The notes under the pieces were generated by a model, which was not told where the DNA came from, made no database searches, and saw only the letters and a list, made by a program, of their open reading frames with translations. The position numbers and the translations under genes were made by a program. From the NCBI GenBank assembly GCA_016490735.1, contig JAEMWC010000005.1:422501-486500 (forward strand): a stretch of 64,000 nt of DNA, written 5' to 3'. Shown here in pieces: positions 1 to 64,000 of the stretch (the stretch's first letter is position 1; every line of letters begins with the position of its first letter). Origin of the DNA: Pachyseris speciosa (Eukaryota > Cnidaria > Anthozoa > Scleractinia > Pachyseridae).

Positions 1-3000
1 CTGCAACTTACAAGAGAAGGATCGGATGTTGAGGGACAAAATAGTTTTTGCGGTGACCGGAAAGCTACAAGAATTGCTCCCCAGGGAGGACAGCCTAGCA
101 CTCGATAAAGCAGTGAAAATCTGCAGAGCTTTTGAACAATCAAACAGGCAGGTCAAATAATTCAGAGAAAGTGTCTCTCTTTCCAGTTCATCGACTAAAG
201 TAAACAAAGTCACTCAAGGCTCTGTCACGAGAATGCCTAGTTGTAGGAAACCCTCTCAGCCAAACAAAACTCCAAGCAAAAGGAGCGAAAGATTGAAGTT
301 CGACTGCAAATACTGTTGTTACAAGCATGAGAAACAACGAGACAAATGTCCAGCTTGGGGCAAGGTGTTTGAAAAATGCAAAGACCTCAATCACTTGAAG
401 TCTAAATGGAAGAAAGTACATGCAGTCTCTCAGTCACATGATGATGAGAAAAGCTATGATGATCAATGGCTTATGGCCATAAGTAATGGGGAAGACAGCA
501 TTACTGCCACACTAGTTGTAAATGAGCTTGATGTCAAATTCCAACTTGACAGTGCTGCCGATGTTAACACTATCTGTCAGAGATATGTAAGGCAACACCA
601 AGTGTCTCCCACATCATATGGAACAAAACTAACCTGAAACCCCTAGGGGATACTCTCATGAAAGTTAAGAATCCTTGCACTTGCACAGAGTCAGAAGTTA
701 TGTTTATTGTGGTTCCAAATGGATTTACAAACCTGTTAGCTCTAAATACCATTCAGGAACTTGGTTTCATAACCATAAATAAAGATCAGTTTATCTCTCA
801 AGTATCTACCCCACTACTTAGTGATCTGAGCGAGGCCACGCTAAGAATTGTTGAAAGTGTTACACCTAAAGTACTTCCTTGTAGGATAATCCCCATTGCA
901 ATTCAAGACGTGGTAAAGGAAGAATTAGACCGACTAGTAAGCAAAGGCGTTCTGGTTCCTGTGACCGAACCAACTGAATGGGTCAGTCAAATGGCTATCG
1001 TCTACAAGCCCACTGGTAAACTGCGCAAACTAAATGCAGCACTCAAACGTTAACATTACAAAGTGCCAGTACTTGATGACGTACTTCCAAAGCTTAAAGA
1101 TGCCAAGGTCTTTAGCAAACTTGATGTGAAAGAAGCGTATTGGTATGTTCGACTAGATGAAGCCTCCAGCAAACTCACCACAATGATTACCCCTTTAGGC
1201 CGGTACATGTGGAAAAGGCTACCTTTTGGCTTTAAAGTCTCCAGTGAGATCTTTCAGCGCAAGCTTGATGAAGCCTTAGGAGATCTCGATGGTGTATTTA
1301 ATATTGTCGATGATGTCGTGACTGTAGGGCGTGGCTCTATAGAAGAAGAAGCCCTTAACGACAACCGGCAAAGGCTGACCAAAACCTTGGAAAGGTGTGT
1401 CGAGAGAAACAGGATAAACAGCAAACTAGCCTGGCTGAGATATTTCATGGACATAGAATCACAAAAGATGGTGTGAAAGGTGATGAATCTGAAGTCCAAG
1501 CAATTCGTGGCATGCCAGTGCCTACTGATGTGGAAGGTGTCAGGCGTCTCTGCGGCATGGCTCAGTATATGGCCAGATTCTTACCTAACCTTGCTGAAAC
1601 ACTTGAACAATGCGTGCTTTAACTCGAAAGGACACTCCATTCGTATGTTCTAAAGAATGTGAGACTGCTCTTAACTCTTTGAAGAAGGATCTTTCGGAAC
1701 CTCCTTGTCTGGCTCATTTTGACTCAGCCAAAGAAGTTATCATTCAAGTAGACAGCAGCAAACATGGAAATGGCACCGTATTACTTCAAAAAGGACGTCC
1801 CATTGAGTACGCATCAAGAGCATTAACACCATCGGAGCGCAACTGGGCACAAATAGAGAAAGAAGCCTTAGCTGTCTTATATGGTCTGGAGCGATTTGAC
1901 CAGTATGCCTGTGGTCGACCCGTGACGGTGGATAACGACCATAAACCCCTCGCAGCAATACTACGCAAGCCCTTAAGTATGGCTCCAAAGCGTCTCCAAG
2001 ACATCATGATGCGTTAAAACCGATATGATGTCAACTTCGTTTTGTCAAAGGTACCTGCCTACACATTGCGGACACGCTAAGCAGAGCTCACCTGGACTCC
2101 GTCGAAGGTAACCAGGATGACCGTGCCCGAATCATGAACATCACCGCATTTGCTGACGTCCCTGATAAACGTCTAGATGAGATAAGGGATGCAACTTTAC
2201 GTGACACCAGTCTACAATTAGTAGTCCAGTTAGTCCTGGAAGGATGGCAACAGGACAAGTACAATACTCCCTCTTGTGCTTTACCTTATTTTGATGTGCG
2301 TGACTCACTAAGTGTCATTGATGGCATTCTAGTAAAGGGGGAAGCAGTAGTGATCCCCTCTGAACTGAGAGCGTCCATCAAGAAACGCCTCCATAGTGCT
2401 CATCTAGGCCGTGACAGTATGCTACGTCGAGCAAGGGGCTGGCCTGGCATGACTGGTGATATAAAACATTTAGCTGATTCATGTGAAACCTGCCAAGAGA
2501 TGAAACCACGAAACACTCAAGAACCACTGAAACAACACAACGATGGTGATGGGCCATGGCAGAAAATTGGTCTTGACCTATTTGAAATCGCTGGGAAATA
2601 CTACTTAATTGTAGTAGACTATTTCTCTAACTTTATAGAGATTGATCTGCTAACAATCTTGGCAAGTGCCCGTACCATAACACTCCTCAAGAAACATTTT
2701 TCCCGGTATGGCATTCCAAGAGTGATCGTGTCTGATGGAGGCCCTCAATTTGCCAGTCAAGAATTCAATTCGTTTGTCATGAATTGGAGTATTTCTCACA
2801 TTACCTCATCACCAATGCATCAGCGTGCAAATGGCAAAGCAGAATCTGACGTAAAGATCATGAAAACATCTTATCAAGACTTACAAGGATGGTGGTGATC
2901 CGTACGAAGTAATGCTAGAACAAAGGAACACCCCTCGTCAAGACACAGGTCTGAGTCCAGCAGAAATGATGTTTAACCGCAAAACGCGAAGTTTCTTACC

Positions 3001-3840
3001 TAGCCTGCATAGCAGCCCAAAGAACACTGTTGTGAAAGAGAAAGGTGATGCACGGAAACGCAGTGTGAAGAACCATCATGACCGTAGATCACGCAAACTC
3101 TCAGAACTTAACGTTGGACAACGCGTATTCTTTCAGCATGTGGAAGGAAAAAAACTGGAAATTTGGCAAAGTAACCGCGATCTTAGGCCCTAACACGTAC
3201 CAGGTGGAAAGTCTGGATAGAGACAAGTACCGCAGAAATCGTGTGCATATGAGACCCACCAAAGTCGTTCGAAATTCTCGTGGCAAATCTCTCGTTGTTG
3301 TATATCGCACTCCTGATCAACAGTCAACGTCGCCTCTACCCACAGCTGGCTGTGCCTCAGCTACTACGAGTGAGCCCAAAGAAAATCAGCCATGTGGTGA
3401 TCAAGAAGGAACCACTCCTATTGACAATCGTGGACAGTCATTAAGTAGAAATAGGCCGAGACGTGAAATCAGGCCACCTATTCGTTTCAAGGACTATGTG
3501 TGTAAATAGACACTGTTGATCAATCGAACTGTTTTAATCAGAAACATAATTTTCTAACTTTCATATTGTTCTCATTCATTAGGTGGACATCTTCAGTGAA
3601 AGATTCAACCTTCATGTTTTACTAGGAGCCAAGGCTAAAGGAAATCTTGGTTTTCATTTTCTTAAAGAAGGGATGTAATCACAGATACCTGCAGTGCATG
3701 CACCCATGATGCAATATGGTGCAACTCTCACCATGTGCGCGATGTTTGTTTGTAATGGCGTCGACTCTACATTAAATGTTGTTGTGTTTATTCCTTGCCG
3801 TACTTCTTACTCTCCACCCAACCCAATCAACAGTCATAAC
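1..3840 (+). mobile_element. Ty3/Gypsy-type LTR retrotransposon, degenerate, 5' end outside window
   Basis: A decayed Gypsy element reads left to right. The gag tail is at 2-160. A CCHC-like knuckle (about 299-410) has lost two of its usual cysteines. An aspartic-protease motif (LDSAAD) lies near 541-600, reverse transcriptase with a VDD catalytic box at about 841-1480, and RNase H at 1610-2060. Integrase with an HHCC finger and core spans 2134-2900, and a C-terminal tail runs to 3509. The pol frame is broken by an in-frame TAA at 1051-1053 and by frame changes near 1450, 1610, 2015-2130, 2900 and 3190, so no intact polyprotein remains. A purine tract at 3664-3673 precedes the apparent 3' LTR. 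The 5' LTR lies left of the window. It sits just downstream of MCT gene A in the opposite orientation. No envelope gene is seen. Confidence 0.93.
3674..3840 (+). repeat. probable 3' LTR of the first Gypsy element
   Basis: The LTR is inferred to start at TGTAATCACAG, directly after the polypurine tract AAAGAAGGGA. Its right end is not resolved because the 5' LTR is outside the window. The end given is an estimate and must lie before the MCT gene A stop codon at 3975. Confidence 0.4.
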
Positions 3841-4228
3841 TGGATTCGAAAATTTCCCCTCACTGCCATAGACGACTCGACAGTAACAACAATGGCAGTC
3901 GTTCATTGGCTCGTAACGCAACGTTGCACGCCCAAACAACGGCTGCGTGGAAGACCTAAAATTGAGTTCAAGGTTTATACTTTGGAAACTAATAGAACAC
4001 GATTTGTATCAGTCGTTTTTCGGCTGCGGTGGCAAACATGGCGTCGGTCATTGTTTGAACTTCTGTGCTCCAGTTCTTGATCGTGAGCTTCTGTCGATAG
4101 TTGTGTTCCTTTTATCTCAGTCGACTTAACACAGCGCAACGTGCAGGGAATCAGCGAAGCCACAGCGAGGGCTCCTGCTGCCATGTAAAATGCGGGCCCG
4201 TAAGAACCAAGCTTGTCAACGGTGTAAC

Positions 4229-4891
4229 CTAAACACAATAATTGAAGAAAATTATAATTTAATAATTTAAAAACTTGAGTAGCGCTTTCACTATTTACAT
4301 ACGGACTGATCAGTAGCGCTTTACATTAATCTATAAGCTAAAAAGTATTCGAGTAGAAGACAATGTACAATGAAGCCAGTAAAAATGTAATTATTAGAAA
4401 AATCAATCGATCAATCAATCAACAGAACAAAATCACAACAAATAACCTACATACAAAAAAGTTAGTCCTTAAACTACGCTTACAATATAAATGTCTAATA
4501 TTTCAGCCTTCTTTATCTTAAGCTTCAATAACACTTTCTGCGATCGTGATAAAAAATACGGGTTAAATTGAATCCCTGATTCGCGCCATCAAGAAAGATG
4601 CTGTCCTCAACTTCGCACCTCGAGTCTGCGTTCCTAGCTGCGCCAGCTCGAAGAAACAAGCGACTCTCGAGAGATTCATGAGGTTTGCGATTGTGACCGA
4701 CTTTTTCAAACAATACAAATGATCGGAAGTAAAGCGAACTCCAACATCGCGCTGAACTCTACGCATGTGCAATTCAAGCGAAATTTTTCGGACTTCTTTG
4801 AGCCACTCGTTTCCCAATCGCTGGACAAAGGGAACGAACACTCTGTAAACGAGGGTTGTACTGGCTTAGGAACGGATTTATCATATCACAC
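4229..4891. other. intron 3 of MCT gene A, no further feature seen
   Basis: AT-rich non-coding sequence between exons 4 and 3 of gene A. Several open frames exist on the minus strand (for example 4525-4841), but none resembles a known family or continues the transporter. Confidence 0.6.
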
Positions 4892-5261
4892 CTGATAATG
4901 GTGGCCCAATCAGTGTCATCACAGATCCGGTCATGAGAGTGAGACCAAGGGCTGAGGCTGCCCTGGAATGATCTACGCATGTCACAACTTGAATATTGAA
5001 TATTGTAGCCATTGCTCCATCAAAAAAGCCAAACACAACGGCGTATGCGACCAGAGCTGCGTAACTCTTGGCGATGGTCAAAATCACAGTAGAGATGGCA
5101 TTTATCAGTAGCGTCCCCTGGAAAATATGCCAGTTGTTCAACCGTTTCAAGTTGCATAGAAAACCACAAACAAAGCGTCCAATGACAATATTGATTCCCA
5201 AATAGAGAATGAGTCTTGAAGAGGACTCAGAGGATATCCCAAGGTCTTCAGCGTATTTCAC

Positions 5262-6249
5262 CTGCATGTAACCGGAAGAACAAGTTTTGCGTTGAACTCT
5301 ACAAAATTCTAATCCCTAATAATTCTACTTAATGCATGACGGCACTACTTTTCTTTTCAATTTTGTTTTCGTTTTTTTTTTTTTTTTTCCTGTTTTACGT
5401 GTTGGACTTATTGCGATATGGAAGACGGGGATCACAAAGTGCAGAACAAGACGAAGTAGGTGCTAGAGACCAAAGAAGGGCAAAGGCAATAACAACTGGT
5501 ACCTCAAGAAAAGTAAGGAAAGCGTTATTCAGCCATCAACAAATTCACGAGGTACCACACGTGGCACCTAACAGCTCGTAATCAAAGTACTCATTCAACG
5601 CCGTTTTGGTTTTTGTAATTTGCATTGCCAGGAGTCGTGATCATGATATTCCCTATTTTGCTATGGTAATGGGAATGGTAACGCATTTATATACCGCACA
5701 TACTGCTATTGGGTGTGATCGGACATCAGCCTGTAAAGGCGCCTCTGGCAGCCGCTATCAGTCCATAATTGATCTCACCCACCCAACCCACGCATGCATG
5801 TGAAAGACAGATGAGAGATAGAGATGGACCATCACACTGGGACTACGTCCCGTACGTCCTACATAAAACAAAAGCAACCGTTCCTGTTCCCTTCGTAGTG
5901 TTTCCATCTCCAATTCTGCTCGTCAAATTCACAGTTACTCACAACAAACTATCACAAGCTGAGGATCTATGATCTTAATAACAGTTCGATGGAATATAAT
6001 TTTAATGAGCTTTAGCAACGACGACGGCAACGGCAACAAAAATGTCATTTAAAAATATAACTTCTCGTTTTTCTAACTAATTTGCGATTATTCCCATTTT
6101 TTAACGTAAATGCTGGCGAACTATCCAGGCACTAAAGTACTATGAACATGTTCTCGGGAAAACCTAAAATTTGGTCATTTCACGTTGTTGTTTTACAGAG
6201 GATGACAAAGAAATGTACCAAAATGTGAAACGCACATTGTTTTCGCTCA
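5262..6249. other. intron 2 of MCT gene A, unassigned part
   Basis: Non-coding sequence with a pure T run near 5371-5388. No gene or repeat could be recognised before the MITE that begins at 6250. Confidence 0.5.
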
Positions 6250-6474
6250 TTACAGCCAAATTCGCAGTATCGCGCAAACTTCGAAGGGATTTTGGGCTTT
6301 TCTCTTCCGCCAATCATCTGAGTGGGGCGGGGTTATGTAAATAACGAAAAACAGAACGAGTTGCGTTGTGATTTGCATAGCCCGGCCCCACTCAGAAGAT
6401 AGGCAGAAAGAAAAACCTAAAATCCCTTCGAAGTTTGCAAAACGCGCAGCGCGATGGAATGAATTTGGCTGTAA
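6250..6474. mobile_element. palindromic MITE, 225 bp
   Basis: Ends are TTACAGCCAAATTC and its inverse GAATTTGGCTGTAA. An inner inverted segment (ACTTCGAAGGGATTTT and AAAATCCCTTCGAAGTTT) makes most of the unit self-complementary. It lies in intron 2 of MCT gene A. Confidence 0.75.
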
Positions 6475-6589
6475 ACCTTTTGTTTTGTGGTGGTCTCGTT
6501 GTCGGTGCCGTCCTCGTTGCTTTAAGCTGCCTATTTTGTGAGGGAAGGCCAGACCAGAGCAACCTCTAGAATTCTAGTGCGACCCACAC

Positions 6590-6650
6590 TACACCACCCA
6601 TCCCCCCCCCCTCCCCCTTCTCTCTCTCTCGCCCGAACCAGACACTACCG
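6590..6650. repeat. C-run followed by pyrimidine-rich TC tract
   Basis: A C-run and TCTC tract lie directly downstream of exon 2 of gene A in its intron 2. Low complexity only. Confidence 0.6.
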
Positions 6651-7668
6651 CCATACAGCAAAGATAAATACTCACCAGTAGCACGTATATAATGGCGCGT
6701 CCAAACATCTTAAAGAAGAAGGTGGTCAACACCACAAGAAAACTAGGAACCTTCCATAGAGAGCAATTGAAAGTAAAGCGTCCCTGTCGTATAGTTTTTC
6801 CACTTGGTAGCGCTTCGTTGCTGTTTGAAGTTTCAACCTTTAAATCGTACAAGATGCCAAAGAAGCTGTTTAGAAAAAGAAAACCTGCAAAAACACGCAG
6901 TGTGTTTCTCCAGTGAACAGAAACGACAAGAAGCTGAAGAACTTGGCTGAGAACCATTGTGCCAGAGCCCTGACCAGCCGAGACAATTCCAAGCGCGATT
7001 GATTGTCGTTTGTCAAAACATTTTCTAACCATTACTAAACTTGAAACGTAAACACTCATTCCTCCCATACCAAGGATACCATAAGAGACGTACAACAGTG
7101 TTCAGCTTTGGGCAAATGAGACTACTGCTAAACTGAGTGAGCAAGTTAGGCATCCAGCCATAGAAACAACTCGACAGCCAAAGCGATTGACGAGAGATCC
7201 TGCAAAAGGACCAAAAAATTGACCAAGGGCAATGGACAGTGATCCAATCCAAGCTGGAAAAAAAAAACAAAAGAAAATATCTAGCCTGCTGAATTCAATT
7301 TAATAAAAGATAAACAATCAAAAATGAGGAATAACTCTCAGTTGATAAATACCATTAAAAGCGACCCATTCTGAGACGGGTCCAAAATATTAAATGCAAA
7401 ACATTTTAAGATGGTTACGGTTTGCTTTAAGGCGTGTTTTAAATACTGCCATGCCAAGCTGGCTCGACTGTCGCACGACTGTAGTACGACTTGGTTTCAG
7501 ACGTCGAATTTAATTCCTTCGAATAAAACGCTGTTGCCCAATCTCGTACCCAGAGTTGACACGGCAGAAGCACGACTTGGTTTCATACGTCGTCGAATTT
7601 AACCCCTAACGGACCAACTTCGGCTATAGCAGTAGAAAATACCGCTTTTGCTTTTGTGATTTGTATAG

Positions 7669-7686
7669 GTAATCACATGATTTCGA

Positions 7687-7722
<36 letters not shown>

Positions 7723-7764
7723 TCAAAGACTCACAAAATTTGTGGTCTTTGAAAAAATTTACAA

Positions 7765-7800
<36 letters not shown>

Positions 7801-7808
7801 GTGATTAC
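7669..7808. mobile_element. hairpin element with ~65-bp arms
   Basis: The left arm (7669-7735, from GTAATCACATGATTT) is inverted at 7745-7808 (ending AAATCATGTGATTAC) with a very short loop around 7736-7744. It looks like a small foldback MITE, and it abuts the next TIR element. Confidence 0.65.
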
Positions 7809-8471
7809 TTATTAATAATATACATGAAAAAATTGCGAGATAGCTTCTTAACGTTGCAGAAGCAACGCAACGAAGCTAAGGTGAACCAAAACAACAGTTT
7901 TCTCGATGTTTTTAAAGCGTTTTTAGCTGTGAAAACTGGCTAAACAATTACAGGCTATAGCTATAAGGCTACTTTGTTTGCTAAGTGTCTATCAAGCGCT
8001 GTAATCCTTACCTTCAGGCTTTCTAGTTCGTTATCTTCGCCTTGTTTGTCCTTGTTTGTTTATTAATCTCGGCGTCACTCCATCAACGGACTCGTAATTC
8101 CAATTACGTCGGTAATTCCCTTCTCTGGACACCACTGTTTCCAAACAGACAGCTAAAATACAGTGCTTTTCGCAGCCGTTTCTCCTTTTTAGAGCTATTT
8201 TGCAGCTTCTCTGCTGTTATTGCGGTCACGAAGAAAGAAAACAAGCTCAAAAAGCCAGCCATTGTTTTGGCTCGCAGAGTCGCTTGCAGCTCTTCAGACT
8301 TTGCGCCATTCAGAGGCCGCGTTTGATTGGCTCAATCGCAGCGCCTTTTTTTTGCACTGTATTTCCTTTTTTCTGCACCGAATTACCTTTTTTCTGCACC
8401 GGTGTTTCCTAAAAACTGCATTTCTCTTAGCCAATCAGAATCGAGAATTTTTTCATGTATATTATTAATAA
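7809..8471. mobile_element. non-autonomous TIR element, about 660 bp
   Basis: Terminal inverted repeats of about 30 bp: TTATTAATAATATACATG at the left and CATGTATATTATTAATAA at the right, continuing as GAAAAAATTGCGAGA against TCGAGAATTTTTTC. The interior carries no recognisable protein. It lies in intron 1 of gene A. Confidence 0.7.
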
Positions 8472-8571
8472 GGTAAGTTTCTATCGTGGTAAATGAATGA
8501 AAGATGTGATTTATTCAACAGTGTCTCACGCAAACTTTCTTTCATTCATTTGCCACGCTAGAAACTCACCA
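8471..8571. repeat. inverted repeat (hairpin)
   Basis: The segment at 8471-8505 (GTTTCTATCGTGGTAAATGA) is repeated in inverse at 8536-8571 (TCATTTGCCACGCTAGAAAC). Probably a MITE remnant. Confidence 0.6.
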
Positions 8572-8861
8572 CGTCTCACTCTCTTCACAGACTACAACTT
8601 ATAAAATTTAAATCTCGTTTCCAAGGAAAAGGATCATGGTGTGATTAGTGACCTGCGAAAAAAATGTACAGTTCTCTATCAGGAGAAGACTGGAGATCGA
8701 GAAGACTCGTTTGTCCATTTTATTCAATTTAAAACCCCCAAGGAGAACGTTTCAAACGGAAAGATAAAAAACGCCAATCGTTTACGTCATTTTAAAATCG
8801 TTTCCAGACTCTTGTGACGTTCCTCACAAGGCCAAACACTGTGTGCGCAGAGGAAGCAGGG

Positions 8862-9126
8862 ATGGCGCAGTGGTGAGAGCACTCGCTCCCACCAATGTGG
8901 CTCGGGTTCGATTCCCGGGCTCGACGTCATATGTGGGTTGAGTTTGTTGTCGGTCTCTTCTCTGTTCCGAGAGATTTTTCTCCTAGTATTCCACATTTTC
9001 CATCTCCTAAAAAACACAAACTTCTAAATTGCAATTTCATCCGGAATGCTCCGCGAACGTCTAACACATGAACCCTTGGCACCCCCACCCACACGCTATA
9101 AAGCTTAAATAAATTGATTTAATTTG
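8862..9126 (+). mobile_element. tRNA-derived SINE, family 1
   Basis: The tRNA-like head has an A box (GGCGCAGTGGTGAGAGCA, about 8864-8881) and a B box (GGTTCGATTCC, 8905-8915). Both are internal RNA polymerase III promoter parts. The body continues with GTTGAGTTTGTTGTCGG, which is also found in the minus-strand copy near 52500-52700. No cloverleaf-competent complete tRNA gene is present. The 3' end is estimated from the AT-rich tail near 9126. Confidence 0.82.
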
Positions 9127-9284
9127 ATCCTTTTTACAGGGGAGAGGACCCTCATCACATCTACCGTTATGGCTTCTGGAGGATTCCTTGCCTTAATCTC
9201 AATAAAATAATTCACTTAATAAAATAATTAATATGGCAATGTAATGCACATTAACAAATTTTTAGAAACGGATTTTACTATAAA

Positions 9285-9751
9285 AGGTAACGTTAAAAAA
9301 TAACGACGTTTCGACCAATCCACGGTCATTTTCAAGTTGAAGGATAAAATTTGTTTAACATGTGCTTAGATAATAATCAATTGTAAAAATGCTATTGAGG
9401 TACTGCCTAAAGTTCTAAAATATTTACACAGAAACAATACGAGAAAATCGCGGCAATAATGATAAAACGCTAAGTTAAAAGTGTAAAAAGGGAATTAATT
9501 AGGTAAATACTTTTGCGCCGATCGAATCACTCTGTTTGTTCAGTTTTGGTTTCAGTTCACGAATAAAAAGCATTTCAAAAATCAAACAGTCTGGTCTACT
9601 CTGACACTTCTTTAAAATCTTGAAATTTCTTTCGATAGTCTCCAAATCCTTTCCATGCTCTTCCTTTACGTGGTTGCCGATTGTTGATCGCTTATGTTCC
9701 TCCACACGTTGATGTAGGTGCCGACTCGTGAAGCCGATATAGTCTGCATCG
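9285..9751 (-). mobile_element. Penelope-like element, 3' part (GIY-YIG end), separated by the Gypsy insertion
   Basis: On the minus strand this encodes the C-terminal half of a GIY-YIG endonuclease domain (VEEHKRSTIGNHV followed by a LIFEMLFIRELKP segment, 9705-9499) and then the 3' untranslated end. It continues the copy at 14367-15783. The two parts were split by the Gypsy element, whose target duplication CATCG flanks the join (9747-9751 and 14367-14371). Confidence 0.88.
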
Positions 9752-9861
9752 TGTCACAGTATCACGTGTTTACCACGTCACGTGCTCATTGTCATGTAAC
9801 TAGGGCAGAATATCTGTAGCCGCGATGTTGGAACACGTTTAATAAATCACAAAGCAAGACA
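9752..9861 (+). repeat. 5' LTR, 110 bp
   Basis: Begins TGTCACAGTATCACG and ends AAAGCAAGACA. It contains AATAAA (near 9841-9846). Matches the 3' LTR with a handful of substitutions and one indel. Confidence 0.93.
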
Positions 9862-9970
9862 TGGTTGTCAGAAGCGGGATTTGTGACTAAACGGTCCGAA
9901 GACGCCCAAGAAAGAAACTGTAAGTGATCTTTGACTAATTTATTGACGGATTGGCCGAAAGCAAAGGAGA

Positions 9971-10796
9971 ATGAGCGATTTAATTGGTTTCGAACCGCCG
10001 AAAATGGACTGGACTCCGGGTCCCGATTTGGTTTAGACTCAAACGCTTCAGACAAAAGTGCGAGTTACTTTTCGATGGTCCTCTAAAAACCAGGTCCAAC
10101 GATCAGAAAAGCAAGTATCTGCCCCTGTGGATGGGAGATTACGGACTGGATCTATACAACACGTGGAATTTGACCGAAGAACAACAGAAAAGTTTAGAAG
10201 TATATAGGGAACGATTCGAGGAACACTTGAAACCTCAGTCAAATTACATATTAAACCACTTTTATCTCCGGAACCTGTCACAAAACAGCTTCCCCTTAGA
10301 CGATTTCCTAACAGCAGCAAAACTCCTCATCCAGAATAGCGGTTATCCAGCCGATTTACATGACGAATTAATGCGCAACGCACTCGTATTCGGAGTGGAT
10401 TCAGACACTGTGCGAAAGAAATGTATAGCCGAAGGAAACAAACTAACATTTCAGAAGGCTCGTGAAATCGCGCGTACAGAGGAAGCTATTAAACTCCAAT
10501 TACAGGCCATGACAAACCCCATACAAGTCAATTCCCTAGGCAGAAGAGAATTGAGCAAAGGCAAAACCAAGCCTAAAAGTAAGCCGCATTGGGGGAAAAG
10601 AGGCCACAAAGGAAAGGAGTACAAACAGGTCGACCGGCCCAAGTTTGAATGTGGGAGATGCGGTGGCCACATGACAATCCACAGATGTGCCCGGCCATTA
10701 ATTCAAAATGTCATGGATGCCATTAAATTGGGCATTACCAACACATGTGTTTCAAAACAAATCTTCCACTTTAAACACACTCCAGGGGGAAAGTAG
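9971..10796 (+). pseudogene. Gypsy element gag, frameshifted
   Basis: The natural start is probably the ATG at 9971 (MSDLIGFEPPKMDW). The frame closes at a TAG near 10033 and the capsid-like region continues one frame over (9984-10796). A knuckle region follows near 10647-10785, and its second CCHC box lies in a different frame and contains a TAA. Structural protein of the element; not functional as it stands. Confidence 0.8.
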
Positions 10797-10914
10797 CAAT
10801 ACGCAGGAATCAGACCCTGATGAAAGAGTTTTCTTAGGGATTCTGACTGCAAAACAATGTCAGGACGCAAATAACTGTGCAAGTGAGATTGATAATATTT
10901 AGTTACAAGGACAT

Positions 10915-13900
10915 GGTAACAAAGCCATAGTTGAAATGCAGCTAACTGCCAACCCAAACCACAGGCACACCACATCAATAAAGTGTAAGATAGATACTGG
11001 TGCAATGTAATGTCCAAGCATGACTATGAGAAAGTGGTTACACAGCCCCTAGAAAGACAACTTAGTCCACCGCAGATTAAAATCACAGCTTATGGAGGAC
11101 ACCATATAAAGAGTCTTGGCTTTTGTCAGTTGTATCTACACCGCAATGGTTATGTAAAGGCAGTACCATTTGAAGTTACTGAAGTCACAGGCCCGGCAAT
11201 GCTAGGATGCAAAACTTGCAGTGACTTAGAAGTTGTGAAATTTAACTGCAACCTTACACAGGGATAAAATGTACAAGACAAGACAAAGCCGTCACCGGAT
11301 AGTCAGCGGAGTGTCACATCTCACACCCCACTCACCAAAGAGGAACTCCTCAGTGACTACCAGGACCGCTTCGAAAGGCTGGGCAGGTTCAGAATGAAGC
11401 CATACCACATAACCCTTGAACCTGACGCATCCATCCAACGCGCTCGATACCAGTCCACTTAAGCGAGCTCTACAAGCAAGAAATCGACAATATGCTGGAA
11501 CTTGGTGTCATCACACCAGTTGACATACCTACATATTGGGTAAACAGCATAGTCCTGTCAGAGTCAACAAATGAAAAGGGAGAGATTACCAAGCTTAGAG
11601 TATGCGTAGATCCCCGGGACTTAAACAAGTGGGTCAAGAGGGAACAGCACGACAACAAAACAATTGATGAAGTGGTGACTAAACTCAACAATGCTAAGTT
11701 CTTTAGACTTGTTGATACTAAGAAAGGGTATTGGTACGTCCCACTCGATGAATCAAGTTCCTACCTCACTAGTTTTTCTACCCCCTTTGGTAGCTTTCGT
11801 TTCACCAGGCTGCCCTTTGGTCTAGTTGTTTCTCAAGACATATTCCAAAAACAGCTCGACTCAGCATTCGAAGGCCTCACCGGTGTCACAGGCATTGCAG
11901 ATGATACCTTCGTCTTTGGCTCTACAGAAGAGGAACATGACAAGAACCTAGCCAACCTCATGGAGCGTGCACGGCAAGAGGGCATAGTATTTAACAAAGA
12001 GAAGTTGCAATTCAAACGCGCAGAGATTAGCTCCTTCGGACACACCTGGACCCCCAAAGGTGTGAGACCCGATAACAGCAAAGTCTCAGCTATAAAAAGC
12101 AACCCTCAGAAGATGTCAAGAGTCTACAAAGTTCCTAGGCCTGGTCAACTACCTCACACACTACTCAGGTCGCCTGGTTACCATTTCTGCTCCTCTCCGT
12201 AAGTTAACTAACAAAGACGTAGCCAATATGTGGGGGCCAGAACATGATCGTGCATTTAATGCAGTTAAAGATGAAGTATCCACCCTCGCTGTGCTCAGAT
12301 TTTTCGACCCCAACGCCAAGACAGTTGTCCAAAGAGATGCATCACTAAAAGGTGTCGAAGCTGTACTCCTTCAACAAAGAAAAGCTGTGTGCTATGCTTC
12401 TAAGGCTCTCACTGAAACGGAACAGAGGTATAGCAACATTGAACGCGAAGCATTGGTGTTAGTGTGGGGACTTGAGAGATTCCATTACTTTATTTACGAA
12501 AAGCAATGTACCGTCCACACTGATCATAAGCCCTTAGAGGCAATTTTCAAGAAGAGGCTATCTAGTTGTCCAGCAAGACTGCAACGATTTGTCCTGAGAG
12601 CTCTCAAGTATGACGTTATTGTCAAGTATGTACCAGGTGCTGAAGTACTGTCGCAGATGCCTTGTCAAGAATCTCACCACAACCGACAACAAGCTACCAC
12701 AGCTTGACATACACCACGTCACCACGTTGCTTCCTGCATCGCCAGCGTGACTTCAGCAGATTCGAGAAGAGACGGCCCATGATTTCACCATGAGCAAACT
12801 GAAAGAGATGGTTTACAAAGGATGGCCAGATAAGAGAGAAAAATGCCCAGAAGCACTGCACGATTTCTGGAACTTTCGAGACGAGTTAGCCATTGGATAT
12901 GGGTTAATAGTTAAGGGTGACCGCATCATTATCCCGCCATCTCTTCGACAGCAGATGTTAGAAATCATTCATCAAGGGCATCTGGGTCAGGAGAAATGCC
13001 TGCTTTGAGTCAGAACCTGCGTTTTCTGGCATGGCATCACCAAAGATGTCACCAGTCTCGTCCAAGAGTGTAATCCTTGCCAAAGAGACCAACGCCAGCA
13101 ACAGAAAGAACCAATTCTCAAGCCAGAACCACCAAGCTACCCTTGGCAAAGGTTAAACTCTGATTTGTTCGACTTCACGGGCCACCAGTACCTCCTGGTC
13201 TCAGACCAGTATAGCAAGTTTCCAGTTATCCGAAAGCTTTCAAGCACCATCTCCGCAGCCGTTATCACCCATCTTAAGAGCATATTCGCAGAGTACGGCA
13301 TCCCCAGCCAGTTAGCAACTGACAATGGTCCACAGCACAGTGCAAAGGAATTCGCAGATTTTACCACCTCTTTATGGAATAGAGCACATCACCAGTTCCC
13401 CACGTTATCCGCAAGCCAATGGATCTTCGGAAAGCATGGTACAGACAGTTAAGAACATACTCGAGAAATGTGATGAGGAAGGTGGAGACCCTTAGCTAGG
13501 TCTACTATCATACAGAGCAACAGCCCTCAACCACCATCTGGGATCACCAGCAGAGCTGCTAACAAAGAGAAAGTTCAGAACACTGTTACCTATGTCCCAC
13601 CGTGCAAACCTTACAGATGATTCAGCACAAGTTAAGGAACAGTTACAACGACAACAAGAGCAGCATGGCCACTATTATAACCTGAAGGCAGGGCCAACCC
13701 TAGAACCACTCCATCCAGGCCAGCCAATAAGAATCCTTGATCACCAAACTAAGACCTGGGAACTAGGCACTGTTGTGAGAACAGCAAAAGCACCAAGGTC
13801 GTATATAGTCAGGATCAGCAAAACAACAGGTGTTTACCGGCGTACAAGATCACACCTCAGGCCGGACCATGCGACACCCCATACGCAACATCCACCCCTG

Positions 13901-14080
13901 ATGGCAGCACCAAATGTTGTCATGCCACCATCAACACCCGGGAATGGAACTGTTCAGCCAGCAGGAGACAGTATAGAACCTAGTTCCCCTGCAAATACTC
14001 CAAAGCCCTCCGAGACAAACAGCAGATATACTACCCGATCTGGACGTACAGTGAATCCGCCAGATAAGCTGAACATTTAG
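10915..14080 (+). pseudogene. Gypsy element pol (protease, RT, RNase H, integrase), broken
   Basis: The protease has the KIDTGA catalytic motif near 10990-11007, followed by an immediate stop and frame change. Reverse transcriptase spans 11492-12110 with an ADD catalytic box (GIADDTFVFG). RNase H spans 12228-12707. Integrase runs from 12790, with an HHCC finger interrupted by a TGA at 13006-13008, a DDE core around 13165-13450, and a frame change near 13390. A C-terminal tail (13592-14080) has a basic proline-rich end. Frames switch near 11008, 12110, 13008, 13450 and 13590. Confidence 0.85.
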
Positions 14081-14257
14081 ACATTAAAGAACTTGAGGAA
14101 CGTTAATTTTTTAGTTACAGAGAACCGTTTATTGAATAACCCCTTTAAACAAGTTGCAGCTTTGATACGCAGTCTAAGGACATTGATTAAGCATAAACTG
14201 TTAGAAAGCCAATAAAAATAGTGTTTGCCGTTCTTCCTTTTTTTATTGAAAGCGGGA

Positions 14258-14366
14258 TGTCACAGTATCACGTGTTTACCACGTCACGTGGTCATTGTTA
14301 TGTAACTAGGCAGAATGTCTGTAGCCGCCATGTTGGAACACGTTTAATAAACCACAAAGCAAGACA
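14258..14366 (+). repeat. 3' LTR, 109 bp
   Basis: Preceded by the purine-rich GAAAGCGGGA. It begins TGTCACAGTATCACG, ends AAGCAAGACA, and is followed by target duplication CATCG. Confidence 0.93.
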
Positions 14367-15783
14367 CATCGCACAGACCACACTTATAATACTAAACAAC
14401 GTTTTGTTGATTAACAATTGGAGGTTTGTGTTCTTTCAGTTTGAATTGTCCTTTGATCTTCTGACTTGTGTAAACGGGCTGGACAACGGCATCAATCTTT
14501 CGTGGGCTGAGATCACCGAGTTGGTGTCTTACCGCATTTGCTGATTTCTGGTCTTTGAACGGTAAGACAATACGCCATTTCCGAATTACCTTTTTCAAAG
14601 CGAGGCCTGGTGCGCAACTATTCGTATGAAAATGAGTTTAATTTGCATGTGACTGAAAACTAATTTTAAAATGAAAAGATGAGCACCAGAACTCGCTTTG
14701 AGAAAAAGGCCAAAGGTAGTTCGGAAATGGCCTATTCTGATAGGAGCATCATGTTCATCAGATACTTGTTGTTTAGTACATGCATCCTCGGTGACTTTCA
14801 TTTCAATAAAATGTCTGATGGCATTCTCTACGAGAGTTCCAGGAAATTGCAGGTGAGCAAAAACAGTTTTTAAACGTTCACATCCTTGAAGTTTAAACGC
14901 ACGGTTTAACATTGTATTCAGCAAAGAATGTTTATACTTTACGTCAACATGGCTTTGGTAATGCAGTAAAAGTCCAGTATCAGTTGGTTTCACGTAGACC
15001 TTCGTGTCTAGTCGGGGACTATTTCTGATGATCATTCCAAGAAAGGGAAGTTTGCCATTGTTTTCGGGTTCCATTGTGAAACTGAGTGAGGGATGGATTT
15101 CCTTCTGTGTTGACAAGAATTCAGAGGCAGATGAAACATCGGGCATTTTGCTGAGGGTGTCATCAACATAGTGCTTATAGAAACCAGGCATCTTGTTTTG
15201 GTTTTCCAATTTCGCTTCAGTATGGCACATAAACGCATTTGCCATTAGTTGTCCGAGAGGAAAGCCCATGGCAACCCCATCCACTTGCTCGTACAAATTT
15301 CCTTCGAATTGGTTTTTCGTAGCAACCTCTAACAGCTCTATAAGGTCAGTTTTTGTGATGTTAAGCCCATACTCCTTATTAAACCAATTGTCTTTAAACC
15401 CTTTCTCTGCTAGGATTTCGATTGTTTCATCTACTGGTACGTTTGTGAAGAGGGACGAAACATCGTATGACACTCAAGTGTCCTGATCATCGGTCTTTAT
15501 CTCACGGAGATCATCGGCAAACGAGAAGGTGTCAGTGACGGTTTGGTCGTTGACGGACAAAGGTTTCAACTTCTCATCAAGCCACTTAGCAAGTTTGTAG
15601 TTGTAGGTTCCTGTTGTTGACAGGATCCGACGGACCGCTAGTTTCTTCCTGTGGGTCTTTGGTAAACCATAAAGGTGTGCGAGCCTAGAACCTTTTTGGA
15701 TCAGTGAGTCGGCTATGGGTTTTGGAAGAATTCTTGGTACGATGGAGGACAGTTCCTTCTCCTTTCCGTTGTTTATTATTATG
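14367..15783 (-). mobile_element. Penelope-like element, reverse transcriptase part, minus copy
   Basis: Minus-strand coding for a Penelope-like reverse transcriptase. It covers fingers (LAHLYGLPKTHRKK), palm with the YVDDT catalytic box (near 15165-15180), and thumb down to about 14690. The linker to GIY-YIG (VLPFKDQKSANAV) is at 14598-14372. A TGA at 15476-15474 interrupts the palm between DQDT and VSYDVSSL, and a short non-homologous insert lies at about 14600-14690. The RT N-terminus is missing: the copy stops at 15783, next to a MITE and then an oppositely oriented copy. Confidence 0.9.
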
Positions 15784-15979
15784 AAGGCGCTAAGTTGCAC
15801 GAACCGTTGCAGAAAGTAGAATTGAGTTCTACTTTCTGCAACGGTTCGTGCAACTTGTGTCGCAACGATTTTGGCCGTTGCAGGGTATGTTACACTTGGT
15901 ACAATGTTTCGTGCAACTTGTCTCGCAATGGCGTTGCGACACAAGTTGCACGAAACATTGCACAGTGTAACAGCGCCTT
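15784..15979. mobile_element. MITE at the junction of two inverted Penelope copies
   Basis: Ends AAGGCGCT and AGCGCCTT. The inside is largely palindromic (TTGCACGAACCGTTGCAG and its inverse at 15832-15856; GTTGCACGAAAC also repeated in both orientations). It sits exactly between the minus and plus Penelope copies. Confidence 0.75.
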
Positions 15980-16600
15980 AAGTGTGGTCTGTGCGATGCA
16001 GACTATGTCGGCTTCACGAGTCGGCACCTACATCAACGTGTGGAGGAACATAAGCGATCAACAATCGGCAACCACGTAAAGGAAGAGCATGGAAAGGATC
16101 CGGAGACCATCGAAAGAAATTTCAAGATTTTAAAGAAGTGCTAGAGTAGACTAGACTGTTTGATTTTTGAAATGCTTTTTATTCGTGAACTAAAACCAAA
16201 ACTGAACAAACAGAGTGATTCGATCCGCGCAAAATTATTTACCTAATTGATTCACTTTTTACACTTTTAACTTAGCGTTTTATCATTATTGCCGCGATTT
16301 TCTCGTATTGTTTCTATGTAAATATTTTAGAGTTTTAGTCAGTACCCAATTAGCATTTTTAGAAATGATTATATTGCAAAGATATCAGTGACGTCACCTA
16401 TTGTCATTAATATGCCAACCAGAGAGCTATTGGCTGGTGAAACAAAGAATTCTTTTGTTTAACGGTTTGAGCATTTAAATAACAAAAACGTTTGTAAACA
16501 AATATCTTGCCTATAAGCACATGTTAAACAAATTTGACCCTTCAACTTGAAAATGACCGTGGATCGCTCGAAACGTCGTTTTTTAACGTTAACTTTTATA
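15980..16600 (+). mobile_element. Penelope-like element, plus-strand 3' fragment
   Basis: Begins inside the GIY-YIG domain (C-x2-C-D-A-D-Y-V-G-F-T-S-R-H-L-H) and continues through VEEHKRSTIGNHV to the conserved C-terminus (LNKQSDSIRAKLF, stop near 16244). An in-frame TAG after KKC (about 16141) breaks it. The 3' untranslated sequence resembles that of the 9285-9751 part in inverse. It is head-to-head with the minus copy. Confidence 0.87.
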
Positions 16601-16910
16601 GTAAAATCAGCTTCAACAGTGTCCAGTTGCATGGCGCGCCTAGGCCAGATTAATCGAGTTAAACATGTTTTTGACCCAACCACCTTAACTATTATAGTTA
16701 ATGCCTTAGTTTTTAGCAAGCTATATTATTGTTGTAATTTTTGGAGCAACACCTCAGAGTACAACTTAAGTAGGATCCAAGCTGTACAGAACTTCGCGGC
16801 TCGTATCGTTAGCAACTCAAGGAAATACGACCATATTTCCCCTATATTTCCCATATTTCCCCTATCCTATCCTGGGAAAGGATTCCTCCGTTCCTTTGAT
16901 GTACCATGAT
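16600..16910 (+). mobile_element. LINE (CR1/L2-like) reverse transcriptase 3' fragment
   Basis: Translation shows the RT thumb/connection signature INRVKHVFD, LVFSKLYYC, NLSRIQAVQNFAARIV and KYDHISPI, typical of CR1/L2-group non-LTR elements. It is truncated at the 5' side against the Penelope end and loses its frame near 16850. Confidence 0.8.
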
Positions 16911-17308
16911 CCGAGTGATCTTGGATCATTGATTCCCAAAGGCATGCACCCAAATTTGTTTGTTTCTTTGTTTGTTTTTGCGACCAATCCATCTAAAAAT
17001 AGTCACGCGACAAGACAGGATTTATTTAATACCGGAAAAGCAACCCACACAATAATAATGAAAAGAAAACGATGGCAACACAGAATTCGCTCCAATTTCT
17101 GGGGTAGCCACGAGGCAACCGACTGGTTACAGGATTCTGGGTTTAGAAGAGTGCCAAAATCAGGAGGATCAAACGACTGGTCCTCTAGACGGGGTCTAGG
17201 TGTTGTAGTCACGCATTACCTGGTTTTCGATAATCAATGCTTCAGAACAAAACGCTAGGGAAAAACAGTCAGCCCATGGGCAGATAATTTGCTTCAAAGG
17301 TCAGTGAA
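16911..17308. other. unassigned sequence with an open frame
   Basis: A 120-codon plus-strand frame (16896-17258) is present but has no recognised domain and no clear start. It could be the tail of the LINE fragment or chance. Nothing else seen. Confidence 0.3.
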
Positions 17309-17392
17309 AAACTAGCCTGCGTGCAGACATCTCCTATTTCCTTTGTCAGTTGCACGCGGAAAACAAAGTAAGAGACGTCTGCAGGCAGGCTA
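17309..17392. repeat. short hairpin MITE (CTAGCCTGCGTGCAGAC family)
   Basis: CTAGCCTGCGTGCAGACATC at the left is inverted as GACGTCTGCAGGCAGGCTAG at the right. A related unit lies at 19991-20088. Confidence 0.7.
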
Positions 17393-17954
17393 GTGAAAAA
17401 CTAGAAAGTCTGTTGACTAATTACCGATAGAAGAACTTAAGCAGTGGGTTTGTCGTAAAATACGTGAAAGATTTAACCTTTTTAGTTCATTCTTGATTCA
17501 AATAAATAACCCGTGTCGATTATAACAACGACAATAACCTCTGGCAACAAACGACACCGATATTTTCAGATATTTTCATGGGCTGTTGTTCAATGAATCA
17601 TGCAAGTGATGATTTCCTTCTCAGCTCATTGGTCAAATTTATGAATACAAGAACGGCATAAAATTTGCAATCCCATTATCACGATAAACGAATCCTCTTA
17701 AGATTACAGCAACGAAGGACGAACTTAACTCAGAATAGTAGCGCGTTATTTTGTTTTAACGTACCTGTACGCTCCCTGCTTTCATTAAAATAATCCATGA
17801 ACACAGGTAAAAGCACTCCAAAGCTGTACATCAATCCAATAGTAAAAGCTAAATTCGTGGCAGCGCCAACACAAACCATCCAGGCCCACATGCTGTCCTT
17901 TTTGTGCGATGGATCTCCATCACAACAACATCTACAAACCACACAATACGACAT

Positions 17955-18096
17955 GATTTATCACACGCAGCCGTTGTCCTTTTTTGCGTGACACACAAGT
18001 TGCGTGATAGCCTTTTCAAGGTAATGGGCAAAGCGCATTGTCATTGCAGTCGGGATACTCGTTAAAATCCCGCAGCACCGTTTCAACTCTAGAGAC
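17955..18096. promoter_or_regulatory. divergent promoter between MCT genes A and B
   Basis: Only 142 bp separate the start codons of gene A (17954, leftward) and gene B (18097, rightward), so the two must share a bidirectional promoter region and 5' untranslated sequences. The stretch is conserved upstream of gene C (31234-31376), for example GTCATTGCAGTCGGGATACT. No clear TATA box was seen. Confidence 0.6.
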
Positions 18097-18268
18097 ATGG
18101 TTTGTAACTGCAGTGACGTCTCATCTTACAAACAGGACAGCGTTTGGTCGTGGTTCATCTGTGTCTGTGCTACGATATGCATGATTCTAACAATTGGATT
18201 TGTGTTCGCTTTTGGAGTACTTTTTCCCGTTCTCATGGATTCATTTCACGAAAGCCGAGAACGAACAG

Positions 18269-19990
18269 GTAAGTCGAGTTTCCATCGACGCAGTAATATT
18301 AACTGTGCCCATTCTTTGGGTGGAGCCACGTAAAACAGGATCTGTTCAGCTGATTTCTTCTGCGAAGATTTTTTTTTTTGTGTGTTCGCGTGACATAAAC
18401 AGTGACAACATTGAGTTCGAGATATACGCAATCGACCACGTGAACTCGCAAAGTTTGAACTTCCATTCGTCTTGATCTATGACATTCATCGTTTACTGCA
18501 GTAAAGGTTGTTCTCCTGGAGAAACTCATCACCTACTTCTTCGGTAAACTTATTGGGGCGAAAAATACTGGAGTACTGGTCTGACTATTTCGGTCTATCT
18601 TACACAGGACGAAGAAGGCGGCGCGCGCGCTGTTGTCTCTTCTTATGAATTTCACGTGTACTATAATTCCGCCAAATTACGGAAGGCTTCTTTTGCGTGT
18701 TTTAAATTTCGTGATTTACGGAAGAAAAAAAGACCCGAGGCGTATTTCATTTCGCAGCTTCGTCATTTCGTTTTAAAATCTCGCAAAGACCCTTTAATGT
18801 CTTAAACTGCGGTTAATTTACAACACGTTTACGTTAACTGCCTACCAGCGTGGCAGCAGAAACAATTCAAAACATTAGCCACTTTAGTGTGACGATAAAT
18901 AGAAGGCTCACGAAAACGTTTTCTATGTTGCTAGTACGAGTCTTGTTGGCTGGTTTGAGCGACCACTTTATAATATTCAAATAAGGCTAAACTTAAACCT
19001 ATTTGCATACATTAAATACTGAATATATGTATTGAATTTTTTTAAATTTGTGAAAATTGGTACTCACTTCACTTTTATTGTGCTACCTCACAAGATATAT
19101 TTGGCACAGTGTACATGTCAGCGGTCGTACGGTTAGAATTACTTACAACAATTAAGATAGAACGAGGCGATTATTACGTACAAGATACACCAGTGTTATT
19201 CAGTAGACTAGAGAGAAAATAAATGGTCCAATATTCAAAGTTTTAATGTTAAAGTGGACCACAACCGCCGTGTCAACGTTCAATGTACACGACGATTTTA
19301 CGATAGAGGGTTTTCACGTTTGCATGTAGTTCACGTTTTCATGAGAAGGAGAAAGAGGGTTTTTTTGTATCACAAGGTCACACCCCCAGCCTCCCTTCCA
19401 CTTAAAAGCCAGGCTGCTGAACACATAGTTTTTGGGTTATCACGCAACGCTCCCCCTTTTCGTGACATCCTCCAAACTACTGAACACATAACAGACATAA
19501 CTGTAAAATGGCCAACAGGGAGTTTTGGCAACGAGGACGGCAACGACAGCGAGAACGCCACAAAACGTTTACCCCAGCAATGAGCAAAAACAATGGCTTT
19601 ACAGATTCATGTTACATCCTGTGCAAAACAACAGCATTCTCAAGAACGTGAGTGCACGACGGTAAATCTTCTTTCTCTTTAACTAGCAAAATTGCTATGC
19701 TATTTCCGAGTTGTAGGTGTGAGGCTAATTACACTCGCTCCTTTGTTCGTCACCTGTCACGACATTCTCCTTTTTCGTTACACAATCACATTTCGTGACT
19801 CACTACGTGACATTTCGCTTTACAAATGATAATGCTTAAAAATAGGTACCCTAAAAGTACATGTTTGGGATACACAGTCCACAATGCACTGCAAACTTTG
19901 AAACCCATTTACACCCGATGGCATTAGTGAGGGATACCACAGATATCCCACACAAAAATCACTGGTCATGGCTACTTATATACCAAATCA
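18269..19990. other. intron 1 of MCT gene B, sequence shared with gene C
   Basis: Non-coding. Long blocks match gene C intron 1 (for example 18841-19260 with 32700-33130), showing they were copied in the same duplication. No gene seen. Confidence 0.6.
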
Positions 19991-20088
19991 CTAGCCTGCG
20001 TGCAGACGCCTCCTATTTCCTTTGTTGCACGCGTTGTTGTCTCTCTCCCCGATTTATTTGAGGGGAGGAGGTGGATGTACACAGGCTA
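19991..20088. mobile_element. short MITE (CTAGCCTGCGTGCAGAC family)
   Basis: Starts CTAGCCTGCGTGCAGACG and ends TGTACACAGGCTA, the same family as the hairpin at 17309-17392. It contains a purine-rich GGGGAGGAGG run. Confidence 0.6.
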
Positions 20089-20121
20089 CCAAATCACCTT
20101 TAAATGGGAAAAAATATTTAC

Positions 20122-20306
20122 ATTACGAGAGTCGACAACTCTTATCCGAGAAGACTAGAAAGTCTAACCGTTTGCAGATGTCATTACAAAGGAAGCACTT
20201 TCTCCTCAATTATTTTAAAGACCCTGAGTGTTGGTCCGGCCGGGGTTTGAACCCGCGACTTCCCGCACTGTAGTTCGGTGCTCTACCAACTGAGCTAACA
20301 CCAACG
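20122..20306 (-). mobile_element. tRNA-derived SINE, family 2 (gene B intron 1)
   Basis: Read on the minus strand, the head is tRNA-like: A box TAGCTCAGTTGGTAGAGCAC and B box GGTTCAAACCCC. The body (TTAGACTTTCTAGTC, ACATCTGCAAACGG) continues leftwards. The same SINE is at the matching place in gene C intron 1 (35030-35182), so it predates the B/C duplication. It is joined to a SINE body and is not a free-standing tRNA gene. Confidence 0.85.
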
Positions 20307-20335
20307 TTTGATTGGATTTGATTTGATTTCTACTT

Positions 20336-20344
20336 GATTGATTG

Positions 20345-20383
<39 letters not shown>
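20336..20383. repeat. (TTA)n microsatellite
   Basis: About 13 TTA units next to the SINE. The corresponding locus in gene C is a compound hexamer/trimer repeat (35222-35420). Confidence 0.9.
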
Positions 20384-20496
20384 TCATAATAAGGTCAGAA
20401 TTTGGAGAACTGGGCGGGACACCCTATCCAACATTCCCAGGAGTAGCCCACGGGTGTCGTCAAGGTATGTCAGTGTTAATGAACACACACTGAGAA

Positions 20497-20718
20497 CAAT
20501 CTCGTACCCAGAGTCCTCGGGCTGTTTGGTCAGCGGGTGTTCGCCCGGAGAGACTCTGGGATAATGGACCCGCCATTTTCCCAGAAAATCTGGGGTAAAA
20601 CAATGGAAGCCGTTACGGGCCAGCCAATCAACAAAATTGATTTTATTCCATTATCCCAGAGTCTCTCCTGGCGACTAACCACTGGCCAAAGAGCCTGAGG
20701 ACTCTGGGTACGAGATTG
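20497..20718. mobile_element. MITE present in gene B but absent from gene C
   Basis: Ends CAATCTCGTACCCAGAGTCC and GGACTCTGGGTACGAGATTG are perfect inverses. An inner inverted pair (CGGAGAGACTCTGGGATAAT / ATTATCCCAGAGTCTCTCC) is also present. The orthologous place in C (about 35630) has no insertion, so it arrived after duplication. A fragment of the same end lies near 7537. Confidence 0.85.
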
Positions 20719-21393
20719 GTGCGGGAATCGAATCCTTCTCCCCTTCTACCAAATGGGAAGTGTGTTAGTGGTCTCTGTTTACCATTGTCCATTCTGTTGA
20801 AACGACGCTCTCCTTTCCTGTTTCATTTCAGCGTGGACTACAGCTATCATAATCGGTATTTTCAGCTTCTTTGGACCATTCACGAGTGCGTTCCTCAACA
20901 GATTTGGAATTCGAATTTCCACTGTGTTGGGATGCTTGCTGTGTTCAGCTGGCCTTGCGATGGGATCCTTTGTTCCAAGCATTGTCACTCTGTACATTGC
21001 CTTTAGTTTGCCTTTTGCTGTGGGATTATCGTTTATTTACGTTTCAGCGCCTATTGTTGTGACCCGTTACTTCGACAAACGGAGATCCATCGCTCTTGGG
21101 CTCGTAACGGCTGGTCAAGGATTGGGACAATGATTATTGGCCCCACCCTGCAGGCGTTAGCGGAAGCTTTGGATTGGAGGAACACGTTCCGTGTGTTTGC
21201 TGGCGTTTTGGCTTTAGCATCTCTAACGGGGTGTTTTCTTTATCAAGGGACATCTCCAAATGAAAATGACGAGTCCCGTTCTTCCAAGAAATTTAGGTTC
21301 AATCTGTCGCTGTTAAAGAATCCTGTCCTCCTCATTTTGGTGCTAATACGAGGATTGTTAGGATTCTCTCGCTTAGTACCTTACGTACATCTG

Positions 21394-22055
21394 GTAGGTA
21401 TTCGGGTGTCGTGCACTGCAAGACAAATATCCTTAGGTATAAAGGGAAGGTTTAGAGCTTTAGTGGCCTAGTAACTACGGAACCGTTGCATTCATTCAAA
21501 GGACTTAATTCAGAGGCTCAAACGCTTAAAATCATCTTGTGAATAAGTGTGAAAACAAGCCAACTGGAATTTTTTACGTTCTGTAGTAGAGTGGACCTTC
21601 TGCTTCTTAAGTGAGTGTCTGTTCGTTACTAGACGACATGCACAGAAGAAGAACAAGGTCTGAAAGTTAACCTACTTTTTCAACCAATATTGATCTTACC
21701 AAAAAGGTACCACAGTTATTAATCGTGTCCGGCTAGTTTGGCCTTCATCAGTTTAAAACGTAGACATGCACGTATACTTCAGGATTGGATTTTAAAAGTC
21801 TGAAACCTTTAAGAAACTCAGTCAATAATGAAAATTGATTTAATTCTGTTTATAATACACCATTTTGCTAATGATCAGTTCCTGGTGAATTGTGGGTAGA
21901 TCCAGTCCTTTGTGGGGGCAAACGGTCAAAATTACAATTTCAAATTACGTCCTAAAATGGCCGTTTGCCCCCACAAAGGACTGGAGCTACCCACAAATCA
22001 GCAGGAACTGATCATTAGCAAAATGCTGTATTGAATGACGTCCCTGAATTTTCAG
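21394..22055. other. intron 2 of MCT gene B
   Basis: Non-coding. It contains an inverted pair around 21865-22022 (GATCAGTTCCTGGTGAATTG with its inverse near 22000, and CCAGTCCTTTGTGGGGGCAA with its inverse near 21970), which marks a small palindromic MITE absent from gene C. Confidence 0.6.
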
Positions 22056-22493
22056 ATAAAACACTGCGACGATCTTGGGATTCCCGCCTACAAAAGCGCT
22101 ACACTTTACCTCTTCCTGGGCATTTTTGCCACGTTGGGCCGTCTTGGAGGAGGATTTTTGTGCAGCGTAAAATGCATTCAGGCAAGATTTCTACTTCAGG
22201 GAGCAGCCTTTGCCATGGGAGCTTCCACCATGATAATGACTCTGGCAAAATCGTACGGTGCGTTGGTGGTTTATGCAATCGTGTTTAGCCTGGCAGATGG
22301 AATGTCAATAACGACATTTGTTATTTTATGTTTCAATTCCGTGGAGCAATCCAAACAAGCGTCGGCGTTTGGATTTGCCATGGTATCTTCTGGGGTACTT
22401 GCCACAGGCAGCCCACCTCTAGCAGGTGAGTCATCTACTTATACGACGTAAGTGTATTGCTTAATAATGACGACTTTCATTTCTTTACCGTAA

Positions 22494-23091
22494 AGTTCCG
22501 AAAGTAGCAACCTTCCAAAAGTAGCGACCCTCCGAAAGTAGCAACCCTCCAAAAGTAGCGACCCTCAGAAAGTAGCAACCCTCCGAAAGTAGCAACCCTC
22601 CGAAAGTAGCGACCCTCCGAAAGTAGCGACCCTCCGAAAGTAGCAACCCTCCGAAAGTAGCGACCCTCCGAAAGTAGCGACCCTCCGAAAGTAGCAACCC
22701 TCCGAAAGTAGCGATAAAATTTCACAGTTGTTAGCAAATCCCGAAAGTAGCGACCCCCCGAAAGTAGCGACCTCATAAGTGAGGAAAGATTTGTAGGAAA
22801 GCCTGCAACGACTAACTCAAACAGCTCACAATAATATAATGGGAACTAATTGTTACTAATGTAGACTATTCAAAGGCCGATTGTTTCGAATTGTTATTCA
22901 AAAAAATAACATGTAACACGTTTCTCCAAATAAAAAGTGTGTATGTTTTCACATTTGTCGCGATTTTATTAACTTAGAACGGCCCATGTGCGGTAAACGT
23001 TTTAGCTACCCGAAAGTAGCGACCCTCCGAAAGTAGTGATGGGGAAAGGCTGCTAAATCCGAAAGTAACGAGGGTCGTTACTTTCGGAACT
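22494..23091. mobile_element. TIR element carrying an expanded 17-bp minisatellite (gene B intron 3)
   Basis: Left end AGTTCCGAAAGTA and right end TACTTTCGGAACT are inverses, with a GAGGGTCGTTACTTTCGG hairpin at the right. The orthologous element in gene C is 37186-37630. In B the left end has been amplified into a 17-bp tandem array. Confidence 0.75.
22497..22772. repeat. 17-bp minisatellite (CCGAAAGTAGCRACCCT)
   Basis: About 14-15 units alternate between GCGACCCT and GCAACCCT variants, then break near 22710 and resume. The gene C copy has only about three to four scattered units. Confidence 0.9.
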
Positions 23092-23214
23092 TAGCGGTAT
23101 AGAGTTTAACTTATCCAAGGTAAGACTCTGAAAACCTTGCAAAGTTGACGAGTTTAATTCTCGACGGTTACATTTTTCACTATTCTTCGTGCAAGACATC
23201 GGTACAAGAAAAGT

Positions 23215-23455
23215 GAGATCATGACAAAGAGGATGAGGATGATGATGAGGACCAGGATGACAATGATGAGGATGATGATGAAGACGACGACGACGACAAC
23301 GATGATGATGATTATCTTTAACGTGCAGAGAGAGTGACAGAAAGAAAGCGAGACAGAGAGATAGCGGGGCAGGTGGAAAGGGAGAGGGGAACAGACGGAC
23401 AGATAGAGGGCCAGGCAAACAGACAGATAGACAGAAGAGGAAGAAAGACCCTAAA
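23215..23455. repeat. purine-rich low-complexity stretch
   Basis: GATGAG/GACGAC-type and GAGACAGA-type repeats lie just before exon 4 of gene B. A shorter version lies at 37775-37930 before exon 4 of gene C. Confidence 0.8.
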
Positions 23456-23999
23456 ATCACTACTTTGCTTTAAGGCTACTTTTGTGTCTTGCAGGTTTTA
23501 TGGCGGATAAATTCGGCAATTACTTTGCCGCATTCCTCTTGGTTGGCGCAATCGGAGTTATCTCCGCTATTATTTTATTAAGTTTCCTTTGTATCAAGAG
23601 AAGAACTGACAAAAAAACAGCTGATAGTATTAAAGATACAGAAGATCAAGAACAAAGTGAATACATTGCTGTCGACGATTTTCGTTTGCAGCAACGAATC
23701 TGTGAAGATGAAGCTGCTCTCACCGGCGCTAATGCCATCGTTATCAAAGCTACTCGTCAAAGCCAGGCATCTTTCTTCCCTTTTATATACATGGAAACGA
23801 CCGTTTGAAATCTTTATTTTATAGACCTGTTCGCTGTGAAATATGTTATTTTGCTTGTGATACCACAGGTAGCCCAAGCGCATTATGCTTGCAATCGAGG
23901 TTTAAAGGTCATTAGTAAAAAGTTCTCAATATGTATGCTGAAGAAGTCTATTCGTTTGTCTCTCTGTAATAAACCGCCTTTTAATTAACTAAAATTGAT

Positions 24000-24541
24000 A
24001 GTCCAAACGTATAACGACGTAACGTATAACGATACCCTTGGGGGCCGCACATACCTATATAGCACGTAATATATAGATTTAGCCAAGCCTAAGAGAGACC
24101 CTACCAGGGTCAATTCCGACAAGCGACATGGCCCAAAAAGTAGCGACAGCACATAAAATGAAATCCCGACGAGAGACATCATCCCCGGGAAAATTCCGAC
24201 AGTGAAATCAAGGCCGAGAATTAGCGATTTAAACACCGACACGGGAGATTTTACGCCTCCTAAAAGCGGAGCTCCACGATTATTATTTACAACGATTAAC
24301 AACGACAGGAGGAATGGCTGACGAATGCCTGAGATACCACTCAAGATTAGCCGAGCTATTATCCGCAAAAAAGCAAGAGAGCTACGCCACAACAATTTCA
24401 TGGGTCAGGGCGAAAGTGTCCTTTGCAATTTTGAGGAGTGCGCTCCTATGCTTAAGGGGATCGAGAACCCCGACAAGGAGTAACCTAGATGTTAAGGACA
24501 GGGATCTAGAAATAGAGAAGGGTCAAGCAGGACTTTCCTAG
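24000..24541 (+). mobile_element. retroelement-like tail fragment downstream of gene B
   Basis: Frames here include DECLRYHSRLAELLSAKK and AILRSALLCLRGSR, which resemble the tail of reverse-transcriptase polyproteins frequent in cnidarian genomes; the exact family was not identified. The upstream half (about 24003-24280) recurs at 38990-39250 downstream of gene C. Confidence 0.45.
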
Positions 24542-24857
24542 ACTCAACAGCTATAGATATGTTATTACTGAAATTTTTGAATTTTAGAGGCCGATAGCTT
24601 ATTTCATTGAATTGAAATGTTTTCAATTCGATCTGAATTGATTTTTTTTAAATCTACTCCTTCTAAGTTTGACTGAATGCTTTTTAAATCGACAGGAATT
24701 GTAAATCAGTGTGTTTTTTTTGTAATACTTATAGAATAAGATGTTCTATTAAGACATGTAACTGTAATTTACTGTTTTTTGCCTAATGTAATTGTAGGAG
24801 GTCATTTTTTTAAAGCGTTTTTCTATGGGAAAGATGTAATCTTTAGTTGAGAGTAAT

Positions 24858-24876
24858 TAATTATTATTATTATTAT

Positions 24877-24962
<86 letters not shown>

Positions 24963-24986
24963 TATTTTTTTTATTTTGTATTATTA

Positions 24987-25022
<36 letters not shown>
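24858..25022. repeat. compound (TTA)n-(GTA)n microsatellite and poly-T
   Basis: TTA units, then about 28 GTA/AGT units, then an AT-rich bridge and a pure T run of about 32 bases. Confidence 0.95.
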
Positions 25023-25025
<3 letters not shown>

Positions 25026-25338
25026 GCTATTGAACAACTTCGCATGGCTTTTCTCGCGCGGCAATATTTTGTGGCCAAAACATTTAGAAGCCGCATTGCA
25101 AACGATAAGTTAAGTCTAAAAGGAGATTGCTTTCAGGAGTCTTCTAAAACCAGATAAAGTAGACTCAGATCTTATATTATTAGGTGGGGAGTTCCAGTTC
25201 CGGCTTAGATGCAAAGTAACGAAAAGAGTTGAGGAAAGTGAAAAACTAGAAAGTCCTGCAAACTGCTACTGGAAAACGAACTGGTAATTGTTAATTACAG
25301 TATAATTATTATGGCGTATGTCTGCTCAATGCAATAAT

Positions 25339-26028
25339 CCCGGTATAGTCAATCGAACGTTCGGAAATCGAACTCAATCGAACTATATCGAACCCAATCC
25401 GTGGATAGTTCGGCAATCGAACGAAATCGAACACCGAACTTTGTGTGAGTTCGATTTCCGAACCAATCGAACTCAATCGAACAAATCGAACTTAATTCAT
25501 TAGATTGTGTTAGATTGAGTTCGGCAACCGAACTCAATCGAGCACAATCTAATGGATTGCGTTCGATTGTGTTTGGTGAATAAATTTGCTTGAACAAAGG
25601 TCATAGGTTATATGGTCTGACCGCCCGCTAGGTTACCGTACGCAAGCTCTCGTAAACTTTTTTATCAAAGCCCGTCCAAAACAAGGTTTTCGCGCCCTTT
25701 TTTACTGACTATTCCACGACATTAAAAAGAGCAGATTTGAACGGATCTTTGTTTTCAGGCCTTCAATAACGGGATTTCTGCACGTTACGACACTGAAGTA
25801 ACTCAAGCCTCCAAAAACTTGTTATTGATTTTGAACACCAGTGTTACAACAATCAAGATTTCGGAAATCGAACGTTCGCTTGAGTTCGAGCTAGTTCGAT
25901 TCCCATTTTGTGTGTGTGTGTGAGTTCGATTTCGTTCGATTGCCGAACTCAGTCGAACTCAATCCATGGATTGAGTGATTTAGTTCAATTGAAATTCAAT
26001 TCGATTGGGTTCGATTGACTCTACCGGG
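25339..26028. mobile_element. foldback element built of TCGAAC repeats, 690 bp
   Basis: Ends CCCGGTATAGTCAATCGAAC and GTTCGATTGACTCTACCGGG are near-perfect inverses, flanked by the direct repeat AATAAT (25333-25338 and 26029-26034). The arms are filled with short TCGAAC / TTCGAT repeats in both orientations. No coding content. The matching place in unit 1 (about 17425) lacks it. Confidence 0.8.
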
Positions 26029-26762
26029 AATAATTACCGATAGAAGAGCATAGAAGGATTTTAGCAGTGGGTTTGTCGTAAAATACGTGAAAGATTTAAC
26101 CTTTCTAGTTCATTCTTGATTCAAATAAATAACCCGTGTCGATGATAACAACGACGATAACCTTTGGCAACAAACGACACCGATATTTTCAGATATTCTC
26201 ATGGGCTGTTGGTATGAGTTCCTTCTCAGCTCATTGGTCAAATTTATGAATGCAAGAACGGCATAAACGTTGCAATCCCCTTATCACAACCAACGAAACC
26301 TGACTTAAGATTAAAGCAAAGGACGAGCTTAACTCGGAATAGTAATAGAGTTCGAGTTCGAGTCGCGAGTCAAATTCGAGTCACGAGTCAGGTTCGAGTC
26401 ACGAGTCAGGTTCGAGTCAGGTTCCAAATTTTTTGTTTGTTTGTTTGTTTGTTTTTTTCGATTACACTAATGATGTGCGAGCAGTAACCAGAAATATTAA
26501 CTTCCCAGTTGGCGACATTTTTCATTCTCGACCAAAAGAGCCATTACCGCTGCGTATTGCCGTTGCTTCACCAAGATACACGACAACTTCGGCGTCGACA
26601 AAAGCCGGATCGGATCGGATCAGATCACGGACGGGATAAAAAAGTATATTACAATGAACATTGGAGAAATGTTGACATACCGTGGCATATTGCGCGACAT
26701 ATTGGACCACAGGCACCACTGAAAGTGATTTCCCGCCATGGAAAGTGATTTCCGGACACGTA

Positions 26763-27102
26763 GGTTGTTTACCATTTACACGGGAAAACCGGTTGGTCGA
26801 CGGTTGCAGTAAATGGTACACACATACCCAAATGAAAATTTCCACGGAACGCGCGTGTTCCATTTACACAGACATTTCCAACGGTCAGGTTTACAGAGCG
26901 ATCCAAGCCGAAAGCCCTGGAACTGGTAGAAAAGAGCAAATGAACGCACATTTCCATTTGGAAATTCAGTTTGGGAATTTTGGACTACCTTTCAAGAAAT
27001 TCCATTTTTCCCGGAAATTTTCCATTTGGGAAGACCAAAATAGGCTTTCCATTTACATCCCAACCGAAATTTCCGGATTTTTTTGGTAAATGGTAAACAA
27101 CC
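26763..27102. mobile_element. nested MITE inside the foldback element
   Basis: GGTTGTTTACCATTTAC at the left and GTAAATGGTAAACAACC at the right, flanked by GTA on both sides. The interior repeats TTCCATTT-like words. Confidence 0.7.
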
Positions 27103-27318
27103 GTAGTCACCTTTACCGCTGTCGCCATGGACGATAGCAAGCGGAAGGTAAGCGTTATTTTATCATTTAGTTATTATTTCTTTTTTAATATCATCTCACG
27201 TGTTACTTTTTCTATATTTGATAATTTTAGCAAGGGCAAGAGAAGAGACGAAAAACGAGGTGGGGAGTAAGGTTTTTAGATGTGACGATTAAAGTGTAGT
27301 GTACGTGAGCGATTTATT

Positions 27319-28495
27319 ACTCGGGATACTGTAAGTATACCGAGTTATAAAGTGTGTCAGATTTCAGTCTTTTTTTTTTTTTTTTTTTTTTTTTTTTCCT
27401 GTGCAGCAAAATGCACAATACAATTACGTTCCGGTGTTTGGATTGGCCAATGCACAATAGCAGGCACGTGGCGGTGTGTTCATTGGTTAAAGCAAACCAC
27501 ATAGTCCAAAGGTCGAAAGGCTAACATCACGCGACGGTTGTTTACAAGTTATGCAAATTCATCGTGTTTGAGTTGTGAAGCTAGATATTTTAAGACAGCA
27601 CAGTCTGTCCCCGTGAAAGGGTTTGCCGAGTGTTAAGAAAAAGTTGGAAGCCTCGCACGTGTAATCGATATCACAAGTCGAAATCGAATGCTGTGACAGA
27701 AAAGTTACAGATTTGCACAAAGTTGTTTTCGTAATGTGATACCTTCGATTTAATACGTGACCGCAAGTGAACACTCAAGGTTAAATAATCCACTTCGACC
27801 GCGGAACAAATTTTCCTGCACAGATCTTTGTAAAGTTGTGAAACTGGATTTTAATACAGTACAGACTGTCCGTGTGAAAAGGTTTGCCGAATTTAAGACA
27901 AGGTTGGAAGCCTCGCACGTGTTGTGAGTATCGACTCGAATTAGAACGTTGTGACAGTTCTATATTTAGATAATCGTAAAGTTGTTTTGATGTAATTTGA
28001 TCCGGATTATACCACAACTCAATCGCTGTGACAGATCTATATTTAGAGACAAGTTTGCGAATTTTTGGTTTTCACGTGCGTCAGAAAAAAAAAAACTCAA
28101 ATTAAACATTTACATTTTTTACCTTCATCAGGTAAATGACATTTAAGCCAAGTAACACGCTTTGTTTTGAAAATAGAGCAGTTTGAATTTCAAGTGCTTT
28201 TTACAATGCGTGACATCTGGACATGTCACATACACGGAAACGATTCGCCTTGTGTTTTCAAGTTTGTTTTCAAGCTTCGCAGAGAGAAAAAACTCCAGAT
28301 GTTGCCACTTAATCTAGAGGTAAACAACAACAGCTGACAAGGAATATTGATGGCAACTGTCAAAACGGTTTAACGAGCTTTGCTCGAACGTGAACAAAAA
28401 GGTCTTACGTGAACTCAAAAGCAAACCATTAGCCGGATAGTTTCGAGAATCAGAAAGCGTGCGTCCGGCTTCTGGAACAAAAAAGTATCCCGAGT
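27319..28495. mobile_element. nested TIR element with 12-bp ends
   Basis: ACTCGGGATACT at the left and AGTATCCCGAGT at the right. It holds a long T run (27370-27397) and an imperfect direct duplication (27573-27715 against 27834-27975, sharing GTTGGAAGCCTCGCACGTG). No coding capacity recognised. Confidence 0.6.
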
Positions 28496-29535
28496 TAACG
28501 CTCATAGAGCGTCTTGTTTAGTTAAATCCATGTTGGCTTCTTCTATGAACTCGCTCAGCTCCTCTTTACTTAAATGAAATCGCAGTTATTACATGCTAAA
28601 CGATTTAAATTGCACGAGTTTATGGAACTCAGTGATTAACTTAGAGATCACACAAGAATTTTGGCTGTCTAGTGTGAAATCATTACGTATCTTTCGTATT
28701 GTAATATTATAATAATCTTTACAAACCCCTAGGCTCTTTTAATAATTATATACTATAACCACTGTGACCAAAACTATGCTCGTTGATAAATTATTTTATA
28801 TGGAAAGCGACAAGTACTTTTTTCAGCTGCGCGAATTCGCATGATTGCCGACCAGAACGGCGTCAGAGGTCGAGGACGTACGTTGGCCTTGCAGTCTGAG
28901 GGGCTTTTGTCTGGGATGTATAAATGACGGTTGACCAGATTTTAGACTTTCAGACATTTTTTTCGAAAACTTAAGACCATAAATCGAATTCTATTCTACA
29001 CTGACAAAACTCATACTAGCCCTCCGGGGGGTTTCCTAAAAGCTCCGCTAGCGAATTCGCGCCGCTGAAAAAAATACTTTCCATGGCGGGAAATCACTTT
29101 CAGTGGTGCCTGTGCTCCTATATGTCACGCAATATGCCACAGCATGTCAACATTTCTCCAATGTTCATTGTAATATACTTTTTGCTTATTACTTTTTTAT
29201 CCCATCCGTGATCCCATCCGATCCGATCTAATCCAGGTTTTGTCGACGCCGAAGTTGTCGTGTATCTTGGTGAAGCAACGGCAATACGCAGCGGTTATGG
29301 CTCTTTTGGTCGAGAATGAAAAATGTCGCCAACTGAGAAGTTAATATTTCTGGTTACTGCTCGCACATCATTAGTGTAATCGATAAAAAAAAACAAAGAG
29401 AAAAAAAAAAAAGAAAAAAATTTGGAACCTGACTCGAACCTGACTCGTCACTCTAACTTGACTCGCGACTCGAACTTGACTCGTGCGACGAGTAAACTCA
29501 TAGTAATAGTAACGTGTTATTTTGTTTCAACGTAC

Positions 29536-29669
29536 CTGTACGCTCCATGCTTTCATTAAAATAATCCATGAACACAGATAAAAGCACTCCAAAACTGTAC
29601 ATCAATCCAATAGTAAAAGCCAAATTCGTGGCAGCGCCAACACAAACCATCCAGGCCCACATGCTGTCC
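29536..29669 (-). pseudogene. duplicated, broken copy of MCT gene A exon 1 (3' part)
   Basis: Nearly identical to 17765-17900: it encodes the TM1 part of the transporter and keeps the ACAG/GTACG donor. It stops at 29669, where about 1.5 kb of other DNA intervenes. The 5' part of the same exon lies at about 31184-31233. There the start codon position reads AAT instead of CAT on the plus strand, so the ATG is lost. Confidence 0.85.
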
Positions 29670-31183
29670 GTTTTTAGCTCGTGGAGAGCTATCGGAATGG
29701 TTGGGGAATCAGGATGTCAAGCGTAAACAATGGCAAATTTGTAATCGATTTGCGATCGTCTCAAGTTCGGCAGGCGCTTTCATGCATTCGTTAAATGGTC
29801 GTTAAGAATGCTCTTATTCGTCAAGCACATTCAAGGGACAAACAAACCTTATCCTGCCTGTATTTCTCTGATATTCAAAAAGCGTTAGGTCACTATTAGG
29901 TTGTGACTTTGGTTAAGCTTGTGTTTCGAGTACCGGGATCACTACATGTAATTTGTTCATTACAAAAGGCAATCAAAAATTGTTTTATCTGATAAGAATA
30001 GCGTATTCCCGAGCATTGAGACGGCACGAGGGGATGATTTAGACACCCGTTCTAGGAATTCTCATATGCTCAAAGACTCTTCGTGGTTGCTGTGTAAAAA
30101 TTTTCGTTTTCATTCGCTGACACTTTATGTTTTCACGTATCAGGGGCACCCAACGAGCCAAATCAGCCAAAAGCTATAGAAAGATATTTTTAAGTACCTT
30201 ATGGCGTTTGAAGTATGTTTAAAGTGGTGTTTTCAATAGCTAGAAGAGTTTCATCTGTTCGGATTCCCTAGCTGAAATTTTAATTGCCCGAAAATGTTAG
30301 GGAACAAAATCTTCCTTTGAGAAAATCCTAGCTGAAGTTAACTTTCTAGGAAACCATTTTTCTTTCCGAAAATGCTAGCTGACGTTTTTGACTGCCAAAA
30401 ACAGCAATAACGACCTTTCCGATAACCTCAGGGGCTATGATTTCCACATTACGAATCTTTTAGGCCACGTTTTACTAACGAAAATGCGAGGCTACTCTTT
30501 AATCGACGTCGAAAGCCTAAGGTGAACTACCCTCCACCGAACAGATATCTACCGAAACGTGTCGTTGGGTGCCCCTGACGTATTCGAATGCTAAATAAAG
30601 GTAAACAAATGTTCATGGTGTGGTGTGTATGTTCAATCAAACGTGAGAAGTAAGGATAATCATCTCCTTTGAAATGCGCGTCCGACAATTTTCTGTTGTC
30701 AAAAGATTTTGAATCTTCAACAGCCTCTTCAAAATATATATCTCACTTATTTTGTCTTCGTTCTGAGCTGCTGTACTGCGAGCAAAATAATTTTGAACAA
30801 GCTTTGGCTCACAAAATGTGCGTTTTTCGTTTTGTTTCGTTTGGCGTCTGCTCTGGCCGGATTTTCACGGTTTTTCCAGCCAGTTTATCGGCGGTAATTT
30901 AAAAGCAGCTGTGATAGGTTATTTGCTTGTTTATCATAACAACGGCATGCATGGACAACAGCCTTTTGAAAAAAAGAGTGGTTTCAAAACTCCCATTCCA
31001 CAACGTATATTAATCAATGAACAACAGTCAAGATACATGCAACAAGCGAATCAAATCGTAAAACAGAAAAATGTATTACACTGCATTTCAAACCACTCAA
31101 TAGGCTTGATAATTCCCTATATCACGTCCCTGACACTGTATCTTACTTACTCCACGAGCTTACCACAGGATGCCTTTGATTGT
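29670..31183. other. insertion splitting the duplicated exon 1
   Basis: About 1.5 kb without homology to unit 1. It contains the TIR element at 30141-30577. The rest (for example an open frame at 30669-30902) shows no recognised protein. Its overall ends were not resolved. Confidence 0.6.
30141..30577. mobile_element. TIR element, 437 bp, 16-bp perfect ends
   Basis: CAGGGGCACCCAACGA at the left and TCGTTGGGTGCCCCTG at the right, flanked by direct repeat ACGTAT (30135-30140, 30578-30583). A related, end-less copy in inverse orientation is at about 59294-59620. CAG...CTG ends and a 6-8 bp duplication would suit a hAT-like group, but the class is not certain. Confidence 0.8.
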
Positions 31184-31233
31184 GCGATGGATCTCCATCA
31201 CAACAACATCAACAAACCACACAATACGAAATG
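31184..31233 (-). pseudogene. 5' remnant of duplicated gene A exon 1
   Basis: Matches 17904-17954 (GCGATGGATCTCCATCACAA) but lacks the initiating ATG. See 29536-29669. Confidence 0.75.
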
Positions 31234-31376
31234 ATTTATTGCACGTGGTAGTTGTCCTTTCTTGCGTGACACACTATAGTTGCGTGATAGCCTGTCATGG
31301 TAATAGGGCAAAGCGCAAAGTCATTGCAGTCGGGATACTCGTTAAAAAAGCGTAGCACCGTTTCATATCTACAGAC

Positions 31377-34300
31377 ATGGTTTTTAACTGTAGTAACGTC
31401 TCCTCTTACAAACAGGACAGCGTTTGGTCGTGGTTCATCTGTATCTGTGCTACGATATGCATGGTTCTAACAATTGGATTTGCGTTCGCTTTGGGAGTAC
31501 TTTTTCCCGTTCTCATGGATTCATTTCACGAAAGCCGAGAACGAACAGGTAAGTCGAGTTTCCATCGACGCAGTAATGTTAACTGTGCCTATTCCTTTGG
31601 AGGAGACGCATAAAACAGCATCTATTCAGCTGATTTCTTCCGCGAACAACTTTTTTGTCGTGTACGCGTGACATAAACAGTGACAACATTGTGTTCGCAA
31701 TCGACCACGTGAACTCGCAAAGTTTGAACTTCCATTCGTATAGATCTATGACATTCATCGTTTACTGTAGTAAAGGCTGTTCTCCTGGAGAAACTCATCA
31801 CCTACTTCTTCTGTAAACTTATTGGGCGAAAAAGATTTGACTACTGGTCGGACCATTTCGGTCTATGTTATGCACCTATCAATGTTATTCCCGAGAGGGT
31901 GGGATGGCGTGGGGACTTTGATCTGAAACGCAAATTTTGTGTCAAACCTCCCCACCCTTGGGTAAAGTTTCGAGTTCAACGTTCCCCACTGTAGGGATTG
32001 AGATCCAAGAGGTTGACCTCTTAAAATGCTTAAACAATACACACACGTTTTTTCTTTTAACAACGGGAATGAAAGAACACTGAAAGAAAGTGATGGTTTA
32101 TCGGTAACAAAGGATTGGGCAAATTTTCATTACCTTTCTTTCCTCTATCTTGTCCGTGCCTTACGGGGACTTCTGGGTATTTTCGTGATGGGAAAGTCAC
32201 TCGTATGAGTCGTATCCAGGCTCTGCTTTGTGGGCCAGTTTCAAGAAGGCAGTATCGAAGCGTGTATTATACGGTGGCAAAGTCCAAGCCAGGGAAACGG
32301 TCTTCTATTAATATTTCTACAGTTTTCAAGTTTGATCAAACTTCCCCACCCTGGGGCCACCATCCTCTTCAAGTTGTCAAAATTCCCCACCGGGGGCAGG
32401 AGATGTCGATCAAAGTCCCCACCTCATCCCGTATCCACCCCCACCCCCTCCCCCTCGGGACTAACATTGAATAGGTGCATTACCAGGAGCCCATGGCATT
32501 ACACAGAACGAAGTAGCCGTTGTCCCTTCTTATTCATTTCACGTGTAATATAATAATTCCGCCAAATCACAGAAGGCTTCGGGAAGGCTTCTTTCGGGAG
32601 TTTTTAATTTCGTGATTTTGGGAGGAAATCAGCTTCGTCATTTTGTTAATCTCGCAAAGACCCTTTAAACAGCGGTTAATATACAACACGTTTACGTTAA
32701 CTGCCTACCAGCGTGGTAGCAGAAACAATTCAAAACATTAGCCACTTTAGTGTGACGATAAACACAAGGCACACGAAAAAGCCTTCTATGTTACTAGTAT
32801 GAGTCTTTGGCTGGTTTGAGCGACCAGTTTATAATATTCACATCAGGCTAAACTTAATTAAACTTAAACCTATTTGCACACATTAAATACTGAAACGTGT
32901 ATTGAATGTTTTTAAAATTGTGAAAATTGGTACTCACTTCACTTCACTTCAATTTTATTGTACTACCTTAAAAGACATATTTTGCACAGTGTACATGTCA
33001 GCGGTCGTACAGTTACAATTGCTTACAATAATTAAGGTAGAACGAGGTATACGTACAATATGCACTAGTGTTATTCAGTAGACTAGAGTGAAAATAAATG
33101 ATTCAATATTCAAAGTTTCAATGTGAAGGTGGAGCATAACCGCCGTGTCAACGGTCAATGCACAAGACGATTTTTCACGGCGGCCACGCTGGAGGTAGAA
33201 AACGACAAAAATATTTACATAACAAAAGAATTTATTTCCCAAAGGAAAATCATTCTATTCATCTTCAGTATTGTTTTGCACCTCCCAGATGGCGGCCGTG
33301 AAAACCCTCTATTGCATGCTCAGTGACCTCACTGCTCTTCTCATGAAGATCATGTTGCCGTTATACTAACTAGTTCACGCTTGCACTAGAAGGGATTTTT
33401 TTGTATCAAGACAAGGTCACATCCAGCCTCGCTTCCACTCAAAGGCCAGGCTGCTGAGCACATAGTTTTTGGGTTATCACGCAACGCTCTCCCTTTGCGT
33501 GACATCCTCAAAACTACTTAACAGGTAACTACACCTTTTGCTGTTCATTACGAGAAAATACGCATTCATTTTCGTGAATCGGCGACCAATAGCGCGAAGA
33601 TACATTCATGGGCGCCAAAAGAACGAACATTTGCACGTAACTCAGATTCAATAACGATTTTTGCATTTTTGTTAACATTCAATAACATTTTTAGGCATTC
33701 ATATGCGTCATTTGGCATACAAAAGAGAAAGATATACTTTCATTTGCGCTAACATTCAAGTCATTAACACAATCTTGAAAATCAATGGAGACAATAGACA
33801 AACATTAAAGTGCATGAACCATTCATTAACGTTTTCATCACATTGTTTGAAATTCATTAGCATTCCTGAACGGCGTTAGTGTGGATCAGACAAATATTAA
33901 TGCACTTGTACAGACAATAGAGCGTTCTTTGCATTCAATGTACAGACATCGATTTTCAATTGAACAATAACAAATTTGTCTGACTTTTGCATTGTCGGTG
34001 TGGTGTACGCTTGCAACATTATGTCCTCCAGAGAGGCTACGTTATTTTTGTCAAGTGCAGTATTAAGGCATCGTAAAATTTTGACCAGTGCCGGGCCGGT
34101 TCCTGAAAGATGTAAACTGTATTCCAGGGATAAATCTACCTTATTCCAAAAGGTATTCCTGGAATAAGGCAGATTTATCCCTGGAATAGAGTTATTACAC
34201 CTTTCAGGAACCAGCCACAGTTCATACGCGTAGTGAGAGTTTTCTGACCTCTGGCAAAAATGCCGCGAAGAAACCGAGTAGCACTCGAACGTGGGTTTGA

Positions 34301-35314
34301 CTGCTAGCCGTCTCCTCATTTCACGGTTTATATGAGTAAGTGTGAGTAAACAGTTTTCGTTGATGATTTCCTCGAGACAATCTCCCATCTCATCATCCAC
34401 GTGCACGTTGTTTCTACCACCTCGTGGTCCCTCCTGGACTGCTTTCTCTGATGCAGCGCGCCACGACGCCTCTTGTGGTTGATCGATTCACTTTGAGCGT
34501 GTCTGCGAGTAAAAGATAGTCTTCGTCCTCGACCTCGAATGCTCTAACGATTCTCTCTGTGTTCGAGTGAAACTCGGTTTCTTCGCCACATTTTGCCAGT
34601 GGCCAGAAAATGCTCACCAAGCGAATAAACTGGGGCTGGTTCCTGAAAGGTGTAATATGTAACTCTATTCCAGGAATAAATCTGCCTTATTCCAGGAATA
34701 TCTTTTGGAATAAGGCAGATTTATCTTTCAGGAACCGGCTACTGGTCAAAATTTTACGATGCCCCCCGGGGGGGGGGGGGGGGTACTCCCATAAAGTCCG
34801 GATAGGTGTGTGCCGCGAAGGGTCTTAAACCCTGACCCTATTTAAGGAACAATCCAACGAAAATTGATATCCTATTTAAGGCCCAAATCCGAAAAATGAC
34901 ACCATATGCAAGTGAAGAACAAAAACTCAAAATAGCTTGAACAGGTCAACTCAAAAACACAATCTTTTTAAAATCGCTTTGGCAATACTTTAACTTTGAC
35001 AGATCATTTGTTTTCCGCTTAACTGGACTAGAAAGTCTAACCGTTTGCAGATGTCATTACAAAGGAAGCACGTTCTCCTCAATTATTCTAAAGACCCTGA
35101 GAGTTGGTCCGGTCGGGGTTTGAAACCGCGACGCCCCGCACTGTAGTCCGGTGCTCTCCCAACTGAGTTACCCGGTCGGCGTCCCCTCTCCTTAAATACC
35201 AACGTTTGATTTCTACTTGATTTTTGATTATCATCATTATCATTGTCATTGTCATTGTCATTGTCATTGTCATTGTCATTGTCATTGTCATTGTCATTGT
35301 CATTGTCATTGTCA

Positions 35315-35349
<35 letters not shown>

Positions 35350-35366
35350 ATTGCCATTGCCATTGC

Positions 35367-35420
<54 letters not shown>

Positions 35421-38297
35421 CGGGAAACTGGAGAAAATTTCAGGGAAACATGAAATCTTTACCAGAATGTAACCGAAAAAATCGGGAGGGTATTCCAAAT
35501 TTCCGGGAGCACTTAGATTCACACAAAGCACTGCTCAATCAGAGTTAGGGAACTTAACAGGGTCAGAATCTCGAGAACTGGGCGTGACACCCTATCCAAC
35601 GTTCCAGTTAATGAACACACACTGACATTTTGAGTGCGGCAATCGAATCTGGCTCCCCAGTTACCAAATGGGGAGTGTGTTAATGGTCTCTGTGCACCGT
35701 TGTTCATTCTGCTATAGATTTTTTTAAAACGATGCTCTCCTTTCCTGTTTGATTTCAGCGTGGACTACTGCTATCATAATCGGTATTTTCTGCTTCTTTG
35801 GACCATTCACGAGTGCGTTCCTCAACAGATTTGGAATTCGAATTTCCACTGTGTTGGGATGCTTGTTGTGTTCAGCTGGCCTTGCGATGGGATCCTTTGT
35901 TCCAAGCATTGTCACTCTGTACATTGCCTTTAGTTTGCCTTTTGCTGTGGGATTATCGTTTATTTACGTTTCAGCGCCTATTGTTGCGACCCGTTACTTC
36001 GCCAAACGGCGATCCATCGCTCTTGGGCTCGTAACGGCTGGTCAAGGATTGGGGACAATGATTATTGGCCCCACCCTGCAGGCGTTAGCGGAAGCTTTGG
36101 ATTGGAGGAACACGTTTCGTGTATTTGCTGGCGTTTTGGCTTTAGCATCTCTAACGGGGTGTTTTCTCTATCAAGGGACATCTCCAAATGAAAATGACGA
36201 GTCCCGTTCTTCCAAGAAATTTAGGTTCAATCTGTCGCTGTTAAAGAATCCTGTCCTCCTCATTTTGGTGCTAATACGAGGATTGTTAGGATTCTCTCGC
36301 TTAGTACCTTACGTACATCTGGTAGGTATTCGTGTGCTGTGCACTGTAAGACAAAGGTTTAGAGCTTTAACTACACTGAACCGTTGCGTTCATTCAAAGG
36401 ACTTAATTCTTGTGAATAAGTGAGAAAAAATAATGGAAAAGCTAGGAAGCTAAATGAACCAGTTGGTTTCTTGTTAGTTCCCTGAACAATTTAGGTTCTA
36501 AGTGGCAGGTAAAATAAAAGAAAAGAAAAATAAAATAAAAAGAAATGCAAAGAAGGAAGAACTTATTTACATGAAGTATTTTGCTTCATCAGTAAAACGA
36601 AAGTTTATTTTATTTGTTGTTCAGAGAGTGGATTATGTTTAATTTTCTTACGTGTCAACACACTTGAGTTTTTTAAATGAGTTGGGAGGTCTAATTATAC
36701 TTTAGGGTTGGATTTTCAAAGTCTGAAACCTTTTAGAAACTTAGTCAATCATGAAAATTGATATGACGTCCCTGAATTTTCAGATAAAACACTGCGACGA
36801 TCTTGGGATTCCCGCCTACAAAAGCGCTACACTTTACCTCTTCCTGGGCATTTTTGCCACGTTGGGCCGTCTTGGAGGAGGGTTTTTATGCAGCATAAGA
36901 TGCATCCAGGCACGATTTCTACTTCAGGGAGCAGCCTTTGTCATGGGAGCCTCCACCATGATAATGACCCTGGCAAAATCGTACGGTGCGTTGGTGGTTT
37001 ATGCTATCGTGTTTAGTCTGGCAGATGGAATGTCAATAACGACATTTGTTATTGTATGTTTCAATTCCGTGGAGCAATCCAAACAAGCGTCGGCGTTTGG
37101 ATATGCCATGATATCTACTGGGGTACTTGCCACAGGCAGCCCACCTCTAATAGGTGAGTCATCGACTTATACGACGTAAGTGTAAAGTTCCGAAAGTAAC
37201 GACCCTCCGAAAGTAGCGATTAAATTTCACAGTTGTTAGCAAATCCCAAAAGTAGCGACCCCTCCTCCCCCCTTCCCCCGAAAATAACGACCATCTGAAA
37301 GAAGCGACCTCGTAAGTGAGGAAAGATTTGAAGGAAAGCCTGCAACGACTAACTCTAGCAGCTCAAAATAATATTAACGGGGAACTGATTATTGCTAATG
37401 TAGATTATTTAAAGCCTGATTATTTCGAATTGTTATTCAAAGCAATAACAGGTAACAAGCATCTCCAAATAGAAAGTGTGTATGTGTTAACATTTGTCGC
37501 GATTTTATTAACGTTGAACGGCCCATGTACGGTACACGTTTTAGCTACCCGAAAGTAGCGGCCCTCCGAAAGTAGCGATGGGGAAAGGCTGCTAAATCCG
37601 AAAGTAACGAGGGTCGTTACTTTCGGAACTTTGCGGTATAGAGTTAACGTTATTCACACGGTAAGACTCAGAAAACCTTGCAAAGCTGAACAGTTTAATT
37701 CTCGTCGGTTACATTTTCACTATACTTCGTGCAAGACATCGGTTAAGTGTATAAATTCCAGTACAAGAAAAGTGAGATGACAAAGAGGATGAGGAGGAGG
37801 AGGACGATGATGATGATTATCTATAATGTGCAGAGAGAGCGACAGGAAGAAAGCGAGACAGAGAGATAGCGGGGCAGGTGGGAAGGGAGAGGGGAACAGA
37901 CAGACAGATAGACAGACAGACAGAAGAGGAAGAAAGGCCTTAAAATCACTACTTTGCTTTAAGGCTGCATTTGTGTCTTGCAGGTTTTATGGCGGATAAA
38001 TTCGGCAATTACTTTGCCGCATTCCTCTTGGGTGGCGCAGTCGGAGTTATCGCCGCCATTATTTTATTAAGTTTCCTTTGTATCAAAAGAAAAACTGAGA
38101 AAAACACAGCTGATAGTATTAAAGATACAGAAGATCAAGAACAAAGTGGATACATTGCTGTCGACGATTTTCGTTTGCAGCAACGAAGCTGTGAAGATGA
38201 AGTTGCTCTCACCAGCGCTAATGCCATCGTTATCAAAGCTACTCGTCAAAGCCAGGCATCTTTCTTTCCTTTCATATATATGGAAACGACCGTTTAA
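31377..38297 (+). CDS. MCT gene C: SLC16-like transporter, intact, 472 aa
   Basis: Four exons: 31377-31548, 35759-36321, 36784-37153, 37984-38297 (172+563+370+314 = 1419 bp, 473 codons with stop). All introns are GT/AG with phases 1, 0, 1. Starts MVFNCSNVSSYKQDS after a region matching the gene B promoter. TM1 motif DSVWSW; TM4-5 motif YFAKRRSIALGLVTAG (family consensus YFxKRRxLAxG). The central loop is Ser/Glu-rich (PNENDESRSSKK), and a cytoplasmic tail of about 70 residues is rich in Glu/Asp. Predicted plasma-membrane carrier of monocarboxylate-like solutes; the substrate is unknown because TM1 departs from classical MCTs. Nearly identical to gene B apart from B's deletion, so C is the likely functional member of the pair. 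Confidence 0.9.
31871..32479. mobile_element. Harbinger-type MITE in gene C intron 1, TTA target duplication
   Basis: TGCACCTATCAATGTTA at the left and TAACATTGAATAGGTGCA at the right, flanked by TTA on both sides. Gene B has the empty site (about 18603). Strongly strand-biased CCCCACC runs. Same ends as the element at 59818-60087. Confidence 0.8.
32480..33890. other. gene C intron 1, shared then private sequence
   Basis: The part up to about 33520 is homologous to gene B intron 1 (18610-19500). The part beyond about 33540 is specific to this unit and AT-rich. No gene recognised. Confidence 0.5.
33897..34620 (-). pseudogene. helix-turn-helix transposase N-terminal fragment
   Basis: On the minus strand, ADTLKVNRSTTRGVVARCIRE (34500s) followed by VDDEMGDCLEEIINENCLL and THINREMRRRLAVKP gives the paired HTH pattern of IS630/Tc1-like eukaryotic transposases. 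The frame shifts between the two parts near 34414. The DDE catalytic part is missing, and a hairpin element has been inserted at 34095-34216. Confidence 0.6.
34095..34216. mobile_element. hairpin MITE, copy 1
   Basis: GCCGGTTCCTGAAAGATGTA at the left and CACCTTTCAGGAACCAGC at the right, with inner arms GGGATAAATCTACCTTATTC and their inverse. A second copy is at 34634-34739. Confidence 0.75.
34634..34739. mobile_element. hairpin MITE, copy 2
   Basis: GGCTGGTTCCTGAAAGGTG and CTTTCAGGAACCGGC ends, with inner AATAAATCTGCCTTATTCC palindrome. Same family as 34095-34216, on the other side of the transposase fragment. Confidence 0.75.
34757..34781. repeat. C-run/G-run tract
   Basis: CCCCCC followed by about 17 G. 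Likely a dispersed-repeat end (GGGTACTCCCATA follows). Confidence 0.8.
35030..35182 (-). mobile_element. tRNA-derived SINE, family 2 (gene C intron 1)
   Basis: Same family, orientation and place as 20122-20306 in gene B: body word AGAAAGTCTAACCGTTTGCA, B-box complement GGGGTTTGAAACC, A-box complement CTCCCAACTGAG. Both boxes are mutated relative to the gene B copy. Confidence 0.82.
35222..35420. repeat. compound hexamer/trimer microsatellite
   Basis: About 12 TCATTG/GTCATT units, then about five to six CCGTTG units, four CCATTG units, then about 17 TTA units. It creates long open frames on both strands that are artefacts of the repeat. Confidence 0.95.
36322..36783. other. intron 2 of MCT gene C
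   Basis: AT-rich intron. The AAAATAAAAG-type stretch near 36510-36545 is low complexity. No palindromic MITE as found in gene B. Confidence 0.6.
37186..37630. mobile_element. TIR element in gene C intron 3 (unexpanded copy)
   Basis: AGTTCCGAAAGTA...TACTTTCGGAACT ends. Orthologous to 22494-23091, but with few 17-bp units. Confidence 0.75.
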
Positions 38298-38539
38298 AAA
38301 CTTTATTGTATAGACCTGTTCGCTGTAAAATATGTTATCTGGGAAATGGAGTATATTACCACGGCCGTTCGCCACGAAATAAATTGCTTGTGATACCACA
38401 GGTAGCCCAAGCGCATTATGCGTGGAATCGAAGTTTAAAGGTCATTATAGTAAAAATCTTCAATATGTATTTTGAAGGAGTCTATTCGCTTGTCTATCTG
38501 TAACAAACCGCCTTTTAATTAACTAAAATTGATAGTCCT

Positions 38540-38988
38540 TGCATTATTACGCGCAATTTGGACATTTGTGGCTCGAATTTTAAAGCACTCACATGTCCCG
38601 TATTACAACGACGCACATAATCAGCCGTTTTTAACGCAATTTCGTCAATTTTCCTTCAAAGGAGTACTGTACACTATAAAATAACTGAAGGCAGGAGAGT
38701 TCGAAACGAACCCTCACCGCGCAAAGGCCAATAAATTCCAAACAAATCGACTGATCTCCCTCAAATTGCCACCAGAGAGACCGACGTTAGATATCTACCC
38801 GGCATATGCGCGCCAGTTCCCAAATTCCGTTGCATGGGCTCCATAAGCGTTCCGTTTTGGATCGATTCTGGCCATTTTCGCTTCGCCATTATCCGCTATG
38901 CCAGCGGCTTTTACAACGAGTTTCAAAAACTGGTTTTCGGTCGAATTACACACACAGGCTCTCCCCACGGTGTCTATTTGCGAGAGGA
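38540..38988. other. segment present downstream of gene C, absent downstream of B
   Basis: After TTGATAGTCC, units 1 and 2 diverge and rejoin at ACAAACGTATAACG (23999 against 38990). The extra 450 bp in unit 2 has no recognised content. It is an insertion in C or a deletion in B. Confidence 0.6.
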
Positions 38989-38989
38989 C

Positions 38990-39260
38990 AAACGTATAAC
39001 GACGTAACGTATAACCATACCCTTGGGGGCCGCACATACCTATATAGCACATAATATGTAGATTTAGCCAAGCCTAAGAGAGGCCCTGCCAGGGTAAATT
39101 CCGACAAGCGACATGCACAGCACATAAAGTGAAATCCCGATGAGAGACATCATCTCCGGCAAAATTCCGAAAGTGAAATCAAGGCCGAGAATTAGCGATT
39201 TAAAAACCGACACGGGAGATTTTACGCCTCCTAGAAGCAAAGCTCCACTATTATTATTAA
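38990..39260 (+). mobile_element. second copy of retroelement-like tail
   Basis: Matches 24003-24280 closely (GGGGGCCGCACATACCTAT, ACCGACACGGGAGATTTTAC). It is cut short by an AT-rich low-complexity stretch at about 39250. Confidence 0.5.
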
Positions 39261-39608
39261 TTTTTTTTATGTATTTTTTTTATTTTATACTGATATTGAA
39301 CAACTTCGCATGGCTTTCCTCGCGCAAAGATTTTGTGTCCAAAACATTTAGAAGCAGCATTGAAAACGATAAGTTTTACGATCCAGATGAAATGAGCTAT
39401 TCGCTAGTAGACGTTTGAAAAACCAAACACACAAACAAACATTCTTGAGTCCAAACTTTCAGATGAAAGCGTAAAGGAATTCAAAGCGGATAAAAAATAC
39501 ACTGATTGCAAGAAAACAAAGTACAACACGTATGTTTTTTCGAGGATTCTTAGAGAAGGTGGAGTAAGTAGACAACTGAACTTTTAAGCTTGTAATAAAC
39601 TAGGATAA

Positions 39609-40015
39609 TTGACATAAATGTCCTTAGAAAAGAAAAAGAGGAGCACCAACCTGATAGTCTAGAGCAGTCAACAGGAATTGACCGTAGCTCGTAAACCACA
39701 AAACAACAAAGCATTGCAAGGAAACAAAGCAGGATGCGAACGTTTCTTTGAAGAAAACTTGGCGAGGGTGGAGAAATTAGAAAAATAGTAAAACAGATCT
39801 TGTAGTAATTTTCAAAAATTGCAAAGCAATTTTGACATAAACGTCCATAGAGTCCAAACCTAATCGTTAGAGCAGTCAACATGAATTGACCGCAATTCAC
39901 AAACCACAGCCGAACAAAAACGTCAAAAACACATTACAAGAAATCAAATTACGATGCGCAGGCTTCTTTGAAGAGGTTTTTTAGGTTTCTGTGGAGAAGG
40001 TGGGAAATTAGACAA
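39609..40015. repeat. tandem direct repeat, about 220-bp unit
   Basis: Two units (39609-39830 and 39831-40015) share GACATAAAYGTCC, AGAGCAGTCAACA and AATTGACCG. A third, interrupted unit appears as 40670-40706 plus 48977-49020, split by the 8.27-kb element. Confidence 0.7.
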
Positions 40016-40064
40016 GTAAAGCCCCGCCTAAGCGATCCACAAACATTTTCACCCATTATCGTGT

Positions 40065-40312
40065 GAGGCCTCCTAAGGGGTGGTCATGTGTCGCTTTGTC
40101 GCTCGTTTACGACTCTGTCTGTCACTTGTTTCGTTAGGGACAAATGTTGCGGTCGCAAAGAAAACAAAGAGGAATGGAAAGTGAACTGTCCATGTCGCAA
40201 ACTGTTGCGCGTTTTCTGCCAATTTTTGTCGGTTGTCGGTGCTTTGGGAGAAGATTGTCGCCTGTTTTCGGAGCCATGTCGCTTCTCGCTTCTACCCCTT
40301 GGAAGGCTTCTC
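40065..40312. mobile_element. MITE, 248 bp
   Basis: GAGGCCTCCTAAGGGGT at the left and ACCCCTTGGAAGGCTTCTC at the right. The interior word TGTCGCTTTGTCGCTCGTTT is shared with the copy at 58477-58699. Confidence 0.75.
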
Positions 40313-40382
40313 GTGCTGGGATAACATGTTTGACCGTCACCTTTTTCAGCTTTGCATTGAAATGGTCTTCCATGTTTGATCT

Positions 40383-40637
40383 ACATCAAACATTTCCATC
40401 CAACATTTCGCGTTATGAAAAAACGTTTGATCGTTTAGCCACCCCAACAAACAAATCGTGCACAGCCGGTAAACAACAACCAAATGGATCACATAACGTC
40501 GAAAATTTCAGCGATAATACGCAAAAATCGTTCTGTGGACTCACTTTGTCCAGTGTTTGGTCAAACATGGTTTGTGCGTTATAGCCACCCAACGTTATGT
40601 TTGACAAACATGATTTTGGATGGAAATATTTGATGTT
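40383..40637. mobile_element. MITE, 255 bp
   Basis: ACATCAAACATTTCCATCCA at the left and TGGATGGAAATATTTGATGT at the right. No coding content. Confidence 0.65.
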
Positions 40638-40706
40638 TTAGCCGGGGGTTTAAAAAAACATATTTCGTAGTAAGTTAAAAAATTGCTAAGCAATTTTGAA
40701 ATAAGC

Positions 40707-40972
40707 CAGGGCGTACCCAATCGATGAAATCGATGATCGATGACAATCGATGACAATCGATGACAATCGATGCCAATTAATCGATTGATATTGATAATCG
40801 ATGAACAATCGATCGTCCAGGTTTGTGTGATTATCGATTGTCATCGATTATCAATATCAATCGATCAATTGGCATCGATTGTTATTGATTATCAATATCA
40901 ATCGATTAATTGGCATCGATTGTCATCGATTGTCAATATCAATCGATTAATTGGCATCGATTCTTTAACAAT
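40707..40972. repeat. left end with ATCGAT array (18 sites)
   Basis: Eighteen ATCGAT hexamers occur between 40719 and 40972, first as GACAATCGAT direct repeats, later as a longer period built on TCAATATCAATCGATTAATT and GGCATCGATT. The outer 22 bp mirror the right end. Confidence 0.93.
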
Positions 40973-41004
40973 TTTCATCTATTGGTTATTATTGTTATTT
41001 TCAG

Positions 41005-41122
41005 TGATGATTTCCAAAGGCAGAGTCTCTTGATGCATTTTAATGACGAAAACAATGACATCATTGGCAGAAGATCGAGGTTTTTGTACAACTTGACAGA
41101 TAATCAGCTTAATTCTGCTTAA
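41005..41122 (+). other. possible terminal exon near the left end
   Basis: A good acceptor-like site (TTATTGTTATTTTCAG, to 41004) is followed by 39 open codons (after a leading base: DDFQRQSLLMHFNDENND...) ending TAA at 41120-41122. An AATAAA at 41135-41140 follows. No upstream exon is visible inside the element, so it may be a remnant, chance, or a host-gene trap. Confidence 0.25.
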
Positions 41123-41323
41123 CTCTGTTAACTGAATAAAGTTGTATAGCTGTATAGCATACACATGCGTCTTGTCTTTTCGCATTTCCCGTCCTTTCCT
41201 CTGGTTTGTGCTCGATGAAAGTTACAACAATCTGATTTTATTAAAAAAAAAAACAAAAAACAATAAACTTGAACTTTGAAACCCAAACATCTAGAACATA
41301 ACGTGAAAACACTTACAGTTTAC

Positions 41324-41603
41324 TTACAGAGGCGATTTTTGATGTAATTGTTGTCGCGATTTCGGTTGCGACTTTTGGTCATTGTTGTCTCGCTCGCGCT
41401 GCAACTCAAATTCTACCTGTTATCACAAGGCGTTGTGACCTTACGACGAAAACGACATCATCCTTTTTTGTAAGACGTGTTTACGTATTTACCACGTTTC
41501 GTAGACATTCTAGCTAGTGATCAAAATCGCAACTCGTTGCAGCACTATCACGAGAAAATACGCAGTGGAAATCGTGGAAATTGCACCAAAATCGCCTGTG
41601 TAA
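41324..41603. mobile_element. MITE nested in the large transposon
   Basis: TTACAGAGGCGATTTT at the left and AAAATCGCCTGTGTAA at the right. Non-coding interior. It lies downstream of the transposase stop codon. Confidence 0.75.
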
Positions 41604-41743
41604 ACGGGCCGTATTAATTTTGAACGGGGTGGCCAAAAGTGTCAACTGTTTGCAACTTTGAAGTCCAGTTTACAGGAATTCACTTTCAAACTATAACGAT
41701 GTTAATAGTTTTATACCGCTTTCAAAAAAGTACCTCGCACCAA

Positions 41744-44700
41744 TCAGTGGCACATTAGTAGCCCGGCCTCGGCATAAACAGTAGAACCCATGTCTATTAG
41801 ACTGTAACTGTCGCCACAAAAGCGGTTTACATTTACTTGCGCAAACATAAAACAGGTCAACAACAACAGCAGCAGTGCAAGGAGTACGGAAAACAGACAA
41901 GTTAGTTCCTCGAAAATAAGTGTTGCTTGAATTGACATCAGTGTGTTAATGACGTGAAGGTAAATCGCGTTTGCCATGTACGCATTGATCAGATCAATCA
42001 TAAACAGTAAAAGCAGTAACAGGTGGATCACTCTTTCTTTTTTTTCATCAAAATAATAGATAAACTTTGAAGGCTGTACAATTTTACGTGCATGACAAAA
42101 CCGCGAAGAAGTGGAAGAAGAAGAGCAGGTACTCGCTTTTGCAGTGAGAGACTCGGCAGAAGTGTCCAAACTGTGGCTTGTAGTGCTTTCGTGACCAGTA
42201 GCAACTGTGCTTGTAGCGGAGGCTGTACATGTCATATTGTTTGCTTTTTCCCTTGCCGCTATAACTTTCTCGATCAGGACCGTTTTTTTCCAACTTTTTT
42301 TGTACGGCTCGCCCATTTCGTCCAAAATTTCGCGCAATAACGTAATGGTCATATCATTCGGGTTGCCTTGTTTTATTTTTTCTCTTTCATCCTTTCGTTG
42401 CAAATCCTCTTTTTTCTTCCTCTCTTCGTCCATTTTCTGCAGTCGTGGCAATTCCTTTAAAATATCCGTCAAATAAACGTATATCGGCCATTTAGGCTGT
42501 GAACCACTAACCTTTCCCACTACTTTGAGGATGGTATGAACTTCAGACCAACGATAGGTGGGAGTAGTTTCCAACTCCCACCCAAGAGAGTCTTTTTTCT
42601 CATAGTTTAACACCCTAAAGCAAATGGTAACTTTTTCTCTTTTTTTGGAATCTGATCGCCATTCAAAAACTGGAAAGTTTGATTTTAGAGACGGTGATCT
42701 TACAATCCTGACAATATGGGCAACTTGTAATCCTTCCGATGGAATCCACAATGCAACGATGTCGTTGATGTAAGTACCAGTTTCGACGCGTTGAGGGTTC
42801 ATGAGATTTTCGATTTTTTCATAAAAATCGTTTCTCGCCGACTCCATCCATCGTGCAAGTCGTGATGTGGCAGGACGGTATACTTTACCTTCCTGCAATG
42901 ACAGAAATTCTGCCATATGGTAATGTTGCCCTTCATGCTCTACATAATTTGGACGAATAGAGTAATCGGTTTGACGTTCTGCGCTTTTGGTTTTTTGGTC
43001 AACCCGAAGGCGTTTTGGCAGGGGCTCGAGAATAACGTTTTCGTCCACCAGTGAATGCTTGTCTGACTCTAAAGCTACCAATTTGTCACGAAAATGTTCC
43101 CTGATGTTGGTATGTTTGGGGCAGATAAGTGTATACTCGTCTCTTTCCTTGTCTGTTGCGAATTGCAGAGAGAGACACTGTTCGTGATACCAATCTTTGC
43201 AAGTAGGATAACTGCATCCCACCCAGTGAGTGTTTTTGGGAGGGATAAACGATTTATCTAGGTACTTGCACTTCCTTTCATTATAGAATGAACAATGTGT
43301 AGGACTGTCTTCATCGTCATCTTTGTCTTCCTCATCCTGATCAGTGTCTAAAGAGGCTGTCGCGGCCAAATCTACCAACGCACTAAAATGATTGCTTCCA
43401 TGATCTTCAATGGCAGTTAAAAGCACCTCATTGTCTAAATCAAATAGATCCTCACTAGATATTACCTCATTCTCATCAGGTGCGTCCCATACGGCAAACG
43501 TTCCAAACTCGGGAGTATTTATATTGATAATGTCATCGCCCTCTAATTTAAGGATGTTTCCTTTGACTAAAGCTGGCAACATACCTATAAGCTCTAACGT
43601 CTTCAGAACTTCTTTCTCTGCCATTATCATGCCCGCCTTAAGTTCATCGTCGATGTTTTGTGGCCATTGCGGCAGTTGCATGTCTTGAGCCTCTTTTTCT
43701 ACTCCCAATTTCAGTTCTTCTAATTTTTGCACTCTTCCTGAGAAATCTATCATGTCTAGCAAGGATAAATTAGGCTTCCCTCGACAGAAACATCGCAACT
43801 TTCCAAATAATTCCTCGCACTTTTGCGAACCGAATGTCCAAGGATGAAACACATGATTCGGAAAATACACCGAAAACATCTTCATTGATAGAATGAGGCT
43901 ATGTCCCGCCAGAATTGTATCATCAAACGTTTGCTGTGAAATAAAGTTTTGATGAGCATCGTATCCTTCAATTTTTAACCAGGCTCGCCAATATCGAAGG
44001 AATGTCACAGGTGCCCAGGCAAGCTTTGCGCGTTGTTGCACAGTCAATTCCCTCTCCGTATACGCCTCTAGCAAATACTGCCCCATTTGCAAGTATGCTC
44101 TTGTCGCAAGAGTTTCCTTATCACTCCACTCTTTCATACAAACCCTGACTTCTTTCCGTAAAATTCTCATGGCCGCATTGACGTTCTGCTTGTCTTTCAC
44201 GAAAACGTCACTTTTCCATAGACCCGATCTTATTCTGTCCTTTTCAAGCACCTTTATTATATGTTCTATTTGAGCGGTACCTTCGCCAATAATGAGAATG
44301 CGTTTAACGTTCAGTAGTTGGTTGCGCCATTTTTTTATTAGATGTCGCCAATCTGGGAACATGAGGGTTGGTACGAAAGTATCAATATCCATGTTCTGAT
44401 AGTCTTCAACTACAACGTTGAACTCAAAGGAGTTATAATGAAGACTGACGATATCGTTTCTGTCCTCTTCCCGTTTTTTGAAGCGATCGACATAATATTT
44501 ACGGACTTTGGAATCACCATCCGCTCCTAATCCAACTACTTTCATACCGTTACGGTATCCCCACAAAGCGACTTGATTGAACCAGTGGTTCACAAGGGCG
44601 TGGTCTTGACCCTTATAAACAGGGCTGATAGCCAAAACAAACGACGGTACGTGATCTTGCAGTGGTGCCAGCAAAAATGCATTAGCTTGTTTAGCCCTTT

Positions 44701-46051
44701 CGTTACTTTCAGCCTTCACTACATCTATAATGTCTTGAGCGGTAGTGAGGACACACTCACTTTCTGTTGCCAAACCTATCAGCTTATTACCTTTAACGCG
44801 CAGGGTGGGAATGACCGCAGTTGCGTCGATCGCCAGCTGGAAAACGCCATTATAGCCAATTTTCTTGTAAAATGATGCGGCTAGTTTCATGGCGTTTTCC
44901 TCTAACTTAATAGGAATGGCATAGTTACACCTTGCTGTGCGGTACATCGTGTTTAAACTGGGACCACCAATTTTATCCTTAACGATTTTGGCCAACGCTG
45001 GACCTCCATAGTCAAGAATGGTTGCAAAGAGGGATTTCGTCTCATCGCTCCATCGCTTAACTGGCGTGCCTCGATTGTGAATCAAGTTCTTAAGTAAGGA
45101 AGCCAATACTAAACAGTCTTTATCAGGATTTTCCATCATAGCAGCAATTTTAATAGCTATGTCAGGAACAGCACGATTAATATTGTTTTGTTCCGTTAGT
45201 GCCTTAAGTTCTTCAAGCGCAATTTCTTTATCTCTTAACTGTGTCTGCATATCTCGTACTTTTGCGCGATACATATCAAGAAGTGCGGAATACTCAACCA
45301 TGTCTTGCAACAGACATTGTACAGCTTTTGATCCCGTTGCCTCCCTTGATGATATTTGTGACATTTCGAGAACGATCTTGACTTGTCGTAAAGCTTTTTC
45401 TTCGAACTTTTCTACCTCTGTACTTAAAGTAGTTAGAATTTCGGGACCAATAGTTGCCGCGGTTCTGACGGATGCTAGAGTAGACGACAAAATTACTTTT
45501 TGTACACTTCTTGCCATGGCCAATTGTTCCCGTTGGAATTTGTCAACATTATCCCTCACTATTTCCTCTACAGAAATGTCCGAAGTAGTTTTATCAGGTT
45601 TGGGTTGCGTTGTTGTAGATGTACTGGACTTTGCAATGGACCTTCCGAGTCTTGTTCCAAGTTCTTTTTCAATTTGAACTTTTGTCCTTGACTCGATCTA
45701 AAAGTTAAAATTATCAGATCAAAATAAGGTGGGCGAAATTACGAGCTGTGCTGTTGGGTACTGAGAAGACTGGAGAAGAGTAGTACTGTATAACATTACT
45801 ACTGACCCAATGGAGGTCATTATTAAAACTAAGAAATACTGAGTTAAACTGTTCTTAATGAACGAATAATTCACTGTATAATAACAATAATAAACAGGTA
45901 TTGAACTAACCTTGTCAATATTGTCGCTTGCCAACAGTGATGATACTAAGGTCCTCTCTTGGTCTGGTCTTGTTGTTGGTAAGACATGTACTCCTGATGA
46001 GGAAGACTTTGAAGAGGTTCCTTTGCTCGTTTTGGAAAAAAAGTCTGTCAT
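41744..46051 (-). CDS. DDE/RNase H-like transposase with PHD-like finger and SAP-like motif, 1364 aa
   Basis: Two minus-strand exons, 46051-45911 (47 codons) and 45697-41744, joined by a phase-0 intron (AAG/GTTAGT...TTTTAG/ATC). The start is the ATG at 46051 (MTDFFSKTSKG); the frame is open further upstream, so the real start may be earlier. The N-terminus is Ser-rich, then helical. The central region shows candidate catalytic acidic residues: D near 339 (QLAIDATAVIP), D near 441 (GLGADGDSK), HLIKKWRN near 499 and SQKCEELFGKLR near 676. The last two recall P-element/THAP9-type transposases. An acidic stretch precedes a PHD-like Cys/His finger (about 848-911, GCSYPTC, DWYHEQC, ICPKH). A SAP-like helix pair (MTITLLREILDEMG) lies near 1162-1198. 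The last 90 residues are strongly hydrophobic, odd for a nuclear protein; they may be read-through of 3' sequence. Lies inside the TIR transposon and probably mobilises it. Confidence 0.85.
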
Positions 46052-46567
46052 ATCTCTGCATCCTGTTGAGAACAATAATTTGATCAACTGGATCAAGTAT
46101 TTTTCTGCTCAACTTCCCCGCAGGCAAATCAAAGCAGCTGATGAAAGTCACGACGTGTTCAGAATCAGCAAGGTTGTTATCCCTGTGACTCACTTACTCA
46201 CTCACTCGACTGGCCATTTGAACCCGGGAGAGGGGGGGGGGAAACGGGCATTTGAAACCCTTAACACCAAACACTTTAAAAACGATTGTAAACCCTTGAA
46301 AGCCCTTGTAAACACTTTCAAAACCCTTTTCGTTTAGTCTGTCTGTCTGTATGCCTGTCATGCAGTGTCATGTCATGCTTCACCGCGGATGCGTTTTAAT
46401 TCATTGTTTTCGCAGGAAACGCTCAGGAAACACGTGGTGTTGGATGCCGTCAGCTGTTCTTTCAGGTTCTTTCCAGTTCGTCAGATTTCATCAGTCGAGC
46501 GGTCAAAACAAATTCGGTATTCTGCGAACGTATTTCTGTTTTACTGCTGTTTTGTGTCAAGGTCATT
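46052..46567. promoter_or_regulatory. divergent region between the transposase and CUT genes
   Basis: The two start codons are 516 bp apart and point away from each other. The stretch holds a G-run (about 46230-46240) and an acceptor-like CTCAACAG on the minus strand (before 46066) that could join an upstream transposase exon. No TATA box identified. Confidence 0.45.
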
Positions 46568-48336
46568 ATGGCTAATAATACAGTCACTGTGAATAATAAC
46601 GAAATCGTTCAAGTTGAAGCAAGCGAAGAATCTGCTAAGCTGAAGGTCAGTCTGGTACTCGCAATCAATCATTGAACTGAACTGATTCATCAGATTCATT
46701 CATGGCGAAACCGGCAAAAACTTATTAATAACCGTCACGTTTTTTGCAGATCACTGTGGAAATACCGGCCTCGGAAAAGGAGAAAGTGCTCCAATTTGTA
46801 GAAGGATGTGGCGGCAAGGTTTTCGATGGTAAGTTCACTCAGGTTATAAAGTCCAACAGCACTTTCAAAGCAAGCTCAAATGTGTAGCCGTTTTTCAGTT
46901 TATTAAAATCCGATCAATCACTTCATTCTTTAAATCTGTTTAAATCTAGCAGGCGAGGGAGAGGTGGCTGAAACAGAAACTCCATCTACGATCGCAAAGG
47001 CCGTAAGAGGTTTCATTCAAAAACACCCGACCATCTCAGTTGCATTTTTTGCAAAAGAAATCGTCCGACGCTCGCAGGGCACGTTATCCACGCTGTTGAA
47101 TAACCCGCCCTCTACTTTCCCATCCGGCGCTGGAAGAGAACCGTGGGAAGCCATGAAAAAGTTTTTGGCGAGTGAGGACGAACAAAAAAACCTGCTAGAA
47201 AGGAAAGGTGAGTATAGTTATTTTACTGAATTACTAAGGCGATGTTGTGACCACATCACTGCTATGTCCTGGGGTTTTTTAATAAAAACCAGAAAAAGTA
47301 AATAACCGCAAAGTAAAACGTGTGAAATAGGAAATGCCACACCCCCAAAAAAAACCCTGAAATATCCTGAATATTACACATATTAACTTCGTTACTTCTG
47401 GGTTTTTTTGCATGTGTTTTCTCTGATTTTCTCTGGTTTTCTCCACCGTCAGCGAGAAGTAAAGGTAAGGGCGAGCTGAGCCTGCAGGCTGTGCAGAGCA
47501 CAGACACAGCCCAAACCGCTCAAACAGATCCAAACAGTGGACCAAAAAAGAGGAAGACGTTTGACAAAATGGAGCTGGCAGCAATGGACACGGTATATAA
47601 AGCGTCAAAAGGGCTGCCGACAAGCTCGATGATCGAGCGTCTGACGTCGTCACTGGGCCTCGAAAAAGACCAGGTATTATGATGTTTTATAAACGTAAAA
47701 TGAGTGCTAAAATTAGTAAAATTTACCTCTCGGCTTGGATCGTTTCACATTGTTTTCATTGTCAAGTATCCAACCAGCTTTCACTTGATGAACCGCCTCC
47801 CTTGAATGCCGTTTTAGCATCCAAACAGCTTTATGGGTTTTCTGCGGATAACTTAGAGTCACTTGACAAGCATCGCATCTTAAACTGCTTTCAAAGTTGT
47901 CTGGCGAAGAAATCGAACATCCCAAACAATTAAGCTGCTTCAGGATAGTATTAAGGCTCGTGTGAGGTGCACCAAAGGTATTCAAAATCGGCAGAAAAAG
48001 GATAACCAGAAGGGAAATTCTTATTGAAGTCATGACTGAAAAATCAGCTACACCTTCCCTACACGTGGGTGAGTTGGTGTTACCCAAGTGTCTGTGCGTG
48101 CTTGCACCACGCCAGTGACTATTGTAGTTGCGGCCAGGGTCACTGTTGCGCAGAGTGTAAAAAAAAAACTGAAAAAAGTAGGATTTATGCTAATAATGGG
48201 AATAATTTCATAATAACTAAAGCATATTGGTTTTTTTCTTCTACAGGTATCCACCTGGTTTCAAAATCACCGCCGCTTGGAGAGAACCAAGGCGTATACA
48301 CCAGGGCAGTACGCGCTGGAAGTGGATACTAGTTAA
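46568..48336 (+). CDS. CUT-class homeodomain protein, 240 aa, encoded inside the transposon
   Basis: Five exons: 46568-46645, 46750-46828, 46953-47207, 47453-47673, 48247-48336 (78+79+255+221+90 = 723 bp). All have GT/AG ends; exon 3 could start 3 bp earlier. One CUT domain lies at about residues 63-135 (STIAKAVRGFIQKHP, FFAKEIVRRSQGTLSTLL, GREPWEAMKKFL). A homeodomain lies at about 168-226, whose recognition helix VSTWFQNHRRLERTK carries W48, F49, N51 and R53, with Q at position 50. A single CUT domain plus homeodomain is the ONECUT-like layout, but the protein is short, with only about 60 residues before CUT and 14 after the homeodomain. Nuclear DNA-binding protein; known CUT proteins favour ATCRAT/ATCGAT. 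AATAAA at 48385. Likely captured from a host gene, introns included. Confidence 0.92.
47713..48033 (-). CDS. antisense zinc-finger-like exon inside CUT intron 4
   Basis: A 106-codon minus-strand frame within intron 4 of the CUT gene. The interior has C-x2-C-x19-H-x5-H (RCDACQ...LKRHSREAVH), a BED/C2H2-like finger pattern, preceded by another C-x2-C (NCLGC). The frame can be left at a donor-like AGAG/GTAAAT (about 47728) in phase 1. That is the phase needed to join the CTCAACAG/GA acceptor at 46066 and run into MTDFFSK of the transposase. So it may be an upstream DNA-binding exon of the transposase, with an intron spanning most of the CUT gene. Its first 21 codons look like a signal peptide, so a secreted-peptide gene is the alternative. 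Confidence 0.45.
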   Translation of the reverse strand: MTSIRISLLVILFLPILNTFGAPHTSLNTILKQLNCLGCSISSPDNFESSLRCDACQVTLSYPQKTHKAVWMLKRHSREAVHQVKAGWILDNENNVKRSKPRGKFY

Positions 48337-48816
48337 ACCAGATTTGTAATGCAGCTGACGCTGAACTGAGAATGAACTGGAATGAATAAAGAGATAAAAT
48401 ACAAAACATGCGTAATCATTTGTGAATTTATTTTATTCATGTTTTATTGTGTTTAATTACAGTTATGTTTATGATTTAAAACTTCCAAAGCAACACATTG
48501 TTGAGCTGATTGTTGTATTTTGACTGTGTTGTACGCTAGCTGTTCTACGTCACACGCAATCTCAGCTCGGTGTAATTCTCAGAATTCTGGATAGAACTGA
48601 CTGGTATTACTGACAATTCCATGTTCTCAGCGTGTGGGCAGAGACCTGTTGGAATACTAAGAAAAATAAATTAAAAGTTTTGCATCGGATCTAGGTACGA
48701 CGCAACCATTGCGTAGTTAAAATTGACAGATGGACAAAATGGCGTACGAAATAACTTCGATTTTTGATGTGATACATTGAAGTAATCTTTTTGATTAGAG
48801 AAAATATGAAACCCCA

Positions 48817-48976
48817 ATCGATGACAATCGATGATTCATGAACACTTTTGTGTGATTATCGATTGGTCATCGATTGGCCGATACCAATCGATGCCAATTA
48901 ACTAACATACATCGATTGGCATCGATTGATCGATTGCTTTTCCGATCATCGATTTTCATCGATTGGGTACGCCCTG
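48817..48976. repeat. right end with ATCGAT array (10 sites)
   Basis: Ten ATCGAT hexamers occur between 48817 and 48966, several as ATCGATTGG or ATCGATTTTC. The outer sequence mirrors the left end. GTGTGATTATCGATTG is also shared with the left array (about 40825). Confidence 0.93.
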
Positions 48977-49030
48977 AATAAGCTTAAATGTCGTAGAAGT
49001 GAGAAAAAGGAAAACAAACCTGATAGTTTG

Positions 49031-49298
49031 TAATGGTAATAGGACTGAGTGGAGTCCAATTCGATCTGTAATCATACGAGTGATAACAAAATCACGAGTA
49101 TGATTACAGACCGACATGGACGATATGAAGTCTAATCATAAAAATTACAATTTTCTCGATTGCGATTGGTTTAAAAAACTCCTATTTTCCACTAATTCAC
49201 TTGCCAAGTTGTTATTGGACAGTTTGTTATCGGACAGTTTGTTGTCGGACAGTTCAATAAGCCAATCACATTCAAAGTAGTATTTTTTAAGACTTCGT

Positions 49299-49329
<31 letters not shown>

Positions 49330-49427
49330 GATAAACAAATCGGACTCCCGCTGCGCGGTCGTCCGATTTTGTTATCACTCGTATGATTACAGACCGAATT
49401 GGACTCCACTCAGTCCTATTACCATTA
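49031..49427. mobile_element. MITE with about 70-bp TIRs
   Basis: TAATGGTAATAGGACTGAGT at the left and ACTCAGTCCTATTACCATTA at the right. The arms continue through GGAGTCCAATTCG and GTAATCATACGAGTGATAAC. Inside are three tandem units of about 16 bp containing GGACAGTTTGTT (49215-49250). Confidence 0.85.
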
Positions 49428-49662
49428 GTTATTATCAATTTATTAAAACTATAACAAAATTCTCGAACGTGATTGGTTATCAGCAGCCCGATTTGAGCAC
49501 TAATAGGACAGTGTACGCGTCATGCTTGTAATTGGACAGTGTAATAGGACAGTTTACGTGTCATGCCTGTGTAACTGGACGGTAAGCGTCATTTTGAAGT
49601 TCACTCACTTTTTCTGTGGCGAAATTAACACTTAAAAACGGAAGCAGATACGTTAATTGAGA

Positions 49663-52600
49663 TTAAACATATGACTCCATTGTCAGAAAATAAAGTGCAG
49701 TTCTTTCAGGCTTGTCAACCATAACTCCCTTGCTCATTAGTCCTTGTTCATCTTCGTCTGTTTCTTTAGTAACCTCATTTTGTTCGTTTTCCTTTGTCAA
49801 TTGAATCTCCTTATGAATACTTGATTGTTGCTTTAAACAAAGAAGGGTAAAAGGAAGGAGAGAAGAAATTATTCCAACGCTACCAGCCATGAGAAATGCA
49901 CCAATATAGTTGTTAGCTTTATCGGCCATAAATCCTGCAAAAGGAATCTGACATTAGAATTCCTGTAGACATCGTCAACTTGTATAGTTAGTTTTCCCAG
50001 TTAAGGTCATGTGATGTTCCCGAGGGGATTTGTCTTTTGTCCTTTCATGTATTATGCGTACATATGCAACTGAAGAAGACGACATTTCACAGAAACAGTT
50101 CTCTGTGATAAACATCACATGACATACATTGGGAAAACAAAACGTACAAGCTGAAGAGGTCTATTCTGAGAACGACTGCGGCTGAAAGGAAAGTGCCGCT
50201 AAAATAAAAAGGCTGGAATGCCAAAAAATATAAGAACCTTGCCCTTTGAAATTCTCTAGCTCAGCCCTTAATGTTATGATAAGGACTGCCCAACAAACTT
50301 AACGACGAAATATTGCCTGGAGAACATGCAGGATAGACTTGCGCAGGAGACTGACTGATAGTCTGCCTGCCTGCCTGCCTAGCTGACTTGAGTGACTGAC
50401 TGAACGCCTGCTTGATTGCCTGCCATTCCGCCTTCCTGCGTGTGTGGCTAACTAACTAATTGACTACGTAACTATCGACAGAGTTAGTGACTCGCTGATT
50501 GCTTAAATACATTCCTGGCTGCCAAACTAAATATAATGACTGAGTGAGTAGGACTGACTCACTGGTTAATTCGTCGAATGATTAAGCGATTGATTGATGG
50601 TTCGATCGATCGATTGAGTAATTGATACACTGATTGACTGGAGTGAGTGATCGGTCCGTGTAGGTAATGTATTCGTTCGCTCGCTCGCTTGTTCGTTCGT
50701 TCGTTCGTTATTTTTTCATTGTTTATCTCTAGTCAAAAGCACATTAGAACAGCACATACCCGAAACAGGGGGACCACTCAATGCGCCAATGCCAGAGAAC
50801 AACATTTGAAATCCAAACAAAGAGGCTCTTTTCGATTCCTCGACAGAATTCAGTACTTCGATAACGAAGGTTGTTATCATCATTCCATCCGTGATGCTAA
50901 ACACGACGACATAAGCAGCCAACGCACCATACGATTTTGCCAGAGTCATTATCATGGTGGAAGCTCCCATGACAAAGGCAACCACTTGAAATAGAAATCT
51001 TGCCTTAACGCACTTCATGTTGCACAAAAATCCTCCTCCAAGACGGCCAAATGAGGCAAATATACCAAGGAAAAGGTAAAGACTAGCGCTTTTGTAGGCG
51101 GGAATCCCAAGATCGTCGCAGTGTTTTACCTGAAAGTAACAGAGACAATTGTGAGGTTTCAGATTCGCGTACTAAACGACTTGACTGTTACAATTGTTAC
51201 ATTGCCGAATACAATATAAAAAGTGTGAAGTTTCACTGGCGGCCTTTTTATCAACTACTTAACCCTGGAATAGAAATTAAGAGATTTAAAGATAGAACTT
51301 AGCACTTAAAACTCATGATCATATTCTAGGCTTGAGAAACACCCGTGTGATCTCAGTGACTGACAATTTAGCAGCTGACCGTGTTGGCGAAAGCTTCAGT
51401 CCAATTGTCTTCTCAGGTATACTTTTCGCTATCTGATAATTAATTTAAGTAAAGTAGCGCACTTCATACTTACTAAATGCACATAAGGTACCATACGAGA
51501 AAATGTGTAGACTCCGGCTACGATTAATATGATGACGACTCTGGGGTTCTTTAAAAGGATCAGATTAAATCTGAATTCGCTGGAAGGACGCTCACGCTCT
51601 TTACGTTCAATTGGAGACGATGTTCCCTTATGAAGAAAAAATCCAGTCAGAGACACAACAAACAGTAGACCAGCGTACACTCGAAATGAGGTCCTCCAAT
51701 CCAAGGCATCTTCCAAGGCGTGCAAGGCAGGTCCAAGTATCATTGTCCCAAATCCTTGACTCGCTGTCAGGACGCCAAGAGCGATAGATCTTCTTGTAAC
51801 AAAGTAATGAGATGCAATAACCGTTGCCGTGACGTAAATAGCTGCCATGCCCAACCCAAAGGGAAAACTGAAGGTTATGTAGAGAATGGCGATCGTTTTG
51901 TGACTAGCAATGGCACCAATTGCAAGGCTCGCTGAACACAACAAGCATCCTGTTACAGAGGCGATACGAATGCCAAATCTGTTGACGAAGGCACCCATGA
52001 AAGGACCACTGGCACAGCCCACACCAAGGATGATAGAAGAAACCCATGCTGTGAAACAAAAGAAATATAGGTGAAATTCAATGGATCATTTCTTCTGCAT
52101 ACTAACCGGCGTGGACAAACTAAACTACAGCTCATAAATCTTCTTTGGCAAACGATAAAACACCAATCTCAAAGAACTACTCTTTAAATTATTTTAAGAC
52201 CTCCAGGCAACTTTCAAAGATCTATTGTTGTTTCAGTCTCTTGGAAGGATCTTCAAAATGAGTGCGAAATTTACCTCCAGTTCAAAGAACTTGATTAGCA
52301 ACTTATTTAGTTTGGCAGCAATTTTGATGACAAAATCTTTGGAGAATCCACTACTAATCATTGGCACCGACCACTGATTACCGTCTTTGCAGCCAGAAAC
52401 AACATAGATCAACTGAGAGACGACCAGTAATATCAATAAAAAAGTAAATCGACTTTGTTTAACGTTGGTGACACTTAGCAGTACTTCAACTGACAAGCCT
52501 GTGGCACTCAAATTCTGGATCGAATTGAAATTTGGAAATATTGGTTCTTGAGGAGAGGGGAAAACCGGAGTACCCGGAGAAAAACCTCTCGGAGCAGAGT

Positions 52601-55600
52601 AGAGAACCAACAACAAACTCAACCCAAATATGATGCCGAGTACGGGAATCGAACCAGGGCCACATTGCGGGGAGATGACTGCTCTCACCACTACGCCATC
52701 CCTGTTTCATTCTTTTGTCTTGTGCCTTCAAGATGGCCGCCGTGAAAACCCTCTATACAACCTCATATCATCTGCGAATATATTTAACGCAATTTTTCTT
52801 GAAATAGGTCCCAGTAAGGTTCCCCGAGGTACACCAGGTAAAACGGAGGTCCAGGATGGATAATGTCGTTGGTATCGATTTTTTAGGAAGCATCCAGGAC
52901 AGAAGCAGATCTTTGGACAAAAAAAAGAAAATTCGAACCCATTCTCGACCCAAGAGCTCTTCCCTGCGCATGTCTAACGGGAGTGACGGCGGAAAGATCT
53001 CTGGGCAACTCTACGCAAGCGTAGCCACAGCGCATGCTTCAGGTTTCAAATCAAAATGGCATCGCCATTTGAAAAATCCTTGCAGTGTGCCTTAGAAAAA
53101 GGTGGCAAAGACTAGGAATTTCGCTTAAAGGTAGAGTAGAAATCAATTATTGAAGCTGTTGTTTGTTCAAGGAAGGAAGTTTTAGGGGTACCATTTATGT
53201 TTGTTTTGTGTTTTTGTGTTTGTTTGTTTTTTGGAAGCTACAATGTAGTTCGCTTCACAAGAGTAGCCAACGCCCTGTAAGTTCAATTTTTTGTTCGAGT
53301 TGACCAATCAGAAGTAATTTCATTGTTTGAACTGACAACCAATCAGAGCTAGAGACTTCCGTAGAGTTGCCCAAAGCTCTTCCCGCCGTCACGCCTGTTA
53401 CACATGCACAAAAGGGAAGAGCTTTGGGGTCAAGAATGACTTGAACGCTCACCTTGCTTCCAAAGAAGTAAATGTCCGATTTTTCATTAAATTGGCCAAC
53501 TTTGATTATAGGTTTTTACATAGAATATTACCTACGAATTATTTTTTGACAAAATTGGCCTTAAAAATGATTCCGGCTAACTGCACCTTTTGCGAAGATT
53601 TCCCTGAAGAACTTTCTCATCTCTTCTGGTATTGTAAAATATCCACTTCTTTTTGGGATGATTTCATACTGTACTGTGGTTGATGGAAAAAGCCATCGTC
53701 CCAGATATTTACCAAAAGAGTATGACTGTCTTATTACGTTTGAAACCAGATAGCTCTTCACGTCATTTTATTTTACTCAATTTCTGTTTCCTAATTGCCA
53801 AGTTTTTTTATTTGGTGCTGTAAAATTAAGGAAGCCCTCCAAACATTAACGGTTTTCTCCCCCTACTGTCTTCTCAATATAAGATCGAATTGAACACTAA
53901 CACCTAGCAGAATAAGAAATGGGATCCTTTGACAGAACTTTTAAAGTTAGTCTCATAGTCTCCCTTTTCTCCTTCACATTGAGCGACAGTTAATATATAT
54001 AGACATATGCACATGCAAGTATACAAGTTTGTAACAGTTCCGTCTTACCGTAATCTAAGATACCTTTTCATCAATGTACTTTTCAGACATGTTGTATTTA
54101 GCTGCCATATACCTGTAATTTACTTTTCTCCCTACTTTTGTTTCACTAGTTTTTTTAACATGTAACTGCATACCTTTTTGTTGTGGTTACTGGCCATTAG
54201 CCTCTATGTCACGGTCTCTGTTAGTAAGTAAGTAAGTAAGCCCGAAGTAAGACCGACAGCGTACCGAAAAGGCCTCGAGGTTTTCTCGAGTTCTTAACGT
54301 TGCTTTTTATGATCAAAATGCACCTTTTAACAAAGCTACATGTATTCTATAGTAATGAATTGTTGGGATTTCGTTAAATGCGAGCATTCCGATTGGAAAA
54401 TAACCACTTTCACCATCAATTAATATGGTTCTACGAAAAGTCCACGAATCGACGGGTAAGTAGTTCATGTATCTCTTATTATGATATTCGATCTAAGTAC
54501 ACTACTACTAAGTACAAATACCTACGGAACGACGACCGAAGCCGCTAACCAAACGTAGTTTGTACGTTTGTGACTGCAGACTCGTTTTACCGCGTGCTTC
54601 GATCCTTCGAGTGTCTTGTTGTTGGGCTGGCTTGATTGGCGGTAGGTGAATGATGTTTTTCTATCATTTTTCTTCTTTGAAAAGGTACATCTTTCTCCAA
54701 ATGTGACAGACGTTTGTTGTGCGAGATTTGGAGCGATTTATCAGAAGTTTTGAATGGAAAGATGAGGATTGAATCAGGGGCGTAGCCAGGATTTTTCAAA
54801 GGAGGGGTCACACTGTGTCAAACAAAGGGTACTCCCCAGATTGCCACCTGAATATTGTAGGTTGTTTTCTTAAAAAAAGGCTTACAAAGGGGGGTCACGG
54901 GCACCCCAGGACCCCCCTCCCCCTCCCCTCGCTACGCCCTTGTGAATCAATGTGTTTGTTTGTCAAGCGTCAAGCTGAAAGTCAGAAAGTCAACCAGAAC
55001 TATCAAATAGTGTATACAACTTGTGTTGTTTGGCTTTAAAATGTTTTTGGCGAGAGGCGAACCACAAAACGCATTACAACCGTGAACATCAATTCTTATT
55101 GCGTTACATATTAAGAACTGTGACAACCAAAAATATACATGGAGTGTTTATCGTGTTTTTGTGAATCTAATATCTTGTAAAACAATACAAAAAATTGAGT
55201 TTAAAGTTAAAAAAAAATGGAACAAGAATTTTTAGGAGCTTTCATGATATTGCCGTTACAAATGAAATTGTAATACCTGTCGTGAATTGTAATAAAGTTG
55301 TTGTTGTTGTTGCTATGAACGTTCCAGACATATACTTTAACTGTCAACGTCATTTTATTGAAATAACAGTAACCACATGTCCTCTAAGAGGGATTTTTAT
55401 CTTTGGTCCAAGTTCTTTCTTTCTCCCTTCCTTTTTGCTATACAATGTAATAAAGGTAATACTAATAATAACAATAATAATAGAATTAGAAACAAACGTG
55501 GTGCTTTTTCGGAAAAAATGTCAATTTTGAAAAGCTGCGTGTATTAGTAAATAAATAATAACGGTGTGTAATTTGTGTCGTTGTAAGTAACAGTCATATT

Positions 55601-58600
55601 TGCAATGCAAGTACCAGTTTTTGGAAGTTAATCAGTAATGCAAGCGTAAGCTGTTTCTATCGTTTGTAAGTAATCAGTTAAACATCTTATAATAAAAATA
55701 AGCGAAAGAAGTTTTACACAACGTTTCGATGACTCCATGTCATCGTTTTCAAGTGAACAGAGAATAAAATTTACAACATAATATATACCGTGCAAGGCGA
55801 TAAAATGTAAAATATGCAGGTAACAAGTGACAAGTTTAAATAAATAGTTTTGCACGTATGGAGTCTGATTGTGTGTTCAAGCATGGCCTTTTCTTCTTTA
55901 TGAATAACATTTCATAAATCAGACAGTCCAGTTTTCCGTTGCTCTTCTTTAGGACGGAAAAGTTGTTGGTAAGGTCGCCGATGGTTTTCAGACCGTGGTC
56001 GTTCTTTAAGTGCTTGCCGATTGCTGAATAACGGTGTTCGTCAATACGTTGGTGTAAATGCCGGCTGGTGTAGCCGACATACTCTGCATCACACAGATCA
56101 CATTTATAATTGTACACAACGCATTGTTGGCTAATTATAGGTGGTTTTGGCTCACACATCTTGAGGTCTTCACATATTTTGCGACTCATGAATACAGGTT
56201 GGAGAGTGAGATCAATTTTGTTGCTTAGATTTGATAGTTGTCTTCTCACTGCGTCAGCTGACTTTTGATCTTTAAACGGCAGAATCACTCGGTGAACAGA
56301 ATTTTCTTTGTTAAATCGTGCGTTCCGCCTGTCAACCACCTGGCAGTCTTTCAAATCTGAATGTGATCATCTCACGGTGATGTTTACTAACCTCAAGTAC
56401 CCTGACACCCTCATCAAGTCCACTATCTGTCACTTTGTCACTTCAGTGCGGTCTGAAAACCCTGAAGTGCAAACTCAGTCCACCAAAGAAAATTCTGTTC
56501 ACCGAGTGATTCTGCCGTTTAAAGATCAAAAGTCAGCTGACGCAGTGAGAAGACTATCAGATCTAAGCAACAAAATTGATCTCACTCTCCAACCTGTATT
56601 CATGAGTCGCAAAATATGTGAAGACCTCAAGATGTGTGAGCCAAAACCACCTATAATTAGCCAACAATGCGTTGTGTACAATTATAAATGTGATCTGTGT
56701 GATGCAGAGTATGTCGGCTACACCAGCCGGCATTTACACCAACGTATTGACGAACACCGTTATTCAGCAATCGGCAAGCACTTAAAGAACGACCACGGTC
56801 TGAAAACCATCGGCGACCTTACCAACAACTTTTCCGTCCTAAAGAAGTGCAACGGAAAACTGGACTGTCTGATTTATGAAATGTTATTCATAAAGAAGAA
56901 AAGGCCATGCTTGAACACACAATCAGACTCCATACGTGCAAAACTATTTATTTAAACTTGTCACTTGTTACCTGCATATTTTACATTTTATCGCCTTGCA
57001 CGGTATATATTATGTTGTAAATTTTATTCTCTGTTCACTTGAAAATGATGACATGGAGTCATCGAAACGTTGTGTAAAACTTCTTTCGCTTATTTTTATT
57101 ATAAGATGTTTAACTAAATCTAATCTTATTCAAGTAATCAGTTGTAAATGTAATTGTGAGTAGTTTCCTAAGTAATTAATTATAATTGTAAGTAGCCTCG
57201 TAAGTATGCAATGTAAAGTTAGATTTTTAAATATTGCAATAAAAAAACTTTGTTGCGGCAACGGTAGGCAACGCTGTTACACGAGACGATTTTTAACGCA
57301 ACATGGTCCGCAACGTTTGAGCCCAGGCTCCTGCTCGACCAATATGGTGGACAATGGGTGTTTCTGGTACATTCTGGGACTATGTTGCGTTAAGGGGTGT
57401 TACACGCACCAACTCCAACAAAATTCGGGCAACAATGTTGCGGGTTTTTTAATCATTTTCAAAAACCTGCAGCATGTCGCCGCAAAAAATGTGCGTTAAA
57501 ATCGCCCTGTGTGCCATGTTAGACGAGACAACTTTTAACGCAACAATGCTGCGTTAAAAATCGGCTCGTGCGACATCACCTCAAGCTCTCTAATAACAAA
57601 CGTGCGCTCCTATTTAAATGCCATGTTTGTTTAACCTTACCCTAGATTGAGTTAAAAAGAGTCACATCGCACACAAATTTACATCGCTAAGAAGCTCGAA
57701 GTCCCTATTCTAAGCGATCTTTCAGCAAGTTAATCTAATCATAAATCGAAGTCCCTCAAATGTCATGGAAAGATTGGAAAATCGAACGGAAAAAAATCTC
57801 ATGCCCTACACGAATGGTGGCCAGAAGCCACAAACAGACACGAGTCACAAAATCCCTCCCCTTCTATCTACGCACTTTTGCCCCAGGGAAACCTTTTGCC
57901 CTTGGGAAACTAATATGTGACCGATTTTGCCCGAGGTAAATTACCTAGGGGAATTTTTTCTTACGAGGCTTAGATATGTGAAGAGAAAAGTAGAATTTCC
58001 CTGAAAAGTTACCCTACGCAGATTGAAGAATTAAACTTCAATCCTGAGGAAACTAGCCACTAGATGCTCCTATGCCAGCGCGCTGCTTCTCGTGTCACGT
58101 TTGTCGCGCGTCCAGAGAAGAAGATGTCGTGATATACGGCGAATTTGTAAGTAAATCATTTGCAATGCACGTTTTGTTTTAACCCCAGGTTTATTTACCT
58201 TGTTTGCCATTGCAGTTTTCAACTAATCGGGGGATGCATTTCGTTCCAGAAACGCTATTTGTCCTGAAGATGAACCGGAGCCGATGTATCACTGTTGGGT
58301 TTTCCCGACCTCTGTGTCCCAATTATCAATCGTCTGGCCTTGAAATAGTAACGCTTTATATAGGAAAATTTAATTAAATACAGAAATGACACATTGATCA
58401 CTCAATATTCAAATGAAGCATGGCCGCTTATAAACACCTGGCCTTCGCAATTCACATTGTATTGTTGGATATTCTTGAGACCTTCCAAGGGGTGATCTGG
58501 TGTCGCTTTGTCGCTCGTTTATGACTCTATCTGTTGCTTGTTTCGTTAGGGACAATTGTCGCTGTTGAAACGAAAACAAAGAAGAAAAAACTGTCGCGCG

Positions 58601-59106
58601 TTTTCTGCCAATGTCTTTTCGTTGTCGGCGTTTTGGGAGAAGATTGTTGCCTGTTTTCGGAGCCATGTGGCTTGTCGCTTCTACCCCATGGTAGGCCTCA
58701 TTCTTGCGTACAAATTTACTTCTCACCAGCCAAAATAGACCAGACAACCAAACTCCAGTTCCATTCTGAATTCGTCGAATCGAAAAAAACTGCCTTAATA
58801 TAAAGAATTTCACTTTGGTCCGTCAAGGCGAAATTGCGGGCAGAAGTAACCAATTAATAATGGGAAAGAAGTTTGGACGTTTTTTTTCCCGATGTTAATA
58901 ACCGCAATTAAATAGATTATTTCTATCGGCTTACCTGTCCTTTCCCGACTTTCGTCAAAAGAATCCATCAGAACAGGAAACAGCACCCCAAGAGCGTAGG
59001 AGAATCCAAGCGTAAGAATCATGCATATTGTGGCACAAAGACATATGAACCACGACCAAATGCTGTCTTCTTTGTAAGAAGAAACGTTACAACGACTGAA
59101 AACCAT
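49663..59106 (-). CDS. MCT gene D: SLC16-like transporter, intact, 462 aa
   Basis: Four minus-strand exons: 59106-58935, 52048-51474, 51129-50760, 49934-49663 (172+575+370+272 = 1389 bp, 463 codons with stop), GT/AG introns in phases 1, 0, 1. Starts MVFSRCNVSSYKEDS. TM1 motif DSIWSW; TM4-5 motif HYFVTRRSIALGVLTASQG, where a T replaces the usual K. Exon 3 encodes GIPAYKSASLYLFLG and the helices that follow; exon 4 ends in an acidic cytoplasmic tail. Predicted plasma-membrane carrier for monocarboxylate-like solutes. It is the close paralogue of gene E. Its 6.9-kb intron 1 contains a SINE, MITEs, a LINE 3' end and a palindromic Penelope pair. Confidence 0.88.
50366..50705. repeat. GACT/TGCC/GTTC-type low-complexity repeats in gene D intron 3
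   Basis: Degenerate ACTGACTG, CTGCCTGCCTGC and CGTTCGTTCGTT words. The equivalent intron of gene E has similar repeats (61435-61606, 62126-62307), so the repeats predate the D/E duplication. Confidence 0.8.
52480..52705 (-). mobile_element. tRNA-derived SINE, family 1, minus strand
   Basis: On the minus strand: A box GGCGTAGTGGTGAGAGCAG, B box GGTTCGATTCCC, then GTTGAGTTTGTTGTTGG and CTCTGCTCCGAGAGGTTTTT. Same family as 8862-9126. In gene D intron 1. Confidence 0.83.
52940..53437. mobile_element. MITE with about 80-bp TIRs
   Basis: CATTCTCGACCCAAGAGCTC at the left and GAGCTTTGGGGTCAAGAATG at the right. The arms continue through GGGAGTGACGGCGG and GCAACTCTACG in inverse order. In gene D intron 1, abutting the LINE fragment. 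Confidence 0.75.
53438..54240 (+). mobile_element. LINE 3' end (L1/Tx1-like zinc-binding RT tail)
   Basis: Frame 53441-53683 encodes ANFDYRFLHRILPTNYFLTK and CTFCEDFPEELSHLFWYC, the C-terminal cysteine-containing region (zf-RVT type) of L1/Tx1-like elements, ending TGA at 53681. About 550 bp of 3' untranslated sequence follows and ends in (TAAG)n near 54225-54240. The 5' side is truncated. Confidence 0.8.
54775..54942. mobile_element. MITE, 168 bp
   Basis: CAGGGGCGTAGCCAGG at the left and CTCGCTACGCCCTTG at the right. Internal GGGGTCAC and CCCCTCCCC runs. CAG-type ends suggest a hAT-like group, not proven. Confidence 0.65.
55626..56302 (-). mobile_element. Penelope-like element 3' fragment, left arm of palindrome
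   Basis: Minus-strand frame 56354-55836: the linker KENSVHRVILPFKDQKSA, then a GIY-YIG endonuclease domain (CDLCDAEYVGYTSRHLHQRI, DEHRYSAIGKHL) to the C-terminus SDSIRAKLFI. The last part is the 3' untranslated end. The coding frame is intact across the fragment, unlike the older copy at 9285-16600. The reverse transcriptase is absent. Confidence 0.9.
56303..57165 (+). mobile_element. Penelope-like element 3' fragment, right arm of palindrome
   Basis: Plus-strand frame 56308-56955 starts in the RT thumb (LNRAFRLSTTWQSFK), then carries the same linker and GIY-YIG domain as the left arm. The two arms (about 55677-56304 and 56485-57115) are almost identical; one Q codon in the linker is lost here. 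The reading frame is open to SDSIRAKLFI. Confidence 0.9.
57166..58476. other. gene D intron 1, unassigned repeats
   Basis: Between 57250 and 57590 the words TTTTAACGCAACA, TGTTGCGTTAA and TTGCGG recur in both orientations, suggesting a decayed MITE. The rest (57600-58476) shows no recognised gene. Confidence 0.45.
58477..58699. mobile_element. MITE, copy of the family at 40065
   Basis: GAGACCTTCCAAGGGGT at the left and ACCCCATGGTAGGCCTC at the right. Interior TGTCGCTTTGTCGCTCGTTT as in 40065-40312. Confidence 0.75.
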
Positions 59107-59293
59107 TTCAATTGATTTACATGACTATGCTAAACTAAAGAGATAAGTTGTCATCAGTCGTTCATACCGTACTTCGCATTCCATTTTAATCATTGTGTCA
59201 CGCAAACATGACAGTCATTGGACTCCTGGTCGCTGTCTCCCTTGTGGTTAATTATTAATCCCAACCTGTGACAGTGACTTGATATCGTAGAAT

Positions 59294-59620
59294 ATATATT
59301 ACTAAAACGTGGCCTAAAAGATTCGTAATTGGGAAATAATAGCCCCTGAGGTTTTCAGAAAGGTCGCAATTGCTGTTTTTGGCAGTCAAAAACGTCAGCT
59401 AGCATTTTCGAAAAGAAAATAGCTCCCTTGAAAGTTCGTGGACAATCCATTTCAGCTTGCATTTTCTCAAAGGAAGATTTTGTTCCCTAACATTTTTGGG
59501 CAATTGAAATTTCAGCTAGGAATATCAATCCGAACATATGGACTTCTTCTAGCTAATGAAAACATCACTTTAAACAGACTTCAAACGCCATCTGACAAGC
59601 CTAATGTCTGGTTGATCGGG
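59294..59620. mobile_element. end-less relative of the 30141-30577 element
   Basis: Inverse-orientation homology (AACGTGGCCTAAAAGATTCG, AGCCCCTGAGG, TTGGCAGTCAAAAACGTCAG) to the internal part of 30141-30577. The characteristic CAGGGGCACCC ends are not present. Confidence 0.65.
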
Positions 59621-59817
59621 ACCAGTGAGAATTTATGTCGAGCCCAATAAACATAAATTTAGTCTTTACAGACTGAATATTCACCGCGATGTCACTGTTG
59701 CAGTTTCTTTCGTTGTTCCTTTTTCTTAATTAAAGCTTTGGTTTGCACTGGTTTGCAGTTTTGCTAAGAGGTACTTACTGATGTGCACTGGAAATATTTG
59801 CGCTTGTCTGTGACTAA

Positions 59818-60087
59818 TGCACCTAACAATGGTTTGCCCCAGGATGAGGGGGCAAACTAGACTTCGTAAAGCGCATGTGGGTGGGGATTTTGACATCCAC
59901 AGTGGTTCCCAGGGTGGGAAATTTGACGTTTATTTTACTTACTGTGCAAGGTCTGTGGTCCCCAGGGGTGGGAATTTGACTTATAATGGAGACCCAAGGA
60001 TGAGGAAATTGACATTTGAAACACTGAAAATGTCAATTTTCCCGAGGGTTGCCGCCCCCATCCTGGGGCAAACCATTGATAGGTGCA
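59818..60087. mobile_element. Harbinger-type MITE, TAA target duplication
   Basis: TGCACCTAACAATGGTTTGC at the left and GCAAACCATTGATAGGTGCA at the right, flanked by TAA on both sides. Shares terminal words with 31871-32479. G-rich interior. Confidence 0.82.
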
Positions 60088-60239
60088 TAAGGATGACGAG
60101 GAGGACATTGATTACAACTTGAAACAGTGATAGGTTAACTTTTTCAAGTTTAATCATTGTATCTAAGAAAATTGAGAAGAAGAGTGAAGTGAAGTGAACA
60201 CCTTTATTTAAACAGGGTAGTTCCTTCAGGAACAAATGT

Positions 60240-60716
60240 TTATATGTGATAAGATCTCTGCGGAAGGAGGGGTGTAATCAGTTTGAGGTAGACTATTTAT
60301 TTAAGACAATTGTTTTACCCAATGTTACCCATGCACTTGTGGTCTACGGAGCCCCAGAGCCAGAACTAACAACAGTGCAAGATTTTCTAGACAGATGCTA
60401 CAAAAGGCGATACATCTCTGCCAGATTGAATGTAAGAGCTTTATTGGAAAAACAAGACCGGAAACTTTTAAGAAAAATTTTTAAACTTAGTATACACCCC
60501 CTACATGAGCAGGTCCCAAAGGCTAAGGTCATGGATTACAATTTACGTTATAAAATAGTGCCCGCACGTTGATTAACACAGAACGTTTTAAGAATACATT
60601 TATTAATAGATTAACTTATAAATACGATCTTCACATGTGATCTGATACTATATTTTATTATGATTTCAAATATGTAATATAAGATATGTAGTTTTTATCT
60701 TATGAGGAATAAAGAC

Positions 60717-60770
<54 letters not shown>
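60240..60770 (+). mobile_element. LINE 3' fragment ending in (TTA)n
   Basis: Frame 60246-60572 encodes SLRKEGCNQFEVDYLFKTIV, LPNVTHALVVYGAPE and FLDRCYKRRYIS, the RT thumb and C-terminus of a CR1/RTE-like non-LTR element. After the stop come an AATAAA-like signal (about 60708) and a pure TTA tract (60719-60771). The 5' side is truncated. It lies just downstream of MCT gene E. Confidence 0.78.
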
Positions 60771-60780
<10 letters not shown>

Positions 60781-60969
60781 TACAAAAGACCTGCTATCAA
60801 GGGGAGCCCTGACAAATAAAGAGTTAGAAAAGTAAGTAACTGGCGTGACAGTACCGCTTTCTGCTTTTTTCGTGCATCTTTTCCCATAAGGGAATGCTAG
60901 CAATCTAGTTGACTCACTTTTTTGTGGCGAAATTAACACTATAAACGGAAGCAGATAGATAAATTCTGC

Positions 60970-63007
60970 CTAAACAGATGACTCCATTGTCACAAATGAA
61001 GGTGCAGTTCTTTCAGACTTGTCAACCATAACTACCGTGATCATTAGTTCTTGGTCATCTTCGTGTATTCCCCTAACAACCTCGTTGTGTTCGTTCTCCT
61101 GACGGTTACGTGATTCTTGCTTCAAACAAAGAAGGATAAATGGAATGAGAGAAGAAATTATTCCAACGCTACCAGCCATGAGGAATGCACCAATGTAGTT
61201 GTTAGCTTTATCAGCCATAAATCCTGCAAAAGGAATCTGACATTAGAATGCTAATTTGACTGACAACGACTGCAGCTGAAACGAAAGTGCTGCTATGAAA
61301 AAGGCTTGAATGCCTAAAAGTATAAGAACCTTACCCTTTCAAATTCTTTAGTTTAGCCCTTGAATGTTAAGATAAGGACTGCCTTACAAACGTAACGAGG
61401 AAATATTGCATGGAGAACAGAAGAGGCTTGCACAGGAGACTGACTGAATGTCTGCCTGACTGCCAAGCTAACTGTAGTGACTGGCTTACTACCTGTCTGA
61501 CTGTATGACTGACTGACTGACTGACTGTCTGAGTGACTGGGTGACTGACTGACTGACTGACTGTGTCTGACTGGGTGACGGACTCACTGACTGACTGACT
61601 GACTACAATACCTCACAAATTAATGTCTAGGTAAGCTGTCTAGGCATTACCCCTTACATCTACCACAGTAAGTTTGAGCCTGAGCATTAGCAGCCATGGA
61701 AGGCTGTTTCGACCTTGCCATGCTGATGAGGCCTAGCAAGGCTGAAAGAGCTGTCCATGGCTGCTAATGCTCAGGTTCAAACTTTATTTGGTAGATTACA
61801 GGGGTAATGCCCTCTACCAAGGGGCTTTAGTGCCCAATGAGTTGCTATCACTTAAAATTGTGAGGTATTCTTGTCACTCCAAGCCACATCCCACAAGCTT
61901 GGCATTTTCATTGACTGTTAACTGACTGAATGATTGTTCATCTATCCGCCCGCCTGTCTGTAGTGACTGACTAATTGAACTATTTATTACTGATTACAGT
62001 GTTCAATAATATATAATTTGTATATACGTTTTGATGTAGATTAGGGCGGTTAGTTCTAATTCTTAAATACTCGACCCCACAAGCTTTAAGCTTTAAAAAT
62101 TATCGTGTTTAAATAAAGATTTTGTCTGTATGTATGTATGTATGTATGTATGTATGTATGTATGTATGTATGTATGTATGTATGTATGTATGTATGTATG
62201 TATGTATGTATGTATGTATGTATGTATGTATGTATGTATGTATGTATGTATGTATGTATGTATGTATGTATGTATGTATGTATGTATGTATGTATGTATG
62301 TATGTATTGAGTAACTCCCTGACGGTGATAGTGACTTGTTGATTGCTCGCATGCCTGCCAAACTAAATGTAGTGAATAATTGAGTAAGTGATGCGATGAC
62401 TCACGGACTCACTCACCGGTTAATTTGTCAATTAATTAAGAGATTAATTGATTGATTGATTGATAGAAAGTTCGATCGATCGATCGGTTGATTGATTGAT
62501 TGATTGATTGGAGTGATCGGTCCACGTTGGTGATACAATCGTTCGTTCGTCTACTATTTCAAAACACACGCCATGTCAGTCAGTCTGTTTTTCTCGCTGT
62601 TTTTCTTTAATCATAAGAACATAAAAAGAACACATACCCGAAATAGGTGGACCGCCCAAGGCGCCACCGCCAGCAAACAACATTGAGAATCCAAACAAAG
62701 AGGCCCTCTTCGATTCCTCAATAGAATTTAGTACTTCGATAATATAGGTTGTTACCATCATTCCATCCGTGATGCTAAACACAATGGCATAAGCTACCAA
62801 CGCACCATACGATTTTGCCAGAGTCATTATCATGGTGGAAGCTCCCATGACAAAGGCAACAACTTGATATAGAAATCTTGCTTTAATGCACTTTATGTTG
62901 CACAAAAATCCACCTCCAAGACGGCCAAACGAGGCAAATATACCAAGGAAGAGGTAAAGAGTAGCGCTTTTGTCGGCGGGAATCCCAAGATCGTCGCAGT
63001 GTTTTAT
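60970..63007 (-). CDS. MCT gene E: SLC16-like transporter, 3' half only (window edge)
   Basis: Exon 4 (61223-60970, 254 bp) and exon 3 (63007-62638, 370 bp) with the family splice sites (TCAG/ATAAAAC, CGG/GTATGT, GCAG/GATTTATGG). Exons 2 and 1 are expected to the right of the window; gene D has them in the same order. Encodes KHCDDLGIPADKSATLYLFLG, the following helices, then MADKANNYIGAFLMAG and an acidic tail ending MESSV. Very close to gene D, so D and E are tandem duplicates. No internal stop in the visible exons. Confidence 0.85.
61435..61606. repeat. (GACT)n degenerate microsatellite
   Basis: GACTGACTGACTG runs with interruptions in intron 3 of gene E. Confidence 0.85.
61607..61869. 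mobile_element. palindromic MITE in gene E intron 3
   Basis: AATACCTCACAA at the left and TTGTGAGGTATT at the right. Inner arms CCTGAGCATTAGCAGCCATG and CATGGCTGCTAATGCTCAGG are inverses. Absent from gene D. Confidence 0.8.
62126..62307. repeat. (TGTA)n microsatellite, about 45 units
   Basis: Uninterrupted TATG/TGTA tetranucleotide run in intron 3 of gene E. The open frames over it are repeat artefacts. Confidence 0.98.
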
Positions 63008-63596
63008 CTGAAAGTATCAGAAAAAATTACGAGGTTTCAGATTCCTGTACTAAAAGACTTTACTTGCAAAAGTGTTCCATTGAATACAATGTCAGTAAAA
63101 ATTTTGAACAACAGTAAATACAGCTTTAAGTTTCCATTTGGGACTTTTTGTAAACCACCTAACTCTGGAATAATCATGGACAAAAGTAACCCTTTTTCGT
63201 TAAACGCGTGAGGTTTCCAATCTCCAGTTTTCACATTTCGATCCACTCCCCTTTTTTAATGTTGTAACCACATGAAAGTGCCCACGCAGCGCATTGAAAA
63301 GGGGGAAGGGGGGGGGGGGGAGGGGAAGGGGGTTTGGCTATCGACAAAAAGATGTATTTTCTTTGTTTCAATTACGGAAGGAAGTTTAGCTGATAGAAAG
63401 TGTTTGTTTTGCTTAAAACAAAGAAAGTGAAGCGAATAATTCTGTGATTGGCTTAAACTTTATTAAATTTCACACATGGAAAATTATTTTCATAACGATC
63501 ACGCAATGCACGGACTTGTGTTACAGCATATCCAAATTTGGTAACTAAATTACAAAAGTACGAAAAATCACGTGATTTCTGAGAAAAAGGTTTACA
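63008..63596. other. gene E intron 2, visible part
   Basis: Non-coding, with a G-run (GGGGAAGGGGGGGGG type) at about 63299-63332. No gene seen. Confidence 0.55.
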
Positions 63597-63990
63597 TTGG
63601 AAGCGTTGTTTTGCGTAGGGCATCGTTACGGGCTTGAAGGATTTCTGTCATAAATTCGAGGAACCTCTCTTTGGCTCTACTGTACAATTGTCGACGAACA
63701 GTTCTTGAACTGATGTCGATACCCCATTTGTTTAAGAATCTACACGCTAATTAAACCTCACTGCTGACGTAAGGGTCGTTTTCGGCGAGTTTCTCCAAAA
63801 CGTTTCCTTCAGGAAAGCGTTTTGTTTTTACTTTTCTGGGCCTGCCACCACAATTTTTAAGGGAGTAACATTTCCGCTATCCTCAACCATGTCCTTCCAT
63901 CTTTTGGCGGCGTTTCTGTCTCTAATTCCTGCCTCTGCAAGAACTGATCTTGACTCAACACCAATCGCAATACGTTAAGGGGTTTGAGCA
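63597..63990 (-). pseudogene. Tc1/mariner-like helix-turn-helix transposase fragment
   Basis: Minus-strand translation in two frames: SVLAEAGIRDRNAAKRWKDM, then GGRPRKVKTKRFPEG, LAENDPYVSS, WGIDISSRTVRRQLYSRA. This order (HTH, GRPRK-type AT-hook, second HTH) is that of Tc1/mariner-type DNA-binding regions. A frame change near 63850 and an in-frame TAA (about 63752) break it. The catalytic part would lie beyond 63597 and is not seen. In intron 2 of gene E. Confidence 0.5.
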
Positions 63991-64000
63991 CTGACATGAT

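Follow-up and report, generated by a model that had tools for sequence, protein, structure and literature searches.

Structure of the element and its two genes

Analysis of the window, the entire 64,000-nucleotide stretch of Pachyseris speciosa DNA under study, revealed a DNA transposon that carries a predicted transposase gene and a CUT-homeobox gene. The perfect inverted termini of the preliminary description were confirmed, with the perfect repeat measuring 23 bp, and the 7-bp direct flanks AATAAGC proved exact. A search of the window for CAGGGCGTACCCAATCG, with up to three mismatches allowed, returned two sites, both exact and inverted relative to each other, against 0.03 expected. The two genes lie on opposite strands, head to head, and the 516-bp spacer between their start codons is likely a bidirectional promoter. 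The features are as follows.

40707-48976, element including its inverted termini
40700..40706, left target site duplication AATAAGC, exact match to the right copy
48977..48983, right target site duplication AATAAGC, exact match to the left copy
40707..40729, plus strand, left terminal inverted repeat, 23 bp, 100% complementary to the right
48954..48976, minus strand, right terminal inverted repeat, 23 bp, 100% complementary to the left
40707-40723 (plus) and 48960-48976 (minus), sites of CAGGGCGTACCCAATCG
40720..40961, left subterminal array, 18 ATCGAT
48817..48963, right subterminal array, 10 ATCGAT
45911..46051, minus strand, predicted transposase exon 1, 47 codons, begins MTDFFSK
41744..45697, minus strand, transposase exon 2, the large ORF, 1,317 codons plus stop
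43328..45130, minus strand, modelled catalytic-core piece (exon 2 residues 190-790) with D291, D393/D395, D449xxH452 and E628
43112..43270, minus strand, PHD finger (residues 810-862), Pfam PHD_NSD 8.9e-6, above cut-off
42458..42790, minus strand, tentative BAH-like beta domain (residues 970-1080)
42248..42364, minus strand, HeH/LEM-like stretch (residues 1112-1150), Pfam PF12949 in relatives
41843..42031, minus strand, two hydrophobic, possibly membrane-spanning segments (residues 1223-1241 and 1267-1285)
46052..46567, spacer between the two start codons, 516 bp, without ATCGAT
46568..46645, plus strand, CUT gene exon 1, predicted
46750..46828, plus strand, CUT gene exon 2, predicted
46953..47207, plus strand, CUT gene exon 3, CUT domain, Pfam CUT 8.6e-11
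47453..47673, plus strand, CUT gene exon 4, predicted, homeodomain to position 44
48247..48336, plus strand, CUT gene exon 5, predicted, homeodomain helix 3 WFQNHRR and tail YTPGQYA

The giant transposase-like reading frame noted earlier was recovered as exon 2, and joining it to exon 1 across a GT..AG intron, which is kept in all six full-length copies of the element, gives a predicted transposase of 1,364 residues. Its predicted fold resembles that of the P-element enzyme, with a putative P-type RNase H-like catalytic core and a DDE arrangement in which a DxxH motif (D449xxH452) lies between the second D and the E. D291, D393/D395, D449xxH452 and E628 are invariant across 23 aligned transposase sequences, the catalytic three among these residues being chosen by eye. 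The PHD family PF00628 matched 18 of the 23 family members at E <= 0.5 (best 4.8e-6), and PF12949 matched 12 of them at the same threshold (best 1.1e-6), with no Pfam match to PF12949 in the window's own copy. Two to three C-terminal hydrophobic segments each were found in 10 of 22 homologues (P0001, P0003-P0008, P0012, P0014, and P0015) and none in the Clytia homologues P0018 and P0020, the shuffle control for such segments of the transposase being weak.

The THAP DNA-binding domain is present in P-superfamily transposases (PMC4168063). Pfam found none in transposase exon 1 or exon 2, the first 235 residues contain only one Cys, and the single loose C2CH spacing pattern in six frames (46390-46566) lies on the opposite strand, 5' of the CUT start codon, in a frame with no Pfam match. 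Because a THAP domain was not found, we call the element P-like and do not file it as a P element. The P-element family of Pfam gave no match to the window transposase at E <= 1 and was not among the best 25 of the 32 Pfam families matched by the homologue alignment; P-element proteins were likewise missing from the transposase's PDB sequence matches at E <= 10.

The CUT-homeodomain gene is, as first described, intact, with five predicted exons and GT..AG at all four introns. Its 240-residue product is identical at 240 of 240 positions to P0023, an NCBI-predicted 'one cut domain family member 3-like' protein of Montipora capricornis in which Pfam recognises CUT (PF02376, 2.7e-10) and homeodomain (PF00046, 1.3e-12); coral genes so annotated can belong to transposons. 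The best PDB sequence matches of the CUT protein are ONECUT2 and HNF-6, and its single CUT domain plus homeodomain is the arrangement of the ONECUT genes. A table in PMC4901127 gives M at homeodomain position 50 of ONECUT, whereas Met is absent there from the element's kind, which has Q in the window copy and at the related loci C72 and C283, and N at C442, C744, and C6.

Copies in the genome and diverged relatives

A search of the 984-Mb genome (2,368 contigs) found 24 exact occurrences of the 17-bp terminus and none of a reversed-pattern control. The 24 termini form ten inward pairs, six spanning 8,250-8,270 bp and four spanning 1,257-2,665 bp, and four singles. Two further short copies of 1,499 and 1,216 bp, with one imperfect terminus each, were delimited at the singles L020 and L021, while L018 and L019 (the latter adjoined by a run of N) were left out. 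All 12 delimited copies have a perfect 7-bp duplication, at 11 distinct sites; L012 and L013, which have duplication and flanks in common, are probably alleles. The termini and the gene-bearing copies, a check that the preliminary description had asked for, show that the transposon with its CUT-homeobox gene is multi-copy. Ignoring gaps, identity among the full-length copies is 99.66-99.99%, and both genes and every splice site are present in all six. L009 and L013 have a broken transposase frame, which is open in the other four; L010 has a broken CUT frame; and both frames are open in three copies (the window copy, L011, and L012). That near-identical copies have kept both frames open suggests that the element was active recently.

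The preliminary description had named copies of the termini without either gene, together with a CUT gene syntenic with host neighbours, as evidence against its reading. This evidence is found only in part: there are gene-less copies, but each is an internally deleted form of the full element, and all CUT matches of the element's kind are located inside elements of this type or next to them. Six different internal deletions gave the six short derivatives, which retain no less than 360 bp of the left end and no less than 228 bp of the right end, with 27-29 ATCGAT. These deletions would fit failed gap repair after cut-and-paste. They do not show that the derivatives themselves moved and, because derivatives may have arisen in place, they are no proof that the arrays are needed.

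The window copy is inserted within another dispersed repeat. When its flanks were rejoined over one AATAAGC and searched (40 of 4,667 candidates scored), 38 of the 41 matches listed were other copies of that repeat, each covering at least query 35-185 in one match, with the junction at 150; C53:615820-616016, for example, matches query 1-197 at 87%. The other three were the two own flanks and one self-match. The 38 count as empty sites in related repeat copies and not as empty alleles.

Transposase relatives were found on at least 15 further contigs, with 31-79% identity over matched pieces, a lower bound since the scoring covered 35 of 157 candidates. A genome-wide search for the CUT domain (23 of 23 candidates scored) gave 20 loci. 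At 16 of them the CUT gene and a transposase of the lineage are neighbours in divergent orientation, namely at the six full copies and at ten relatives (C744, C202, C318, C6, C442, C44, C68, C72, C283, and C876). A 17th paired locus, C206, was found by tblastn and had been missed by this search, which is therefore not exhaustive. The pair is present at 11 of the 15 relatives, always in the head-to-head order of the six copies; these are loci, not independent families, with haplotype duplicates possible, and C744/C202 and C72/C206 are close kin with near-identical CUT stretches. No CUT gene was seen at C384, C1373, C500, and C95, where the match to the transposase is partial or decayed. The remaining four loci of the CUT search are C49, C607, C22, and C134; no transposase lies in the 3 kb beside C22 and C134, and C49, judged by its CUT exon, is most likely the host Onecut gene.

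Origin of the CUT gene and the terminal ATCGAT arrays

Comparison of the element's gene with the likely host Onecut revealed a similarly placed predicted intron. In the likely host gene the exon stops just past the CUT domain, where a phase-1 donor is predicted, and element exon 3 ends likewise, within about a residue of it. The homeodomain is split near position 44/45 in the window copy, C283, C744, C6, and C72, and the tail Y.PGQ is common to these five and C442, with a family-specific consensus Y.PGQ[YFL][AS] that, like position 50, sets the element's protein apart from ONECUT. Taken together, the shared introns, the shared tail, and the divergence suggest that an Onecut-type gene was captured once, long ago, as intron-containing DNA. 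The earlier proposal that a host gene was captured with its introns and serves the element is strongly supported, though still an inference, by the pair at 11 of 15 relatives, the host-like intron, and the end arrays; its timing is corrected, as the capture looks ancient and lineage-wide, not recent. A passage of PMC7642931 reports that medusozoans lack CUT-class genes and that Nematostella and Acropora each have a single Onecut. The Clytia homologues P0018 and P0020 have, by eye, an N-terminal stretch containing cysteine and histidine, and acquisition of the CUT gene within anthozoans would fit this different N-terminus.

Analysis of the ends revealed 28 ATCGAT in the element, 18 within its first 255 bp and 10 within its last 160 bp, with none in the middle 7,855 bp. 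Shuffled elements contained a mean of 2.3 and a maximum of 7 (300 shuffles), and the window's other 55.7 kb contains 12. The outermost ATCGAT begins 13 bp in from each tip, within the terminal repeat, and 11 of the 26 intervals are 9-11 bp. The Onecut class prefers ATCGAT (PMC4077741), a preference transferred here to the element from CUT proteins of host type, although only 21 of 62 CUT-domain alignment columns agree between the element and the likely host Onecut. By analogy with that class, the element's CUT protein likely binds its own arrays.

The ends of relatives were read at C442, C744, C72, C95, C6, C1373, and C283. C442 (transposase 47%) is 7,664 bp long, with CAGGACGTTACAAATCGAT and arrays at both ends and the 7-bp duplication AAAAATC. 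C744 has ends CAGGGCGTA and arrays at both ends, is nested in another repeat, and shows no target duplication. One array-bearing end each was found at C95, C6, C1373, and C283; the CUT-side end of C283 is CAGGACGTAACCAATAG with 8 ATCGAT, its right side retains no more than a remnant, in which no end was recognised, and C6 has no array and no left end within 4.5 kb to its left. C72 is 7,581 bp long, with ends CCCGGCGTA and flanks that share 6 bp, not 7. Its ends hold no ATCGAT, and its arrays consist of AATCGAAC, with 13 in the two 180-bp ends and 1 in the other pieces read, 8.7 kb in all. ATCGA is the common core among the ends read, and the next base is family-dependent. In C72 and C206 the recognition stretch of the CUT protein is RSKSHFT, versus RSQG or RPQG in the others compared. 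It is suggestive, as one event, that recognition stretch and array motif changed together. The lineage offers a test case for the co-divergence of a protein and its binding-site array (ATCGAT versus AATCGAAC).

Proposed mechanism and comparison with known systems

CUT-homeobox genes are developmental regulators in animals, and here one appears to act as a long-term transposon part, alongside a motif its class binds. The element is likely a transposon handing DNA recognition to a captured developmental regulator, and a test case for how a mobile element can exchange the module with which it recognises DNA for a transcription factor of its host. We consider it probable that this is a cut-and-paste transposon in which the P-like transposase does the chemistry and the element's own CUT protein recognises the ends via the ATCGAT arrays. 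An ancestor of the lineage would have captured the Onecut-type gene as DNA with introns; CUT domain and homeodomain would bind the ATCGA core and coat both ends; and the CUT protein would gather the ends and recruit or synapse the transposase, for which Pfam gave no THAP. The transposase would then cut beside CAGGG, staggered joining would create the 7-bp duplication, and failed gap repair following excision would leave the internally deleted copies. A more elaborate version, which we advance only tentatively, is that the captured regulator replaced a built-in THAP recognition domain, that CUT protein and ATCGA arrays co-evolved in many families, and that the transposase also acquired chromatin-reader parts (PHD, BAH-like) and HeH/LEM-plus-membrane parts, which would tie transposition to the nuclear envelope.

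Alternatively, the CUT protein could be the element's transcription regulator, using the terminal arrays as enhancers or silencers that time the expression of both genes, with the transposase finding the 23-bp termini alone. In its favour, CUT proteins act as transcription factors, the distance from the arrays to the 3' ends of both genes is no more than about 0.8 kb, the arrays might work at a distance, and most of the 23-bp terminus lies outside the array as a potential transposase site. However, the divergent spacer, the expected place for regulator sites, is without ATCGAT, which favours end recognition over a promoter role while still being compatible with regulation. The position of the outermost ATCGAT inside the terminal repeat and the lack of a recognised P-type DNA-binding domain in the transposase also count against regulation alone, and we regard it as unlikely. 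A different service, such as shielding the ends against silencing or directing the element to the germ line, while the transposase or the host Onecut binds the arrays, seems considerably less likely still. A separate, likely host Onecut-type gene, of the class that prefers ATCGAT, exists at C49, and the arrays might exploit it, but the lineage has kept its own CUT gene through transposase divergence to 31-52%, leaving the host's unneeded, and the motif shifts to AATCGAAC in the one sampled family with an altered recognition stretch, a single event. DNA transposons commonly capture genes, but a roleless host CUT gene trapped by chance between two ends is scarcely credible when six copies and 11 diverged relatives all show the pair in one head-to-head order and the likely host Onecut sits elsewhere.

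The preferred reading, end recognition by the CUT protein, has counterparts among two-protein DNA transposons such as Harbinger, with its Myb-like protein, and En/Spm, with TnpA, an accessory protein that binds subterminal motif arrays. These have an accessory DNA-binding protein encoded beside the transposase, as the element would; their transposases are unrelated to that of the element, whose accessory protein belongs to a developmental-regulator class. Among the titles and abstract openings listed in searches of the open-licence PMC literature, no description of a transposon carrying a CUT-homeobox gene was found. With the P superfamily (Drosophila P element, Galileo), which has 7- or 8-bp target duplications, the element shares the predicted P-type core, DxxH, and a duplication of 7 bp. 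Unlike that superfamily, it has PHD, HeH/LEM-like, and hydrophobic C-terminal parts, a second gene for a CUT-homeodomain protein, and subterminal ATCGA arrays in addition to lacking a detectable THAP domain. Some Ginger1 members also carry a PHD finger, but the part of PMC2836005 describing them gives an integrase-type transposase with Ulp1 or OTU domains and names no homeobox gene. Dada transposons, in a passage of PMC8869645, resemble the element in 6-7-bp duplications and DxxH. For many Dada families the insertion targets are tRNA or snRNA genes; the window copy lies in a dispersed repeat, and Rfam gave no RNA-gene match in the window, scanned with the target site split by the element.

Termini of the transposase

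Two terminal features of the transposase were located:

41843-42364 (-), C-terminus: a HeH/LEM-like stretch and, after it, two segments of hydrophobic residues
46031-46051 (-), start of the protein, MTDFFSK

The C-terminal arrangement, from HeH/LEM-like stretch to hydrophobic segments, is shown by ten homologues, and inner-nuclear-membrane LEM proteins have a similar order; a transposase anchored in a membrane would, if true, be unusual. At the N-terminus, M[TS]xFF is common to the transposase and the homologues P0011, P0014, and P0017, and MTDFFSK resembles a PCNA-binding motif minus the glutamine.

A family with different end arrays

Diverged relatives of the element form a family at two contigs of the genome, with a probable further relative in the window:

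C72:223693-231273 (L038, L056, L057) and C206 (L048), the C72 family
window positions 25339 to roughly 26070, a short, probably gene-less stretch beginning CCCGGTATAGTCAATCGAACG

The ends of this family are CCCGGCGTA, its arrays (read at C72) consist of AATCGAAC in place of ATCGAT, and its CUT recognition stretch is altered, a combination of arrays and altered stretch that raises the possibility of protein-site co-evolution. The window stretch contains 15 AATCGAAC, clustered at 25351-25568 and 25866-26016, and is probably a gene-less C72-family relative lying in the same window as the element; its right end was not found.

Other copies and the surroundings of the element

The related element at C744:72407-80016 (L043, L052) is nested, flanked by inverted copies of another repeat, and has no target duplication. 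In the Montipora capricornis protein P0034, the N-terminal portion corresponds to the upstream region and exons 1-2 of the CUT gene, and the protein then runs on into what is by eye GIY-YIG, Penelope-like sequence; on this reading P0034 represents a further, interrupted copy annotated as a host protein. Three CUT-domain loci are not clearly host Onecut and adjoin no known transposase of the element's lineage:

C22:1532140
C134:309689
C607:365847

Around the element, two sets of ORFs were classified by eye:

about 4.0-7.1, 20.8-23.8, 35.7-38.3, 49.6-52.1, and 62.6-63.0 kb, repeated monocarboxylate-transporter-like ORFs
about 0.2-3.5 and 11.4-14.1 kb, ORFs resembling reverse transcriptase and integrase

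Since the transporter-like ORFs recur across the window, the element lies within a tandem gene array; the second set appears to be retrotransposon remains.
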